Positions 1-64,000 of a DNA stretch of 64,000 bases are shown here, in pieces; the first letter of the stretch is position 1, and each line of letters begins with the position of its first letter. Source of the DNA: Candidatus Cryptobacteroides onthequi (lineage in GTDB: Bacteria; Bacteroidota; Bacteroidia; Bacteroidales; UBA932); the NCBI GenBank assembly GCA_018066125.1, contig JAGHSA010000051.1, forward strand, positions 31,497 through 95,496. Reading direction: 5' to 3'. Under the pieces are notes generated by a model. That model did not search any database. It was not told where the DNA came from and saw only the letters and a program-made list of their open reading frames with translations. The translations under genes and the position numbers were made by a program.

Positions 1-2
1 CG

Positions 3-41
3 CTCGGTGCGCTTTACCTTTCACTCGTAAATCTTATCTGA
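3..41 (+). CDS. C-terminal tail of an upstream gene (partial)
   Basis: Only 12 codons are visible before a TGA that ends one base before the psd start. The tail is hydrophobic (LGALYLSLVNLI), as expected for the end of an integral membrane protein. Phosphatidylserine synthase (pssA) often neighbours psd in Bacteroidetes and would fit, but this is inference from context. Two other frames are also open across this short stretch. Confidence 0.3.
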   Translation, partial: LGALYLSLVNLI

Positions 42-42
42 T

Positions 43-696
43 ATGAAGATAGACCAGGATTCATACATCACCCTGGCCGGCTGGCTGCTTCTGAACTGTA
101 TTCTCATCTGTATAGTTCTGCGCTTTGTTCCACAGATGTGGATACGCATGATCGTGACGGCTTTCCTGCTCTACGTGAGCGTTGTGCAGGTTCTCTTCTT
201 CAGGGTTCCTGACAGGAAAAGCCCGGGCACAGACAAGATAGTGTCGGCTGTGGCTGACGGAAAGATAGTCATAGTCGAGAAGGTGTTCGAAAGCGAGTAT
301 CTCAAACGAGAATGCATACAGGTATCCACGTATATGGACTTCTTCGATGTGCATGCCAATTTCTGGCCTGTGGACGGAAAGGTGTCATATTACAAGTATC
401 ATCCAGGCAAGTACCTTCTTGCATTCCTGCCAAAGTCTTCAGAGCTCAACGAGCATTCATCCACAGCGATCAAGACCGCCGACGGCACAGAGATCTTCTT
501 CAAGCAGATCGCCGGCACCTTTGCAAGACGCATCGTCTGCTATTCAGAGGAAGGTCTTGAGACCAGGGCGGGGGAGCAGCTGGGTATCATCAAGTTCGGT
601 TCGAGGATCGACATGTTCCTCCCGCTTGACGCCGATATCAAAGTGAAAATCGGCGACCACGTGAAAGCTTGTGAATCAGTGATCGCCAATTTATAG
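43..696 (+). CDS. psd: Phosphatidylserine decarboxylase, short archaeal-type proenzyme
   Basis: Decarboxylates phosphatidylserine to phosphatidylethanolamine at the inner membrane, the last step of PE synthesis. The protein has 217 residues. Two hydrophobic segments lie at about 10-28 and 33-53. The family pattern FFDVHANFWPVDG lies at about 100-112. Near the C-terminus FGSRIDMFLP carries the Gly-Ser pair (Ser187) where the proenzyme normally cuts itself to make the pyruvoyl group. The length suits the short Psd type rather than the ~300-residue E. coli type. It starts one base after the stop of the upstream gene, so the two are probably co-transcribed. It converges on ispG; the 21-base gap contains only a small AT palindrome (697-708) and no clear terminator. 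Confidence 0.93.
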   Translation: MKIDQDSYITLAGWLLLNCILICIVLRFVPQMWIRMIVTAFLLYVSVVQVLFFRVPDRKSPGTDKIVSAVADGKIVIVEKVFESEYLKRECIQVSTYMDFFDVHANFWPVDGKVSYYKYHPGKYLLAFLPKSSELNEHSSTAIKTADGTEIFFKQIAGTFARRIVCYSEEGLETRAGEQLGIIKFGSRIDMFLPLDADIKVKIGDHVKACESVIANL

Positions 697-717
697 ATTT
701 ATATAAATATTGATTTG

Positions 718-2058
718 TCAGTCCGCCTTCCCGATCAGTTCGAGGAGGCGGTCTATCGCTTCAGTATCCGGTACATGTCTGAGGACAGGTTCGCTCCCCT
801 TATAGATGGAAACCTTGTGCCCACCTTCTCCGACATATCCCCAGTCGGCATCTGCCATCTCTCCAGGACCGTTGACGATGCAGCCCATGACTGCGATCAC
901 CATGCCCTTGAGATGGGATGTCCTGGCCTTGACCTGTTCGAATGCTTCCTGGAGGTCATACATGGTGCGGCCGCAGCCCGGACAGGCTATATACTCCGGC
1001 TTGTAGAAACGTCTTCTGGTGGCCTGCATGAGTTCGTCTGCGAGATAGTCTCCGAATCCGTCAGCTGCGATATCCACGGTCTGACCTTCAGCATCGAGAT
1101 ATGTGCCGCTGATGGTCACCTCGTCGATCTCGCGGTCAAGAAGCCTCTTGCCGAAATCGCACGAGAAGTCCAGAAGGAGCCTTTCCCTTGAAGGGGCATC
1201 GTATGTGGCTGTGACTGACTTTCCATTAACGCTCATGCCTGTCATGCTGGAGCTGATTCTGTGATCATAGCGGTCTGCGAGGTACTGTCCCACATATATC
1301 TCATTGACAGGGTCTTCTGTGAGCGACACGCGCAGGGTGTTGCCTATGCCTTCAGAGAGAAGGGCAGAGATGCCGACGCATGACTTGATGCGGCCGCTGT
1401 CGCCGTTTCCGGCCTCTGTGACGCCCACATGGAGAGGGAACACTGTACCAGCCTCACTCATGAGTCTTGAAAGCGTCCTGTAGGCCTCGACCATGACGAT
1501 GGTGTTGCTGGACTTGAGCGATATGACCACATCGTTGAAATCCGCAGCGACGCACATCTCTATCCATTCCATGGCAGCCTTGGCCATGGCGAGGGGAGTG
1601 TTGCCGTAAAGGTTGGTGATGTATGAGCCGAGCGAACCGTGATTGAGTCCTATGCGGATGGCTGTGTGATGCTCACGGCAGACTTCGAGCAGTCTCGCGA
1701 ACTGTGCACGGGCCTTGTCATGATCCTGGTGGAAATTGCCTGGATTGATGCGCACCTTGTCAACCACGGGAGCCACTGCGATGGCAGTCTCAGATGAAAA
1801 GTGTATGTCCGCCACGACAGGGCACATGATGCCCTCCGATCTCAGTGTCTCTCTGATCTTCTGAATGTCCGGAACCTCCTTCTGCGAAGGCACTGTGATC
1901 CTGATGATGCCAACTCCTGCCGCAGCCATGGATCTGCACTGGGCGAGTGTGGCTTCGACATCGTATGTGTGCGTGTTGCACATGGTCTGAACGACAAGAG
2001 GATGTGAAGATCCTATCGTCAATCCACCGACTCTTGCTTCCTTTGTGTCCATTGTCAT
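718..2058 (-). CDS. ispG: 4-hydroxy-3-methylbut-2-enyl diphosphate synthase with a short insert
   Basis: Converts methylerythritol cyclodiphosphate to HMBPP in the MEP isoprenoid pathway, in the cytosol, with a [4Fe-4S] cluster. The N-terminal TIM barrel covers about residues 1-260 (VRINPGNFH at 102-110, RIGLNHGSLG at about 135-144). The cluster ligands are visible near the C-terminus: Cys359 and Cys362 in CPGCGR, Cys393 in MGCIVNGPGE, and Glu400. Between barrel and cluster domain there are about 90 extra residues compared with the 372-residue E. coli enzyme. Most Bacteroidetes IspG proteins are near 600 residues because of a much larger insert, so this is an intermediate form. It is the last gene of the ligA operon, and its start overlaps the preceding stop by 4 bases. 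Confidence 0.95.
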   Translation of the reverse strand: MTMDTKEARVGGLTIGSSHPLVVQTMCNTHTYDVEATLAQCRSMAAAGVGIIRITVPSQKEVPDIQKIRETLRSEGIMCPVVADIHFSSETAIAVAPVVDKVRINPGNFHQDHDKARAQFARLLEVCREHHTAIRIGLNHGSLGSYITNLYGNTPLAMAKAAMEWIEMCVAADFNDVVISLKSSNTIVMVEAYRTLSRLMSEAGTVFPLHVGVTEAGNGDSGRIKSCVGISALLSEGIGNTLRVSLTEDPVNEIYVGQYLADRYDHRISSSMTGMSVNGKSVTATYDAPSRERLLLDFSCDFGKRLLDREIDEVTISGTYLDAEGQTVDIAADGFGDYLADELMQATRRRFYKPEYIACPGCGRTMYDLQEAFEQVKARTSHLKGMVIAVMGCIVNGPGEMADADWGYVGEGGHKVSIYKGSEPVLRHVPDTEAIDRLLELIGKAD

Positions 2059-2915
2059 TTCTGATATTGTTCTGTGTCAGACTCGAATACGCTCTTGTAT
2101 GCTTCTCTGCGTATCATGGCCTTTGTCTTGCCGTAGCGCTTGCTCAGCTGGAAATGCACTCCGGCTGAGAGCATGAAGTCGAAAGGATATCCGAATCTGT
2201 AATAGTACGGGCTGACATAGTCCGGGTCATAGATGTTGGACCATGAATATCTTACCCTGAGGTTGACCTGAAACTCCAGAGGCGAGAAGATCATGGCAAA
2301 TCCGGCTCCTCCGTGAAGACCGTAGTCTATCTGGCGGTCAGTGTCCTTGAATGCGTGTTCGTACTCGTTTGCGGGGTTCTGCCCCACTCTTTCTATGCTC
2401 TTCCTGTAGCCTCCGTAGGGACCGACCATGGCGAAAGCCTTGAAGTGGCTGGCATCGGCATGCACCTGTGCGAGCACCGGTATCTCATATACTTCATATA
2501 CAGCCTTCGAGGCATTCTCGATAACGCTTATGTAACCTGTCTCCTCGTTGGCCTTGAACTGATAGCCTTCGGTTCCGTGGAACGCACCGACCTGGATGGC
2601 GAAGTACGGGAACATGCCCATCATGCGGCAGTACTTGGTGTAGGTGATGCCGTAGAATCCGGGCGTGATGAAAGGCTGCTGGAGGTACTTGGGGTTGAAT
2701 GTCATGGAGTTCCTGGACACGCCGTATTCAAACCCAATCATGGAATAGTTGTTGACGGCATGTGCCTTTTTCTTGAGTACAAGTGTATCTTCCTGGACAT
2801 CCATCACTCTGAGACCTTCAGGGAGATTCTGTGCTGAAGATCGCATCCCGGCACAGGACAATGCCATCATGAGGCAAAGGATATGGAGCAGTCTCTTGTT
2901 CATAGGCTTCATCAT
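2055..2915 (-). CDS. Outer-membrane beta-barrel protein of unknown function
   Basis: Product of 286 residues. A signal peptide ends near residue 29 (the AQ of RSSAQN), and the start may be the fifth codon (MNKRLL) rather than the first. The mature part has alternating polar and aromatic strands (FPYFAIQVGAFHG, FQVNLRVRYSWSN, FDFMLSAGVHFQLS), typical of a small beta-barrel of the PorT/Omp_b-brl kind. The tail after the last strand is charged. Both ends are translationally coupled: it overlaps the Ig-like lipoprotein gene upstream and ispG downstream. The two envelope genes may act together; nothing in the sequence shows a specific substrate. Confidence 0.75.
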   Translation of the reverse strand: MMKPMNKRLLHILCLMMALSCAGMRSSAQNLPEGLRVMDVQEDTLVLKKKAHAVNNYSMIGFEYGVSRNSMTFNPKYLQQPFITPGFYGITYTKYCRMMGMFPYFAIQVGAFHGTEGYQFKANEETGYISVIENASKAVYEVYEIPVLAQVHADASHFKAFAMVGPYGGYRKSIERVGQNPANEYEHAFKDTDRQIDYGLHGGAGFAMIFSPLEFQVNLRVRYSWSNIYDPDYVSPYYYRFGYPFDFMLSAGVHFQLSKRYGKTKAMIRREAYKSVFESDTEQYQK

Positions 2916-4708
2916 TTGAACAGTTCCTCCATATCGACAGACTGAACGAGCTCCATCGACTCTTTGACTTCGATCTGGAAATCGTCATTCTGCAGCTTGT
3001 AGTATTTCACCTTTTCCGGCTGCTTGCGGGACAGGAGGTCTCCTGTATCCACGAGGGAGTTGCCGTTGACGTCCTCTGTCATCCTTATGCAGTACTTTCC
3101 TGCCGAAAGATACGGGAATACGACATCTCTGTCACTGTCCACCACAAATGACCTGATGACGCTGGTTCTCTGGTCATTCAGCAGGTCAATGATATATCTG
3201 TGACTGACAGAACTGAGACTGAGGGTGATGGAGCTGAGCTTCTCGTCGGAAGGAAGCGACACCTTCACTTCGCTGCTGTCGCTGTAATGCCCGTTGATGT
3301 CCCTGAACGCACCCTGAGGCACCTTGAGGAAATACTCATAGCCAGGCATGTACTGCACGTCCGGTATCACAGAGTACTTCTTGATGTCAACACTGTCCTG
3401 GACGACCTTGAAGGTGCCGGGCTCTTCCTGCTGTCTCGGGTTCACGGCCCAGAATTTCATGCTGTCGAAGGACTCGTATATGATAGGAATGTCGAAGGAC
3501 AGGGTGAAGCCGTACTGCTCGACAGTCTCGCTCTTCGCTTCGAGCTTGAAGATGCAGGTGGTGTCCTCGTGCTTGAGATTGCGCTGGGCGCTCTTTCTCG
3601 CGAGCTTGTTGAGCGGGTGGGGAAGTTTCACCTCTTCGGTGAAGGAGGTCAGCATGCCGAGAGTATCGGTCTTGAGGTAATTCACGAACACATAGAAGGT
3701 GTCAGGCATCGGCCTTCTGTCGTTGACCCATATCTCGAGGCTGTCGCGCTGAGGATTGAACTGGGTGATGAGGCAGTCCGGCTTGATTCCGTTGATCCAC
3801 ATCGTGTCGATATGTGCATTCGGAGCCATGAATGAGATAAATGACGTGCGGTCCGAAATCCTGCCCTTGTTTCTGATGGCCTGCTTCGCGTTCTTCTCCT
3901 TGAAGAGATTGAGCTCGTATTCCGTTTTCCTGGCGAGGCAGTTGACGGTGTCCTTCATCTCGAAGTTCATGAGCTCCGGAAGGCTGTCTGCGACTACGTT
4001 GTGAGGCCTGATGGCAGTATCGACGAATGCTATGGTCTCGGTCTCCGGATCGTAGAGGTTGTCATTGTTGTCGTCCGTGACGGCATACAGGCGATATGCG
4101 GTATCGGCGATGTTGCGTATGCAGAAGAAGCCCCAGTCGTCTGTCTTTGTGGCAGCGTACGGCCTTTCATTGAACACGGCAGAGTCCGCGTCGCTCTTGT
4201 AGAGCATGACAGTCGCGCCCTTCACCGGCAGCAGGGTATTGCAGTCCTGTACCACACCGGTGATGAAGAGCGAGTCAATGCTGTCTCCTGTGGAGAACAC
4301 ATAGGTGAAACCAGGGAACATGTTGCCCTCGTTGTTGTCTGCGAGAGCATCCGTGAAGCTGATGGTATAGGTCGTATTGGAGTCCAGCGGCTCATCAAAG
4401 GACACGACCACACTCTTGCCTTTCACCTTCGATATCGGCGCCTTCTTGAGCGGAGGCGAGAGGAAGATGTTGTTGCGGTTCTTGACGGTCACATATTCAT
4501 TGAAGGTGAATGTGAACTGCTGGCCGCTGCGCTTCACATTGCAGGCACCCATGGCTGGTGACACTCCGGTGAGGAGAGGAGGAATGGTGTCCTTCTTGCC
4601 ACCGGTAGGCGCCTGGGTCGTGTTGGCGCAGGAGTGCGAGATCATCATCGGAATGAGGATGAGCAGCACAGGGATTACCGGAAAGTATCTGTTCAGGAAT
4701 TTCTTCAT
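2912..4708 (-). CDS. Ig-like-domain lipoprotein (SbsA-type Big_5 domain)
   Basis: Product of 598 residues. The N-terminus has a lipoprotein signal with the lipid-modified Cys in SHSCAN near residue 28, followed by a TGGKKDTIPP region that is characteristic of a widespread Bacteroidetes family. Next comes an SbsA-type Ig-like domain at about 40-140, where FTFNEYVTVKN and VSFDEPLDSNTTYTISF are recognisable. The middle has a carboxypeptidase-regulatory-like beta sandwich (VKGATVMLYKSDADSAVF). The rest is beta-rich with no enzyme motif. It is probably anchored in the outer membrane. It starts one base after the relA/spoT stop and overlaps the barrel gene by 3 bases. The function is unknown; an envelope structural role is inferred. 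Confidence 0.8.
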   Translation of the reverse strand: MKKFLNRYFPVIPVLLILIPMMISHSCANTTQAPTGGKKDTIPPLLTGVSPAMGACNVKRSGQQFTFTFNEYVTVKNRNNIFLSPPLKKAPISKVKGKSVVVSFDEPLDSNTTYTISFTDALADNNEGNMFPGFTYVFSTGDSIDSLFITGVVQDCNTLLPVKGATVMLYKSDADSAVFNERPYAATKTDDWGFFCIRNIADTAYRLYAVTDDNNDNLYDPETETIAFVDTAIRPHNVVADSLPELMNFEMKDTVNCLARKTEYELNLFKEKNAKQAIRNKGRISDRTSFISFMAPNAHIDTMWINGIKPDCLITQFNPQRDSLEIWVNDRRPMPDTFYVFVNYLKTDTLGMLTSFTEEVKLPHPLNKLARKSAQRNLKHEDTTCIFKLEAKSETVEQYGFTLSFDIPIIYESFDSMKFWAVNPRQQEEPGTFKVVQDSVDIKKYSVIPDVQYMPGYEYFLKVPQGAFRDINGHYSDSSEVKVSLPSDEKLSSITLSLSSVSHRYIIDLLNDQRTSVIRSFVVDSDRDVVFPYLSAGKYCIRMTEDVNGNSLVDTGDLLSRKQPEKVKYYKLQNDDFQIEVKESMELVQSVDMEELFK

Positions 4709-4709
4709 A

Positions 4710-6905
4710 TTAAATGTCGGTTCTTACCACGCTCTGGATGCCTTCGATGGAGCTGAGCTTTTCGAGTATCTTGTCAAGGACGGACCTGTCATTGACGGAC
4801 ATCTCTATGTATCCGTCGAAGAGACCGTCCTGGGTACCGATGTTCAGCCTTCTGATATTGACACCCATGATGAGTGAGATGTAGTGCGAGATGTCGCTGA
4901 GGAGACCTACGCGGTCGATGCCCTTCAGGGTGATTCTTACAGGGAAGGATGCGCTCATGACAGCGGTGTCCCACTGAGGAACGACCACCCATTCGCCATG
5001 CTTGGCGGCGATGTCCTCTGCCACCTTGCAGGTTTTCTTGTGGATGGTGATGGAACCGTCTGCGGACTTGAATCCGATGACGGGATCTCCAGGGATAGGG
5101 CAGCAGCATGAGGCGATGAGGTAGCTCGGACCGTTCTTGCTCTTGCTGCGGACGAGGAAGTTCGATTTCGGGGCGACTGCGGAGTCCTTGTTGGTGAGTA
5201 TGCTCACGATCTGCTCCGGATCCACCAGTCCTATCGCGATGCGGAAATAGAGCTCATCTACGTATGAGAGCTGTGTGGCCAGGAGTATCTTCTTGAGGAT
5301 GTCGTTGGTAACCTTCTGTCCGGATGCCCTTAGGATGTCGCTGAAGAGGCTTGCGCCGTCCGGTATGAGTGTCTCGCTCTGGGTCCTGAAATAGTCCATG
5401 ACGACATTGAGGGCGTGCCTTGTGCGGAGTATCTGGAGCCACTCCGTCTTCGGCTTTCCGTTCTCGGCCGTGATGATCTCGACCTGGTCGCCGGATCTGA
5501 GCACGTGTGAAAGCGGGACAAGTTTCATGTTGACCTTCGCCGCAATGGCCTTGTTGCCTATGTGCGAATGGATAAGATATGCGAAGTCGAGGGCGGTGGA
5601 GCCGCTCTGGATGGTCTTCTGTTCGCCCTTCGGCGTGAATACCACGATGTCGGCTCTGGTGAGGTCGTCGTGGATGATGTCGAGGAGCTCGAGTGCGCTG
5701 ATGTCATCTCTCTGGACAAGGATGTCCTTGACCTTGGCAAGCCACTTGTCCATCTCGCTGTCATTCTCGGAGATGTATCCGTCGCGCTTGTATGCCCAGT
5801 GTGCGGCGATACCCTTTTCGGCGATGTCGTCCATGCGCTTTGTGCGTATCTGTACCTCGACCCATTTTCCCATCGCACTCATAAGAGTGCAGTGGAGAGC
5901 CTCATATCCGTTGGACTTCGGATGCTTCACCCAGTCGCGCACTCTCTCCGGCTGATATCTGTACAGGCCGGTGATGATGGAGAAGATGTGGTAGCACTGG
6001 TCGCGCTCGGTCTCTTTCGAGTCTGCGGAAGGAGTGAAGATGATCCTGACGGCATAGAGGTCATAGACCTGTTCGAAGGACACATTCTTCGTGTTCATCT
6101 TGTGCCAGATCGAATACGGGGTCTTCACTCTCTTCTTGATGATGAAATCGAATCCTGCATTCCTGAGGGAGCTCTCGATAGGCGCGATGAAGTCGTTGAT
6201 GGCCCTGTCGGTCTTCTCTACATTGATGTCGATGCGGTTGCAGATGTCGTTGTATGCATCAGGCTCCTTGTATTTCAGCCAGATGTTCTCCATCTCCGAC
6301 TTGATCTCATAGAGACCCAGACGGTGGGCGAGAGGGATGAATACAAACATCGTCTCGGAGAGGATCTTGTCTCTCTTGTGCTCTGGCATGAACTCGATGG
6401 TGCGGCAGTTGTGAAGCCTGTCGGCGAGCTTGATGAGCACGACTCTGACATCGTCATTGAGGGTCAGGAGGATGCGCTTGAAGTTCTCTGCCTGTATGCT
6501 TTCAGGCGAGAGGAGATAGTCCTTGTTCTCGTTGTCAAGGACTGTCTTGATCTTGGTGAGACCGTCCACGAGGGACGCTATCTTCTCGCCGAAGAGGTTG
6601 CGTATGTCCTCCGTGGTGTAGTTTGTATCCTCGACGACATCATGCAGCAGCGCAGCGGATATGGATTTGTATCCAAGTCCGATGTCGTTCACGACGATCT
6701 CTGCCACCGCGATAGGGTGAAGTATGTATGGCTCGCCGCTTCTGCGGCGGACATTCTTGTGTGCCTCGTTTGCGAAATCGAACGCCTTCTGCACAACGTT
6801 GAATTCTGCGTCGTCTGCACAGCGCTTCCTTGCAGCCTCGCGGAGGCTTTCATACTCACCGTTGATGAGTTCGTAGTCTTTGATAGTGAATTCAGAGAAA
6901 CTCAT
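4710..6905 (-). CDS. RelA/SpoT-family (p)ppGpp synthetase/hydrolase
   Basis: Makes and degrades the stringent-response alarmone (p)ppGpp. The product has 731 residues, the usual bifunctional length. The HD hydrolase domain is intact: His63 in LHPIAVAE and His88-Asp89 in ALLHDVVEDT. The synthetase domain follows with YDLYAVRIIF and KSNGYEALH, then a TGS domain (VVFTPKGEQKTI, GSTALDFAYLIHSHIG) and a C-terminal ACT domain (about 655-731, RITLKGIDRVGLLSDI). Because the HD residues are present I expect hydrolase activity; whether the synthetase is also active cannot be judged reliably by eye. Its start overlaps the yihY-type stop by 4 bases, so it sits in the ligA operon. Confidence 0.95.
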   Translation of the reverse strand: MSFSEFTIKDYELINGEYESLREAARKRCADDAEFNVVQKAFDFANEAHKNVRRRSGEPYILHPIAVAEIVVNDIGLGYKSISAALLHDVVEDTNYTTEDIRNLFGEKIASLVDGLTKIKTVLDNENKDYLLSPESIQAENFKRILLTLNDDVRVVLIKLADRLHNCRTIEFMPEHKRDKILSETMFVFIPLAHRLGLYEIKSEMENIWLKYKEPDAYNDICNRIDINVEKTDRAINDFIAPIESSLRNAGFDFIIKKRVKTPYSIWHKMNTKNVSFEQVYDLYAVRIIFTPSADSKETERDQCYHIFSIITGLYRYQPERVRDWVKHPKSNGYEALHCTLMSAMGKWVEVQIRTKRMDDIAEKGIAAHWAYKRDGYISENDSEMDKWLAKVKDILVQRDDISALELLDIIHDDLTRADIVVFTPKGEQKTIQSGSTALDFAYLIHSHIGNKAIAAKVNMKLVPLSHVLRSGDQVEIITAENGKPKTEWLQILRTRHALNVVMDYFRTQSETLIPDGASLFSDILRASGQKVTNDILKKILLATQLSYVDELYFRIAIGLVDPEQIVSILTNKDSAVAPKSNFLVRSKSKNGPSYLIASCCCPIPGDPVIGFKSADGSITIHKKTCKVAEDIAAKHGEWVVVPQWDTAVMSASFPVRITLKGIDRVGLLSDISHYISLIMGVNIRRLNIGTQDGLFDGYIEMSVNDRSVLDKILEKLSSIEGIQSVVRTDI

Positions 6906-7903
6906 TCCTGAAAAGTGTCTTTAAATTCCTCCCAGAACAGGTCTCTGCGAGGAGTGAAGTCCTTGAGGCGTCCCTCAGGGATATTGTATGTGTCTATATT
7001 CTGAAGCCCGTAACTGAGCTGTTCTCCATAGATGATGATCTGCCAGCTGTAATTCATCCAGATGAGGAAGAGAGGGATGGCAGCCATGGCTCCGTACACT
7101 CCGTTGAGACGGGTCATGAACAACTGCGTCTGAAGGTAGAGGTACTGGAAGAGGACAAACACAAACCCGGCGACTGCAGCCGCCCAGAATGCATTGACAT
7201 AATGGACCTTTGCAGCAGGGATGTATTTGTACATCACCGATACGATGAGCACGGTGAATATGTAGAATACCACCCATCCCAGGACTTTCACTATGATGGA
7301 GAGGTCCCTGAGGTGGATATGGATACCGATGACGCTGGTGAAGTTGGTGTAGAGGGCGATGCCGAGACCGAAGATGGCCACCACAAAAGGGGACAGGATG
7401 AGCATGCCGATGTAGAAGCCGAAGCGCTTGTACATCTTTCTCGGGATCTTCCTGAGGTCCCATACATTGTTGAATACCCTTTCGACCTGGAACATCAGCC
7501 ATATGACCGTCCATATGAACATGAGCGCCGAGATGATGCCGACACCGCCGGTCTGTGCGGTGGCTATGATGTTGGTCGCCTTGTCGAGTATGGTATCTAT
7601 GAATTCCGGATTGGTCGGGATGAGCATGTGCAGGAGATTCGATATCTTGTCCGACATGCCTATGCCGTCACCTATCGCGAACAGGAATGCTGCGAACGGC
7701 ACTACGGCAAGAGCGCCGAAATAGCTCAGCGCCACGCATTGGAATCCCATTCTCTTCTCGGCAAACTCCGTGAATACGATGCGTGTGAGCTTGATGAACT
7801 TCACGAGCCTCTTCCTGGCGGACGAGAGTCCGTCGAGGTTGATGTCCCAGAGCTCATTTGTGAACAGCTTTCTGGCTATTAATCTGAGTTCCTTGTAATT
7901 CAT
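6902..7903 (-). CDS. YihY/BrkB-family inner-membrane protein
   Basis: Product of 333 residues with about six membrane segments. Recognisable family features are a cytoplasmic N-terminus, then FVEFAEKRMGFQ-like sequence before the first segment (here TEFAEKRMGFQCVALSYFG), and the conserved FNNVWDLR motif after the second. The last segments (GVYGAMAAIPLFLIWM) also fit. The family was once annotated as ribonuclease BN, which is not correct for these proteins; the real role is unclear. It starts two bases after the ligA stop and overlaps relA/spoT by 4 bases. Confidence is high for the family and low for any function. Confidence 0.88.
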   Translation of the reverse strand: MNYKELRLIARKLFTNELWDINLDGLSSARKRLVKFIKLTRIVFTEFAEKRMGFQCVALSYFGALAVVPFAAFLFAIGDGIGMSDKISNLLHMLIPTNPEFIDTILDKATNIIATAQTGGVGIISALMFIWTVIWLMFQVERVFNNVWDLRKIPRKMYKRFGFYIGMLILSPFVVAIFGLGIALYTNFTSVIGIHIHLRDLSIIVKVLGWVVFYIFTVLIVSVMYKYIPAAKVHYVNAFWAAAVAGFVFVLFQYLYLQTQLFMTRLNGVYGAMAAIPLFLIWMNYSWQIIIYGEQLSYGLQNIDTYNIPEGRLKDFTPRRDLFWEEFKDTFQE

Positions 7904-7905
7904 CG

Positions 7906-10089
<2,184 letters not shown>

Positions 10090-10099
10090 TCAGTTCAGA

Positions 10100-11749
10100 C
10101 TACTTATGCTCGAGAGCGAGAGTCTTTGTGGTCTGGTCGCAAACCTCAGAAGGTCCCCAGTACTGGATAGGGCCCGGATAGATGTATGAAGTGGTGTTTG
10201 CCCACTCCTCTCTCTTGGAAGCGAAGAACTTGAACGGCTCGCCTTCAAGCTCGACGAGAGCCTTGCGGATAACCGGCTTCATGGCACCGTTGCGGCGCTC
10301 CATGTTCATCATCATAGTGATAGGCACACCGCCTGCGATCCACTCAGCTGCAGGAGCTGTAGTGTTCTTGATCACTGACATGTAACCGGTCTTGCCGTTG
10401 GCAATGAGGCGTGATGCGTTGAAACCAAGTGAGTAGCAGTAGTCAGCATCATAGTTTGAAGGAGCTGCGCAGCGTCCCTCATATCCGAAGAAGTGGTGCT
10501 GTGCGCTGAACTTGCCGCAGTACTTGCCCTCTGCCTTCCATGCTGCAAGCTTGGTTGCAACCATAGCGGAGAGAAGCTTCTCGGTCTCGATGAGAGATAC
10601 CTGTACGTTGCCGTGAGGGTCACGGTCGAGGCAGAGCTGACGCTCTACATCCTTAGGAAGAGACTCGAGGACTGCAAGGTTCTCAGGAGCGATGTTGCCC
10701 TTCACGAATGCCACCTGCTCGTCCTTTGAAGCGAACTCGCGGCTCTCGCCTGTTGCAGGGTCTGTGAGGACCTCGTTGAGTTCCTTGATGAGCTTCTTGA
10801 TGGCAGGGATGAACTCGATGAGTCCCTCAGGGATGAGGACTGTACCGAAGTTGTTGCCGGAAGCTGCACGGTCGGCAACAATCTTTGCGATGTATGTCAC
10901 AACATCGTCGAGGCTCATGGCCTTCTCCTCGATCTCCTCAGAGATGAGACAGATGTTAGGCTGGGTTTCGAGAGCGCACTCGAGTGCGATGTGAGATGCT
11001 GAACGGCCCATGAGCTTGATGAAGTGCCAGTACTTGCGTGCTGAGTTGCAGTCGCGCTGGATGTTTCCGATGAGCTCTGAGTATGTCTTGCAGGCTGTAT
11101 CGAAACCGAATGAAGTCTCGATCTGCTCGTTCTTGAGGTCGCCGTCGATGGTCTTAGGGCAGCCGATCACCTGTACGCCGTAGTTCTTTGCAGCATAGTA
11201 CTCAGCGAGGACGCATGCGTTGGTGTTGGAGTCGTCGCCGCCGATGATCACGAGAGCCTTGATGCCGAGCTCGCGGAGGATCTCGATACCGCTCTCGAAC
11301 TGAGCTTCCTTCTCAAGCTTTGTACGGCCTGAACCGATGATGTCGAAGCCGCCGGTGTTGCGGTAGTCGTCGATGAGCTCGTCGGTGAACTCGATGTACT
11401 TGTGGTCAACAAGTCCGCCTGGTCCCATGAGGAAGCCATAGAGCTTGTTTGCAGGGTTGAGAGACTTCACACCGTCGTAGAGACCGGAGATGACATTGTG
11501 TCCGCCCGGAGCCTGTCCACCTGAAAGGATGATGCCGACGTTGATCTCGGTAGCGGCTGCGCTTTCTGCAGACTCGAATGTGACTACAGGCATGCCGTAA
11601 GTGTTAGGGAAGAGTGCCTTGATCTCAGCCTGGTTGCCCACTGACTGAGTAGCAGCGCCTTCTACAGCCTTTACCGGGCCCTGGAGGGCCTTGGGAAGCT
11701 TTGGCTGATAAGCAGCGCGTGCAATCTGAAGATTGGATTTTTCTGCCAT
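10100..11749 (-). CDS. pfp: PPi-dependent fructose-6-phosphate 1-phosphotransferase
   Basis: Interconverts fructose 6-phosphate and fructose 1,6-bisphosphate using pyrophosphate, a reversible glycolytic step. The product has 549 residues, the long PFP type seen in Bacteroidetes and plants. ILSGGQAPGGHN (about 74-85) and GPGGL form the phosphate-binding part. VIIGGDDSNTNA (about 168-178) has the Gly-Gly-Asp-Asp signature that marks PPi rather than ATP use, and PKTIDGDL carries the catalytic Asp region. MGRSASHIALECA is the next conserved block. It is a single-gene unit between its own promoter (11813-11820) and the hairpin at 10017-10059. Confidence 0.95.
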   Translation of the reverse strand: MAEKSNLQIARAAYQPKLPKALQGPVKAVEGAATQSVGNQAEIKALFPNTYGMPVVTFESAESAAATEINVGIILSGGQAPGGHNVISGLYDGVKSLNPANKLYGFLMGPGGLVDHKYIEFTDELIDDYRNTGGFDIIGSGRTKLEKEAQFESGIEILRELGIKALVIIGGDDSNTNACVLAEYYAAKNYGVQVIGCPKTIDGDLKNEQIETSFGFDTACKTYSELIGNIQRDCNSARKYWHFIKLMGRSASHIALECALETQPNICLISEEIEEKAMSLDDVVTYIAKIVADRAASGNNFGTVLIPEGLIEFIPAIKKLIKELNEVLTDPATGESREFASKDEQVAFVKGNIAPENLAVLESLPKDVERQLCLDRDPHGNVQVSLIETEKLLSAMVATKLAAWKAEGKYCGKFSAQHHFFGYEGRCAAPSNYDADYCYSLGFNASRLIANGKTGYMSVIKNTTAPAAEWIAGGVPITMMMNMERRNGAMKPVIRKALVELEGEPFKFFASKREEWANTTSYIYPGPIQYWGPSEVCDQTTKTLALEHK

Positions 11750-11812
11750 TGCTTATGTGTTTATGTTATGAGTTTCCATCTGGAGCCGCACGTCATGACG
11801 GCTATAGTCTCG

Positions 11813-11820
11813 CAAATTTA
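11813..11820 (-). promoter_or_regulatory. Predicted -7 box (TAAATTTG) for pfp
   Basis: The minus strand reads TAAATTTG, matching TAnnTTTG. The predicted start leaves a leader of about 60 bases before the pfp ATG. The upstream side is A/T-rich without a clear -33 box. It is back-to-back with the promoter at 11843-11850. Confidence 0.55.
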
Positions 11821-11842
11821 GCAAATTGTTTTGTAATTTTTT

Positions 11843-11850
11843 TATTTTTG
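11843..11850 (+). promoter_or_regulatory. Predicted -7 box (TATTTTTG) for the thioredoxin lipoprotein unit
   Basis: TATTTTTG matches TAnnTTTG and lies 33 bases before the ATG at 11884. It sits in a T-rich tract, so chance similarity is possible. Confidence 0.45.
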
Positions 11851-11883
11851 TAAGGCATGAACGAAACAAAACACAGATAAAAA

Positions 11884-12450
11884 ATGAGAAAGACATTGGC
11901 ATTCGCGCTTGCAGTCATGATCACAGTCTGCAGCTGCGCCCAGACCAGGAACGGAAAACGCTCCTCTAAGACTGAGGCATTCCCTCTCGACTCACTTGAA
12001 ATCAAGTACAATCCAAACCTTCAGAAGGGAACCGAGGCACCTGCATTCGAACTTCCGGACACACTCGGAAAGGTGTTCACTCTCAAGGATTTCAAAGGAA
12101 GCTATCTGGTAATCGATTTCTGGGCATCCTGGTGCGGAGACTGCCGCAGGGAGATTCCTGAGGTGAAGGCCCTCTATGACAGCTGGAAGGATGCCAGAAT
12201 CAACGGCTCACCGGTCAAGTTCCTCAGCATCTCGTTCGACCATGATGCGGATGCATGGAAGACGATCCTCCGCAATGAGAATTTCGCATGGCCTCAGGTC
12301 AGCAACCTCGTCAAGTACAGAGGCAACCCGCTCGCAGCAGCCTACGGCATACACTGGATCCCGTCTTTCGCCATCATTGCACCGGACGGCACCATCGCCG
12401 GTACAGCCATTACCTCAAAGCGCGTGGGCATCATCTTGAAAACGCTTTAA
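11884..12450 (+). CDS. TlpA/ResA-like thioredoxin-fold lipoprotein
   Basis: Product of 188 residues. A lipoprotein signal ends at Cys16 or Cys18 (ITVCSCAQ). The thioredoxin-like domain covers about 48-188 and has the redox motif WCGDC, with Cys84 and Cys87, and the cis-proline region WIPSFAI. AhpC/TSA-type features (GTEAPAFELPD) open the domain. It is expected to act in the periplasm as a thiol reductant or disulfide exchanger; the partner is unknown. It is followed 6 bases later by the tricorn-like protease, so the two are probably one operon. Confidence 0.88.
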   Translation: MRKTLAFALAVMITVCSCAQTRNGKRSSKTEAFPLDSLEIKYNPNLQKGTEAPAFELPDTLGKVFTLKDFKGSYLVIDFWASWCGDCRREIPEVKALYDSWKDARINGSPVKFLSISFDHDADAWKTILRNENFAWPQVSNLVKYRGNPLAAAYGIHWIPSFAIIAPDGTIAGTAITSKRVGIILKTL

Positions 12451-12456
12451 CAACTT

Positions 12457-15400
12457 ATGAATAAATCATTATTTATCACCGCATTGGCATTAGTCTCCGC
12501 TATCAGTGCTTCAGCAACTGAAACCAGAGATGAAGCCAGACTTCTCCGCTTCCCTGCGACCAATGGAAGCGAGATCGTCTTCTCATACGGAGGAGACCTC
12601 TACACGGCTCCGATCACCGGCGGAAACGCAAGACGCATCACTTCCCATGTGGGATATGAGATGTTCGCCAGATATTCGCCGGACGGCAAGAGCATAGCCT
12701 TCACCGGCGAGTACGACGGCAACCGCGAGGTGTATCTCATTCCGGCATCGGGCGGCAACCCGGTGCGCCTTACGTACACGGCTACCAATTCACGCGACGA
12801 CCTCGGCGACCGCATGGGTCCGAATAATATTGTCATGACCTGGACCCCGGACGGCAAGAGCGTTGTCTTCCGCAACCGCATCGGCGACGGATTTGACGGC
12901 TACCTATGGAGCGTCCCTGTGGACGGTGCCATGCCGTCGAAGCTCCCTCTCATGGAGGGCGGCTTCTGCTCTTATTCGCCGGATGGCAGGAAACTGGCCT
13001 ACAACCGCGTGATGAGAGAGTTCCGTACATGGAAATACTACCGCGGAGGCATGGCGGACGACATCTGGATCTATGACGGAAAGTCTGTCACGGACATCAC
13101 TGCTGGCTGCGACGCCCAGGACATTTTCCCAATGTGGGTGGGTGAAGAGGTGTATTTCGCATCCGACCGCGACATGACCATGAACATTTTCGTGTACAAC
13201 ACGAAGACAAAGGCAACTGCGAAGGTCACCGATTTCCACGACTATGACGTGAAGTTCCCGTCGACCGACGGCAAGACCATAGTGTTCGAGCAGGCCGGAT
13301 ACATCTGGAAGCTTGACCCTGCCACGAAGAAGTACGACAGGATCCCTGTGCGAATCGCATCCGATGACGTCTACGCCCGCCCTGAGCCGCGCACCGTCTC
13401 CACAATGGTATCGGACGCCAGCCTTTCTCCGGACGGCACCAGACTCGCTGTGACGGCGAGAGGAGAGGTGTTCAATGTGCCTTCGACAGAGGGCGTGACA
13501 CGCAATATCTCCCGCACCCCGGGTGCGAATGAGCGCGGCGCATGCTGGTCTCCTGACGGAAAGAGCATCGCATACATAAGTGACAGGACAGGGGAGACAG
13601 AAATCTGGCTCCAGGATGTCGGGGACGAGACCTCTGCACCGGTGCAGCTCACAAAGGACAATGACACCTATATCCGCAGCATCAAGTGGAGTCCTGACGG
13701 CAAGAAGATCCTTTACACCGACCGCAAGAACAGAGTCTGCGAGGTGGACCCGGCCACAAAGACGGTAAAGACCCTTCTCCAGAACCCTATGAGCGAATTC
13801 TTCGGAGTCAGCTACTCTGCAGATTCGAAGTGGCTCACTTACACCAGACCTGCTCAGAACGAGATGTCCGTGGTGTATGTCTATGATATTGCAAGCGGCA
13901 GGGAATATCCGGTGACCGAGAAGTGGTACAACTCTTCTTCTCCGGCATTCAGCGAGGATGGAAAGTATCTCATCTTCAATTCAGACCGTGACCTCAATCC
14001 TATCTACAGCCGCATCGAGTGGAACTATGCATACACCCAGATGGGCGGCATCTATATGGCAATGCTCGCCGCCGATACCGCATCTCCGATTCTGCCTTCT
14101 GACGGAGTCTGCAAGGCCGAGGCCAAGAAGGAAGAGTCCAAGGGTGCCGCAGAGGTGAAAGTGGACCCTGCGGGACTCACATCACGCATCATCAAGCTTC
14201 CGGTGAACGGCGGTGGAAGGAATTTCTACTGCGACGGCAAGAAGCTCTGGTACAGCGGCAACGGCGGCACCAAGGTGTTTGATTTCAGCACCAGAAAGAG
14301 TGAGGACTGCTGCAGCGGAACCATCAGCTACCGTTTCGGCGACAAGAAGGCCATCTGCCACAGCGGACGCAGCATCAGCGTGGTGGACTTCCCGGCAGCC
14401 AAGGCCAAGGCCGACAAGACAGTCGAGCTCGGCAACATGACAGCCACCGTGGACTACGCACAGGAGTGGCCTCAGATCTTTGACGAGGTCTGGAGGGCAT
14501 TCAGGGACGGTTTCTATCTGGAGAACATGCACGGCCGCGACTGGAATGCAGTCAAGGCAAAATACGAGGTGCTTCTCCCTTATGCCAAGACCAGACTCGA
14601 TCTCAACTACATCATAGGCGAGATGATTTCCGAGCTCGCGTGCGGCCATGCGTATGTGTCGCCTGGCGACTATCCGAAGCCAGAGCGCATCAGCATGGGC
14701 CTGCTCGGAGCGGAGATGTCGAAGGACAGGAAGAGCGGCTATTTCAGGATCGACCGCATCCTCGAGGGTGCACCGTATGACGAGAAGCTCCGTTCTCCTC
14801 TCACCGAGCCGGGAATAGGTGTCAAGGCAGGTGACTATATCACCGCAATCGACGGCGTATCGACCAAGGATGTTGCAAACATCTACAGTCTCCTTACCGG
14901 CAAGGCAGGAGTGCTCACAGAGCTTACCGTCAACAGCTCTGCAGCTCCGGGTGGAAAGAAGGTGGTTCTCAGGCCTATCGCCGATGAGTATCCGCTTTAT
15001 CATTACGAGTGGGTCATCGGCAATATCCGCAAGGTAGAGGAGCTTTCCGGCGGCAAGGTCGGTTACATCTACATCCCTGATATGGGCCGCGACGGCCTCA
15101 ATGAATTCGCTCGTTATTACTATCCTCAGCTTGACAAGGAGGCTCTCATCATCGACGACCGGGCAAATGGCGGCGGAAACATTTCCCCTATGGTCATCGA
15201 GCGTCTCCAGAGACATACTTACCGCATGACTATGAGGAGGACAGGCACTATGACCGGAACAATTCCTGAAGGTACGCACCACGGCCCGAAGGTGCTCCTT
15301 ATCAACAAGTATTCAGCTTCGGACGGAGATCTTTTTCCATGGAGTTTCAAGGCCAACAAGCTCGGCACAGTGATAGGTACCCGCACATGGGGCGGCATCA

Positions 15401-15681
15401 TCGGCATCAGCGGATCGCTTCCGTATATGGATGGCACCGATGTCAGGGTTCCGTTCTTTACCAATTATGATGCGGAGAGCGGCCAGTGGATTGTGGAGAA
15501 TCACGGTGTGGATCCTGATATCCTTCTGGAGAATGACCCTCTGAAGGAGGCTGCCGGCAAGGATGAGCAGCTTGAGATGGCCGTGAAGACTGCACTTGAG
15601 CAGATCAAGGACCGCAAGCCGCTTCCTGGCGTGCCTGCACCTCGCACTTTCAAGGATCTCGGTCTCCCGGAGACCTGGTAG
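12457..15681 (+). CDS. Tricorn-like S41-family protease with beta-propeller domains
   Basis: Large secreted protease of 1074 residues. A signal peptide ends near ASA-TET (about residue 21). The first half is a WD40-like/PD40 propeller region with many SPDGK repeats (SPDGKSIAF, TPDGKSVVF, SPDGRKLAY, SPDGKKILY). The tricorn C1 domain follows at about 670-760 with AELACGHAYVSP-like sequence; His731 matches the catalytic His of tricorn. A PDZ-like domain lies near 790-850. The S41 core has NKYSASDGDLFPW, where Ser955-Asp956 match the tricorn nucleophile pair. The signal peptide places it in the periplasm, unlike the cytosolic archaeal enzyme. It probably degrades peptides. A terminator follows at 15775-15806. 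Confidence 0.92.
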   Translation: MNKSLFITALALVSAISASATETRDEARLLRFPATNGSEIVFSYGGDLYTAPITGGNARRITSHVGYEMFARYSPDGKSIAFTGEYDGNREVYLIPASGGNPVRLTYTATNSRDDLGDRMGPNNIVMTWTPDGKSVVFRNRIGDGFDGYLWSVPVDGAMPSKLPLMEGGFCSYSPDGRKLAYNRVMREFRTWKYYRGGMADDIWIYDGKSVTDITAGCDAQDIFPMWVGEEVYFASDRDMTMNIFVYNTKTKATAKVTDFHDYDVKFPSTDGKTIVFEQAGYIWKLDPATKKYDRIPVRIASDDVYARPEPRTVSTMVSDASLSPDGTRLAVTARGEVFNVPSTEGVTRNISRTPGANERGACWSPDGKSIAYISDRTGETEIWLQDVGDETSAPVQLTKDNDTYIRSIKWSPDGKKILYTDRKNRVCEVDPATKTVKTLLQNPMSEFFGVSYSADSKWLTYTRPAQNEMSVVYVYDIASGREYPVTEKWYNSSSPAFSEDGKYLIFNSDRDLNPIYSRIEWNYAYTQMGGIYMAMLAADTASPILPSDGVCKAEAKKEESKGAAEVKVDPAGLTSRIIKLPVNGGGRNFYCDGKKLWYSGNGGTKVFDFSTRKSEDCCSGTISYRFGDKKAICHSGRSISVVDFPAAKAKADKTVELGNMTATVDYAQEWPQIFDEVWRAFRDGFYLENMHGRDWNAVKAKYEVLLPYAKTRLDLNYIIGEMISELACGHAYVSPGDYPKPERISMGLLGAEMSKDRKSGYFRIDRILEGAPYDEKLRSPLTEPGIGVKAGDYITAIDGVSTKDVANIYSLLTGKAGVLTELTVNSSAAPGGKKVVLRPIADEYPLYHYEWVIGNIRKVEELSGGKVGYIYIPDMGRDGLNEFARYYYPQLDKEALIIDDRANGGGNISPMVIERLQRHTYRMTMRRTGTMTGTIPEGTHHGPKVLLINKYSASDGDLFPWSFKANKLGTVIGTRTWGGIIGISGSLPYMDGTDVRVPFFTNYDAESGQWIVENHGVDPDILLENDPLKEAAGKDEQLEMAVKTALEQIKDRKPLPGVPAPRTFKDLGLPETW

Positions 15682-15774
15682 GTTCTCTGAAGATGGTTTT
15701 TCGGGAGGCCGGTTTCTGTGAGCGTTTTGTAAGGCATCATCGGCATCCACCATCGCGATTTCAAATCACAATGT

Positions 15775-15806
15775 AAGGCATCCACCGGCGCGGCGGATGC
15801 CTTTTT
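15775..15806 (+). terminator. Intrinsic terminator after the tricorn-like gene
   Basis: AAGGCATCC (15775-15783) pairs with GGATGCCTT (15795-15803), with an inner CCG/CGG pairing, and is followed by a T run. A weaker echo of the left arm (AAGGCATC) lies at 15731-15738. Confidence 0.85.
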
Positions 15807-16173
15807 CATGGGCCATGCAGCCCTCTATTTGCCGTACTGCAGGGCAAACTTGCCAAAATCCCTCGCGGCTGTTCTTTTCGTACTGTGAAGGTTCGCAGTT
15901 TCCGCTGGCGGATGTGCCGTGGCTGACGCAGCTGCGCTGGGCCGCCATAGCGACGGAGGCAAAGCTTCTGCGGCGGGCGTTGCGGAGCTCTTCTTCGCCC
16001 GCAAAGAGGCTTTCCCGCAGTCGCGACAGTGGCGGCAGAATCAGCCGAGAAACCAGGGGAAAACTCGGCTGTTTTGAGGTCGAACAGCGTTATATTCGCG
16101 AAAACAGACGCTGAAGGCAGTAGAGGAACAAGATACGCAAAGCCGGGGAGGAGCCAGACACGAAGAGCGGCTA
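15807..16173. other. Gene-free stretch carrying a structured repeat
   Basis: No credible gene is present. Reading frames here (for example a 138-codon minus-strand frame) have atypical composition and are explained by the GC-rich palindrome at 15941-16036. The stretch from 15941 to about 16170 is related to sequence at 21388-21580 and 21910-21953. Bases 15807-15940 show no structure I can name. Confidence 0.7.
15941..16036. repeat. Structured palindromic repeat, copy A
   Basis: About 96 bases that fold as a nested hairpin. Arms are GCCGCCA (15941-15947)/TGGCGGC (16030-16036), GCGAC (15950-15954)/GTCGC (16020-16024), AAGCTTC (15962-15968)/GAGGCTT (16006-16012) and GCGGGCG (15973-15979)/CGCCCGC (15996-16002), with a 16-base loop. 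Copy B at 21388-21484 has the same arms at the same spacing. Several sequence differences keep the pairing. It is followed by TCAGCCGAGAAA, also present after copy B. Confidence 0.85.
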
Positions 16174-16204
16174 TTTCATATCCCAAGATATTGGAGTAAA
16201 TTTG
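16174..16204 (+). promoter_or_regulatory. Predicted promoter for queA
   Basis: TTTC (16174-16177), then 19 bases, then TAAATTTG (16197-16204). The box ends 7 bases before the ATG, which leaves almost no leader. Confidence 0.6.
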
Positions 16205-16211
16205 CAGTGTT

Positions 16212-17420
16212 ATGATTGACATCAGAATCGAAGATTACAACTACCCGCTTCCTGACGAGAGGATAGCCAAGTATCCACTCGCCGAAAGAGACTCATCAAA
16301 ACTGCTGAGATACCGCGACGGGGAAGTTGACGAGCATACTTTCAAAGACCTCCCGGGTCTTCTCCCATCAGGTGCGCTGATGGTGTTCAACGACACCAAG
16401 GTAGTGCCTGCAAGACTCTTTTTCAAAAGGGATACAGGCGCACACATCGAGATATTCTGCCTTGAGCCCATAGATCCGCCGGAATACAACACCATATTCG
16501 CCACAACATCCACATGCCGCTGGAAATGCGTCATCGGCAATGCCAAGCGCTGGAAAAGCGACATACTCTCACTGATCAACCCTGACAATGATGATGCTGT
16601 CGCCGCAATGGACCTGAAGGCCGAGCTCATCGAAAGGGACGGCCAGACCGGCACCGTACAGTTCTCATGGAAGGACGGATCCGTATTCTCCAATGTGCTC
16701 GACCGCTGCGGCAGGATTCCCATTCCGCCGTATCTCAACCGCGAGACAGAAGCCATCGACCTTGAAAGGTACCAGACCACATATGCGCACATCCGCGGCT
16801 CTGTGGCAGCGCCGACCGCAGGTCTCCATTTCACGGAGCAGGTGCTCGATGAGATACGCGCCAGGGGCATAGACACACGCAATGTATGCCTCCATGTCGG
16901 AGCTGGAACCTTCCTGCCGGTGAAGAGTTCCAATGTGGCCGACCATCCCATGCACAGGGAGCCGTTTTCGGTGAAAAGGTCGCTCCTGAAGGAACTTGCC
17001 GCAAAGGGGGAGCGTCCCCTCATTGCAGTCGGCACTACATCGGTCCGCACCCTCGAATCGCTGTATTATCTGGGAGTGAGCATCATCGAGCATGGTGAGC
17101 CGCGGGACGTGGCGCAATGGGCGCCTTATGAGAGAGAGTATTCCCATACCACTGAAGAATCGCTCAGGGCCATCGTGGACTATATGGACAGGAACGGTCT
17201 GGAAGAGATCAAGGCAGGTACAAGGATCATCATCGTGCCGGGATTCAGGTTCAGGCTCGTGGACATGCTGGTGACCAACTTCCACCAGCCGGAAAGTACC
17301 CTCATACTTCTGATCTCGGCATTCGTGGCTGGTGACTGGAAGACCATCTACAACTACGCCCTAGGACACGGATTCCGTTTCCTGAGCTACGGAGACAGCT
17401 CACTGTTGTACAGGCGATAG
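16212..17420 (+). CDS. queA: tRNA preQ1(34) S-adenosylmethionine ribosyltransferase-isomerase
   Basis: Transfers and isomerises the ribosyl part of S-adenosylmethionine onto preQ1-modified tRNA, giving epoxyqueuosine. The product has 402 residues. Family blocks are DDERIAKYPLAERDSSKLL-like sequence at the start (here PDERIAKYP), LMVFNDTKVVPARL, SVAAPTAGLHFT (about 197-208), HVGAGTFLPVK, GTTSVRTLES and NFHQPESTLILLISAF. All conserved blocks seem intact. The Bacteroidetes form is a little longer than the 356-residue E. coli enzyme, with extra residues before the IPIPPYL block. It is transcribed from the promoter at 16174-16204, directly downstream of the repeat element. Confidence 0.96.
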   Translation: MIDIRIEDYNYPLPDERIAKYPLAERDSSKLLRYRDGEVDEHTFKDLPGLLPSGALMVFNDTKVVPARLFFKRDTGAHIEIFCLEPIDPPEYNTIFATTSTCRWKCVIGNAKRWKSDILSLINPDNDDAVAAMDLKAELIERDGQTGTVQFSWKDGSVFSNVLDRCGRIPIPPYLNRETEAIDLERYQTTYAHIRGSVAAPTAGLHFTEQVLDEIRARGIDTRNVCLHVGAGTFLPVKSSNVADHPMHREPFSVKRSLLKELAAKGERPLIAVGTTSVRTLESLYYLGVSIIEHGEPRDVAQWAPYEREYSHTTEESLRAIVDYMDRNGLEEIKAGTRIIIVPGFRFRLVDMLVTNFHQPESTLILLISAFVAGDWKTIYNYALGHGFRFLSYGDSSLLYRR

Positions 17421-17436
17421 ATTTTTATTACTTTTG
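17406..17436 (+). promoter_or_regulatory. Predicted promoter for the acyltransferase operon
   Basis: TTG (17406-17408), then 20 bases, then TACTTTTG (17429-17436). It overlaps the end of queA and gives a leader of about 18 bases before the GTG start at 17459. Confidence 0.6.
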
Positions 17437-17458
17437 TCTGATTAACAATACAGAAAAA

Positions 17459-18619
17459 GTGGACACTAAAGAATTTGACGGGATCGCTCCTTACACTGAT
17501 GAGGAGGCCCTTGAAGCGATAGCCAAGCTTTCGAGTAACAGATATATCGGCTTGATTTCCAAGTATATCTTCCCAGACAAGCCATACACATATCTCAGGG
17601 ATACACTGAGGTCGGTCAGAAGCGTTGACGAGTTCCAGCAGATCGTGATGGGACAGGCTGTCAACTGGGTGATAGACAATTCTACTGAAGGATTCACATA
17701 CGAAGGAGTCGAGAATGTAAAGGATTTCGGAGACAAGAAATTCCTGGTCATGTCAAACCACCGAGACATCGTGCTTGACCCGGCCCTGACCCAGTATGTG
17801 TTCCTTGAGAACAATATCCCGATGACCGAGATCGCCGTAGGAGACAACCTTCTTTCCAGCAAGGTCGTAGAATATATCCTCCGAAGCAACAGGATGATCA
17901 AGGTGATCCGCGGCATATCCGCCCGAGAGCTTTACCTGTCTTCACAGATACTTTCCAAGTACATACGTCAGACCATCACCTCCGGCAAGAGTTCCGTATG
18001 GATCGCCCAGAGACAGGGCCGTACCAAGAACGGCGTGGACATCACCGAGCAGGGCCTGCTCAAGATGTTCGACATGAGCGGAGAGAAGGGTTTCAAGGAG
18101 AACTTCATGGAGCTCAACATCGTTCCGTTCAGCATCTCATACGAGTATGAGCCGTGCGATGTCAGAAAGGCCAGGGAGATCCTCATTTCCAGGACTGAGA
18201 AGTACGTGAAGAAAAAAAATGAGGACATGCACAGCATCATCATGGGCATACGCCAGAAGAAGGGCCATGTGCATCTCTGCATAGGAAAGCCTCTCACTGA
18301 GGCCGAGATAGAGGCAGCTTCACTCTGCGACAAGAATGACCGTTACTCCGGCATCAGACATGCCGTGGACCGCAGGGTGATCGAAGGATACAAACTCTGG
18401 AAAACAAACTACATCTGCTATGACATGGTGAACGGCACCGACAAGTATGCCGACAAGTACACCAGTGACGATGTGGAGAAGTTCAAGGCTTACATGGAGC
18501 ACAGACTCAACAAGGTCGAGCGCTCACTGAACAGGGAAGAGCTCAAGGATATTTTCCTTCACATCTATGCAAACCCTGTGATAAGCAAGGAAAATTTCGA
18601 GCAGGGCATCTGGAAATAA
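17459..18619 (+). CDS. PlsC-like 1-acyl-glycerol-3-phosphate acyltransferase family protein
   Basis: Product of 386 residues with a GTG start; no ATG lies near it in frame, and the promoter at 17406-17436 fits this start. The acyltransferase motif HX4D is visible as NHRDIVLD (about 99-106), and the second block SSVWIAQRQGRTKNG is the equivalent of the EGxR region. FSISYEYEPCD is the later conserved block. There is no signal peptide. The protein is longer than a typical PlsC because of N- and C-terminal extensions, a form I associate with Bacteroidetes. A role in phospholipid or other acyl transfer at the inner membrane is inferred. It is followed 9 bases later by apbE. Confidence 0.85.
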   Translation: MDTKEFDGIAPYTDEEALEAIAKLSSNRYIGLISKYIFPDKPYTYLRDTLRSVRSVDEFQQIVMGQAVNWVIDNSTEGFTYEGVENVKDFGDKKFLVMSNHRDIVLDPALTQYVFLENNIPMTEIAVGDNLLSSKVVEYILRSNRMIKVIRGISARELYLSSQILSKYIRQTITSGKSSVWIAQRQGRTKNGVDITEQGLLKMFDMSGEKGFKENFMELNIVPFSISYEYEPCDVRKAREILISRTEKYVKKKNEDMHSIIMGIRQKKGHVHLCIGKPLTEAEIEAASLCDKNDRYSGIRHAVDRRVIEGYKLWKTNYICYDMVNGTDKYADKYTSDDVEKFKAYMEHRLNKVERSLNREELKDIFLHIYANPVISKENFEQGIWK

Positions 18620-18628
18620 TCCATCCAC

Positions 18629-19441
18629 GTGCAGATGCAGACGGAGACTGAGTATATCAGGGAGCAGAGGCTGTTCCATGGCATGGTTCCGAGAGTCATG
18701 GGAACCAAGCTGGAGCTCATGACTGTAGGCACTGAAGAGGATGTGGCCAGGAATACCTGGAATGAGATATGCGCTGACGCCGAGAGGCTGGATTCCATGC
18801 TGAACCGTTTCTCTCCCGAAAGCGAGATCTCTAAGATAAATGCCATGCACGGCTGCGACAGGCTGAAGATCAGCAGTGAACTGCTGGATATCCTGAGGCT
18901 GTCCATTGACTACTGGTACAGGACAGAGGGGCTGTTTGACATAACCAGAGGCAGGATGACGGAACTGAGCCTGACGGACGAGGGATTGCTGACGATCTCA
19001 TCTCCGGAGCTCACTCTTGATTTCGGGGGAATCGCGAAAGGCTACCTTCAGGCACGCACGGAAGCGAAGCTCCGCCGTTCCGGCGCGGAATGCGCGTTTG
19101 TGGATTTCGGCAACAGCGCCATTCTGGCCATAGGACATCACCCGTTCGGGGATTCATGGAGGGTAAGCCTCCCGAACCCGTACAACGGTGCCATTCTGGA
19201 CGAGTTCCAGATACGCGACAGGGCATTGTCGACTTCAGGCAACACGCCGGGATATACCGGGCATATCGTCCATCCTCTTACGGGAAAGGCGAATGTCGAA
19301 AGAAAGATAGTGTCTGTGACTGACAGAAGCGCACTCGATGCAGAGGTGCTCTCCACAGCACTCATGATAGCGGACGAGGGGCAGAGGCTCAGGATCGGTA
19401 GGTCCTTCCCGGCTGCCCAGATAAAAACATATCATTTATGA
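18629..19441 (+). CDS. ApbE-like FAD:protein FMN transferase
   Basis: ApbE proteins attach FMN covalently to Ser/Thr of target flavoproteins. The product has 270 residues from a GTG; an ATG at 18635 is an equally good start. Family blocks are RVMGTKLEL near the start, DSMLNRFSPESEISKIN, DFGGIAKGYLQ (about 131-141), STSGNTPGYTGHIVHPLTG and ALDAEVLSTALMI with the Mg-binding Asp. No signal peptide or lipobox is present, although many ApbE proteins are periplasmic lipoproteins, so this one may act in the cytosol. Its stop overlaps the start of the Gfo/Idh/MocA gene by 4 bases. No Rnf or Nqr target genes are in the window. Confidence 0.85.
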   Translation: MQMQTETEYIREQRLFHGMVPRVMGTKLELMTVGTEEDVARNTWNEICADAERLDSMLNRFSPESEISKINAMHGCDRLKISSELLDILRLSIDYWYRTEGLFDITRGRMTELSLTDEGLLTISSPELTLDFGGIAKGYLQARTEAKLRRSGAECAFVDFGNSAILAIGHHPFGDSWRVSLPNPYNGAILDEFQIRDRALSTSGNTPGYTGHIVHPLTGKANVERKIVSVTDRSALDAEVLSTALMIADEGQRLRIGRSFPAAQIKTYHL

Positions 19442-20763
19442 AAGAAGAGACACAAGGCGTAGATCTTGGTCTGAGAAAGTTCATCAAGGAACTTGGATTC
19501 ATCACGGGCGGCACTTCACTGCTTGCAACCGCACCGTGGCTGTCTTCCTGCACTCCTGAGAAGCTCGAGGAAATCAAGAGCGAGAAGAAGGCCAGAGTGG
19601 CTGTCATCGGCACAGGTTCCCGCGGACAGTATCATATCCACAACCTGAAAAACATCCCCCATGCGGAGCTTGTGGCTCTGTGTGATATCTATCAGCCCAA
19701 TCTCGAGACGGCTCTGGCTCTCTGCCCGGGAGCCAAGACTTATACCGACTACAGGAGACTTCTGGAGGACAAGGATATCGACGGTGTGATCATCACCACA
19801 CCTCTTCATCTCCATGCTCCCATCACTCTTGACGCCCTTTCTGCAGGAAAGCATGTGTTCTGCGAGAAGGCCATGGCCCGTACGATAGAGGAGTGCAGGG
19901 CCGTGTATGATGCATACACCAAGACCGACAAGGTGCTTTATTTCTGCATGCAGAGGATGTATGATGAGAAGTACATCAAGGCCATGCAGCTCATCGGTGC
20001 CGGACTCATCGGCGACATTGTGGGCATGAGGTGCCATTGGTTCAGAAACGCAGACTGGCGTCGTCCTGTCCCTTCTCCTGAACTGGAGCGCCACATCAAC
20101 TGGAGACTCTACAAGGAATACTCCGGCGGCCTCATGACCGAGCTCGGCACACATCAGATCGAAGTCTGCAACTGGGCGACACATATGATCCCTACCACGA
20201 TATGCGGTCAGGGAGGTATCGTGCACTGGAAGGACGGACGTGAGGTCTATGACAGCGTCAATGTCTCTTACAGATACTCCGACGGCCGTATCATCACATA
20301 CGAATCTCTGATTTCCAACAAGTTCAACGGCATGGAGGAGCAGATTCTCGGAAGCAAGGGTACCATCGACCTGGCGAAGGGCGTGTATTACCTCGAAGAG
20401 GACAATATGATATCCGGTATGCGTCAGCTTCTCGATCAGGTCAAAACCGGTGTCTTTGCGGCCATTCCGACCGCAGGACCGAGCTGGAAGCCTGAGCTCA
20501 AGTCTGCATATGTCCCTCATCCTGTGGTTGAAGGCGGATTCAGTGTGGTCGGTGGAGAGAGCATGATCGGCGCAGCTCAGGACGGTTCAGATGCAATCCT
20601 TTCGGCATTCTGCCAGTCATGTATCACCGGTGAGAAGGCCAAGGATGTCGTGGAGGAGGCATATTATTCAACTGTCCTCTGTCTGCTCGGCAACACCGCA
20701 ATGGAAGAGAACAGGGTCATCACTTTCCCTGAAGAGTACAAGATCCCTTATATGAAGTTCTGA
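19438..20763 (+). CDS. Gfo/Idh/MocA-family oxidoreductase with hydrophobic leader
   Basis: NAD(P)-dependent sugar or cyclitol oxidoreductase family, 441 residues. The N-terminus has a hydrophobic segment ending in a possible lipobox (PWLSSCTPE, Cys near residue 38), without a twin-Arg motif. The Rossmann fold follows: VAVIGTGSRGQYH at about 54-66. The usual EKP motif reads EKA (FCEKAMARTIEEC), so the proline is replaced. Later blocks are SGGLMTELGTHQIEVCNW and VNVSYRYSDGR. The substrate cannot be read from sequence. It is coupled to apbE upstream and followed one base later by a small membrane protein, so the three probably form one unit. Confidence 0.88.
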   Translation: MKEETQGVDLGLRKFIKELGFITGGTSLLATAPWLSSCTPEKLEEIKSEKKARVAVIGTGSRGQYHIHNLKNIPHAELVALCDIYQPNLETALALCPGAKTYTDYRRLLEDKDIDGVIITTPLHLHAPITLDALSAGKHVFCEKAMARTIEECRAVYDAYTKTDKVLYFCMQRMYDEKYIKAMQLIGAGLIGDIVGMRCHWFRNADWRRPVPSPELERHINWRLYKEYSGGLMTELGTHQIEVCNWATHMIPTTICGQGGIVHWKDGREVYDSVNVSYRYSDGRIITYESLISNKFNGMEEQILGSKGTIDLAKGVYYLEEDNMISGMRQLLDQVKTGVFAAIPTAGPSWKPELKSAYVPHPVVEGGFSVVGGESMIGAAQDGSDAILSAFCQSCITGEKAKDVVEEAYYSTVLCLLGNTAMEENRVITFPEEYKIPYMKF

Positions 20764-20764
20764 G

Positions 20765-21010
20765 ATGAAAGATATAGTGATTACCGGAAAGAAGCTCAGG
20801 AATGAGCTCTTCATCATCCTCGGATGTTTTGTGGCAGCGTGCCTTGTCAATGTCTATGCCATTATCCACTATTCAAGACCTGTCTCTGAGCTCTTTACTC
20901 AGATAGGTTTTGTCGCGGTGACGGCTGTTCTGATCTTTGCCGTCCTGACGGTCGTCCGAGTTGTCGTCTGGCTTGTGCTGGCGGTTGTCCGCAGGTGTCT
21001 CGGCAGATAA
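20765..21010 (+). CDS. Small two-helix membrane protein, unknown function
   Basis: Product of 81 residues with two clear hydrophobic segments at about 17-35 and 45-75 and a basic C-terminus (RRCLGR). It starts one base after the oxidoreductase stop and ends just before a strong terminator, so it is the last gene of the apbE unit. I do not recognise a family. An accessory or anchoring role for the oxidoreductase is possible but unproven. Confidence 0.7.
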   Translation: MKDIVITGKKLRNELFIILGCFVAACLVNVYAIIHYSRPVSELFTQIGFVAVTAVLIFAVLTVVRVVVWLVLAVVRRCLGR

Positions 21011-21038
21011 TAAGCGTATTCAGACATACATGATAATC

Positions 21039-21070
21039 AAAAAGGCTGACGTGAAAGTCAGCCTTTTTTT
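21039..21070 (+). terminator. Intrinsic terminator after the apbE unit
   Basis: AAAAAGGCTGAC pairs with GTCAGCCTTTTT around a GTGAAA loop, followed by a run of seven T residues (21064-21070). Confidence 0.93.
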
Positions 21071-21140
21071 CTCTCGTCAGCCACTATCTTTCTTGTTACC
21101 AGCAGGCTGTGCCGTGACTTTCGCCTCAGCGACACGAGCC

Positions 21141-21344
21141 GAGCCTGAGACGGGCAGTCACTTGCTCCTGGGTTCGCAGCGGCTGCTTCGGCATCGTCAT
21201 CGCCTGTCGCGGCTGACTCCTCCCTTTTAGTCTGCTTCGCAGCCTAACGGTCGTCAATCACACGCCGCTCCCGGGCGGCTCTTCCGACACCTCAGCTATT
21301 CCGCCGCTGCTCCAAGTCGCCGCGTGACTTCCCGACTCAGGCTC
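21141..21344. mobile_element. 204-bp element with 21-bp imperfect terminal inverted repeats (MITE-like)
   Basis: The left end (21141-21161) begins GAGCCTGAGACGGGCAGTCA; the complement of the right end (21324-21344) begins GAGCCTGAGTCGGGAAGTCA. They agree at 19 of 21 positions. The 162-base interior has no open gene. An additional related motif (GTGACT ... CTCAG, 21114-21129) lies just outside the left end. No target-site duplication was identified, so mobility is inferred only from the inverted ends. Confidence 0.55.
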
Positions 21345-21387
21345 TTTTTGTCGTGCCGTTAAATTCGAATACTTCTGAATTATGCCC

Positions 21388-21484
21388 GCCGCCCCATAGC
21401 GGCGGAGGGTTTGCCCCTGCGGCGGGCGTTGCGGAGCTCCTCTTCGCCCGCAAAGGGGCATTCCCGCAGACGCGGTAGGGTGGC
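21388..21484. repeat. Structured palindromic repeat, copy B
   Basis: Same architecture as copy A at 15941-16036. Arms are GCCGCCC (21388-21394)/GGGTGGC (21478-21484), a middle GCGGC/GACGC pairing with one mismatch, TTGCCCC (21411-21417)/GGGGCAT (21455-21461), and the invariant GCGGGCG (21422-21428)/CGCCCGC (21445-21451). The loop and flanks (CTGCGG, TTGCGGAGCTC) are nearly identical to copy A. It is followed by TCAGCCGAGAAA. Confidence 0.85.
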
Positions 21485-21580
21485 AGTTTCAGCCGAGAAA
21501 ATGGCAAATAATCGTCTGTCTGAGAGATGGCATCACGTTTCAGACGTGTATTGCGCAGAAACGCGGCTAAAATGGAGCAG

Positions 21581-21624
21581 AGCACCGATTTCAGCCGTGA
21601 AATCATCGGATATGCGGCTGTCAG
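21581..21624. repeat. 44-bp exact direct repeat, first copy
   Basis: Begins AGCACCGATTTCAGCCGTGA and is identical over 44 bases to 21802-21845. The two copies are 221 bases apart and bracket the TGACATG hairpins. Confidence 0.95.
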
Positions 21625-21685
21625 GTCTCTGAAGCCGGTTATGCTGCATGCCTGAGGCCGGCATCTACGGGGAACCGATCATTTC

Positions 21686-21713
21686 TGACATGAAAGAGGC
21701 CTTTTACATGTCA
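21686..21713. repeat. Inverted repeat TGACATG-N14-CATGTCA, first copy
   Basis: Arms TGACATG (21686-21692) and CATGTCA (21707-21713), with the interior containing AAAGAGGC. A near-identical unit follows at 21736-21765. Confidence 0.85.
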
Positions 21714-21735
21714 ATTTGCTGGTCTTCTGTGTGTT

Positions 21736-21765
21736 TTGACATGAAAAGAGGCATTATCATGTCAA
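21736..21765. repeat. Inverted repeat TTGACATG-N14-CATGTCAA, second copy
   Basis: Arms TTGACATG (21736-21743) and CATGTCAA (21758-21765), interior containing AAAAGAGGC. The two units share arms and interior but lie in otherwise unlike flanks. Confidence 0.85.
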
Positions 21766-21801
21766 TTATCAACAGGTCGCTGATCTTGGCGGCACGAGCC
21801 T

Positions 21802-21845
21802 AGCACCGATTTCAGCCGTGAAATCATCGGATATGCGGCTGTCAG
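21802..21845. repeat. 44-bp exact direct repeat, second copy
   Basis: Identical to 21581-21624. The flanking bases differ on both sides, so the repeat ends are sharp. Confidence 0.95.
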
Positions 21846-22027
21846 AAAGGCGAAGACCTGGAAGCGGATCTTCTCTGCGCCGACCCACAGCCACGAAGAT
21901 CCGGTGGACAATCAGCTGCGGAAGGCCGTCGAGGAGTCAGACCCGAAGGGCGAACTCCGAGACATTGCCTGGAGCAGCTGCTTTGTCCAACGGTCGGAGG
22001 GGCGGCAAGCTCAAAGGGCGGCAACCT

Positions 22028-22071
22028 CAAAAACAAGTTCTACTGGCAGTGCTATGACATACCAGTAGAAC
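22028..22071 (-). terminator. Intrinsic terminator of the 28008-22122 operon
   Basis: GTTCTACTGG (22037-22046) pairs perfectly with CCAGTAGAAC (22062-22071). On the minus strand the stem is followed by TTGTTTTTG. It lies about 50 bases after the stop of the last gene of the operon. Confidence 0.88.
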
Positions 22072-22121
22072 CAGATTTGAATAATCTCCCGAGCAAAAGC
22101 TGAGAGAGACGGTGTAAATGT

Positions 22122-23456
22122 CTACTCGCTCTTGGACTCTTTTGCAAGCCTGCGGCGCTTCCTGGCCGGCTTCTCGAACAGTGCGTCCACCTGCGCGATG
22201 ATCTCGGCAGCAGGGAGGTCCGGACTGATCACGAGATCAGGCTCCTTTACATAATAGCCGCGGCTCTGTGCGGCAAGACTTCCACCACCGGTGACATTGA
22301 CCATGATGACATCCTCCTTTTTGACCTGTCCGCTCTCGACAGCCTGCGCGAGACTTGCGACAGCTGTGGCTGCAGCAGGGAAGATGTCATATCCCTCGAG
22401 ATTGCGATACATGAGAATCCATCTGACAATCTCGTCATTGGTCACCTTGAAGAAATCTCCGCCTGTGTCTTCGAGTGCATCGAAAAGACCGCCTGCGATG
22501 CTGTACGGAGGTTTTCTGTTGGAAAGCACCTTGGCAAGAATCACCTCGGCATCCCTTCTCGACTGCTCTGGTGTGAGATCGAGGAGCTGTCTCTGATGAG
22601 CCTTCCATGAGTCATACATGATGGTGAATGGGATATTCTGGGACACAAAGAGCTTCATCTTGTGGGTACCGAAACGTCCGTCCTCGATGAGTCGGAGGTT
22701 GTTCTCCCACGCTGCAATGGCACCGGTACCGCTTCCCACCGCCTGGAAATACGCATCCGGGATGCGTCCTATGCACTCGACCGCACTGAGGAGTGTGGTG
22801 CCCATACCGTCACGGCGAGCCACATTCTTGGCACCGCCTTCGGCGAAATATCTTGGCGACTGGCAGATCTTGTCACCGAGAGCGATGGCGTCAAAGTAAT
22901 CCGAACCGGAAGGGGTCGCGATCATCTTGACACAGCTGTTGAGCTTCGAACGGAACCAGAGGTCACGGAAATTGTCTGCAGGCACACAGATGACGATAGG
23001 GATGTTGTTGTCCGAACATACCTGTGCGAAAGCGCGGGCAGTGTTGCCGGCAGACTGCACTACAAGCACCTTGTCACTGTTCTTAGGCAGACGTCCGCAC
23101 ACTGAAAACGCCTCAGTCTCCTTGAATGAACAGGTCTCCATGGTGGCACCGATCTTAGGATTGTATCCTGAGAAGGTGATATAGAGGTTGTCAAGTCCCA
23201 GATGCTCTGCAAGACCCTTGCTCTTGTATGTGACAGGAGCGCAGGATTTCTTGAGGACGCGGCTGATAGGAAGCCAGTTGGCATAACGGTAGATGCCGTC
23301 GAGATCTTCCCTCGGCGTGAACTGTTTGGTCTCATAGATAGCCCTCACCAGTGATGGCGACTGGGTGTCGGGATCGGCGAGAGTCCATCCTGCATCAGAA
23401 AGGATGTGACCGTCGATAACATTCATCAGCTGGTAGCTGGTAGGAGTGAATTTCAT
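22122..23456 (-). CDS. Cysteate synthase-like PLP enzyme (threonine-synthase fold)
   Basis: Product of 444 residues with the fold-type II PLP pattern. The PLP lysine is Lys112 in TCSFKETEA; true threonine synthases usually read SFKDR here. Other blocks are PVTYKSKGLAEHLGL (about 74-88), VVQSAGNTARAFA (about 132-144, phosphate/substrate loop), FQAVGSGTGAIAAWE and VNVTGGGSLA. These blocks match what I know of cysteate synthase, which makes cysteate from phosphoserine and sulfite, better than ThrC. In Bacteroidetes cysteate feeds sulfonolipid (capnine) synthesis. Ordinary threonine synthase remains the alternative. It is the last gene of an operon with an antiporter, rlmD, GH13 and an RNA methyltransferase. 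The cysteate acyltransferase gene is not in the window. Confidence 0.7.
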   Translation of the reverse strand: MKFTPTSYQLMNVIDGHILSDAGWTLADPDTQSPSLVRAIYETKQFTPREDLDGIYRYANWLPISRVLKKSCAPVTYKSKGLAEHLGLDNLYITFSGYNPKIGATMETCSFKETEAFSVCGRLPKNSDKVLVVQSAGNTARAFAQVCSDNNIPIVICVPADNFRDLWFRSKLNSCVKMIATPSGSDYFDAIALGDKICQSPRYFAEGGAKNVARRDGMGTTLLSAVECIGRIPDAYFQAVGSGTGAIAAWENNLRLIEDGRFGTHKMKLFVSQNIPFTIMYDSWKAHQRQLLDLTPEQSRRDAEVILAKVLSNRKPPYSIAGGLFDALEDTGGDFFKVTNDEIVRWILMYRNLEGYDIFPAAATAVASLAQAVESGQVKKEDVIMVNVTGGGSLAAQSRGYYVKEPDLVISPDLPAAEIIAQVDALFEKPARKRRRLAKESKSE

Positions 23457-23478
23457 TGCTATATGGTTTTAGTATTTA

Positions 23479-24438
23479 TTAAATCGTCATAAAGAGCCAC
23501 GTGAGGTATCCAGCCTCAAGCAGAAGAAGCATAGAAGCTTCCACTCTGTCGAGAAGATTCTTCTTCCAGGTGAAGGCCCCGATGAGGACGACGAGCACGC
23601 CTGCGAGCATGACTCCCATGTCCACGAAGTTCATACCGCTGAGATCAAGCGGGCACACGACTCCGGCGCACCCGAGGATGAGCAGGATATTGAACACATT
23701 TGACCCGAGAATGTTGCCGAGTGCCATCTGTCCCTTGTGCTTTGCAGCGGCCACCACACAGGTCGCAAGCTCCGGAAGGGAAGTGCCCACCGCAAGGATG
23801 GTGATGGCGATGAACTTGTCGGAAACGCCGAGCGACTTCGCGATGGCGGTGGCCGAGTTCACGAACAGCTGTCCTCCAGCGATAAGCCCTGCAAGTCCTC
23901 CTGCTGCGAAGAGCAATGCGACAGGAAGTTTCTGAGTCTTCTGGGGGATGTCGTCGTTGTCCGCACCGTCATCGTATCTGAAACACATGTACAGATATGC
24001 CGCCATCATGAGCAGGAAGAATGCTGCTTCCAGCCTCGAGATGCCGTCATGATCCCCGAGTCCGAAGAGCGAGTGCTTCATGCCTACGAGGATCAGAAGC
24101 AGCGTGGCTGCTACAGTCACCGGGATATCCCGTTTCCTGTTGGAAGATGTGATCGCGATAGGGGAGATAAGGGCTGTGAGGCCCAGAATGAGCAGGGTGT
24201 TGCAGATGTTGGATCCGACCACGTTGCCTATGGAAATATCTGAGTTCCCGGCAAAGGCACCTGTGAGGCTGACTACCAGCTCCGGGCAGGACGTGCCGAA
24301 ACCCACGATGGTGAGTCCGATGACAAATTCGCTGATACCAGCCTTGCGGGCGATGCTTGTGGCACCGTCCACCAGAAAATCAGCCCCTTTGACCACCAGG
24401 AGCAGACCTGCGATGAGTATGAGTATCTGGATCGCCAT
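23479..24438 (-). CDS. CaCA-family calcium/sodium antiporter (YrbG-like)
   Basis: Product of 319 residues with about ten membrane segments in two homologous halves. Each half carries the alpha-repeat signature of the family: GFGTSCPELVVSL ... GNVVGSNICN and AVGTSLPELATCV ... GNILGSNVFN. It exchanges Ca2+ for Na+ at the inner membrane (family knowledge). The ATG at 24436-24438 overlaps the rlmD stop by one base (TAATG), which decides this start over a longer frame beginning 8 codons earlier. Confidence 0.92.
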   Translation of the reverse strand: MAIQILILIAGLLLVVKGADFLVDGATSIARKAGISEFVIGLTIVGFGTSCPELVVSLTGAFAGNSDISIGNVVGSNICNTLLILGLTALISPIAITSSNRKRDIPVTVAATLLLILVGMKHSLFGLGDHDGISRLEAAFFLLMMAAYLYMCFRYDDGADNDDIPQKTQKLPVALLFAAGGLAGLIAGGQLFVNSATAIAKSLGVSDKFIAITILAVGTSLPELATCVVAAAKHKGQMALGNILGSNVFNILLILGCAGVVCPLDLSGMNFVDMGVMLAGVLVVLIGAFTWKKNLLDRVEASMLLLLEAGYLTWLFMTI

Positions 24439-25844
24439 TATTTTCTGAGCCTTAATGCGCACACGTTCTCGACATGCTGCGTCTGAGGGAACATGTCGAC
24501 TGGCTGTACGGCTGTAATTTCATATTTCTCCGCAAAGAGGGCGAGGTCGCGGGCCTGGGATGCAGGGTTGCAGCTGACATAGACCATGCGCTCCGGCAAT
24601 GCATTCAGTATGACCTTGGCGACATCCGGATGGATGCCCGCGCGAGGAGGGTCGAGGATGATGACATCCGGCCTTCCATGCCTGTGGATGAACTGGTCGG
24701 TGAGGATGTCCTTCATGTCACCGGCGAAGAATTCGCAGTTGGTGATGCCGTTGTTTGCGGCATTGAGTCTCGCGTCGGTGATGGCTTCAGGCACATATTC
24801 GATGCCGAATACCTTGGAAGCCTTGGCTGAGACGAACTGCGCGATGGTTCCGGTACCGGTATAGAGGTCATAGACCACTTCGTTTCCGGTGAGGGCGGCG
24901 AATTCGCGGGCCACAGAATAGAGCTTGTATGCCTGCGGACTGTTGGTCTGGTAGAATGACTTCGGTCCTATCTTGAAAGAAAGCCCCTCCATGGTCTCGT
25001 AGATGGCGTCTTCACCCTTGTAGAGGATGCATTCCTGGTCGCCGAGAGAGTCATTGCACTTGCGGTTGATCACATAGTAGAGCGACTTTATCTGAGGGAA
25101 CTTCTCGGCCACAGCATCGAGAAGGGCAGTCCTTGCCTGCTCGTCCTCGTCAGCGAATGCCACGATGAGCATCACGTCTCCCTTCTGGGTGGTGCGGATC
25201 ACGAGGTTTCTCATGTATCCGTGATTCTCCCTGAGGTTGTAGTACTCCAGATCATGATCGAGGGTGTACTGCCTGATGAAGTTGCGGATCTCATTGGAAG
25301 GCTCAGCCTGGAGATAGCACTTGTCTATATCGAGCACCTTGTCGAAGAATCTGCCGACATGGAAGCCCAGGCCGCACCTTTCCTTTGCGGAGGCATTCTC
25401 AGCATCTGTCTTGCTCGTGAACCACTTGCTGCTCGAGAAGGTGAACTCAAGCTTGTTTCTGTAGAAACGGGTGTTGTCAGATCCTATGATAGGGGTTATC
25501 TCAGGGATGTCCAGATGCCCGATGCGCACGAGCTGGTCGTACACCTGCTGCTGCTTTGCGGCGAGCTGCATCTCATAAGGAAGCGGCTGCCACTTGCATC
25601 CGCCGCACACTCCGAAGTGAGGGCAGAACGGCTCGAGCCTGTCCGGTGAAGGTGTGACTGTGCGGAGCACATATCCCTCCATGAAATTCTTCTTCTTGCT
25701 TGTCACCCTGATGTCGACGACGTCTCCAGGGACTGCAAATTCGACGAAAACGACGACTCCCTCATAGTGCGCGAGGGCCTTTCCCTCCGCAGCTACGGAC
25801 TCGATGAGCACGTTTTCAAGTATAAGGTCAACTTTCTTTCTCAT
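24438..25844 (-). CDS. rlmD: 23S rRNA (uracil-5-)-methyltransferase, RlmD-like
   Basis: Methylates uracil-C5 in 23S rRNA with S-adenosylmethionine. The product has 468 residues. A TRAM domain covers about 1-62. Cys74, Cys80 and Cys83 (CPHFGVCGGC) with a later Cys in DIDKC bind a [4Fe-4S] cluster. The Rossmann domain has VYDLYTGTGTIAQF, DPPRAG and the catalytic Cys in VYVSCNPAS. Several related enzymes (RlmC, RlmD, TrmA) share this layout, so the exact target base is uncertain. The start MRKKVDLI was chosen because it begins two bases after the GH13 stop; a longer frame would lie inside that gene. Confidence 0.88.
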   Translation of the reverse strand: MRKKVDLILENVLIESVAAEGKALAHYEGVVVFVEFAVPGDVVDIRVTSKKKNFMEGYVLRTVTPSPDRLEPFCPHFGVCGGCKWQPLPYEMQLAAKQQQVYDQLVRIGHLDIPEITPIIGSDNTRFYRNKLEFTFSSSKWFTSKTDAENASAKERCGLGFHVGRFFDKVLDIDKCYLQAEPSNEIRNFIRQYTLDHDLEYYNLRENHGYMRNLVIRTTQKGDVMLIVAFADEDEQARTALLDAVAEKFPQIKSLYYVINRKCNDSLGDQECILYKGEDAIYETMEGLSFKIGPKSFYQTNSPQAYKLYSVAREFAALTGNEVVYDLYTGTGTIAQFVSAKASKVFGIEYVPEAITDARLNAANNGITNCEFFAGDMKDILTDQFIHRHGRPDVIILDPPRAGIHPDVAKVILNALPERMVYVSCNPASQARDLALFAEKYEITAVQPVDMFPQTQHVENVCALRLRK

Positions 25845-25846
25845 TG

Positions 25847-27289
25847 TCAATCGATTTTGGTCACCGTGGCTCCGAAAGGACCTGCGCAGACATGCACGGT
25901 CCCGCAGGTGATGCCCCACAGCTCAGCGGCGTGCTGAGGGATGACGACATCGGCTTCGGACGCGGAAGGTGAGAAATTGAGGAACACCATCGAGGTGCCC
26001 GATGGCTGCCGCCTCAGGAAGGCGAAATGACGGTTTCTGTCGAAGGAGCCGCCGTTGCAGTACCCGAGGTCGTATGTGTCTCCATCCATTACAGCGAAAG
26101 TCATGGCAGCTCTGAAGAGCCTGAGAATGGCAGCTTCTCCCTCCTCGAGGCCGGTGCCGGTATGGATGTATGCATATAGGCGCCTGAGCGCCGGAATGTC
26201 GGTGAAATTGAAGATCGAGGTCCTGCCGTCACCCGTGTCGGCCGCCGCTTCACCTATCTCCTCTCCGAAATAGATCATGAAGGCGGAGGTGTTGAATGCT
26301 GCGGACATGTAGAGGGGAGCGGCCGTGTTCGAGGCCATGCCTCCGAAATGCGGTGATGCGAATCTCTGCTCGTCGTGGTTCTCCAGGAAGTTGAGCATGT
26401 GCGGCTGGAGGTCCCCGAGCCACTGCCAGTCGCCGCTGAGCCGCGATGCTGGTGCCTGCCCGGCCATTATGGCGCGTATGGTATCATAGAAGCCGGATTT
26501 GTCATAAAGGTAGTCAAATCCCACTTCGCGGATGTATGACGCGTATGTGTCCTTGTTGTACGCTTCCGCAATGAAGATCAGGTCCCCGAAACGCTCCTTC
26601 ACCCGGCTGATGGCCCAGGTGAAGAACTGTGGGGGCACAAGCTCCACCATGTCGCACCGGAATCCGTCCACGCCCTTGGATGCCCAGAACATGAGGATGT
26701 CGAGCATCTTGTCCCATGTGGATGTATGGAAGTCGCAGTAGTTTATCTTGACGGTGTCGTACCAGTCGTCTGCCGATGGCGCCGGAGTGAAGCAGTTGCC
26801 CGTGGCTTTGGCGGGATTCTCATCGAAGGTGCCCGGTGCCGGCATGATGAACGGCTGTCCCGGATAGTAGAAGAAGTCGTTGGATGCGGTCCAATGCAGA
26901 CTGACGTCATCGTGGTCGCCGAGGTAGGCGATGTCGGTGCGGCACCTTTCGCGGCCGTAGTCGCGGCCGACGTGATTGGGCACGAAATCGATTATCACCT
27001 TCATGCCGGCATCGTGGGTGCGCTTGACGAGATCCTCAAACTCAGCCATTCTTGAATCCTCTGCATCAGCGAGATAAGGATTCACGTCATAATAGTCCGA
27101 GATGGCGTATGGGGAGCCCGGTGTACCCTTCACGAAAGGCTGGGCGGTGGAATGGCGGATGATGCCTGTGTACCATATGTGGGACACTCCAAGCGTCTTG
27201 AGGTACGCGAAACACGCCTCGTCGATGCACGAAAGGCGTCCTTCACCCCAGAGACGGGGGAGCATCTGGTATATGACTACTTTGCCCAT
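25847..27289 (-). CDS. Cytoplasmic GH13 alpha-amylase family enzyme
   Basis: Product of 480 residues, no signal peptide, so it probably acts on internal or imported alpha-glucans. The GH13 barrel is complete: DFVPNHVGRD (about 101-110) is region I, GFRCDMVE carries the nucleophile Asp213, FIAEAY the acid/base Glu242 and NFLENHDEQRF the stabilising Asp306. The C-terminal beta domain is recognisable (GTSMVFLNFSPSASEADV). It overlaps the RNA methyltransferase gene by 13 bases. The exact specificity cannot be read by eye. Confidence 0.92.
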   Translation of the reverse strand: MGKVVIYQMLPRLWGEGRLSCIDEACFAYLKTLGVSHIWYTGIIRHSTAQPFVKGTPGSPYAISDYYDVNPYLADAEDSRMAEFEDLVKRTHDAGMKVIIDFVPNHVGRDYGRERCRTDIAYLGDHDDVSLHWTASNDFFYYPGQPFIMPAPGTFDENPAKATGNCFTPAPSADDWYDTVKINYCDFHTSTWDKMLDILMFWASKGVDGFRCDMVELVPPQFFTWAISRVKERFGDLIFIAEAYNKDTYASYIREVGFDYLYDKSGFYDTIRAIMAGQAPASRLSGDWQWLGDLQPHMLNFLENHDEQRFASPHFGGMASNTAAPLYMSAAFNTSAFMIYFGEEIGEAAADTGDGRTSIFNFTDIPALRRLYAYIHTGTGLEEGEAAILRLFRAAMTFAVMDGDTYDLGYCNGGSFDRNRHFAFLRRQPSGTSMVFLNFSPSASEADVVIPQHAAELWGITCGTVHVCAGPFGATVTKID

Positions 27290-28008
27290 ATCCTTCTTCT
27301 GAATTCGGCTACGGTCACAGCGGTAGCCACTGCGGCGTTGAGTGATTCTGAGGTCTGCGCTCCTTCGGGGAAAGGAGGTATGTAGAGGCGGTCGGACACC
27401 AGGGATGCCATGGCATCCGAGATGCCGTTTGACTCATTGCCGATGACAATCACCGAAGGGGAGTCCCCGCCTGTGGCGAGATCGCGGGAGTAGATGTTGC
27501 GTCCATCAAGGAAGGTGCCGTAGACACGGCCGCCGGCTTCAAGGACATCTCTGGCGAATGAGGTCAGCTCCGTATAATGGAAATCAACTCTGAATATGGC
27601 ACCCATGGTGGCCTGGACGACCTTTGGATTGAATACTTCCACCGTGTCGGGAGTAGCCACAACCGACTTGATGCCGAACCAGTCCGCGATGCGGAGTATG
27701 GTGCCGAGATTGCCCGGGTCGCGAATGGAATCCAGGGCGAGATAGAGGCCCTTTTCCACCTTTACAGGCTGCGGCGCAGGCTTCCTGAGCACAGCGAGTA
27801 CCGGCGACGGGGTAGAGAACTGGGAAAGTCTGGACATGGTCTCTTCCCCGACTTCTTCGCGGCGGTAGACCTTCACGACTTCAAAGCGGGAATGGAGAGC
27901 CTCGTCTACCATTTTCTCGCCTTCAACTATGAAAAGACCGCTCTCGTCACGGAATTTCTTTGACGACAGGGAACGGACTGACTTTATTTCATTAACCGAA
28001 AGGTGCAT
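27277..28008 (-). CDS. SpoU/TrmH-family RNA 2'-O-ribose methyltransferase
   Basis: Product of 243 residues. An N-terminal substrate-binding domain (VRSLSSKKFRDESGLFIVEG) precedes the SPOUT knot domain. Knot motifs are LALDSIRDPGNLGTILRIAD, VVIGNESNGIS-like sequence (here VIVIGNESNGIS) and IPPFPEGAQTSESLNAAVA with the family's SLN signature. Its RNA target is unknown (rRNA or tRNA). The start MHLSVNEI at 28008 is chosen because a TATATTTG box lies at 28013-28020; the longer frame starts upstream of that box. It heads the operon running to 22122. Confidence 0.88.
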   Translation of the reverse strand: MHLSVNEIKSVRSLSSKKFRDESGLFIVEGEKMVDEALHSRFEVVKVYRREEVGEETMSRLSQFSTPSPVLAVLRKPAPQPVKVEKGLYLALDSIRDPGNLGTILRIADWFGIKSVVATPDTVEVFNPKVVQATMGAIFRVDFHYTELTSFARDVLEAGGRVYGTFLDGRNIYSRDLATGGDSPSVIVIGNESNGISDAMASLVSDRLYIPPFPEGAQTSESLNAAVATAVTVAEFRRRIWAK

Positions 28009-28012
28009 TATA

Positions 28013-28020
28013 CAAATATA
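28013..28020 (-). promoter_or_regulatory. Predicted -7 box (TATATTTG) for the RNA methyltransferase operon
   Basis: The minus strand reads TATATTTG. Only 4 bases separate the box from the ATG at 28008, so the transcript would be essentially leaderless. It is back-to-back with the box at 28056-28063. Confidence 0.6.
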
Positions 28021-28055
28021 GCAATGATTCTTCAATTATTATCGGCTTTTTATTC

Positions 28056-28063
28056 TAAATTTG
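28056..28063 (+). promoter_or_regulatory. Predicted -7 box (TAAATTTG) for tamL
   Basis: TAAATTTG ends 4 bases before the ATG at 28068, again predicting a leaderless transcript. No clear -33 box is visible in the A/T-rich spacer. Confidence 0.6.
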
Positions 28064-28067
28064 CAGC

Positions 28068-30173
28068 ATGCTGAAAGCCATCAGAAGATTCTTCCTGAGA
28101 CCGTTTGCACTCACGGCAGCGGCAGTCCTTCCGGCCGTGTCATGCGGTTCCGGCAGGCAGCTTGCCGACGGCGAATACAACCTGGTGCAGAATAGGATCG
28201 TCATCATGGGAGGAGACGTCGCTGCAAGGGATGTGGCATCCTACATCAAGCAGCAGCCCGCAGGCTTTTCTCTTCTGAAAAAGGATCCTCTTCCTTTCAG
28301 CGCGAAACTGATGGAATCTTCTGCAGAGAACATCAAGTCGCATCTGGACTATCTGGGCTACTACAATTCCGATGTCACAAACTATGTGACGATGAAGAAG
28401 AGCAAGGCCTATGCAACCTATCTCATCACTCCCGGAGAGCGCTACCGCATATCTGAGATCAGGTATGTACTCCCTGAGAGAGGCAGTTTCGCCGAGGATT
28501 TCTATTCAGACACGACGAATGTCAGCGTCCATGTAGGGGACTATCTTTCCGAGGCCCTGCTGGAAGCTGAAAGCGAAAGGTCCGCGGCAGCCATGAGGAC
28601 CAAGGGATACTACGGATTCTCAAAGAACTATTTCTTCTTCGAGGCGGATACCCTTTCCGGTCCAGACTCCGTGATCCTGGAGATGAAGGTGAACGAGTAC
28701 ACCAGAAACGAGTCGCCGTCAAGCGCCCAGATGCTGCGCAAGAGCATGATCAGCGACGTGACCCTGTCACATTCCGCATCTCTGCCGTTCAACGACAGGA
28801 TCCTTCGCGATCTCAACACGGTCAAGCCCGGCACGATGTATGACGAGTCCGAGATCAACAACACTTACCGCAGGCTGTCGGCCCTGAAGGTGTTCAACAG
28901 CGTCGGAGTGGAGCTCACCCAGACAGACACCAACCGCGTGAGATGCGACATAAACCTCAGCGAATCACGCATCCAGGGCTTCAAGGTGGAGCTCGAGGCA
29001 TCGACCAATTCGTCGGGGCTCATGGGTGTGTCGCCACAGCTGACCTACCATCACAAGAATATATTCCACGGAGGAGAGTGGCTGAACCTGAGCTTCCTCG
29101 GCAACTTCCAGTTCAAGCTCAATGACAATACCAGTTCCAGCGAAGTGGGTGCCTCTGCCGGACTCAGCCTCCCGAGATTCCTCGGCCTCCCGTACAGCCG
29201 CTTCAAGGGACCGAACATCCCGCGCACGGAGATAAAGGCGTCCTACAGCTATCAGGACAGGCCGGAATACACGCGAAGCATGATATCCACCTCATACGGA
29301 TACAGCGGAAGCATGCGCAGCGGAAACCTGTCGTACCAGCTGTTCCCTCTTCAGGTAAGCATCGTGAGACTCTTCGACCTTGATCCGGAATTCTACAGGG
29401 ACCTCATGAGAAACCCTTTCATGAGATACTCTTACCAGAACCATTTCGATGCCGGTGTCGGAGGTATCCTCTATTATGCATCATCCAATGCCCAAGGCTC
29501 GAAATATGCCAGAGGACTTGTTGATCTTTCGGGAAATGCGCTCAGTCTCCTGAAGAAATACATGAAGACCAGCGAGAGCGGCGAAGGACTCATCTGGGGA
29601 GCGCCTTTCACCCAGTATGTCAAGGGTGAGATCAACGTCGGGAGGACCTGGAGTCTCGGACTCGAAGGCAGTCATTCCATCGCGACAAGATTCATCGCCG
29701 GAGCCGGATATGCCTATGGCAACTCGACCGCGGTTCCATTCGAGAAACAGTTCTATTGCGGAGGTGCGAACAGCATGAGGGGATGGCAGGCAAGGGCACT
29801 CGGTCCTGGACGCTGTGCGGACAGCCACAGCTTCAGTATCCCGAGCCAGACCGGAGACGTGAAACTGGAAACAAATCTCGAATACAGATTCAATATCTTC
29901 TGGAAGCTCGGCGGAGCGCTGTTCACCGATGTCGGAAACGTCTGGAGCTGGGATGAAAGCAATCCGGAAGGTGCCTTAGGCAAGGACTTCTACAAAAGCC
30001 TTGCTGCCGACTGGGGCCTAGGCCTGAGATGCGACCTCAGCTTCTTCGTGGTTCGTATCGACATGGGTATGAAAGTGTACGACCCTGTCAGCGACGGCAG
30101 ATGGCTCGGCCCGCGCAGCTGGCTGAAAAGGGACGGGTTCGCCGTCCATTTCGGAGTGGGATACCCGTTCTGA
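28068..30173 (+). CDS. tamL: TamL-type outer-membrane assembly lipoprotein (BamA/TamA family)
   Basis: Product of 701 residues. The lipoprotein signal ends at the Cys in PAVSCGSG (about residue 26), followed by the family motif RQLADGEYNL. POTRA-like domains cover about 40-330 (YRISEIRYVLPERGSF, ESRIQGFKVELEAST). The C-terminal ~350 residues form the BamA-type barrel: PFEKQFYCGGANSMRGWQ is the conserved region near the lid loop, LETNLEYRFNIF and GALFTDVGNVW are strands, and the last residues (HFGVGYPF) end in the aromatic barrel signature. It acts in the outer membrane, probably in protein or lipid assembly. TamB is not adjacent. It ends one base before the convergent rarA stop, with no terminator between. 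Confidence 0.92.
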   Translation: MLKAIRRFFLRPFALTAAAVLPAVSCGSGRQLADGEYNLVQNRIVIMGGDVAARDVASYIKQQPAGFSLLKKDPLPFSAKLMESSAENIKSHLDYLGYYNSDVTNYVTMKKSKAYATYLITPGERYRISEIRYVLPERGSFAEDFYSDTTNVSVHVGDYLSEALLEAESERSAAAMRTKGYYGFSKNYFFFEADTLSGPDSVILEMKVNEYTRNESPSSAQMLRKSMISDVTLSHSASLPFNDRILRDLNTVKPGTMYDESEINNTYRRLSALKVFNSVGVELTQTDTNRVRCDINLSESRIQGFKVELEASTNSSGLMGVSPQLTYHHKNIFHGGEWLNLSFLGNFQFKLNDNTSSSEVGASAGLSLPRFLGLPYSRFKGPNIPRTEIKASYSYQDRPEYTRSMISTSYGYSGSMRSGNLSYQLFPLQVSIVRLFDLDPEFYRDLMRNPFMRYSYQNHFDAGVGGILYYASSNAQGSKYARGLVDLSGNALSLLKKYMKTSESGEGLIWGAPFTQYVKGEINVGRTWSLGLEGSHSIATRFIAGAGYAYGNSTAVPFEKQFYCGGANSMRGWQARALGPGRCADSHSFSIPSQTGDVKLETNLEYRFNIFWKLGGALFTDVGNVWSWDESNPEGALGKDFYKSLAADWGLGLRCDLSFFVVRIDMGMKVYDPVSDGRWLGPRSWLKRDGFAVHFGVGYPF

Positions 30174-30174
30174 T

Positions 30175-31488
30175 CTATTTCTTGGTGTAGTATTTAGGCC
30201 AGCATTGCTGGAGATATGAGCGCAGGGTATCCTCATGACGGTTTTCCTGCGGCTCATAGAACACGGTTCCTTCCATGCCTTTCGGCATGAATTCAAGGTC
30301 CGTGAAGTGACCCGGATAATCATGGGCATACTTGTACCCGTCGCCGTAGCCAAGCTGCTCCATGAGCTTTGTAGGGGCATTGCGGAGGTATAGAGGCACA
30401 GATGCAAGCTTATCTGCAGAGGCCGCTGCAAGGGCCGTATTTATGGCCATGTAGGCCGAATTGCTCTTCGGAGACGATGCCAGATAGATGGCGACTTCGG
30501 AGAGAGGGATGCGTGCCTCCGGCATGCCTATGGTATTGACGATCTGAAAGCAGGCATTGGCGAGGAGGAGCGCGTTCGGGTTCGCGAGTCCCACGTCCTC
30601 GGCCGCCGAGATACAGAGACGGCGGGCTATGAAGAGAGGGTCCTCGCCACCGTCGAGCATTCTGGCAAGATAATATACGGCGGCGTTGGGGTCAGAGCCC
30701 CTGACGCTCTTGATGAAAGCCGAGATGATGTCATAATGCATCTCTCCGCCCTTGTCATAGATGGCGACGTTCTCCTGGAGACAGGATGTCACTGTCTTGT
30801 TGTCGATGACCACCTTGGCCTTTCCGGCAAACGAATCGGTGACGATCTCAAGTATGTTCAGGAGCTTCCTGCCGTCTCCGCCGCTGTGCCTGAATATCGC
30901 TTCGGTCTCGCGCACCTCGATGTCTCGGTTGCGTAGGATCTCGTCTTCGTGGATGGCCCTGTCAAGCAGCACCTGAAGGTCCTCGGGTTCGAGAGATTTG
31001 AGAACGAATACCTGACATCTGGAGAGCAGAGGGGTGATGACCTCGAATGAAGGATTCTCGGTGGTGGCTCCGACAAGGACGATGGTGCCGTCCTCTACGG
31101 CTCCCAGAAGGGCATCCTGCTGTGCCTTGTTGAATCTGTGGATCTCGTCTATGAAAAGTATAGGTGCGGCGGCTTTTGAGAAAAGGCTCTTCCCCTTGGC
31201 TCTGTCGATGACATCGCGTACATCCTTGACACCCGCGCTCACGGCGCTGAGGGTGAAGAAATCCCTGGCCATGCTCTCTGCGATGATGCGGGCAAGGGTG
31301 GTCTTGCCTACTCCCGGAGGCCCCCAGAGGATGAAGGACGAAAGCGAGCCGCTCTCTATCATTCTTCTCAGGATGCAGCCGTCGCCCACCAGATGCCTCT
31401 GACCCACGTACTCCGAGAGAGACCTGGGCCTCATCCTCTCCGGAAGGGGAGGAAGCATCATGGACGATCTGTTTTCAATATCCGGCAT
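30175..31488 (-). CDS. rarA: RarA/MgsA-type replication-associated recombination ATPase
   Basis: AAA+ clamp-loader-like ATPase acting at stalled replication forks. The product has 437 residues from MPDIEN. Walker A is GPPGVGKTT and Walker B is ILFIDEIHRFNKAQQDAL; the sensor 1 region is IVLVGATTENPSFEV. The C-terminal tetramerisation region has SDPNAAVYYLARMLDGGEDP and ARRLCISAAEDVGLANP. A longer frame starts at 31527, but the TATCTTTG box at 31496-31503 lies inside it. MMLPPL (31461) is an alternative start and would leave a leader of about 30 bases. Confidence 0.93.
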   Translation of the reverse strand: MPDIENRSSMMLPPLPERMRPRSLSEYVGQRHLVGDGCILRRMIESGSLSSFILWGPPGVGKTTLARIIAESMARDFFTLSAVSAGVKDVRDVIDRAKGKSLFSKAAAPILFIDEIHRFNKAQQDALLGAVEDGTIVLVGATTENPSFEVITPLLSRCQVFVLKSLEPEDLQVLLDRAIHEDEILRNRDIEVRETEAIFRHSGGDGRKLLNILEIVTDSFAGKAKVVIDNKTVTSCLQENVAIYDKGGEMHYDIISAFIKSVRGSDPNAAVYYLARMLDGGEDPLFIARRLCISAAEDVGLANPNALLLANACFQIVNTIGMPEARIPLSEVAIYLASSPKSNSAYMAINTALAAASADKLASVPLYLRNAPTKLMEQLGYGDGYKYAHDYPGHFTDLEFMPKGMEGTVFYEPQENRHEDTLRSYLQQCWPKYYTKK

Positions 31489-31495
31489 ACGGCTG

Positions 31496-31503
31496 CAAAG
31501 ATA
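31496..31503 (-). promoter_or_regulatory. Predicted -7 box (TATCTTTG) for rarA
   Basis: The minus strand reads TATCTTTG, a full match to TAnnTTTG. It sits between a hairpin at 31517-31535 and the rarA start. Confidence 0.55.
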
Positions 31504-31516
31504 ACAAAAATCCAAG

Positions 31517-31535
31517 ACTCGTACCATGTACGAGC
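31517..31535 (-). terminator. Short hairpin, possible terminator of the small lipoprotein gene
   Basis: CTCGTAC (31518-31524) and GTACGAG (31528-31534) pair around a 3-base loop. On the minus strand a TTGGATTTTTG tract follows a few bases later. The stem is short, so termination is uncertain. Confidence 0.5.
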
Positions 31536-31562
31536 CTCAGACCACAGGTATCAGTGTAGATA

Positions 31563-31802
31563 TTATCTTTCTGGAATAAATACCTGATCCGCCATCACAG
31601 AGCGCATGTACGAATTGTAATAGGCGTCAGGCAGATTCGATGCATAGGTCTCGCCGTTGACAGTCATAGACAAAGGCATATCCATGCCCACAGGTACGCA
31701 GACATCGACATTCTCGGTCTCTTTGGTGCTGTCAGGTCTGAAGCGCGTGAAACACGCATAGATGAAGACTGCTGCTGAAGCAAGCAACATTAATTTTTTC
31801 AT
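31563..31802 (-). CDS. Small exported or membrane-anchored protein, unknown
   Basis: Product of 79 residues. The N-terminus is MKKLMLLASAAVFIYACFTR, a signal with a possible lipobox Cys at residue 17. The mature part has no recognised domain (VDVCVPVGMDMPLSMTVNG, with one Cys). A longer frame starts at 31832 but includes the -7 box at 31830-31837, so the later ATG was taken. It is a single-gene unit with its own promoter. Confidence 0.65.
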   Translation of the reverse strand: MKKLMLLASAAVFIYACFTRFRPDSTKETENVDVCVPVGMDMPLSMTVNGETYASNLPDAYYNSYMRSVMADQVFIPER

Positions 31803-31829
31803 AGTCTGGTTTTGAAGTTTAAGTTGTAG

Positions 31830-31837
31830 CAAATATA
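31830..31837 (-). promoter_or_regulatory. Predicted -7 box (TATATTTG) for the small lipoprotein gene
   Basis: The minus strand reads TATATTTG, with a TTG about 18 bases upstream. It leaves a leader of about 23 bases. Confidence 0.55.
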
Positions 31838-31885
31838 ATGAATTCCGTCTTCAAACAACATTTTTTTTGTAATTTTACTGCATAA

Positions 31886-32464
31886 ATGTGTGCTATTTCC
31901 AGACTGGCTGTCATTTCTGCTGTGCTTTTCTCGCTCAGCAGCATTGTCGTGTCGGCTTCCAAGCCGACTAAGGTCGGTTCGGTTCCGGCACAGCTTTCCA
32001 GCAATCACGTGTCGATCGGAGCGACAAACTCTTTCCGAGGCATAGGCATCTGCGCAGACATCTGTACTGCGACAAGTGATTTCCATTCAGTTTCCGTCAC
32101 AGCCGACCTTACCAACATCGTCAACGGAAAGGTCTCCACTCCGGGCATGCGTATCACATACCATTACGACATGAAGCTGGCAGGCGGGACAACTCCTGCA
32201 GGATATGGCTATATGATCTACGCAGGCCCTGGCATAGCCCAGGGTTATCTCCGAAGCCTCGACAGCAGAAAGGGATACATGGCCGGCCTGAGCGGAGCTG
32301 CAGGTGGAAAGGTCTATCTGGGAAGGAGCATTTCCATCTCTGCCGAATGCCAGGCTGACGCGGCCCTCATATTCAAGAACAAGTACATCCACCATATGAG
32401 TCTGTACAAGGAGGGTATCATCCACAGTTTCATACCGTATATCCGTATCCAATACTGCTTCTGA
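31886..32464 (+). CDS. Secreted protein, probable small outer-membrane barrel
   Basis: Product of 192 residues. The signal peptide ends near VVSA-SKP (about residue 24). Alternating strands with many Gly and aromatic residues (GMRITYHYDMKLAGG, GYGYMIYAGPGIAQGYL) and a C-terminal aromatic residue (RIQYCF) suggest a beta-barrel. No family is recognised. It shares a TGATG stop/start with the next gene, so the two are translationally coupled. A weak -7 match (TAATTTTA) lies about 8 bases before the start. Confidence 0.65.
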   Translation: MCAISRLAVISAVLFSLSSIVVSASKPTKVGSVPAQLSSNHVSIGATNSFRGIGICADICTATSDFHSVSVTADLTNIVNGKVSTPGMRITYHYDMKLAGGTTPAGYGYMIYAGPGIAQGYLRSLDSRKGYMAGLSGAAGGKVYLGRSISISAECQADAALIFKNKYIHHMSLYKEGIIHSFIPYIRIQYCF

Positions 32465-33090
32465 TGAACACACGAAGAACGATACTCATCCTGCTTTTCC
32501 TGGTGCTGGCTGTCAATGCCTCCGCCAGGGAGATCGGCTGGTGTCCCAACCGCTTGCGGTGCGGCATCGAATGGGGCTATACGGCCACGGTATTCGAGGG
32601 CCATGTTTTCGGATACGTATCGGACATGGGCGCCAGGGTGGAGTCTGAAGGTTCATCGCTCATATACAATTCCAACGGCCATTTCATCTGCTATGCCGGA
32701 ATGGAAATGGGCAAGAGGTTCGAGACCGACCTGGTGAGCGGGTATATCGGCATAGTGCAGGGACGCAGGGTCATGCCGCTCACACTCAGGGAGACCTTCT
32801 TCTTCAAGGGATGCAGAAAAGACGGATTCAAGATATTCGCGGATGGAGGACTGTGCTTCACAGGATCTTTCCGTCACCAGCAGAACTGGATAGCGAAGAC
32901 AGGCGTGGGATACAGGATGATGCTGGGTGACAAGCCGGCCATGGACTTCTCTCTATCTGTGCACGGGGCCTATGACCATCCGTCTTCTGTATATATATCG
33001 GAGTACAGCTATCCTGTCCCTATACAGGATCTGAGAAAGAGCGACAGGCAGTCTGTCGGGATAGATCTGAGCATAGCCCTCAGTTTCTGA
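32464..33090 (+). CDS. Secreted protein, probable small outer-membrane barrel (partner)
   Basis: Product of 208 residues. The signal peptide ends near NASA-REI (about residue 21). As in the preceding gene, the mature part is strand-like and ends in an aromatic residue (SIALSF). MEMGKRFETDLVSGYIGI and GVGYRMMLGDKPAMDFSLSV are typical barrel strands. The two proteins have similar size and layout but little obvious sequence identity by eye. The function is unknown. A small 84-residue gene follows after 6 bases. Confidence 0.65.
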   Translation: MNTRRTILILLFLVLAVNASAREIGWCPNRLRCGIEWGYTATVFEGHVFGYVSDMGARVESEGSSLIYNSNGHFICYAGMEMGKRFETDLVSGYIGIVQGRRVMPLTLRETFFFKGCRKDGFKIFADGGLCFTGSFRHQQNWIAKTGVGYRMMLGDKPAMDFSLSVHGAYDHPSSVYISEYSYPVPIQDLRKSDRQSVGIDLSIALSF

Positions 33091-33096
33091 TATCAT

Positions 33097-33351
33097 ATGA
33101 TGACAGACAGGAACAGCATAGAACAGGCTTTCTGCTTTTTCCACCAGAAGTGGCGTGTGTACAGCGGCAAGTCGAGCGAGGCCCAGAAGGATGACATCGA
33201 ATTTGCCATCAGCAGCTATGCCGACCGCATGAATCCTGAGCTGTTCAAAGAGATTTCCGGAGGCGACCAGTCATTCCTCAGAGAGCATGCAGGTTTTGAG
33301 CACGATATCACAGAAGCTCTCAGGAAACTTGAAGCGATGATGGAGGTATAG
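33097..33351 (+). CDS. Small cytosolic protein of unknown function
   Basis: Product of 84 residues, no signal peptide or membrane segment, acidic and probably helical (QAFCFFHQKWRVYSGKSSEA, EHDITEALRKLEAMMEV). It starts 6 bases after the second barrel gene and ends 5 bases before the convergent WYL regulator stop. The spacing and normal codon use support a real gene. I do not recognise a family. Confidence 0.65.
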   Translation: MMTDRNSIEQAFCFFHQKWRVYSGKSSEAQKDDIEFAISSYADRMNPELFKEISGGDQSFLREHAGFEHDITEALRKLEAMMEV

Positions 33352-33356
33352 CTCCG

Positions 33357-34259
33357 TCAGATCCTGTCGACGAAGCACTTGACATAGTTGCGGACGTACT
33401 CCAGAAGTTCAGGGGAGTCTACTATCTTCACATCCTCAGCAAGTCCGATCACAAAACGTCCGACGCCCTGCATGTGGCTGACATGTGTGTCGAGCACCCA
33501 TCTGCCGTCTTCTTCACGTACTTCCGACTCCGCCATGGGGAATTCCTCCACCAGAAGGTTTTTCGCACGCAGATTCATCTCCAGCCTTACATGCGTCCTG
33601 TTCTGGCCTGTCATGCGGAAGACATCCATATAGCCTTTCCTGTGTTCCGATCCGTACTCCCAGTCGGTCCCGTCAGGTTCCACCTTGCCGATACGCGCTA
33701 TCTTGTAGACGCGGTTTTCACGGCGCTCCACATCATAGCCATAGACATTGATATATTCTCCGGAAAAGTCGTACGGCTCGATGAGGATATCATGAGAGGT
33801 GCCGGAATGCGAAGATGAATAGTCTTTCAGGAGAACCTTCTTTCTGTCATTCATGGCCTCCTGAAGCATCTGTATGTTGAATGCCTGGTCCTTGTTGTCC
33901 ACATAGCGGTCGATGGCCGTGACATCGTAGATGGTCGAGAGCTTCTTGTAGAGGTTGGCCTTGAGTCCGTTGGAGCCGTCCAGCCCCTGTATGAGGCCGG
34001 ATACCACCCTGGCCTCTTCTTCGGAGAAATATACCAGGTTCTCGATATCCTTGACTGCACGGGGCATCTTCATGATGCGGTAGGTGTTGCCGTGAACCTT
34101 CTCCACAGCAAAGCCCGCAGACTTGAAGGTGTCGATGTATCTGTAGATGGAGCGGTAGGATATGCCGAGACGCTCTGCCAGCTCATCCACGGTGAAGTTG
34201 ACACTTCCCGACATGAGCTTCATCAGACGAAGCACGCGCTCTATCTTGACCTGATCCAT
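33357..34259 (-). CDS. WYL-domain transcriptional regulator
   Basis: Product of 300 residues. The N-terminal HTH_11 winged helix covers about 1-60 (VDELAERLGISYRSIYRYID). The WYL domain follows at about 130-200; its namesake motif is diverged here (IEPYDFSGEYINVYGYDV). A WCX-like C-terminal part covers about 210-300. Such proteins bind DNA and may sense a small ligand or nucleic acid. It starts 6 bases after the stop of the DsbD-type gene, so it is the second gene of that operon; the regulated target is unknown. Confidence 0.88.
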   Translation of the reverse strand: MDQVKIERVLRLMKLMSGSVNFTVDELAERLGISYRSIYRYIDTFKSAGFAVEKVHGNTYRIMKMPRAVKDIENLVYFSEEEARVVSGLIQGLDGSNGLKANLYKKLSTIYDVTAIDRYVDNKDQAFNIQMLQEAMNDRKKVLLKDYSSSHSGTSHDILIEPYDFSGEYINVYGYDVERRENRVYKIARIGKVEPDGTDWEYGSEHRKGYMDVFRMTGQNRTHVRLEMNLRAKNLLVEEFPMAESEVREEDGRWVLDTHVSHMQGVGRFVIGLAEDVKIVDSPELLEYVRNYVKCFVDRI

Positions 34260-34265
34260 TCCCGA

Positions 34266-36230
34266 CTATTTCAATCCTTCCTGAAGGAAGCTGACGAAAT
34301 GCTCCACATCCAGATCGTAGCCCCTTGCAGGCACCTTGTGCTGCTCTGTCGCCGGGTCGAGGATGGCGTAGTACGGCTGCGCATTGACATTGAAGCGCGT
34401 GAGCGCGAAATGTGAATTGATCTTGCCGAGGCTCTTGAGCACCTTGCCGCTGTCGGTGGTCACCCAGTCCGCCTCATCGACTACTTTCTTGTCATCGGCA
34501 TAGAGGGCGCAGACGACATAGTCCTCCTTCATCATCCTCAGAGCACGAGGGTCCGACCACACGCGCGACTCCATCTCCCTGCAATTCACGCATCCGTGAC
34601 CGGTGAAGTCGATGAAGAGCGGCTTTCCGGTCTCCTGTGCATAGGCGCGTGCCTCATTGTAGTCAAAGAATGCCGGGATGCCGTATGGAAGCTCGAGGAA
34701 GTCGGCATATCTGCGCGAAGGCGCATCCTTGGAAGCCGCCGGGATGGCGTATGCCTGAGCCTCCGAAGTCCTGGTGAGGTTGAATTCCTGGGTGGTGACA
34801 GGCGGCAGGTAGCCGCTGAGGGACTTGAGTGGTGCGCCCCACATTCCAGGGATCATCCATACCACGAAGCTGAACACCGCGATGGCGAGCACGAGCCTCA
34901 GGACGCCGATATGCTCGACAGGGGAGTCATACTCGAATCTGATCTTGCCGAGAAGGTAGAAGCCGAGCATGGTGAAGACCACGATCCATATGGCAAGGTA
35001 AACCTCACGCGGAAGGATTCCCCAGTGGTAGGTCTGGTCTGCTACGCTGAGGAACTTCATGCCGAGAGCGATCTCGATGAAGCCGAGCACGACCTTGACA
35101 CTGTTGAGCCAGCCGCCGCTCTTGGGGAGCTTCTTGAGAAGGGTAGGAGCGAATGCGAATATGGTGAACGGGAGTGCAAATGCCACTGAGAATGCGAGCA
35201 TGGTGATGATCGGCTCCCAGAACTGTCCCTGCGTGGACTTGATGAGGACGGATCCGACGATGGGACCTGTGCATGAGAATGACACGAGCACGAGGGTCAG
35301 TGCCACGAAGAATACGCCCAGAAGGCCTCCCTTTTCCGACTTGGCATCACTGTCGTTGACAAGCCTGCTCGGCATCCTGATCTCGAATGCACCGAAGAAT
35401 GATGCCGCGAAAAGCATGAAGATGGTGAAGAAGAGAATGTTCGGGAGCCAGTGTGTGGCGAGCCAGTTGAAAATGTCCGCGGTCACGGCCTGACCTCCGG
35501 TGAGGAGGCTGATGACGATGAGCATGGCGATCGGTATGGTGTAGAGTGCCACAATGCAGATGCCGAATGCCAGGGCGAGGAACTTGCCTCTGGCACCGTT
35601 CTGCTTGATGAAGAAGCTCACGGTCATAGGGATCATAGGGAAGACGCAAGGGGTGAGCAGAGCCACAAGGCCCCATGCCACTGCCTCGAGAATGAGTCCC
35701 CAGATGGACTTGCCTCCCTCCGGTGCAGCAGGAGATGCCTGTTCAGTGGATGCCTGGGACACGATGGCGCCTCCTCCCAGATGCACAGTGCCGGTGAATT
35801 CGTCCGGTGCGATGCAGCTGCCTTCGCGGCAGCACTGCCACTCGATGTAGACTTCGGCATCGGCGTCACTGGCGGCCTGTACCTTCTGACAGATGATGAC
35901 GGTGCCGCTGCAGGTGCCGACCTCCATGCCGAAAGCGTCATCGAAGTGCCTGTCCACCTTGGATAGGATTTCCGGACCGCCGACCGGAGTCACTCCTTCT
36001 CCCGTAACCTCGAAGGTCGTGGAGATAGGTCCATTCTTGTATTCAGCGAGGTCATAGGTGTGCCAGCCGTCGGAAGAGAATGTACCCGTGGCGATGATGT
36101 CGTACTGGCCTTCAGCTGTCTTGTCTGCTTTCAAGGTCCAGCTCAGCGGCTGAGAGAACTGTGCTCTGAGCCCCGTGCTCAGAATTAGTGTCACGGCAAA
36201 GGCCGCGAGTATGCTGATTGCTTTCTTCAT
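34266..36230 (-). CDS. DsbD-type thiol:disulfide interchange protein
   Basis: Moves reducing equivalents across the inner membrane to periplasmic thiol proteins. The product has 654 residues. A signal peptide ends near LRA-QFS. The N-terminal periplasmic domain has a Cys-rich segment (EWQCCREGSC). The CcdA-like membrane core has eight segments with the two conserved Cys sites, LTPCVFPMIP and SFSCTGPIVGS. The C-terminal thioredoxin domain carries HGCVNCREM. All three redox sites are present. The start MKKAIS was chosen because the TATATTTG box lies at 36252-36259. Confidence 0.92.
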   Translation of the reverse strand: MKKAISILAAFAVTLILSTGLRAQFSQPLSWTLKADKTAEGQYDIIATGTFSSDGWHTYDLAEYKNGPISTTFEVTGEGVTPVGGPEILSKVDRHFDDAFGMEVGTCSGTVIICQKVQAASDADAEVYIEWQCCREGSCIAPDEFTGTVHLGGGAIVSQASTEQASPAAPEGGKSIWGLILEAVAWGLVALLTPCVFPMIPMTVSFFIKQNGARGKFLALAFGICIVALYTIPIAMLIVISLLTGGQAVTADIFNWLATHWLPNILFFTIFMLFAASFFGAFEIRMPSRLVNDSDAKSEKGGLLGVFFVALTLVLVSFSCTGPIVGSVLIKSTQGQFWEPIITMLAFSVAFALPFTIFAFAPTLLKKLPKSGGWLNSVKVVLGFIEIALGMKFLSVADQTYHWGILPREVYLAIWIVVFTMLGFYLLGKIRFEYDSPVEHIGVLRLVLAIAVFSFVVWMIPGMWGAPLKSLSGYLPPVTTQEFNLTRTSEAQAYAIPAASKDAPSRRYADFLELPYGIPAFFDYNEARAYAQETGKPLFIDFTGHGCVNCREMESRVWSDPRALRMMKEDYVVCALYADDKKVVDEADWVTTDSGKVLKSLGKINSHFALTRFNVNAQPYYAILDPATEQHKVPARGYDLDVEHFVSFLQEGLK

Positions 36231-36251
36231 ATCAATGCTCTGTTTAATCTG

Positions 36252-36259
36252 CAAATATA
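36252..36259 (-). promoter_or_regulatory. Predicted -7 box (TATATTTG) for the DsbD-type operon
   Basis: The minus strand reads TATATTTG, about 21 bases before the chosen ATG. No clear -33 box is visible. Confidence 0.55.
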
Positions 36260-36304
36260 TGAATAAAAAACGGCGTTTCAGTCATATTATATAGGTGCAG
36301 AGCG

Positions 36305-36336
36305 TTCGGAAACTACGAGAATAAATATTATCTTTG
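36305..36336 (+). promoter_or_regulatory. Predicted promoter for valS
   Basis: TTCG (36305-36308), then 20 bases, then TATCTTTG (36329-36336). The leader is about 30 bases to the ATG at 36370. Confidence 0.55.
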
Positions 36337-36369
36337 TATGATTTATCGACTAAAATTCAAGAAAGAGAT

Positions 36370-39066
<2,697 letters not shown>

Positions 39067-39078
39067 GCTTTACATAGG

Positions 39079-41001
39079 ATGATCTCACTTGATGGTATAA
39101 CAGTAGCCTTCGGCAGTTCTGTCCTGCTTGACCATGTCAGTTTCCATATCAGCGACGATGACAAGATAGGTCTTGTAGGAAAAAACGGTGCGGGCAAGTC
39201 CACCATCATGAAGATCATATGCGGGCTTCAGAGTCCGACATCAGGGCAGGTCGACAAACCTGCCCATGTCCATATAGGATACCTCCCTCAGATCATGGAG
39301 CACCACAGGGGCAGGACTGTCCTTGAGGAGGCCATGACTGCCTTTGAAGCCACACTTCAGACAGAGAGGGACATCGAGGACATCTCGAGGCAGCTGTCAG
39401 ACAGGACAGATTACGAGTCCGATGAGTATCTTGCCCTGATCAACCGCCTGAACGAGCTGAATGACCACCTTTCCATGAGCCAGTCCGAGCCGATGGAAGT
39501 GTCCGCAAGGAAAACGCTTCTGGGTCTCGGATTCAGGGATGATGAACTCGGACGCAAGACCGAGACATTCAGCCAGGGCTGGAACATGCGTATCGAGCTT
39601 GCCAAGATACTGCTGAGCAAGCCCGATCTCATGCTTCTGGACGAGCCTACCAACCATCTTGACATCGAATCTATCGAATGGCTTGAGAATTATCTCAAAT
39701 CGTGCAGGTCATCCATCCTGCTTGTGTCTCACGACAGGAAATTCCTGGACAATGTCACAAACAGGACTGTCGAGATCATGCTCGGCCGCATCCACGACTA
39801 CAAGGTGCCATACTCGAAGTATCTCGAACTGAGAGCTGAAAGGATAGCGCAGCAGACTGCTGCGTATGAGAATCAGCAGAAGATGATCGAGAAAACCGAG
39901 GAATTCATCGAGAGGTTCAGATACAAGGCCACAAAGTCCAATCAGGTCCAGGCCCGCATCAAGGCTCTGGAAAAGCTCGACCGTCTGGAAATAGACGAAA
40001 CAGACGGATCTGCCATGCTTGTCAAGTTCCCGCCGGCTCCGCGCTCGGGAGATGTTGCTTTCAAGGCAAATGACCTTACTGTCGGATACCCGCAGAAAGT
40101 GGTGTTCAGAAACGCGGACATCGAGATCAAGAGAGGCGAGAAAGTGGCCCTGGTGGGACGCAACGGCGAAGGCAAGACCACGCTCATGAGAGTCATCATG
40201 GGAGAGCTTGACCCGATTTCGGGAGAAGCCAGGGCCGGACATAATGTAAGCATAGGTTACTTCGCGCAGAACCAGGAAGATGTGCTTGACAAGAGTGAGA
40301 CTGTATTCGGCACTCTGGACCGCATAGCGGTGGGAGATATACGCACCAGGCTGAGAGACATACTTGCAGCGTTCCTGTTCAAGGGTGAGGATATAGACAA
40401 GAGGGTGTCAGTGCTCAGCGGCGGCGAAAGGGCAAGGCTGGGCATGGCAAAGCTCATGCTTCAGACCTACAACTTCCTGGCACTCGACGAGCCGACCAAC
40501 CATATGGACATAAGGTCGAAGGATATCCTCAAGCAGGCCCTGAAATCCTTTGACGGCACGCTCTTGATAGTATCACATGACAGAGACTTTCTGGATGGTC
40601 TCGTGGACAAGATCTACGAATTCAGGGACGGAAAGGTCAAGGAACATCTCGGGGGAGTCCAGGAGTTTCTGGAAAGAAGGAAGCTTGAAAATCTACAGGA
40701 GCTTGAAAGAAAAGAAGTCAAGCCTGTGCAGAATGCTTCAGCCAAGACCGCCGAAGCACCATCTGCCCCCAAACAGGACTTCGCCGCGATGAAGGAACAG
40801 TCAAGGCAGAACAGGAAGATCAAGGACAGGATAGCATGGCTGGAGAAGGAGATAGAGAAGATAGAAGCCAGGATGAAAGCCATCGAAGCAGTGCTTCAGA
40901 GCCCTTCCGAAAAGGACGACATCATGGAATTGACCCGCGAATATCTGGAAAACAAGCGCGATCTCGATGCCAAGACCGAAGAGTGGGGCAATCTGATTTA
41001 A
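39079..41001 (+). CDS. ABC-F family ATPase (ribosome-associated type)
   Basis: Product of 640 residues with two ATP-binding cassettes and no membrane segment, the ABC-F layout. Walker A sites are GKNGAGKST (first) and GRNGEGKTT (second). Walker B/H-loop regions are LMLLDEPTNHLD and FLALDEPTNHMD, and the signature motif of the second half is LSGGERARLG. The first signature is diverged (FSQGWNMRIELAKILL), as in many ABC-F proteins. A C-terminal coiled coil (about 580-640, RIAWLEKEIEKIEARMKAIE) resembles Uup-type tails. ABC-F proteins act on the ribosome; whether this one gives antibiotic resistance cannot be judged. A bidirectional terminator follows. Confidence 0.93.
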   Translation: MISLDGITVAFGSSVLLDHVSFHISDDDKIGLVGKNGAGKSTIMKIICGLQSPTSGQVDKPAHVHIGYLPQIMEHHRGRTVLEEAMTAFEATLQTERDIEDISRQLSDRTDYESDEYLALINRLNELNDHLSMSQSEPMEVSARKTLLGLGFRDDELGRKTETFSQGWNMRIELAKILLSKPDLMLLDEPTNHLDIESIEWLENYLKSCRSSILLVSHDRKFLDNVTNRTVEIMLGRIHDYKVPYSKYLELRAERIAQQTAAYENQQKMIEKTEEFIERFRYKATKSNQVQARIKALEKLDRLEIDETDGSAMLVKFPPAPRSGDVAFKANDLTVGYPQKVVFRNADIEIKRGEKVALVGRNGEGKTTLMRVIMGELDPISGEARAGHNVSIGYFAQNQEDVLDKSETVFGTLDRIAVGDIRTRLRDILAAFLFKGEDIDKRVSVLSGGERARLGMAKLMLQTYNFLALDEPTNHMDIRSKDILKQALKSFDGTLLIVSHDRDFLDGLVDKIYEFRDGKVKEHLGGVQEFLERRKLENLQELERKEVKPVQNASAKTAEAPSAPKQDFAAMKEQSRQNRKIKDRIAWLEKEIEKIEARMKAIEAVLQSPSEKDDIMELTREYLENKRDLDAKTEEWGNLI

Positions 41002-41026
41002 ACCATGTAATTTCAATCAGGGAAAC

Positions 41027-41072
41027 AAAATAGTTACGGTACCATTTGAAATTCATTTGGTACCGTTATTTT
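41027..41072. terminator. Bidirectional terminator between the ABC-F gene and cinA
   Basis: AAAATA ... ACGGTACCA pairs with TGGTACCGTTATTTT around a loop of about 13 bases. Both flanks give a T run after the stem, so it can serve both convergent genes. Confidence 0.85.
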
Positions 41073-41103
41073 CGTAATTTTCAGCACACATCAGGCAAGA
41101 GCG

Positions 41104-42372
41104 TCACTTGATGTCAGCGACTATATACTTCCTGAGCTCATTCAGGGCAGAGGCCGCGAAGCGCGAGATATTGAGCTTTCTGCTGTTCTTGTAATTGAAC
41201 CTTGAAGTGAGTGTTCCCGATGGTCCGGAAACCGCAACCCACACCGTGCCGGCAGGCTCACGTTCGTCGCCATAGGAATCGGCCCAGCCAGTAGTGGCTA
41301 CGGAGTAGGTGGAACCAAGAGCAGCCCGGACTCCCTCGGCCATTGCGGCGGCAACCTGGGAACTGACGATTCCATACTTCTCCACAACCTCAAGCGGAAC
41401 TCCAAGAATCCTATTCTTGATATCTACAGCATAGGAAGTTACAGAGCCGAGATAATACTCGGAAGCGCCTGGAACCGAAGTAATCATGTGGGAAATCATG
41501 CCTCCCGTGCAAGACTCGGCAGCCGCAAGAGTCCGGCCGCTTCCTTTCAGGAGGATTCCGATAACGGCCTCTATGGTGGTATCTTCCTCCGCATAGATGA
41601 CATCGCCGATGATCTGCCTCAGCTCAGAGAAACGCTCACTGATGCGGCGTTCCTGACTCTCCCTCTCGCCGCCATAGATTGAAAGACGGAGACGGACACC
41701 CGTGAGAAGATTTGGGAGATATGCCAGATGCATATCCTCCGGAAGAGCATCCTCCCAAGCCTCGATTTTTTTGGCTAGTGCAGATTCAGCCATCCCGTAT
41801 GTCATTATGGTCTGATGATATATATCAGATGTATTGAAGCGTGACTTGATATCTGCAAGAACATCCGGCAGCATGCCGACAGCTTCGTACGGAACGCCCG
41901 GAAGGGAATACAGGGAACACTTGTGTCCGAAACGCTCTTCCGGGAAATGGAACGCCATGATGGGCGCCGTGCCTAGACGGTTGGGAATGACCTCGCAGCT
42001 GTCCGGAACCATCGCCTGCTGCAGATTGATATCCAGGACATCGAGACCTCTCGAATGAAGGATACGGACCACGATTTCTTTCTGCTCGCTGTTCTCGACA
42101 TAAGATCTGCTGCCTGAGAGCTCCGCCAGCGCCGCCTTGGTGATATCGTCCTTGGTCGGACCAAGACCGCCGGTGACAATGACTATGTCGTTGCGGGAAA
42201 GCTCCTCGCCGAGCTGGCCGACTATGGCCTCGTGCCTGTCGCCGATGGAAATCATCCTGGTGACCTGGATGCCCATGCCGTTGAGAGCACGGGAGATTTC
42301 GGATGAGTTGGTGTCTACGATCTGACCGATGAGAATCTCGTCACCGATCGTGCAGATTGATGCCTTGTTCAT
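41104..42372 (-). CDS. cinA: CinA-type competence/damage-inducible protein with PncC domain
   Basis: Product of 422 residues. The N-terminal MoaB/Mog-like domain (about 1-170) has GDEILIGQIVDTNSSEI and VTGGLGPTKDDITK. The C-terminal domain (about 260-422) is CinA/PncC-like, with AAAESCTGGMISHMITSVPG, IVSSQVAAAMAEG and ATTGWADSYGDEREPAGTVWVAV. PncC deamidates nicotinamide mononucleotide in the pyridine nucleotide cycle. It starts 8 bases after the stop of the DHOD-like gene, so the two form one operon. Confidence 0.93.
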   Translation of the reverse strand: MNKASICTIGDEILIGQIVDTNSSEISRALNGMGIQVTRMISIGDRHEAIVGQLGEELSRNDIVIVTGGLGPTKDDITKAALAELSGSRSYVENSEQKEIVVRILHSRGLDVLDINLQQAMVPDSCEVIPNRLGTAPIMAFHFPEERFGHKCSLYSLPGVPYEAVGMLPDVLADIKSRFNTSDIYHQTIMTYGMAESALAKKIEAWEDALPEDMHLAYLPNLLTGVRLRLSIYGGERESQERRISERFSELRQIIGDVIYAEEDTTIEAVIGILLKGSGRTLAAAESCTGGMISHMITSVPGASEYYLGSVTSYAVDIKNRILGVPLEVVEKYGIVSSQVAAAMAEGVRAALGSTYSVATTGWADSYGDEREPAGTVWVAVSGPSGTLTSRFNYKNSRKLNISRFAASALNELRKYIVADIK

Positions 42373-42380
42373 ATTGAGGT

Positions 42381-43202
42381 CTATTTGGATGGAGCGGCTC
42401 CATGAGCCGTGGAGTCGAGATATTTGAGGATGCGCCTTGGCGAGACTGCGGCCTGCACGAGGTCGGCACCGGCAGACAGGAGCCCGGCAGCCTTGAGAGG
42501 GTCGTCGACGCCTCCGCAGGCCACTACAGGATAACGGCCCTTGGTCATTGCGGATATGTCCCTGACGAGATCGACAGGGTAGTCCCTGTATCCGGCCACA
42601 ATGCCGTCGACACCGTAAAGCCTCATGTAATCGAGAATCTCCCCGAGCACAGAACGCGAGATCGAAGGCAGCACCCTGACAAGGATAGGCTTAGGGTCCT
42701 CATAGCATGTCCTCATGTCCAGTATGGAATCCAGGACTTCCGAAAGGATGTCGATATTCTGCAGCGCAACGGACCCGTCACAGTTGGCACGGAAGGTATC
42801 GATGACGAACATGTCCGCAAAGTCATACATCATGGTGAAGGCGGTCGTAAGATCCCTGACGATCTCCTCGGTGGAGCGGTGTACAAACGACGGGGCGAGA
42901 TTGGCCGCGACGGTGGTTCCCAGCTCGGCCCTGTTGAGACGCTGTATCGCATATCCGACGCCTCTGTTGTCAGCCATGCCGTCTTTTACCGACCGCTTCC
43001 TGAAAAGGCCGTGAGTGACCGAATCCCCCTGAGGAAGCACGGTAAGCGGCCCGACTTCCACGAACGAGTACTTCCTGAAGGCACTGACATGGTCGCCGTC
43101 CGGGAGGAAGCCCGGAGGCAGTCCTATCGGATGACGGAATTCTATGCCGAAAATCTCGCGCGCGAGCGACGGATAACTGTTGTTGCCGAATAAAGGTTTC
43201 AT
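42381..43202 (-). CDS. Degenerate dihydroorotate-dehydrogenase-like TIM barrel
   Basis: Product of 273 residues, shorter than class 2 DHODs (~330-350). The beginning aligns well with DHOD: IFGIEFRHPIGLPPGF, DGDHVSAFR, YSFVEVGPLTVLPQGD and NRGVGYAIQRLN. The end has the phosphate-binding CGGVDDPLKAAGLLSAGADLVQ-like region (here ACGGVDDPLKAAGLL). However, the FMN-contacting Lys of GLDKDG is replaced (PPGFLPDG), and the NxSSPNTPG loop with the catalytic Ser is absent (VIDTFRANCDG). It is therefore probably not a working DHOD; another TIM-barrel role is possible. It has its own promoter and is co-transcribed with cinA. Confidence 0.8.
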   Translation of the reverse strand: MKPLFGNNSYPSLAREIFGIEFRHPIGLPPGFLPDGDHVSAFRKYSFVEVGPLTVLPQGDSVTHGLFRKRSVKDGMADNRGVGYAIQRLNRAELGTTVAANLAPSFVHRSTEEIVRDLTTAFTMMYDFADMFVIDTFRANCDGSVALQNIDILSEVLDSILDMRTCYEDPKPILVRVLPSISRSVLGEILDYMRLYGVDGIVAGYRDYPVDLVRDISAMTKGRYPVVACGGVDDPLKAAGLLSAGADLVQAAVSPRRILKYLDSTAHGAAPSK

Positions 43203-43221
43203 TGTCCTGCGGATGACGGGA

Positions 43222-43229
43222 CAAACTTA
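43222..43229 (-). promoter_or_regulatory. Predicted -7 box (TAAGTTTG) for the DHOD-like/cinA operon
   Basis: The minus strand reads TAAGTTTG, in the 42-base gap after the XRE gene, about 19 bases before the ATG. Confidence 0.5.
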
Positions 43230-43244
43230 ATCAAAATATCGGAA

Positions 43245-43790
43245 TTATTTCAGTTCCTGATAGGTGTTGTCATCATAGAATACGATGATGCGCGAGATGT
43301 TTCTCCCGGAAGACGCACCTGTCAGTGAGGACACGCCGCCGTCAGCCAGCCGAGACTGCGCTGCCGCATTCTCGGAAACACGTTTTTCAGGCGCATTCTG
43401 GGGCTTTGCGGCAACAGGACGGGTAAGGGGAGCCGACGGGACTTCCGCACCCTGTACGGGCCCGGAAACAGCAAATAGCGAAGAATCATCCGGCACGGCC
43501 ACCGGTGGAAGTTCAGCGACCGGCGCCGCCACCTGCACCGGCTGCCTTTCGGACTGTATCGGCTGCGCTGCAGGAGACATGCTCTTATACATCTTGCCCT
43601 TCCCGTTGATCAGCCATTCAAGACTCAGGTCGGGGAAGTGAGAGGACATGCTCTCTATGAAATCGAATCCGGGTTTATTCCTGCCCGCCAGAATATGGGA
43701 CACACTTGCCCTCGCCACACCTATGGTATCCGCAAATTGAGCCTGGCTGATATTCTCTGCTGAAAGGAACTGTAAAAGACGCTGATTCAT
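43245..43790 (-). CDS. XRE-family helix-turn-helix regulator with long linker
   Basis: Product of 181 residues. The HTH covers about 8-60 (ISQAQFADTIGVARASVSHI ... GRNKPGFDF). Residues about 75-160 are a Pro/Ala-rich, low-complexity linker (VQVAAPVAELPPVAVPD). The last ~15 residues (RIIVFYDDNTYQELK) form a short ordered tail of unknown role. A well-spaced promoter lies at 43804-43835 and several TTTACAA/TTGTAAA dyads lie further upstream, so self-regulation is likely but inferred. Confidence 0.88.
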   Translation of the reverse strand: MNQRLLQFLSAENISQAQFADTIGVARASVSHILAGRNKPGFDFIESMSSHFPDLSLEWLINGKGKMYKSMSPAAQPIQSERQPVQVAAPVAELPPVAVPDDSSLFAVSGPVQGAEVPSAPLTRPVAAKPQNAPEKRVSENAAAQSRLADGGVSSLTGASSGRNISRIIVFYDDNTYQELK

Positions 43791-43803
43791 GGCTATGATT
43801 ACA

Positions 43804-43835
43804 CAAATGTATATTGACTAAATTGAATCCTCAAA
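43804..43835 (-). promoter_or_regulatory. Predicted promoter for the XRE regulator
   Basis: On the minus strand TTTG (43835-43832), then 20 bases, then TACATTTG (43811-43804): both boxes and spacing match the Bacteroidetes consensus. The leader is about 10 bases. Confidence 0.75.
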
Positions 43836-43879
43836 CCGATTACAAAAATACAAAATGTTGAAAACTTAAACAAACTGAA

Positions 43880-43900
43880 TTTACAAATCACAATTGTAAA
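43880..43900. promoter_or_regulatory. Dyad TTTACAA-N7-TTGTAAA, candidate operator
   Basis: Perfect 7-base arms at 43880-43886 and 43894-43900, about 45 bases upstream of the XRE -33 box. The same half-site recurs at 44194-44200 and 44234-44240. Confidence 0.5.
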
Positions 43901-44194
43901 CAAAGCCCAATATATTGAGAACTAGTGGAAATCAAATTGAAATATTATTTATATAAACCTACGTAAATATTTGGGTTTTAGGTATAAAACACCGATACAA
44001 CACCCTCTGAAGCAGGAAATATGGAGCCCCAACCCCTCGAAAGGCAGAAATATATAAAACCAACAATCCACATAACATCAGCCAACATACTGGATTTAAG
44101 TCATTTATACATTTCTTTAATACTTGATAAGCATTGCTTATTACAGATAATTCACAAAAGACAACAGATGCAAGGCAGAGTCATGATTGAATTT

Positions 44195-44241
44195 TGTAAA
44201 GTTACATTTGTTTACATATTTAACTGTTTGTAATTTACAAA
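44195..44241. promoter_or_regulatory. Cluster of TGTAAA/TTTACA dyads
   Basis: TGTAAA (44195-44200) pairs with TTTACA (44211-44216), followed by a 15-base palindrome TTTGTAATTTACAAA (44227-44241). They share the half-site of the dyad at 43880-43900. Confidence 0.45.
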
Positions 44242-44549
44242 TGTTATGAACACTATTTGTTGACATTGTTCAAATCCATGTCGGTAAAAATCAATTGCTA
44301 TATACAGTTGTCAATAACTTGATATGTCATGGACGCAATGAATCCGGACAAGATCGGAATTGTTATATTTAAATAATTGAAATGCAGTTACTTAACAGAT
44401 ACCAGGGCGGCAGAATCAAGCTGACGCGACTTAAAGTCTTAATTTAAGTGCATCTATTATTTTATTGACATGCAATTAAATAAGCATCAATAACGGATAT
44501 CTGGCTCTCGTTTTACATTATAATTCCCTTCTATTCCCGAGATTTCAAC

Positions 44550-44557
44550 TATATTTG
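44550..44557 (+). promoter_or_regulatory. Predicted -7 box (TATATTTG) for the GNAT/polymerase operon
   Basis: TATATTTG, full consensus match. The leader would be about 19 bases to the ATG at 44581. Confidence 0.55.
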
Positions 44558-44580
44558 AAATGGAAATACAACAGATCAAG

Positions 44581-45039
44581 ATGAATTGGATAATAGAAAA
44601 AGGAACACCTAAAGATACCGCCGTCATTGCGGGCTTCCAGCTTGACATGGCAGAAGAGTCGGAAGGGACTCTCCTCGACCCTGAGACTGTAAATAAAGGA
44701 GTCCATGCCGGCCTTTCAGACCCATCCAAAGGAATATATTTCCTGGCAAAGACTGCTGATGGCACCATAGCTGGCAGCCTGTTTCTCACAAAGGAATGGA
44801 GCGACTGGAACAATTGCTCTTATTGGTGGATCCAAAGTGTCTATGTTAGACCTGATTACAGAAGAATGGGAGTCTTTTCTGCCCTTTATTCAGAAGTCCG
44901 CAGGCAGGCTCAGGCAGAAGGCTCTACCTGTCTCAGGCTCTATGTGGACAAAACCAATGAGAAAGCCAAGGAATGCTACCGCGCTCAAGGCATGGATGAA
45001 TGCCACTACCTTATGTATGAGGAGACATTCCGGCATTGA
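44581..45039 (+). CDS. GNAT-family N-acetyltransferase
   Basis: Product of 152 residues from MNWIIEKG; a longer frame at 44560 begins inside the transcript-start region of the -7 box and was rejected. GNAT motif A is visible as IQSVYVRPDYRRMGVFSAL, where the acetyl-CoA loop reads RRMGV, followed by LRLYVDKTNEKAKECYRAQG, the typical motif B. The substrate is unknown. The stop overlaps the polymerase ATG by one base (TGATG), so the two are coupled. Confidence 0.88.
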   Translation: MNWIIEKGTPKDTAVIAGFQLDMAEESEGTLLDPETVNKGVHAGLSDPSKGIYFLAKTADGTIAGSLFLTKEWSDWNNCSYWWIQSVYVRPDYRRMGVFSALYSEVRRQAQAEGSTCLRLYVDKTNEKAKECYRAQGMDECHYLMYEETFRH

Positions 45040-46415
45040 TGCAAGAAAGCTGCAGAAAATATATCGCCATTGATCTCAAGTCTTTCTACGCATCTGTAGA
45101 GTGCGTGGAAAGAGGCCTCGACCCCTTGACTGCACGCCTTGTCGTAGCCGATCCGTCAAGGACAGAGAAGACCATATGCCTGGCTGTCTCGCCTGCTCTC
45201 AAGGCCTATGGGATACCTGGCAGAGCACGGCTTTTCGAGGTGGTACAGGCCGCCCGGAAGCAGCATTTCGACTACATTGTCGCTCCGCCTCAGATGGCGC
45301 ATTACATGCAGGTCAGCGCCAGGGTATATTCAACCTACCTGAAATATGTGGCACCGGAAGACATCCATGTCTATTCGATCGACGAGGTATTCATAGATGC
45401 GACTTCCTATCTCCAGACATACGGCTGCAGCGCGCACGAGCTCGCACTGCGGATGATACGTGATGTCCTGAAAAATACCGGCATCACCGCGACGGCCGGC
45501 ATAGGGACAAACCTCTATCTGGCAAAGGTCGCAATGGACATCAAGGCCAAGCATCAGCAGGCTGACGCGGACGGAGTCCGCATTGCGGAGCTCGATGAGA
45601 TGAGCTACAGACGCGAGCTCTGGGGACACGAGCCGCTGCGTGATTTCTGGCGCGTAGGGCGCGGCATTGCGGCACGGCTGGAAGCTGTCGGCATCCATAC
45701 CATGGGACAGCTGGCAAGATGCTCGATGGACGAGAGGTGGGAAGCATGGCTTTACCGCCAGTTTGGCGTGAATGCCGAATTGCTCATAGACCATGCATGG
45801 GGATGGGAACCCTGTACCATGGAGGCCATCAAGTCCTATAAACCTCAAACCAACAGCATCAGCAGCGGCCAGGTACTTTCGGAGCCTTACACCTTCGAGA
45901 AAGGACGCCTGATCGTACGGGAGATGACTGATCTCCTGGCGCTGGATCTGGTGTCGAAACGGGTCAAGACGGACCAGATGATGCTTTCGATAGGTTTCGA
46001 TACCGAGAATATTACAGCGGGAAGATGTCAAGGCGAAGTGGCCGCAGACTGGTACGGAAGAGCCACACCCAAACCGGCCAGCGGTTCGGTGAATCTTGGA
46101 CGCCACAGTTCGTCCGCACAGGTGATAACCGACGCCGTGATGGGACTGTACGACCGCATTGTCGCCAGGAACCTCACCATACGCAGAGTCGGAGTCACCG
46201 CGTGTCACCTGCTTCCTGAGGATGACGTGGATGCGGCAAGGCAGATGAATCTCTTTGAAGAGGCGTCCGATGACAGCCGGGAGAGAAAACGCCAGGAAGC
46301 CATACTCAGCATAAGAAAGAAATTCGGAAAGAATGCCATCCTGAAGGGAATGAATTTCGAGGATGGCGCAACCACAATCGAACGCAACGCCCAGATAGGA
46401 GGACACAAGGCATGA
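45039..46415 (+). CDS. Y-family DNA polymerase (ImpB/UmuC/DinB-like)
   Basis: Translesion DNA polymerase, 458 residues. The palm motifs with metal-binding acids are IAIDLKSFYASVEC near the start and HVYSIDEVFID (about 110-120). Helix-hairpin-helix GRGIAARLEAVGIHTMGQL and a little-finger domain (LVSKRVKTDQMMLSIGF) follow. The C-terminus lacks an obvious clamp-binding QLxLF, but QMNLFEE near residue 400 may serve. The ATG at 45039 was chosen over the TTG just before it because it overlaps the GNAT stop. It overlaps the YolD-like gene by 4 bases. Confidence 0.9.
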   Translation: MQESCRKYIAIDLKSFYASVECVERGLDPLTARLVVADPSRTEKTICLAVSPALKAYGIPGRARLFEVVQAARKQHFDYIVAPPQMAHYMQVSARVYSTYLKYVAPEDIHVYSIDEVFIDATSYLQTYGCSAHELALRMIRDVLKNTGITATAGIGTNLYLAKVAMDIKAKHQQADADGVRIAELDEMSYRRELWGHEPLRDFWRVGRGIAARLEAVGIHTMGQLARCSMDERWEAWLYRQFGVNAELLIDHAWGWEPCTMEAIKSYKPQTNSISSGQVLSEPYTFEKGRLIVREMTDLLALDLVSKRVKTDQMMLSIGFDTENITAGRCQGEVAADWYGRATPKPASGSVNLGRHSSSAQVITDAVMGLYDRIVARNLTIRRVGVTACHLLPEDDVDAARQMNLFEEASDDSRERKRQEAILSIRKKFGKNAILKGMNFEDGATTIERNAQIGGHKA

Positions 46416-46600
46416 ATTACGACGACATCATCAATATGGAGCACCATACATCCAGACTCCACCCGCGCATGACCATACAGGAAAGGGCGGCGCAGTTCTC
46501 GCCTTTCGCCGCGCTGACCGGCTTCGAGGACGTGATCGGCGAGGCCGAGAAGAACTATCTGGACTCGTTTTCCCCACAGGATTCAGAGGATGCATTCTAG
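46412..46600 (+). CDS. YolD-like small protein, partner of the Y-family polymerase
   Basis: Product of 62 residues. The core RAAQFSPFAALTGFEDVI (about 25-42) matches the ERAAQFAPFAAL-type motif of YolD-like proteins, which are often encoded next to Y-family polymerases (UvrX, DinB). Its start overlaps the polymerase stop by 4 bases. The role is probably as a polymerase cofactor or regulator (inference from neighbourhood). Confidence 0.82.
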   Translation: MNYDDIINMEHHTSRLHPRMTIQERAAQFSPFAALTGFEDVIGEAEKNYLDSFSPQDSEDAF

Positions 46601-46602
46601 AT

Positions 46603-46634
46603 GAAAAAGCCCGCCTTTTTCAGGGCGGGCTTCA
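46603..46634. terminator. Terminator between the YolD-like gene and the PUL
   Basis: AAGCCCGCC (46607-46615) pairs with GGCGGGCTT (46624-46632). The minus strand has a clear T run after the stem, so it mainly ends the 46650-49646 transcript. The plus strand side is T-poor. Confidence 0.85.
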
Positions 46635-46649
46635 TTATCGGATCGAAGA

Positions 46650-49646
46650 TCAGAGACCGAGAATCTCGGCCGCGTATCTCGCATAGTGTCCCTGAAGCGA
46701 ATATGCGTACCTCATGAGGGTTTCCTCGCCGAGGCCGTTCTTGTCGCCGCACATGTAGAGCGCACGGGCTACATGGAGCTCCTTGAGCGCCTTGTTCCTG
46801 AATGTCACGTCTATGGTATTCGGAACGTTCATGTCGCGCGCCTCTGTATAATTGCTGACAGCATGATATCTCATGCCAGGCATGGTGAGCATGGCGTACA
46901 ATGTGTCGGCGGCCTTGGTGCTGCCGATGTTCTCCGTTGCCATGGCAATGGCGCGGAAGTGTGAGAAATAATCCTCCGGGAAGAGCATCCTTGCCTTGTC
47001 GAGGACGACGTCCAGTGAAGCTTCATCTCCAGACCTTCCGAGGGCGATGATGAGAGAGTCGAGACGGCTCATGCACATGCCGAACTGGTGCATGCCCTTG
47101 TAGTGCCATCCTTCATCCCATTCCCTGGTCTGGGCGATCTTGTCACGGAGCACCGGTGCATACTGTGAGTCGCCGAGGATACAGAGAACGCTTGCGTAAT
47201 TGACCTTTGCTTCACCTTCAGCAGACTTGATCTGCTCTCTTACAAGCTTCTTGCAGAGTTCGGTGTCGGTAAGGAGGACGCCAAGTCCGTCATAGTTGTT
47301 GGCCACGCTCTTTGCCGCAGCCTTCATCTCTTTGAGACTGAATCCCTTGAACTCCTTGTCCGAAAGTACACGTTCAGGAAGATTGCCTATCTCCACGAGA
47401 TGTTTCTGAACCTTCTTCATGTCCACTTTCCTGACAGACACACCTTCCTTCACCGCCATCGAGCAGAGGTATCCGACAGCGTATCCCTGGTTCTGGAGAC
47501 ATGGCTGCATGCGGATGACCGGCATGGCATCGCGGTGGGCGCTGGCTCCGAGGCCAGTGGTGAGAATGCCGTCAAGGCCCTTAGGAAGAAGTGCGCGGAG
47601 AGGCACGTCTGCGTCGTAGATGGTATGCCTTGCCATAGGCGGGCTGAGGATGAAGTACGGATCCACGATCATGCCGTGAGTATCGAACGAACTCTTGTGA
47701 TATGAGATGGTATCAGGATATCTGCGGTGATTGAGGACGTCATAGACTGAGATGACATACTCTCCGACGACACGTCTGCGCTCGCGGGTCTGCGGCATCT
47801 TGACCATGTCGTAGCTGTTTCTGAACTTCTCCTTGGACTGAACGAAGACACGTGAGACATCGAGGATGTCTGTATCGTCGATGAAGAGCCAGTCATTGTT
47901 GGCATAGTAGTCACCCGGATCCTTCTTGCCCATGCCGGCACCCTGGACTGCGAGTGTCTTCTTGCCGGTGTAGTCGTATTCGGCGCCGGCCGCAATGGCG
48001 ATGTCAGCGCTTCCGGTGGAGTCTATGAGGACCTTGGACAGGATGACGCCGCGGCCTTCAGGAGTCGCCACGACGAGTCCCTTGACCTTGTTGTCTTCCA
48101 CAAGGGCGCCGCAGCCCAGCACACCGTACCAGAGCTCTCCGCCCGCCTTGAGGAACTCGCTCCTGTACCATTCCTGCTTCCAGTCGCCTATGTTGTGGCC
48201 GTCCTTGGATGGCTGGCGCGGATGGTCTGCCGGAGCTATTTCTCTCGCAGCCTTGTCGATGACGCTTGTGAATCCGCCACGGTAACCGTCCCAGTAGACT
48301 CCGATGAGGCCGAGCGTCGAAAGACCGCCCAGTCCGTGAAGATACTCGAGCATGAGTGTCTTCGACCCGTGACGTGCTGCAGAAAGTCCGGCAGGTGCGC
48401 CTGCCGTACCACCGCCGAGGACGATCACATCATAGCTGCCGAGTACAGGAAGGGCACCCTTTCCGCACTCGACGTACTCCTGATCCTTGTAGGTACGGAG
48501 AGGCACGAGGAATTCTCCGATGCGGCCGAAGTCATTGGCATTGGCCTGAGACTGCTTCACAGTCACAGCCTTTGCGGCCTTCTGAGCCTTCACCTGATCG
48601 GAGATGGACTCGCCGAGCATCTCGCCGAGGGTCATGGCCTGCACCGGCCTCATGAGCGCTTCGGCATCCTTGCGGGACATGTCGGCGCATGGTCCGAGGA
48701 CATAGAGGTTTTTCAACCCGGCAGGCTTCATCGCTCCGACAGGGATACCGCGGATCGAGCGTGAACCTCCGGCATACGGAGTCTCTGACTTGATGCTCTG
48801 CTGCGGGATGTACCACAGAAGGTCGGAGCTGTCCACCTGATCCGGATCCCACACGAGTGTGCGTGCCTTCTGCTCTGCCGCCATGATTTCGGCGTATGTT
48901 CCAGCCTTGATCTCATGAGCGACAGTATATCTTGTCACAGGGTAGGTCTTGCCATTGAATTCGAATGGCATAGGGAAGGCCTCAGATCTCACGATGCCTT
49001 CTTTTGATACAGCCTTGTTGCCGACTACTGTGAACTGGAATTCGCAGATTCCAGGAACGAACGATGTGAATCCGGCGCCTGCCATCCTTGCGACCGAAGC
49101 TTCATGTGTGGCATCGATGACCACCTTGGAGCGCACGGCCTGGCGGCCGGAACGGTTCACGATGACAACGCCGGCCACATTGCCGGATGCGTCTGTGAGG
49201 ACGTTTGTCACATAGCTGCTGTAGAGGAATGCGACACCGCTGTCGATAAGGGTATCCTCTAGCGTCTTTTTCACTTTCATCGGGGTCGGATATCCCTTTT
49301 CAGGAAAAATCTTTTCGGCAAGCGCTGTCTCCATCCTGTCTTCCTTGTCCGTGTCGAAAAGGAATGATCCGCAGATGTCATCTCCAAGGTAAGGGAGACC
49401 GGCTGCGAGGAAGACCTTAAGTCCACTCTTTGCAGCTGCTGCTGCGGCTGCCACGGCACGGGAGCTTCCTCCGACGATGACCATATCCACATCAGCGAAT
49501 ACTGGAATCTTCCTGCCCTTTTCAAGGGCGAAATTCTCATCTGGAACGACGGCTTCTATGTTTGCCTTCGCATTGGCCACATTGCCAAGGGCAAAGAGGG
49601 CGCCGCTGGCAGCTGAGACCTTTAGAAATTCTCTTCTGGTAAGCAT
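46650..49646 (-). CDS. Tat-exported double FAD-oxidoreductase with helical C-terminal domain (copy 1)
   Basis: Product of 998 residues. The start MLTRREFLKVSAAS has a twin-Arg motif and hydrophobic stretch, so it was chosen over a longer frame running 79 codons upstream. The first FAD-like half (about 50-380) has a degenerate nucleotide loop, VIVGGSSRAVAAAA, in place of GxGxxG. The second half (about 404-780) is classical, VIVLGGGTAGAPAG with the GGLSTLG region, PF12831-like (FAD_oxidored). The last ~200 residues are helical, HEAT-like. The substrate is unknown. It lies 19 bases after the stop of its paralogue (49666-52659) and is the last gene of the PUL. Confidence 0.85.
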   Translation of the reverse strand: MLTRREFLKVSAASGALFALGNVANAKANIEAVVPDENFALEKGRKIPVFADVDMVIVGGSSRAVAAAAAAAKSGLKVFLAAGLPYLGDDICGSFLFDTDKEDRMETALAEKIFPEKGYPTPMKVKKTLEDTLIDSGVAFLYSSYVTNVLTDASGNVAGVVIVNRSGRQAVRSKVVIDATHEASVARMAGAGFTSFVPGICEFQFTVVGNKAVSKEGIVRSEAFPMPFEFNGKTYPVTRYTVAHEIKAGTYAEIMAAEQKARTLVWDPDQVDSSDLLWYIPQQSIKSETPYAGGSRSIRGIPVGAMKPAGLKNLYVLGPCADMSRKDAEALMRPVQAMTLGEMLGESISDQVKAQKAAKAVTVKQSQANANDFGRIGEFLVPLRTYKDQEYVECGKGALPVLGSYDVIVLGGGTAGAPAGLSAARHGSKTLMLEYLHGLGGLSTLGLIGVYWDGYRGGFTSVIDKAAREIAPADHPRQPSKDGHNIGDWKQEWYRSEFLKAGGELWYGVLGCGALVEDNKVKGLVVATPEGRGVILSKVLIDSTGSADIAIAAGAEYDYTGKKTLAVQGAGMGKKDPGDYYANNDWLFIDDTDILDVSRVFVQSKEKFRNSYDMVKMPQTRERRRVVGEYVISVYDVLNHRRYPDTISYHKSSFDTHGMIVDPYFILSPPMARHTIYDADVPLRALLPKGLDGILTTGLGASAHRDAMPVIRMQPCLQNQGYAVGYLCSMAVKEGVSVRKVDMKKVQKHLVEIGNLPERVLSDKEFKGFSLKEMKAAAKSVANNYDGLGVLLTDTELCKKLVREQIKSAEGEAKVNYASVLCILGDSQYAPVLRDKIAQTREWDEGWHYKGMHQFGMCMSRLDSLIIALGRSGDEASLDVVLDKARMLFPEDYFSHFRAIAMATENIGSTKAADTLYAMLTMPGMRYHAVSNYTEARDMNVPNTIDVTFRNKALKELHVARALYMCGDKNGLGEETLMRYAYSLQGHYARYAAEILGL

Positions 49647-49665
49647 TATCTGTCGTTTAATCTGT

Positions 49666-52659
49666 TTATGATTTCTTTCCCAAACTTTCCCACGCGAAGC
49701 GTGCGTAGTGTGCTTCCTGTCCGGAAGCATAGTTCTCCAGGATGCGTGCTCCAAGGCCGTCCATGTCCCCGCAGAGGTAGAGTGCACGGGCAAGGAATAT
49801 CTCTTTGAGCGCCTTGTTTCTGAGAGAGTCCTCAAGGATGTACACGCCGTCATTGATATTGAGAGCGACCTTCCGGGTGGCATCCTTCTGATCGGAGATA
49901 TGATGTCCGGTCATGCCTTCCATACTCAGGAGTGAGTGGAGAACCGGTGCTGCCGATGAGGAGCCGATCTGCTCCAGGGCCTCGGACACGGCCCTGAAAT
50001 GTGAGAACTCACTCTCCGGCCTGAGTTTCGATGCCAGCCTGAGTATCTCCGGAACGGATTCGGCGCACCTGCATTTTCCGAGAGCCATCACATAATTGTC
50101 AAGACGGCTCACACTGAAGCCGAACTGATGCATGCCTCTGTAATTCCAGCCCTTGTCCCAGCCTTCAGCAGACTTCACCGCATCAAGCACACACCCGGCT
50201 CCTTCCTTGCAGCCCAGCATGGCAAGGACATTGGCATAGCATATCCTGTTCTCAGGGGCAGCCTTCTTCAGGGCCTTTCTGAGCGCCGGAATGGATTTCT
50301 CCGTATCGGCAAGGATGACTTCAAGCCCGGCATATCCTTCAGGAAGCGATGCGATAGCCTTCTCCAGTCCCTGCACAGTAACGATCTGCATGTCCGACTC
50401 ATCGAGGACCTCCTGTGGAAGTGTACCTTTCTCCACCAGACGCTTCTGGATGGCTTTGACATCGACATCCCTGATGTCATAGAGCATGGCCTTGGCAGCC
50501 TCTGAAGCTATGAGACCGGCAGCATATCCCTGATTCTGGAGATCAGGCTGCATGCGGACCACCGGCATGGCATCGCGGTGGGCGCCGCTGCCGAGTCCTG
50601 TCACCATCACACCGCACATGCCCTTCGGAAGGAGGGAGCGCAGAGGCATCTTGACCTCATAGTGGGTACGGCCGCGGTCCGGTGGATTGACTGTGAAGAA
50701 TACGTCTTCAGTATAGCCGTGTGTGTCGAAGTTGCTTATGTGGAATGAGACAGTGTCACTATAGGTTCTCTGGCTCATCATGTCATAGACGGACACATTG
50801 TAGTCTGCGATGATACGGCGTCTCTCGCGGGTCTGCGGGAGCTTTCCTATGTCATAGTACCCCTGGTTCTTGACCCTGCACTGGATGAAGAGGCGGGTGA
50901 CATCTGTGATGTCCGTGTCGTCGATGAATGTCCAGTCGTTGTTGTTGTAGTGATCGAGCGGGGTGAATTTCGGAAGGCCGGCACCCTGGATAGCGAGGCT
51001 GTGCTTTCCTGTATATTCATATCCGGCACCCGCCGCAATGGCGACGTCTGCACTTCCCGTCGAGTCTATCACACAGCGGGCGCGCACGATGCCGCAGCCG
51101 AACGGTGTGCAGACAAGCACGCCTTCAACCCTGTTGCCACGTACGAGAGTGCCGCAGACAGTAGAGTGGAACCATATGTTTCCGCCAGCCTTGAGGATCT
51201 CGCTGCGGAACCACTCGGCCTTCCAGTCAGGGGCCCACTCGGAAGCATCCGGCTTCACATGGCGTTTGTGGCCGGACGGTGCGATTTCGAGCATGGCCTT
51301 GTCTATCTCGGCGGTAAAACCCTTGCGGTAGCCCGCCGTATATCTTCCGATGAAGCCATAGGTGCCGACTCCTCCGAAACCATGGAGATATTCGAGCACG
51401 AGCACACGGCTTCCATTGCGGGCTGCACTGATGGTCGCAGGGGCGCCCGCTGTACCGCCTCCGACGACAAGCACGTCATAATTTCCCAGAACAGGAATGC
51501 TGCCGCCGGAGAATCCGGCGATAGCGAATGGGGTGACAGGGCGTGCGTTCCCGACCGTCCTGACACTGCAGGATCTGTCACCATCCATTGAAGATGAAAC
51601 GATACTGAGCTCTGAGGCCGGTTTCATCTCATGAGCCCTGGCAGCGGCTGCCGCGCCGATCCTGTCACCGGTGGCCATCATCACTGCCGGTTCCATCATC
51701 TCCTCGACCTTGTCGCGCGGAATGGATGCCGAAGGGCCCAGGACATAGAGGTTTGCCATATCATCAGGCTGCCATGCATCTCTGCTGTCCATGTATGATG
51801 ACGGCACATAGAACGGAACATCGCTGCTGTCGCACTGTTCGATGTCCCACGTAAGGCTGCGGATGGCCTGCTCGGCTTTCATGAGAGAGTCATATGACTC
51901 ATCCTCCAGCGGCAGGTCAATGCTGTACCGGATGGCTCTGTAGCTCTTGTTGTTTGTATTGAAGGCTGGAAAGAGCTGCTCCGCCTTTACTATCTCTGAT
52001 GCTTCCTTCAGCTCGTTTCCGACAACTGTATGGAGGAAGCGGTGTGTGCCGGCCACGAATGGATGGAAAGGAACTCCCGCCATTCTGGCCACCGTGGCAT
52101 GAGGGGTGGCATCGATGATGACTTTCGCCCTGACGGCCTGTATGCCCGAGCGGTTTGCCATGCAGATGCCGGAGAGAACGCCGTTGCCGTCCTTTATGAC
52201 GCCGGCGACCTGGGTGCTGTAGAGGAAGTCGATGCCGTTGTCAAGCATCTCCTGCTCGAGTACACTCTTGACATGCAGAGGAAGTGGAGCTATGGTGCTC
52301 GGGAACAGTTTTGAGAAGAGAGCACATCCGCTCTCATGCACCTTCGGCCAGAACATGAATGAGCCGCATACGTCCTCTCCGGCGTAAGGGAGAGATGAGA
52401 TGACAAAGACTCTGGCACCTTTCCCGGCCGCTGCCGAAGCGGCTGCTATACCTGAGGCGGTGGCACCGACCACAAGGACATCGACATCCTTCCAGACCGG
52501 AAGCTGTCCGGCCTCCTGCCAGATCTGTGAGGGGCTGTCTTCTGCCGATATCAGGACAGGTCCTGACTTGTGTTTCTCAGTAAAAGCAAAAACAGGACGG
52601 AACGTAACCATCGCACTTCCTGCGGCAATGGTCTTCAGGAATGATCTTCTGTCAGTCAT
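49666..52659 (-). CDS. Tat-exported double FAD-oxidoreductase with helical C-terminal domain (copy 2)
   Basis: Product of 997 residues, a paralogue of the next gene with the same layout. MTDRRSFLKTIAAG is the twin-Arg signal. The first FAD half has VVGATASGIAAASAAA (middle Gly missing) and the LPYAGEDVCGSFMFW block that both copies share. The second half has VLVVGGGTAGAPAT and LEYLHGFGGVG. The helical C-terminus shares RNKALKEI and ARALYLCGDMDGLG with copy 1. A strong terminator (52673-52714) lies between SusD and this gene, so its expression relative to SusC/SusD may be reduced. The substrate is unknown; oxidation or epimerisation of a sugar or polyol is possible. Confidence 0.85.
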   Translation of the reverse strand: MTDRRSFLKTIAAGSAMVTFRPVFAFTEKHKSGPVLISAEDSPSQIWQEAGQLPVWKDVDVLVVGATASGIAAASAAAGKGARVFVISSLPYAGEDVCGSFMFWPKVHESGCALFSKLFPSTIAPLPLHVKSVLEQEMLDNGIDFLYSTQVAGVIKDGNGVLSGICMANRSGIQAVRAKVIIDATPHATVARMAGVPFHPFVAGTHRFLHTVVGNELKEASEIVKAEQLFPAFNTNNKSYRAIRYSIDLPLEDESYDSLMKAEQAIRSLTWDIEQCDSSDVPFYVPSSYMDSRDAWQPDDMANLYVLGPSASIPRDKVEEMMEPAVMMATGDRIGAAAAARAHEMKPASELSIVSSSMDGDRSCSVRTVGNARPVTPFAIAGFSGGSIPVLGNYDVLVVGGGTAGAPATISAARNGSRVLVLEYLHGFGGVGTYGFIGRYTAGYRKGFTAEIDKAMLEIAPSGHKRHVKPDASEWAPDWKAEWFRSEILKAGGNIWFHSTVCGTLVRGNRVEGVLVCTPFGCGIVRARCVIDSTGSADVAIAAGAGYEYTGKHSLAIQGAGLPKFTPLDHYNNNDWTFIDDTDITDVTRLFIQCRVKNQGYYDIGKLPQTRERRRIIADYNVSVYDMMSQRTYSDTVSFHISNFDTHGYTEDVFFTVNPPDRGRTHYEVKMPLRSLLPKGMCGVMVTGLGSGAHRDAMPVVRMQPDLQNQGYAAGLIASEAAKAMLYDIRDVDVKAIQKRLVEKGTLPQEVLDESDMQIVTVQGLEKAIASLPEGYAGLEVILADTEKSIPALRKALKKAAPENRICYANVLAMLGCKEGAGCVLDAVKSAEGWDKGWNYRGMHQFGFSVSRLDNYVMALGKCRCAESVPEILRLASKLRPESEFSHFRAVSEALEQIGSSSAAPVLHSLLSMEGMTGHHISDQKDATRKVALNINDGVYILEDSLRNKALKEIFLARALYLCGDMDGLGARILENYASGQEAHYARFAWESLGKKS

Positions 52660-52672
52660 CTTTATCTAAAAT

Positions 52673-52714
52673 AAAAAAAAGCACAGGAAAGGCCGACATG
52701 TGCCTTTCCTGCGC
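52673..52714 (-). terminator. Intrinsic terminator inside the PUL, after susD
   Basis: CAGGAAAGGC (52684-52693) pairs perfectly with GCCTTTCCTG (52702-52711), extended by GC/GC. On the minus strand eight T residues follow (52680-52673). It sits between the SusD stop and the start of the double FAD gene. Confidence 0.9.
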
Positions 52715-52725
52715 GATTCATGATA

Positions 52726-54567
52726 TTAATATCCAGGGTTCTGCGTGATATTGTCGTTGATGAGCATATCGGCAGCCGGGATAGGCCAGAGGTAGTTCTT
52801 CTTAGAGTCGAAACTCATCTTGAAGAATACTGTGATGTACTTGTCAACTGCATATGCGAGATCTGGAAGACCGTCCTCGTCAATCTTTGGAACACCACCG
52901 AGAGGGTAGCATCCGTTATCCCAGTTGTCAAGGAGAGCCTCGAAATCAGCTGCGAGAGTGATGTTGGACTCTGAACCTCTCTTGCCGTTCCAGTTTGCAG
53001 CACCTGAATAGGTACGTGGAAGGTAGTACATAGCGGTGTTGTGAGTCTTCTCAGCGATCTTCCAGCGAAGGAGGTCTCTGTAGCGCATACCCTCGAATGG
53101 GAATTCCATACGGCGCTCCATGCGGATGATCTTGCGGAGCTGAGCCTGGGTCTTACCTGCGACAGTCACTGTAGGGCACTCGATACCTGTTCCGTTGTAA
53201 GCACGTGCGCGAACGAGGTTGAGAGTCTTGTCGACATCTGCCTGAGTGAGCTGTCCGAGCTCGTTCTTGGCTTCAACATAGTTCATGAGAATCTCTGCAT
53301 AGCGGAGATATGGGAATACGTTGTCTGAAGCAAGACCGTTTGAATTGAAGTCGAGCCAGCAGTCCTTCACATACTTCCTCATCGGGAGACCGGTGTAGAC
53401 TGAGTGAAGCTGTGTTCCCTTGGTATCGTTGGTTGTACGCATCTTCTTTGTAGCAGAGTCATAAACCTGTGTAACGTATGGGTTGCAGGTGAACTCGACT
53501 CCGAGGTAGAGATAGTCAGGATACTTCTCAGCGAATGTACCGTCAAGCTTTGATGCGTTGTACTCCTCCCAGTCTGCAGAATATGGAGTCTTGAAAGGCT
53601 GGATGGTGTACTTCATACGAGGGTCACGGTTGTTGAATGGATCCCTGTAGTCGTAGAGAGGTGACTCGTCGATAGGGAGACCGTCAGTACAGAGGTATGA
53701 GCAGTAAAGCTGATAAGAAGGACCGCGGTTTGTGTGCGCACCGAAGGTACGGAGGCAGAAGTTGCGGACGCAAGAGAACGGACCTACGCCGTAAGGGACG
53801 CTGAGATCACCTCTGAACCAGAAGATGAGCTCGTCTGAGTAATCTGCCTGGAAGAGCTTGAGGTAGTTGTCATGAAGCTTGTAGACACCGAGTTCCATAC
53901 ACTTCTGAGATGCGTCTGCAGCGATTGCCCAGTCGCTCTGCTGCATGGCGAAGCGGCTCTTGAAACCGAGAGCGGCACCCTTTGAAAGACGTGACTGACC
54001 TGAATACTTTGCAGGGAGCATTGAAGCTGCCTTGTCGAAGCACTCATATGCGAATGCCATAACCTCAGCCTTAGGAGAACGTGCGAGATTGTATGCATCC
54101 TCGAGCTGCATAGGCTCCTTGGCAAGGATGACATCACCCCAGTAAGTAACGAGCTCACCGTAGCAGAATCCGAGGAAGCAGTAAGCCTCACCGAGATACT
54201 GGTTCTTCTTTGCATCGGAAATGCCTGGAGCAGATCCGTTTTCAAGATCGGTGATGAGCTTGAGGGAGCGGCTGATACCCTTGTAGAGGGCTGACCAGCG
54301 GTTCTTTGAATATGAAGACTCTGAAGTCATGGTACCCTGGGTAACCTCATCCGGTTTGTCACGATAGAGCATATCGTCATCCCAGTAGAACTCATCGATA
54401 GGGAAGAAGTCTGGACGATACCAGTCATTAATGGTCATCTCGATCTCAGTCTCATTGGTATTCCAGTTTCCTGAAGCAAGATCTGAGAGCGGCTTGATAT
54501 CAAGGTCGCAGGATACGAAAGCAGCTGCGGCGATTGTACCGAGAATATATTTTGCAATATGTTTCAT
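52726..54567 (-). CDS. SusD/RagB-family glycan-binding lipoprotein
   Basis: Surface glycan-binding partner of a SusC transporter, 613 residues. The lipoprotein signal ends at Cys20 (AAFVSCDLD). TPR-type helices (ISRSLKLITDLENGS, YLGEAYCFLGFCYGELVTYWG) and the later SusD blocks (PYLRYAEILMNYVEAKNELG, IIRMERRMEFPFEGMRYRDLLRW) are clear. It follows SusC by 12 bases. Specificity cannot be read from sequence; GH92 next door suggests mannose-containing glycans. Confidence 0.95.
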   Translation of the reverse strand: MKHIAKYILGTIAAAAFVSCDLDIKPLSDLASGNWNTNETEIEMTINDWYRPDFFPIDEFYWDDDMLYRDKPDEVTQGTMTSESSYSKNRWSALYKGISRSLKLITDLENGSAPGISDAKKNQYLGEAYCFLGFCYGELVTYWGDVILAKEPMQLEDAYNLARSPKAEVMAFAYECFDKAASMLPAKYSGQSRLSKGAALGFKSRFAMQQSDWAIAADASQKCMELGVYKLHDNYLKLFQADYSDELIFWFRGDLSVPYGVGPFSCVRNFCLRTFGAHTNRGPSYQLYCSYLCTDGLPIDESPLYDYRDPFNNRDPRMKYTIQPFKTPYSADWEEYNASKLDGTFAEKYPDYLYLGVEFTCNPYVTQVYDSATKKMRTTNDTKGTQLHSVYTGLPMRKYVKDCWLDFNSNGLASDNVFPYLRYAEILMNYVEAKNELGQLTQADVDKTLNLVRARAYNGTGIECPTVTVAGKTQAQLRKIIRMERRMEFPFEGMRYRDLLRWKIAEKTHNTAMYYLPRTYSGAANWNGKRGSESNITLAADFEALLDNWDNGCYPLGGVPKIDEDGLPDLAYAVDKYITVFFKMSFDSKKNYLWPIPAADMLINDNITQNPGY

Positions 54568-54579
54568 GATCTTAGAGAA

Positions 54580-57500
54580 TTAGAAGTTGATGTTAAGACC
54601 AAAGATGTAAGAAGACATGATGAGGTCACCTGAACGGTTCCACTCTGGGTCATATCCCTTTGGATACTTCGAGAATGCAGGAAGGTCATTGCAAGAAACA
54701 TAGAATCTGAGAGAGTTGATCTTGATCTTCTGGGTCAGGTTCTGAGGGATGGTATATCCGAGAGTGATATCCTTCACGCGCATGTAAGCGCCGTTGAAGA
54801 GATAGAAATCACTTGCACCGTAGACATTGGCTGTGTTGGTGGTGAATGCAGGATACTTAGCCTTTGCATTCTGCTCATCTGTTGCGAATGGGCTCCAGTG
54901 GCTGTCATAAGCAACCTTAGGGCAAGCATAAGCCTGGAGGTTGAAAGGCTGTACAGGCCATGACCAGTATGAACGCTGGTGGCCGATACCCTGGAGTGAG
55001 AGGTTGAAGTCGAAGCCCTTCCAGTTTGCGAAGAATGAAGCGCCATACTGGTACTCAGGGAGTGAGTTTCCGAGCTTCACCTTATCTGCATCGTTGATCA
55101 CGTTGTCATCGTTCTGGTTGACATACTTGATGCATCCAGGCTTGTCATTGCCGTTGACGGTAGCGATCTTGCTGCCGTCTGCGTTCTTCATACCTGCCTC
55201 ATTGAGAATGATGCCGTCACTCTCCCACATGTACCACTCCTGATAGTAAGAACCCTCCTCGATGAGCTTGTTGCCAGAGATGTTGCGTCTGTCTGACATG
55301 TAACCCATCTTTGAACGGTAATCAGAGAGGTTGAAGCTAGCGCCGTATGCAAAGTCGCCGATCTGGTCGTTCCAAGCGATCTCAAACTCCCAACCTGTGG
55401 TGTGCATGTCAGCCACATTGTACTTAGGTGCGTTGTAACCGAAGTAGAGAGGGAATCCGATGTACTCGAGCATGTCTGTGGTCTTCTTGTAGTAGACGTC
55501 ACCAGAGAAACGGAGTCTGCTGTCAAGAGCTGAGAGATCGAGACCGAGGTCGTATGATGTGGTGGTCTCCCATGTGATGTCATTGAAAGCGTAGTCCATC
55601 TGATAGCCGGTCTGTGCGAGCTCGACTGAACCTGCTGTTGTAGGGAGGTAAGCTGTACCGAGGCTGAGGGTAGCCATGTAAGGGAAGTAGTTTCCACTGA
55701 TCTGCTCGTTACCGAGCTGACCTGCAGAAGCGCGGAGCTTGAGGGTGTTGATGCCATTGACATTGAACCAAGGCTCCTCAGAGATCACCCAACCTGCAGA
55801 TACAGATGGGAATGTTCCCCAGCGGTAACCGTTTGCGAAACGAGAAGAAGCATCAGCACGGACGTTTGCCTGGAGGAGGTACTTGTTGGCGTAAGAGTAC
55901 ATGATACGGCCGAATACAGAGTTGTATGCCTGATGGTTTCCGACACCTGTATTGTACTGATAATCCTCAGGACCTACGCTGAGATAAGGATATGCATCAA
56001 GAGAGTAGTTGGTTCTCTTTGCAGAAACGTTTGCATACTCATAGTAGTAGCCCTCATAACCTGCCATTGCATTAAATGAATGCTTCTTGGCATCGAGCTT
56101 ATAGTTGGCGTAGAACTGTGTGGTAAGGCTGCGGCTGGAGTTTCTGAGCTCCTGAACCTGAGTAGAGCCATACTGTGTGGCAGGCTTATAGTCGCCACCT
56201 GAGTCACGGAGTTTGAAACCTACACTGTGATCCTTCTCCTCGAAGAACATGAGTGATGGAGCGACAGCTGCAGAGACTGTGAGACCCTTGAGGAGGGTGA
56301 AGTCGAGCTGGAGCTTGGAAGCAAGGTTGTAGGTATCGTCAAGCTTCTTGCCTGCGAGATCCATGGCTGCGATAGAGTTGTCACCAGACTTTCCGTATGC
56401 GTACTCACCATCTGCATACCAGATAGGGTAGATAGGTGCACGGAACATGAGAGACTGAAGGATAGAACCCTCCTGGAAATGAGGAGCAGTCTTTGAACCG
56501 TAGGTGATGTTCACGTCAGCAGATGCGTGGATCCACTCGTTGACATTGTAGTCGTTGTTTGAACGGATGTTGAAACGCTTGTAGTTCTGCTTTGGTGAAA
56601 GACCGTCAGCGTCATAGTAGTTTACTGAGAAGTTGGTCTTCAGCTTGCTGGTACCTCCTGAGAGGTTGAATGAATGACGCTTGTGTGTAGCTGACTTTGC
56701 GAGACCTGCGCTCATCCAGTCTGAATCCGGATAGAGATCTGGATCCTTGATATGGTTCTGTGCATAGTTCTCGATGTAGTCCTTTGCATACTGAGAGTAC
56801 TGGCTGGTAGCACCGCCATTGTAAGACACCTCATTGAGACCCTGCATCCAGTCGATAGAACCGATGAATTCAGGACGTGCAGTAGGAGTGTCGACACCAT
56901 ACTCGAAACCGTAGCTGAGTCTGAGCTCGTTGATCTTTGCACGCTTGGTGGTGATGAGGATGACACCGGCAGCAGCGCGGGCACCATAGATGGATGCAGA
57001 AGCTGCGTCCTTGAGAACCTGAATGTCCTTGATGTTGTCAGAAGCTACATCATTGATGCTTCCCGGGATACCGTCGATGATGACGAGTGGGGCAGTGCTG
57101 GCTGTACTTGTGATACCGCGGACGATGATGGATGCGCTTGAGCTTGGGTCACCTGAAGAACGTGTAACCTGTACGCCGGCCATTGAGCCCTGGAGCTGGT
57201 TGGCAAGGAGAGGCTTGTTCTTGCTGGAGATGCGCTCTCCACCGAGAGATGAGGTAGCACCTGTGAGGTCTGACTTCTTGGCGGTACCGTAACCGATGAC
57301 GATGACATCGTCGAGGAGATTGACATCTTCCTCAAGGACAATGTTGAGAACAGATCCATCAGCAGGGACAACGACGTCCTTTGTGATGAATCCAACAGAA
57401 GAAACCTGCAGGGTCTGGCCTGGAGCTACAGCGATGGAGAAAAGACCATCGAAATCTGTAACTGTACCTTTGTCCTTATCCTGAAGGACAATGACACCTG

Positions 57501-57639
57501 CACCAATAACAGGATCTCCTGCAGCATCGACAACCTTACCGTTGACGGTCTTCACCTGGGCAAAGGCGATGCTGGAAGAACCAATGAGAAGAAGGAATGA
57601 AAGAACCATTCCAACTCTTTTCCACATGTTAGTTTTCAT
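54580..57639 (-). CDS. SusC/RagA-family TonB-linked outer-membrane transporter
   Basis: Imports oligosaccharides together with SusD, 1019 residues from MKTNMWKRVGM (an ATG four codons upstream is possible). A signal peptide ends near IAFA-QVK. A carboxypeptidase-regulatory-like domain follows (VNGKVVDAAGDPVIGAGV). The TonB plug domain starts with DDVIVIGYGTAKKSDLTGA and has GSMAGVQVTRSSGDPSS and VLKDAASASIYGARAAAGVI. The rest is the 22-strand barrel, ending in IFGLNINF. It lies 46 bases after GH92, so it belongs to the same operon. Confidence 0.96.
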   Translation of the reverse strand: MKTNMWKRVGMVLSFLLLIGSSSIAFAQVKTVNGKVVDAAGDPVIGAGVIVLQDKDKGTVTDFDGLFSIAVAPGQTLQVSSVGFITKDVVVPADGSVLNIVLEEDVNLLDDVIVIGYGTAKKSDLTGATSSLGGERISSKNKPLLANQLQGSMAGVQVTRSSGDPSSSASIIVRGITSTASTAPLVIIDGIPGSINDVASDNIKDIQVLKDAASASIYGARAAAGVILITTKRAKINELRLSYGFEYGVDTPTARPEFIGSIDWMQGLNEVSYNGGATSQYSQYAKDYIENYAQNHIKDPDLYPDSDWMSAGLAKSATHKRHSFNLSGGTSKLKTNFSVNYYDADGLSPKQNYKRFNIRSNNDYNVNEWIHASADVNITYGSKTAPHFQEGSILQSLMFRAPIYPIWYADGEYAYGKSGDNSIAAMDLAGKKLDDTYNLASKLQLDFTLLKGLTVSAAVAPSLMFFEEKDHSVGFKLRDSGGDYKPATQYGSTQVQELRNSSRSLTTQFYANYKLDAKKHSFNAMAGYEGYYYEYANVSAKRTNYSLDAYPYLSVGPEDYQYNTGVGNHQAYNSVFGRIMYSYANKYLLQANVRADASSRFANGYRWGTFPSVSAGWVISEEPWFNVNGINTLKLRASAGQLGNEQISGNYFPYMATLSLGTAYLPTTAGSVELAQTGYQMDYAFNDITWETTTSYDLGLDLSALDSRLRFSGDVYYKKTTDMLEYIGFPLYFGYNAPKYNVADMHTTGWEFEIAWNDQIGDFAYGASFNLSDYRSKMGYMSDRRNISGNKLIEEGSYYQEWYMWESDGIILNEAGMKNADGSKIATVNGNDKPGCIKYVNQNDDNVINDADKVKLGNSLPEYQYGASFFANWKGFDFNLSLQGIGHQRSYWSWPVQPFNLQAYACPKVAYDSHWSPFATDEQNAKAKYPAFTTNTANVYGASDFYLFNGAYMRVKDITLGYTIPQNLTQKIKINSLRFYVSCNDLPAFSKYPKGYDPEWNRSGDLIMSSYIFGLNINF

Positions 57640-57685
57640 AAACATAGGCATTGATTAATTGTTATTAAATAGTGTGAGTGTAGTG

Positions 57686-59884
57686 TTATCTTATAACCGG
57701 CTCTGAAGTCATCTCGAACTCGAGTACGCCGCCCGCAATGATGTCCTGATGGGAAATCATGCAGGATGCGAGAGGCTTGCCGTTGAGAGTGACCGACTTG
57801 ACATATCGGTTTGCCTCCGACAGATTCTGAGCCTTGGAGGTGAAGGTCTTGCCGCCTGGGAGATGAAGTGTCATCTCAGGAATCTGAGGAGCTCCGATGA
57901 CATAGTTCATGCTGACAGGATCGACAGGATAGAAGCCCATGGCAGAGAAGAGATACCATGCAGACATCTGTCCGCAGTCATCATTGCCGCAGAGTCCGTC
58001 AGGCTCGGGGCTGTAGAACTTGTCGAAGACTTCGCGTACGAGAGCTTCTGTCTTCCATGGCTTGCCGGCAAGCTCATAGAAATATACCACATGATGGCTT
58101 GGCTCATTTCCATGTGCATACTGGCCGATGAGACCTGTCACATCCGATACGAATCCTGTGCTCTCGCTGGTAGTTTCAAGGAAGAACAGAGAGTCGAGTT
58201 TTGATGCGAATGCCTCAGGGCCACCCATGAGTGAGATGAGATCTTCCGGAGCCTGCTGCACGTGCCATGTGTACTGCCATGCATTGCCTTCAGTATAGTC
58301 TCCGCCGGATGTGGAAGCATGAGAGAGAACGAACTGGTCGAACGGCTCCTTCCAGTCTCCCTTGCTGTCCTTCGGCCTCATGAGATTTGTCGAATGGTCG
58401 AAGAGATTCTTGTAATTCTGAGATCTCTTGGAGAAGAACTCATAGTCATCCTCTCTTCCGAGAGCCTTGGCCATGACGGCTGCACAATAGTCATCATAGC
58501 AGCTTTCCAGTGTCCTTGAGACTGACTCGACTGTGATTATGTCATATGGATAATATCCATATCTGTCATAGGTGACCCAGTCGGACTTCGGGTGGTTTTC
58601 AGTGAGGGATTTCTTGATGGCGTCGAATGCCTTTTCAGGATCGAAACCCGTGAAGCCCTTCATGAATGCCTCTACAATGACAGGTACCGAATGATTGGCG
58701 ATCATGCAGTGATTCTCTTTTCCCCAGAGAGTCCATATCGGAAGGTATCCCTGAGCACCGGCATGGCTGACCATGCTCTGTACGAAGCCGTCCACCATCT
58801 CAGGATTGAGAATGGTATAGAAAGGATGAGCTGCCCTGTACGTATCCCAAAGCGAGAATGTTGAGAAATATGCACCATTCGATGACTTGTACACGTTGTT
58901 GTCCGCACCTCTGTATGAGCCGTCATGATCTGCGATGTTGTTCGGCTGGATATAGAGATGGTAGAGAGAGGTATAGACATTCTTCTTCTGCTCGATGCTG
59001 CCCTTGACTTCCACTCTTGAGAGAAGACTGTTCCATCTCTCGTGGGCAGACCTGCATGTTGCATCGAAATCCCAGTCCGGATTTTCCTTCGCAAGGGAAG
59101 CGAGTGCTCCGTCGATGCTGACAGACGACATGGATATCTTCACCTGCACAGGCTTTTTTCCTTCGCCGAAATTCAAGACGATCTTGTCGGCATTCTCTCC
59201 CTCCTGACGGGCAAGGGTATCGCATGAGATGACAGGTTCTGAAAGACTGATCGCGAAGAACCAGTCTCTGTTCACCCAGTTCTTTGTGTTCTGATGTCCG
59301 ATGATCGTCTGAGCATCCACGATTTTCACGTCGGAAAAGAGAACATGGGTGTGCAGGGCTGCATTGGTGAATACGAGGCCGCTCTGGAAGTCGATCGAGA
59401 GCTTTCTGTCAGTTCCGGCAGGATACTCGAACAGATACTGACTGGTATGATCTGTTGCAGTGACATCGACTTTGACGCCGTTGTCCAGGTTCACGCCGTA
59501 ATATCCCGGAGATACTCTCTGAGCTGTCTTGTCATATCCCACCTCGGAAACTACCTGATCGCCGATGAAGGGGAGGATGAGGATGTCTCCGAGATCTGGG
59601 CAGCCGGTACCGTTTAGATGATTCTGTGCAAAGCCTATGAGGGCATCATCGTCGATGCTGTATCCGGAGCAGTATTTCCAGATGTCGCGTCCGGTCTCGG
59701 GACTGGCCTGGATCATGCCGAAAGGAACACATGCACCGGGGAATGTATGTCCGTTATAGGCTGTGCCAACAAGGGCGTCAACATACGAGCATACATCTTC
59801 TGCGGGAGAAGATGTATTGCATGAAGATATCAGGGCAGCCGCCGACACAATGGCTGAAACAGCCTTGATTGCGTAATTTCTCAT
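57686..59884 (-). CDS. GH92 alpha-mannosidase lipoprotein
   Basis: Exo-acting alpha-mannosidase family, Ca-dependent, 732 residues. The lipoprotein signal ends at Cys22 (LISSCNTSS). Family blocks are VGTAYNGHTFPGACVPFGM (about 39-57), NHLNGTGCPDLGDI, FSLWDTYRAAHPF and TEGNAWQYTWHVQQAP, which carries the region of the catalytic acid. GNDDCGQMSAWYLFSAMGF holds the base/Asp region. Linkage (1,2, 1,3, 1,4 or phosphodiester) cannot be judged by eye. It starts 2 bases after the FAD-oxidoreductase stop and precedes SusC. Confidence 0.94.
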   Translation of the reverse strand: MRNYAIKAVSAIVSAAALISSCNTSSPAEDVCSYVDALVGTAYNGHTFPGACVPFGMIQASPETGRDIWKYCSGYSIDDDALIGFAQNHLNGTGCPDLGDILILPFIGDQVVSEVGYDKTAQRVSPGYYGVNLDNGVKVDVTATDHTSQYLFEYPAGTDRKLSIDFQSGLVFTNAALHTHVLFSDVKIVDAQTIIGHQNTKNWVNRDWFFAISLSEPVISCDTLARQEGENADKIVLNFGEGKKPVQVKISMSSVSIDGALASLAKENPDWDFDATCRSAHERWNSLLSRVEVKGSIEQKKNVYTSLYHLYIQPNNIADHDGSYRGADNNVYKSSNGAYFSTFSLWDTYRAAHPFYTILNPEMVDGFVQSMVSHAGAQGYLPIWTLWGKENHCMIANHSVPVIVEAFMKGFTGFDPEKAFDAIKKSLTENHPKSDWVTYDRYGYYPYDIITVESVSRTLESCYDDYCAAVMAKALGREDDYEFFSKRSQNYKNLFDHSTNLMRPKDSKGDWKEPFDQFVLSHASTSGGDYTEGNAWQYTWHVQQAPEDLISLMGGPEAFASKLDSLFFLETTSESTGFVSDVTGLIGQYAHGNEPSHHVVYFYELAGKPWKTEALVREVFDKFYSPEPDGLCGNDDCGQMSAWYLFSAMGFYPVDPVSMNYVIGAPQIPEMTLHLPGGKTFTSKAQNLSEANRYVKSVTLNGKPLASCMISHQDIIAGGVLEFEMTSEPVIR

Positions 59885-59886
59885 GA

Positions 59887-61812
59887 TTATTTCTCGATTG
59901 TGTTGAGAATGAATCTGAGAGCGTCCCTCCTGGTCTTGCAGCTTTCAGGAACAGCGACACCGGAGCGCATCTGCCAGTCAGATTTCTCTGCCTTTGTGAG
60001 GACTGAGTCGAGATCTGCTGTCCAGCCTGTGAGGTATCCGCGCAGACCCATCTTCTGGACGAGGCTGAAATCCGGTGATGACGGTGCGACATCCTTGAAA
60101 TAGATCAGTGACGCCTTCGCATCGATAAGTTTGTCCTGAACGGCTGTGCAATCGATTTCCTGGACGCTCACACCTTTCTCGACAACCTGGGATGCAGCTA
60201 CGCCGGCAGCTTCTCCGAGTGCCATCCAGCAAGGTTCCATGCGCATGGTGGAGAATCCCACATGGCTTCCGGAAACAGGAACAGGGAAGAGCAGGTTTGA
60301 AACTTCCTTAGGTACGATGACTCCGATAGGAAGTGTATAAGGCACACTTGAATGGCTGAAGAATCCGTCGAGATGCACCCTGCCGCTTTCTCTCTTGAGG
60401 ACTGCGTGAGAATCGAGTGCGTAGTGGCTCGATGCGATGCTGTTGCTGTGGACAGGAGGACGCTGTCCCGGAAGAACAGGGATGGCATCATTTGCGGTGA
60501 AGAAATACTGTCCTTCGAAACGTCGTCCCTCACGGACATACACCTGTCTCGGGAAATTGTCATTGTCGGCATACTCGGTAGTAGAGAATCCCCAGGTCTG
60601 GCATTCCTTGCGGAAAGATGCAGGAAGCTCCTTGTCATTCTGGGCGAACCAGAGAAGGCCGAGTGTGTATTCCTTGAGTCTCTGGGCAAATTTGTCTCTC
60701 CACTCCCACGATGCTGTAGGCCATGCCCAGTTCTCCTCCGGAAGGTCTGTAGAGAGGAAGGCCATATGCTGGTTGTTCGCATCTGTCTTGCCATTAGGGA
60801 GAACCACCATATTGGTGACCTTGCCTATGCCCCAGCGGTCTCCAGGGATCTGAGTCTTTCCACCGGCCTTGAGCACTTCACGGTTTCTCTCCATGTCCTC
60901 AGCGGTGACATCATTCATCTCCACACCTGTATGACGGCCGGTCCATACGTCCTCCACGATGGAAGCATACTCATTTCTGTCATAGTTGGCAGGCTTCTCG
61001 ACAGGACGCATGTGGTTCTTGTCCTGAGTGAGACAGAGACGGTAGTTGTACGCCTGTACGGCATTGTCTGCCTGATATGTGGTACCTTCACCGTCATAGC
61101 CGGTGAATCCGTTGTATTCAGAAAGCTTGCAGAGTCCGGACTGTGCGCCCCACTGACGGTAAACCTTTCCGGCACAGACCTCGCCGAATTCATCGCGCCC
61201 TTCACGCCCGAGTCTGTATGGAACTCCGGCAGCCGCACCGAGGTCGCCCTCATAGGTAGCATCGATAAACACCTTACCGGTGTATATCTCGACGTTGCCT
61301 GTTGTCCTGTCGGTTATCTTTACTGAGGTTATCTTCTGACCGCACTTCGTGATATTCGAAGGGTTGGAATCAAACTGCCTGTTGTAGAGGACAGTCACCT
61401 TGTCTCCCATTTCAGCGATCATTCCGAGGAATGTCTGCTCGGCTACAGAAGGTTCAAAGTGATAGCCGTCGCTGCAGTCTTTCATCTGCTGCGAGTCCGC
61501 ACCGTAGGTTTTCACATAATGCTCCCTGTTGCGGTTGACGAACTCGAGGAAGAGTCCGGCAGTGACGCCGCGTGTGCCGATATCCGTGGCGCCGAGTCCG
61601 TTTGCCGGGAGGCCTCCGATATGTGAGGTTCTTTCCAGAATCACGGCACGATGGCCTTCGCGCGCTGAGGAGATCGCCGTCATGATGCCACCGGGAGTGC
61701 CACCGACGATTACCACGTCATAGTCTGATTCACGAACATTTTGAGCAGAGATCACCGCTGCGTCTGAGATGGCGGCAATCGTAAGAGCGATAGACAGGAT
61801 GAATCGTTTCAT
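59887..61812 (-). CDS. FAD-dependent oxidoreductase, first gene of the PUL operon
   Basis: Product of 641 residues. The N-terminus MKRFILSIALTIAAISDAA is a Sec-like signal, unlike the twin-Arg signals of the two larger paralogues. The FAD site is DVVIVGGTPGGIMTA (about 32-46), with ERTSHIGGLPANGLGATD and the GKVFIDATYEGDLGAAAGV block of PF12831 (FAD_oxidored). Proteins of this family are sometimes misannotated as xanthan lyase. It has a single FAD domain and no HEAT-like tail. The substrate is unknown. It is transcribed from the promoter at 61987-62017. Confidence 0.85.
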   Translation of the reverse strand: MKRFILSIALTIAAISDAAVISAQNVRESDYDVVIVGGTPGGIMTAISSAREGHRAVILERTSHIGGLPANGLGATDIGTRGVTAGLFLEFVNRNREHYVKTYGADSQQMKDCSDGYHFEPSVAEQTFLGMIAEMGDKVTVLYNRQFDSNPSNITKCGQKITSVKITDRTTGNVEIYTGKVFIDATYEGDLGAAAGVPYRLGREGRDEFGEVCAGKVYRQWGAQSGLCKLSEYNGFTGYDGEGTTYQADNAVQAYNYRLCLTQDKNHMRPVEKPANYDRNEYASIVEDVWTGRHTGVEMNDVTAEDMERNREVLKAGGKTQIPGDRWGIGKVTNMVVLPNGKTDANNQHMAFLSTDLPEENWAWPTASWEWRDKFAQRLKEYTLGLLWFAQNDKELPASFRKECQTWGFSTTEYADNDNFPRQVYVREGRRFEGQYFFTANDAIPVLPGQRPPVHSNSIASSHYALDSHAVLKRESGRVHLDGFFSHSSVPYTLPIGVIVPKEVSNLLFPVPVSGSHVGFSTMRMEPCWMALGEAAGVAASQVVEKGVSVQEIDCTAVQDKLIDAKASLIYFKDVAPSSPDFSLVQKMGLRGYLTGWTADLDSVLTKAEKSDWQMRSGVAVPESCKTRRDALRFILNTIEK

Positions 61813-61983
61813 ATGCTGTTTCTGTTATTTCCGGCTAATATACATGAGCAGTGTTAATGCAGGGGTTAACTGGAGAATTAACTCGTTTGATACCATGCAA
61901 AAAAGCCTAGCGGATGGGACCGGAAAAGGGGTTGTCAGTTATTAGTCTTTATAGTGATCCGGAGCGTCTCCACGACGTAATCC
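61813..61983 (-). promoter_or_regulatory. Long 5' leader of the PUL operon
   Basis: About 170 bases between the predicted transcript start and the first ATG, unusual in this window where most leaders are under 60 bases. A GTTAA repeat (GTTAATGCAGGGGTTAAC) lies near 61854-61871. No known riboswitch was recognised. Confidence 0.4.
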
Positions 61984-61986
61984 TGA

Positions 61987-62017
61987 CAAAAGTACAAATA
62001 TGAACGAATACAGCAAA
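61987..62017 (-). promoter_or_regulatory. Predicted promoter of the PUL operon
   Basis: On the minus strand TTTG (62017-62014), then 19 bases, then TACTTTTG (61994-61987), a full match to the Bacteroidetes consensus with canonical spacing. Confidence 0.72.
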
Positions 62018-62023
62018 AGAAAG

Positions 62024-62057
62024 ATATCAACAGAAAATCTGTTCCAGCTGTTGATAT
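62024..62057. promoter_or_regulatory. Dyad ATATCAACAG-N14-CTGTTGATAT, candidate operator
   Basis: Perfect 10-base arms at 62024-62033 and 62048-62057, between the divergent promoters and overlapping the -33 region of the esterase gene. A T run follows on the plus strand, so a hairpin role is an alternative. Confidence 0.6.
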
Positions 62058-62063
62058 TTTTCC

Positions 62064-62071
62064 TAACTTTG
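62064..62071 (+). promoter_or_regulatory. Predicted -7 box (TAACTTTG) for the esterase gene
   Basis: TAACTTTG ends 4 bases before the ATG at 62076, so a leaderless transcript is predicted. The dyad at 62024-62057 lies just upstream. Confidence 0.6.
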
Positions 62072-62075
62072 AGAC

Positions 62076-63383
62076 ATGCGAACCTTTTTTACCTGTGTAT
62101 TTTTCCTGGCATCGGCCCTCATTTCCGATGCCCAGACCGTGAGACAGGACGTGAGGCTGAGGGTCAGCCATCCTGACGGTTTATATGAGAAAGGTGATAC
62201 CGTGAGGGTCTGGGCCGACGTCTCCGCTGTGCCCGTCGACAGCCTGTTTCTCAACGTGTACAGGTACTGCACATGGGAGCCCGTAACGACAACCGCGCTC
62301 AGCCTCAAGGTCGGAGAGAACCTTCTGTTTGAAAAGGCATTCAACGAAAGCGCGCAATATGTATTCGAAGTCACAGACGGTTCCGATCCCAGAGAATTCA
62401 AGAAAGGGGGAGACGGAAATTCCTTCCTGGGAGTCGTCATCTCCCCTCAGGATTTCCTGCCGGGATTCGGAATGCCCGCAGATTTCGACAGATTCTGGAA
62501 CCGTGAGATAAGGAAGATGAGGCGCCACCGGATGAAGCCCTCGCTCACAAATCTCTCCGAAGGAGGTGAATATACGACATACCATGTCGAGATCGGCTGC
62601 TCCGGTCCTGCACCGGTCAGGGCATATGTGGCATATCCCGCAGGTGCACAGAAGGGGAGCCTTCCCATCATCATCAATTTCCATGCAGCCGGCAATCCCG
62701 GTTCGGCATCGAAGGCTTCTGCTGCCGTCAAGGCCGCAAGAAACATCCCGGGTGGCGCCCTCGCCATGGATATCAACGCCCATGGCATGGCAGATGACCA
62801 GCAGCCACATTATTATGACAGCCTCGCTGCCGGTCCTCTGAAAGACTATGCCAAGAGAGAACCCGACGGAAAGCTGGCCGACTATCATTTCAAATGGATG
62901 ATGCTCCGCGCCATACGCGCATTGGATTACATGTGCCGGAACCCTCTGTGGGACGGAAGGCGCGTAATCGTCATGGGAACCAGTCAGGGGGGATATCAGA
63001 GCGCATTCCTGGCTGGAATGGACGAGCGTGTGACAGCAGCGGTCCTCACAGTGCCTGCCGGACTGGACCAGGGAGCGCCCCTGCAGGGACGCCCGGCATC
63101 ATGGCCAGCTACAATGAAGCTTTATCCGGAATCCACCTGCCGCAACATCCCATATATAGACCCGGCCGCCTTCCTCAGGAGGACAAAGGCTGAAATCTGG
63201 TGCGAGATCGGCCTGTATGATTACACCTGTCCTGCTGCCAACCTGTTCGGCACCCTGAATACCGTGAATTCCCCGAAAGTCATAGTGACGTCCCAGCGTC
63301 CGCATTCATCATATTTCACGACTGACAAGGAGCAGGCAAAGAAGAGCCGTGAAGAGTTTTTCAGGCATTTATCAGAAAAGTAA
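62076..63383 (+). CDS. Acetyl-xylan-esterase-like enzyme (CE7/AXE1 family)
   Basis: Product of 435 residues. A signal peptide ends near ISDA-QTV (about residue 19), so it is periplasmic or surface-exposed. An N-terminal beta-rich region (about 20-130) is extra compared with the ~320-residue cytosolic CE7 enzymes. The alpha/beta-hydrolase core has the nucleophile in VMGTSQGGYQSA, the Asp in GLYDYTCP and the His in QRPHSSYF. It probably removes acetyl groups from sugars. The stop overlaps the next ATG by one base (TAATG), so it is coupled to the GH88/GH105-type gene. Confidence 0.88.
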   Translation: MRTFFTCVFFLASALISDAQTVRQDVRLRVSHPDGLYEKGDTVRVWADVSAVPVDSLFLNVYRYCTWEPVTTTALSLKVGENLLFEKAFNESAQYVFEVTDGSDPREFKKGGDGNSFLGVVISPQDFLPGFGMPADFDRFWNREIRKMRRHRMKPSLTNLSEGGEYTTYHVEIGCSGPAPVRAYVAYPAGAQKGSLPIIINFHAAGNPGSASKASAAVKAARNIPGGALAMDINAHGMADDQQPHYYDSLAAGPLKDYAKREPDGKLADYHFKWMMLRAIRALDYMCRNPLWDGRRVIVMGTSQGGYQSAFLAGMDERVTAAVLTVPAGLDQGAPLQGRPASWPATMKLYPESTCRNIPYIDPAAFLRRTKAEIWCEIGLYDYTCPAANLFGTLNTVNSPKVIVTSQRPHSSYFTTDKEQAKKSREEFFRHLSEK

Positions 63384-64000
63384 TGACAAGACATATCAAG
63401 ACCATCCACTCGATACTGGTGCTTGCTCTTGCAGGCATCACAACTGCGGCGCAGTCGCCGCTCACAGGATTCGCAGGCAAGACCGACCCGGTCACAGTGG
63501 GAAACATCATCGCAGAGGCATTCGTACGCGCCGATGCGGAACAGAAAGACCACATCTATTATTCCACATCGAGCCTCTGGACAAACTGTCTGGAATTTGC
63601 CCACAACACATCCAACAGCGATCTTGAGAAGGCTCTGACAGACAAGATGATTCCATACTACAAGGAGAAAAGCAATTTCCTGCCTCACAGGTATCATGTG
63701 GACTATACAATCTTCGGGGCAGTGCCTCTCGAGATCTATATCCTCAGCAGGGACAAGAAAGCCCTCCGCCTCGGCCTCTCATACGCTGACAACCAGTGGG
63801 CCATGCCTGACACGACCGACTCAGAGACCATGAAACTCAATCCAAAGGTCAGTCCGGCACAGCAGATGGAATACTGGAAGCTCGGCTATTCTCCTCAGAC
63901 CAGGCTGTGGATAGACGACATGTATATGATCTCACTCCTTCAGCTGCAGGCGTACAAGGCGACAGGGGAGAAGAAGTATCTGGACAGGGCGGCATACGAG
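63383..64000 (+). CDS. GH88/GH105-type unsaturated glycuronyl hydrolase (partial, cut by window end)
   Basis: The first 206 codons are visible without a stop. A signal peptide ends near TTA-AQSP. The (alpha/alpha)6 features include WIDDMYMISLLQLQAYKATG near the end of the visible part, whose Asp matches the catalytic Asp of the family (WxDD). Family knowledge: such enzymes release unsaturated uronic acids from products of pectin or other polyuronate lyases. The remaining ~150-250 residues lie outside the window. Confidence 0.8.
   Translation, partial: MTRHIKTIHSILVLALAGITTAAQSPLTGFAGKTDPVTVGNIIAEAFVRADAEQKDHIYYSTSSLWTNCLEFAHNTSNSDLEKALTDKMIPYYKEKSNFLPHRYHVDYTIFGAVPLEIYILSRDKKALRLGLSYADNQWAMPDTTDSETMKLNPKVSPAQQMEYWKLGYSPQTRLWIDDMYMISLLQLQAYKATGEKKYLDRAAYE

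Follow-up and report, generated by a model that had tools for sequence, protein, structure and literature searches.

A 64,000-nucleotide stretch of DNA, analysed here as a whole and referred to as the window, carries at positions 46650-61812 of its minus strand an operon that combines a SusC/SusD importer with three flavoproteins of the PF12831 (FAD_oxidored) family. The operon is a real, recurring type and is undescribed in the open-licence literature that we searched. With about even confidence, based on the gene set and its homologies, we propose that it is a SusCD import operon whose exported PF12831 flavoproteins oxidise the imported saccharide in the periplasm. PUL substrates are usually predicted from glycoside hydrolases and lyases, and a CAZyme-based prediction would miss a recurring SusCD operon in which exported-type flavoproteins are the common enzymes. 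The fact that relatives keep importer and flavoprotein without the mannosidase suggests an undescribed redox route for a sugar-like nutrient, and would point to periplasmic oxidative sugar chemistry in anaerobic gut and sediment Bacteroidota.

Gene content of the operon

Six close-set genes make up the operon, in the order FAD641, GH92, SusC, SusD, DFAD2 and DFAD1, with intergenic gaps of 2 to 66 bp (19 bp between DFAD2 and DFAD1). The gene set described in the initial annotation is present in full and backed by Pfam matches, except that its open reading frame 46650-49883 proved too long: DFAD1 starts at 49646 and not at 49883, with a Tat-type start (MLTRREFLK) that yields a protein of 998 aa. 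The first gene, FAD641 (59887..61812, minus strand like the other five), encodes a single PF12831 flavoprotein with an N-terminus that, by eye, is of the Sec type. It is followed by a full-length GH92 protein of the alpha-mannosidase family (57686..59884), with a lipoprotein-like N-terminus, an N-terminal domain scoring 174.3 bits and a catalytic domain scoring 584.6 bits, by a SusC-like TonB-dependent transporter with Plug and CarbopepD_reg_2 domains in Pfam (54580..57651), and by a SusD-like lipoprotein (52726..54567; SusD_RagB, 145.9 bits). The susC and susD genes are adjacent, as in a SusCD-type PUL. The last two genes encode the long, Tat-type paralogues DFAD2 (49666..52659, 997 aa) and DFAD1 (46650..49646), which are 46% identical.

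Divergently from the operon, an AXE1-type esterase gene and a GH88-like gene of which only the beginning is present (62076..64000, plus strand) extend to the contig end, and their membership in the same locus is unproven. As the window ends where the contig ends, the sequence upstream of the operon breaks off after these two genes; the assembly comprises 2.96 Mb and is 85% complete. Base composition was also inspected for a foreign origin, which we do not propose, the GC content of the operon genes (0.497-0.563, compared with 0.534 for the window) giving no clear signal.

Architecture and export signals of the flavoproteins

All three flavoproteins match PF12831 above its curated cut-off of 27 bits, FAD641 across the whole profile (292.8 bits) and the two long paralogues in several stretches (211.7 and 209 bits). 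What sets the DFAD proteins apart from this family is that the fold occurs twice in tandem, its first copy being degenerate, and that a tail follows. Profiles of the N- and C-half align with each other (hhalign probability 99.0, E 3.6e-18, 147 columns), and the halves also align, along most of their length, with two single-domain PF12831 proteins encoded in the same genome at L021 and L022 (285 columns at probability 99.5 and 321 columns at 99.4), from which we conclude that a DFAD is a tandem duplication. The L021 and L022 proteins likewise start with a twin-arginine motif. In searches against solved structures, the matches mainly covered the dinucleotide-binding region (best 60 of 94 and best 60 of 111), and the GMC family was not among the Pfam matches of the three flavoproteins at E up to 0.01.

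The FAD-binding signature consists of a GxGxxG motif and an acidic residue. The C-half of DFAD1 contains a canonical P-loop, GGGTAG (residues 411-416; 48399..48416, minus strand), and G411, G413 and G416, together with an E or D at position 434, are found in 77 of 77 aligned homologues. In the N-half, the corresponding P-loop is degenerate (GGSSRA, residues 59-64; 49455..49472, minus strand): its central glycine is replaced by Ser or Thr in all 77 homologues, its third position is Ala in 49, Gly in 27 and Ser in 1, and position 82, that of the ribose-binding acid, is non-acidic in every one of the 77. The motifs point to one canonical FAD site per DFAD chain as the likely arrangement. Accordingly, the earlier label "double-FAD" is apt for the two FAD-like halves and misleading for the cofactor, as the motif counts rule out two canonical FADs per protein; a second site of an unusual kind is possible. 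Cys92 is kept in 76 of the 77 aligned homologues. The C-terminal tail, about 260 residues long in DFAD1, had been described as helical; the tail itself is present, and the only HEAT matches are sub-threshold and lie in DFAD2 (HEAT_2, 23.3 bits with a cut-off of 27.7; HEAT_PBS, 18.5 bits with a cut-off of 20.9).

Rather than oxidising an imported compound, the flavoproteins could be periplasmic reductases that use it as an electron acceptor, similar to anaerobic respiration of the fumarate-reductase type. Flavocytochrome c3 is among the matches listed for the N-half profile (best E 6.6e-08), and PF00890 hits DFAD2 with 37.2 bits and DFAD1 with 21.1 bits at a cut-off of 20.4, but these matches represent the dinucleotide-binding region, and PF12831 scores far higher, at 209-212 bits. 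We also looked for the CxxCH motif, which is absent from all 376 same-strand ORFs in the clusters (minimum length 120 aa) and from the six window proteins; the five instances among the 784 ORFs of all loci lie outside the clusters. These counts argue against a haem-bearing domain or partner within the cluster, as would be expected of flavocytochrome-type reductases, and we consider a reductase function improbable.

The two long paralogues begin with MLTRREFLK and MTDRRSFLK. For DFAD1, the NCBIfam Tat model TIGR01409 passes its cut-off (19.4 vs 16.7 bits), and the Pfam TAT_signal model stays below (18.8 vs 22.7 bits). Two consecutive arginines occur within the first 14 residues in 64 of 77 DFAD homologues, and the host genome encodes TatC (198.1 bits). 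The twin-arginine signals noted at the outset are thus borne out, and DFAD1 and DFAD2 appear to be exported by Tat. The DFAD copies of L068 and L074, in records labelled Clostridiaceae and Eubacteriales, have no signal sequence, so export is not essential and the chemistry need not be periplasmic.

Neighbourhoods and distribution of relatives

A contig scan yielded 174 related stretches, of which the best 80 are the loci considered here (flanks of 17,219 bp in the median and 4,507 bp at the shortest; ORFs of 120 aa or more). They come from Bacteroidota, Planctomycetota and a few records labelled Clostridia; a contig labelled Diapherotrites that carries SusCD is probably misbinned. Among the 43 loci having at least 8 kb upstream, SusC and SusD both lie within 8 kb of the DFAD gene in 23, another single PF12831 protein is found in 24, and one or the other in 29. 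Scatter of the orthologues without PUL association, the outcome that would have spoken against the initial reading, was therefore not observed, though SusCD is absent within 8 kb in 20 of the 43 loci. Four of these 20 are from Planctomycetota, and L036 and L037, whose DFAD copies are most closely related to DFAD1, are among the SusCD-free loci too. In a rough, within-loci comparison of near and far regions, SusD genes numbered 29 in the 616 kb that lie up to 5 kb from DFAD, compared with 7 in the 438 kb beyond.

Eleven loci, from Parabacteroides, Proteiniphilum and Massilibacteroides, combine close homologues of SusC, SusD and DFAD1. In these loci, DFAD1 is 58-64% identical to that of the window, SusD is 57-61% identical in ten and 48% identical in L038, and SusC is 55-60% identical, being full or near-full in nine and a fragment in L040 and L070. 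Homologues of FAD641 (56-61% identical) adjoin DFAD1 in nine relative loci. Genes of a FecR cluster are present in 18 of 80 loci and genes of a sigma-factor cluster in 12, one member of each having been identified. The operon thus resembles a SusC/SusD PUL in its SusC, SusD and glycoside hydrolase genes here and in the FecR and sigma-factor genes of its relatives, and differs from one in that the recurring enzymes of the relatives are flavoproteins and not glycoside hydrolases.

Co-occurrence with both SusCD and GH92 had been suggested as a check, and it held for SusCD only. A phmmer search (E 1e-5) of ORFs of at least 120 aa detected GH92 in none of the 80 relative loci, many of which have short flanks and 11 of which have close SusD and DFAD1 homologues, so the mannoside context is local to this genome. 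A system specific for mannan or N-glycans is unsupported elsewhere. In an ordinary mannoside or N-glycan PUL, GH92 would be the main worker and the flavoproteins accessory or bystanders. Consistent with this, GH92 is full length and closest among solved structures to 7ZGM (841.2 bits), which is B035DRAFT_03340, an alpha-1,3-mannosidase that takes part in breaking down plant N-glycans (PMC9522356). The B035DRAFT_03340 gene adjoins a PNGase gene, unlike the GH92 gene of the window, and the terms oxidoreductase and FAD are absent from the main text of that report (PMC9522356). At L022 (contig C60, 7852-14357) of the same genome, another Tat-type PF12831 gene, encoding a 447-aa single-domain protein, also lies beside a GH92 gene and a gene for a GH97-esterase protein; this second GH92 is 30% identical to that of the window. 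Against an ordinary PUL stand the lack of GH92 hits in the 80 relative loci and the joint presence of SusC, SusD and DFAD1 in 11 of them, and we consider it improbable.

Other glycoside hydrolases are found near individual DFAD copies, namely GH2 in L104, a rhamnosidase in L075, melibiase-type enzymes in L050 and L115, and a GH88-like gene adjoining DFAD in L114, reminiscent of the one divergent from the operon. A fucosidase and GH42 are among the tallied flanking ORFs, and sulfatase homologues occur in 6 of 80 loci. Annotation of the flanks covered 76 of 93 cluster representatives (best 25 of 118 families), supplemented by single scans, and 53 of 71 ORFs of the class loci (best 25 of 67 families), so a glycoside hydrolase may have been missed.

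The distribution of the DFAD family is patchy. None of 24 genomes examined from the same genus gave a match at E 1e-30; with the own genome counted, matches came from 10 of the 393 genomes sampled across the order (E 1e-40) and from 2 of the 395 sampled across the phylum (E 1e-80), both counts being lower bounds because two candidates were scored per genome. Within the best 80 of 174 stretches, the closest relative of DFAD1 is L036 (67% identical), and the 77-row tree joins DFAD1 to L036 and L037 (SH-aLRT 100). It places DFAD2 with the second of the tandem copies in L038 (SH-aLRT 100), which indicates that DFAD2 forms a lineage of its own, present also in at least one Parabacteroides, and did not arise as a recent local copy. 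Parabacteroides strains with forms of the operon include P. faecis JCM 18682 (L039), P. massiliensis SN4 (L040), P. acidifaciens 426-9 (L042) and P. distasonis An863 (L059). In L056 the DFAD gene reads as two ORFs, and one match in the scan of the order, on a contig of equal length, contains one in-frame stop.

Candidate chemistry and substrates

Given the co-occurrence of DFAD with SusCD, the simplest account is that the exported flavoproteins act on the SusCD cargo, and it is plausible that they chemically modify a glycan. SusC and SusD would bring a saccharide, or a saccharide-bearing compound, into the periplasm. DFAD1 and DFAD2 would reach the same compartment through Tat, carrying FAD in the C-half, and the FAD-free N-half would serve as a scaffold or substrate clamp. 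Both proteins would then oxidise a carbinol of the imported saccharide; a ring carbinol would be converted to a keto-sugar and the glycosidic bond loosened. FAD641 may act on the same or the next intermediate, and in this genome GH92 would additionally trim alpha-mannose. We infer the keto-sugar step by analogy with FAD-GO, which oxidises the 3-OH of glycosides, after which the bond breaks, and whose flavin is reportedly regenerated with O2. FAD-GO belongs to a different family, GMC, to which the DFAD proteins have no Pfam match, and is used here as a working model. The CxxCH search brought to light no electron acceptor in the clusters, which speaks against the proposed oxidation.

The same-strand cluster of L041, bounded on both sides by other kinds of genes, contains only two regulators, SusC, SusD and DFAD1, making DFAD1 the sole enzyme seen in it; L054 (open upstream) and L057 (open downstream) are alike. 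A GH20 gene lies on the opposite strand of L041, 2.4 kb from DFAD1. Such an arrangement could represent a glycosidase-free PUL, in which the Tat-exported tandem flavoprotein alone would cleave the glycosidic bond via a transient keto-sugar, with the flavin restored. Redox-neutral cleavage of this kind would explain clusters without a recognisable electron acceptor and would be the flavin counterpart of GH4 and GH109, both NAD-using families; we think it quite unlikely, and the glycoside hydrolases near some DFAD copies count against it.

The lack of a glycoside hydrolase in the L041 same-strand cluster also fits an imported ligand other than a glycan, such as a polyol, cyclitol or plant glycoside, that is oxidised by the flavoproteins. 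A TIM-barrel neighbour in L043 resembles the inosose dehydratase IolE (33.3 bits, with a cut-off of 290). However, the epimerase, N-deacetylase and sugar-kinase-type neighbours described below, together with the GH92 of the window, favour sugars, so that we regard a non-glycan ligand as unlikely.

The neighbours of DFAD offer weak hints to the substrate, with sugar-metabolism genes present in a few loci only. A GlcNAc 2-epimerase (that of L100 matching 6F04 with E 4.7e-154), a ROK protein and an MFS transporter are nearby in L060 and L100; the ROK protein has a DNA-binding domain and is perhaps a regulator. The seven Planctomycetota loci contain PIG-L (4), PfkB (4), DUF4432 (4), MtlD-like (4), NagB-like (3) and XylA-like (2) genes. 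The NagB-like assignment is weak (28.9 bits with a cut-off of 236.9; E 0.0086), and the other NCBIfam matches among these neighbours are below cut-off as well. In L106 (317-10277), L084, L108 and L110, DFAD is accompanied by varying subsets of these six gene types, possibly an amino-sugar pathway. The GlcNAc 2-epimerase and PIG-L deacetylase neighbours, and the kinship of GH92 with an N-glycan alpha-1,3-mannosidase, make an N-acetylated amino-sugar glycan our best guess for the substrate, one that we hold loosely. A CstA-family transporter, of which one member was identified by Pfam, occurs in 10 of 80 loci (L043, L081, L085, L089, L090, L092, L093, L094, L096 and L115), too weak a hint to argue for pyruvate release.

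The statement of the initial annotation that it knew of no described system with this gene set agrees with the open-licence literature, consulted mostly as listings, in which we found neither a described system nor a known substrate. Searched by accession or name, PF12831 led only to a Brucella flavoproteome study in this literature, and for FAD oxidoreductases in PULs no described system came up, an FAD-dependent oxidoreductase being named only in passing.

By manual count, the own genome encodes 14 proteins with long PF12831 matches. At L018 (contig C65, 105-8651), four successive genes encode SusC, SusD, a 961-aa protein that matches nothing in Pfam or NCBIfam under the thresholds applied, and a member of PF12831. 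Among the PF12831 neighbourhoods examined in this genome, L018, L020 and L022 have SusCD or glycoside hydrolase genes, L022 providing the second flavoprotein-GH92 pair.
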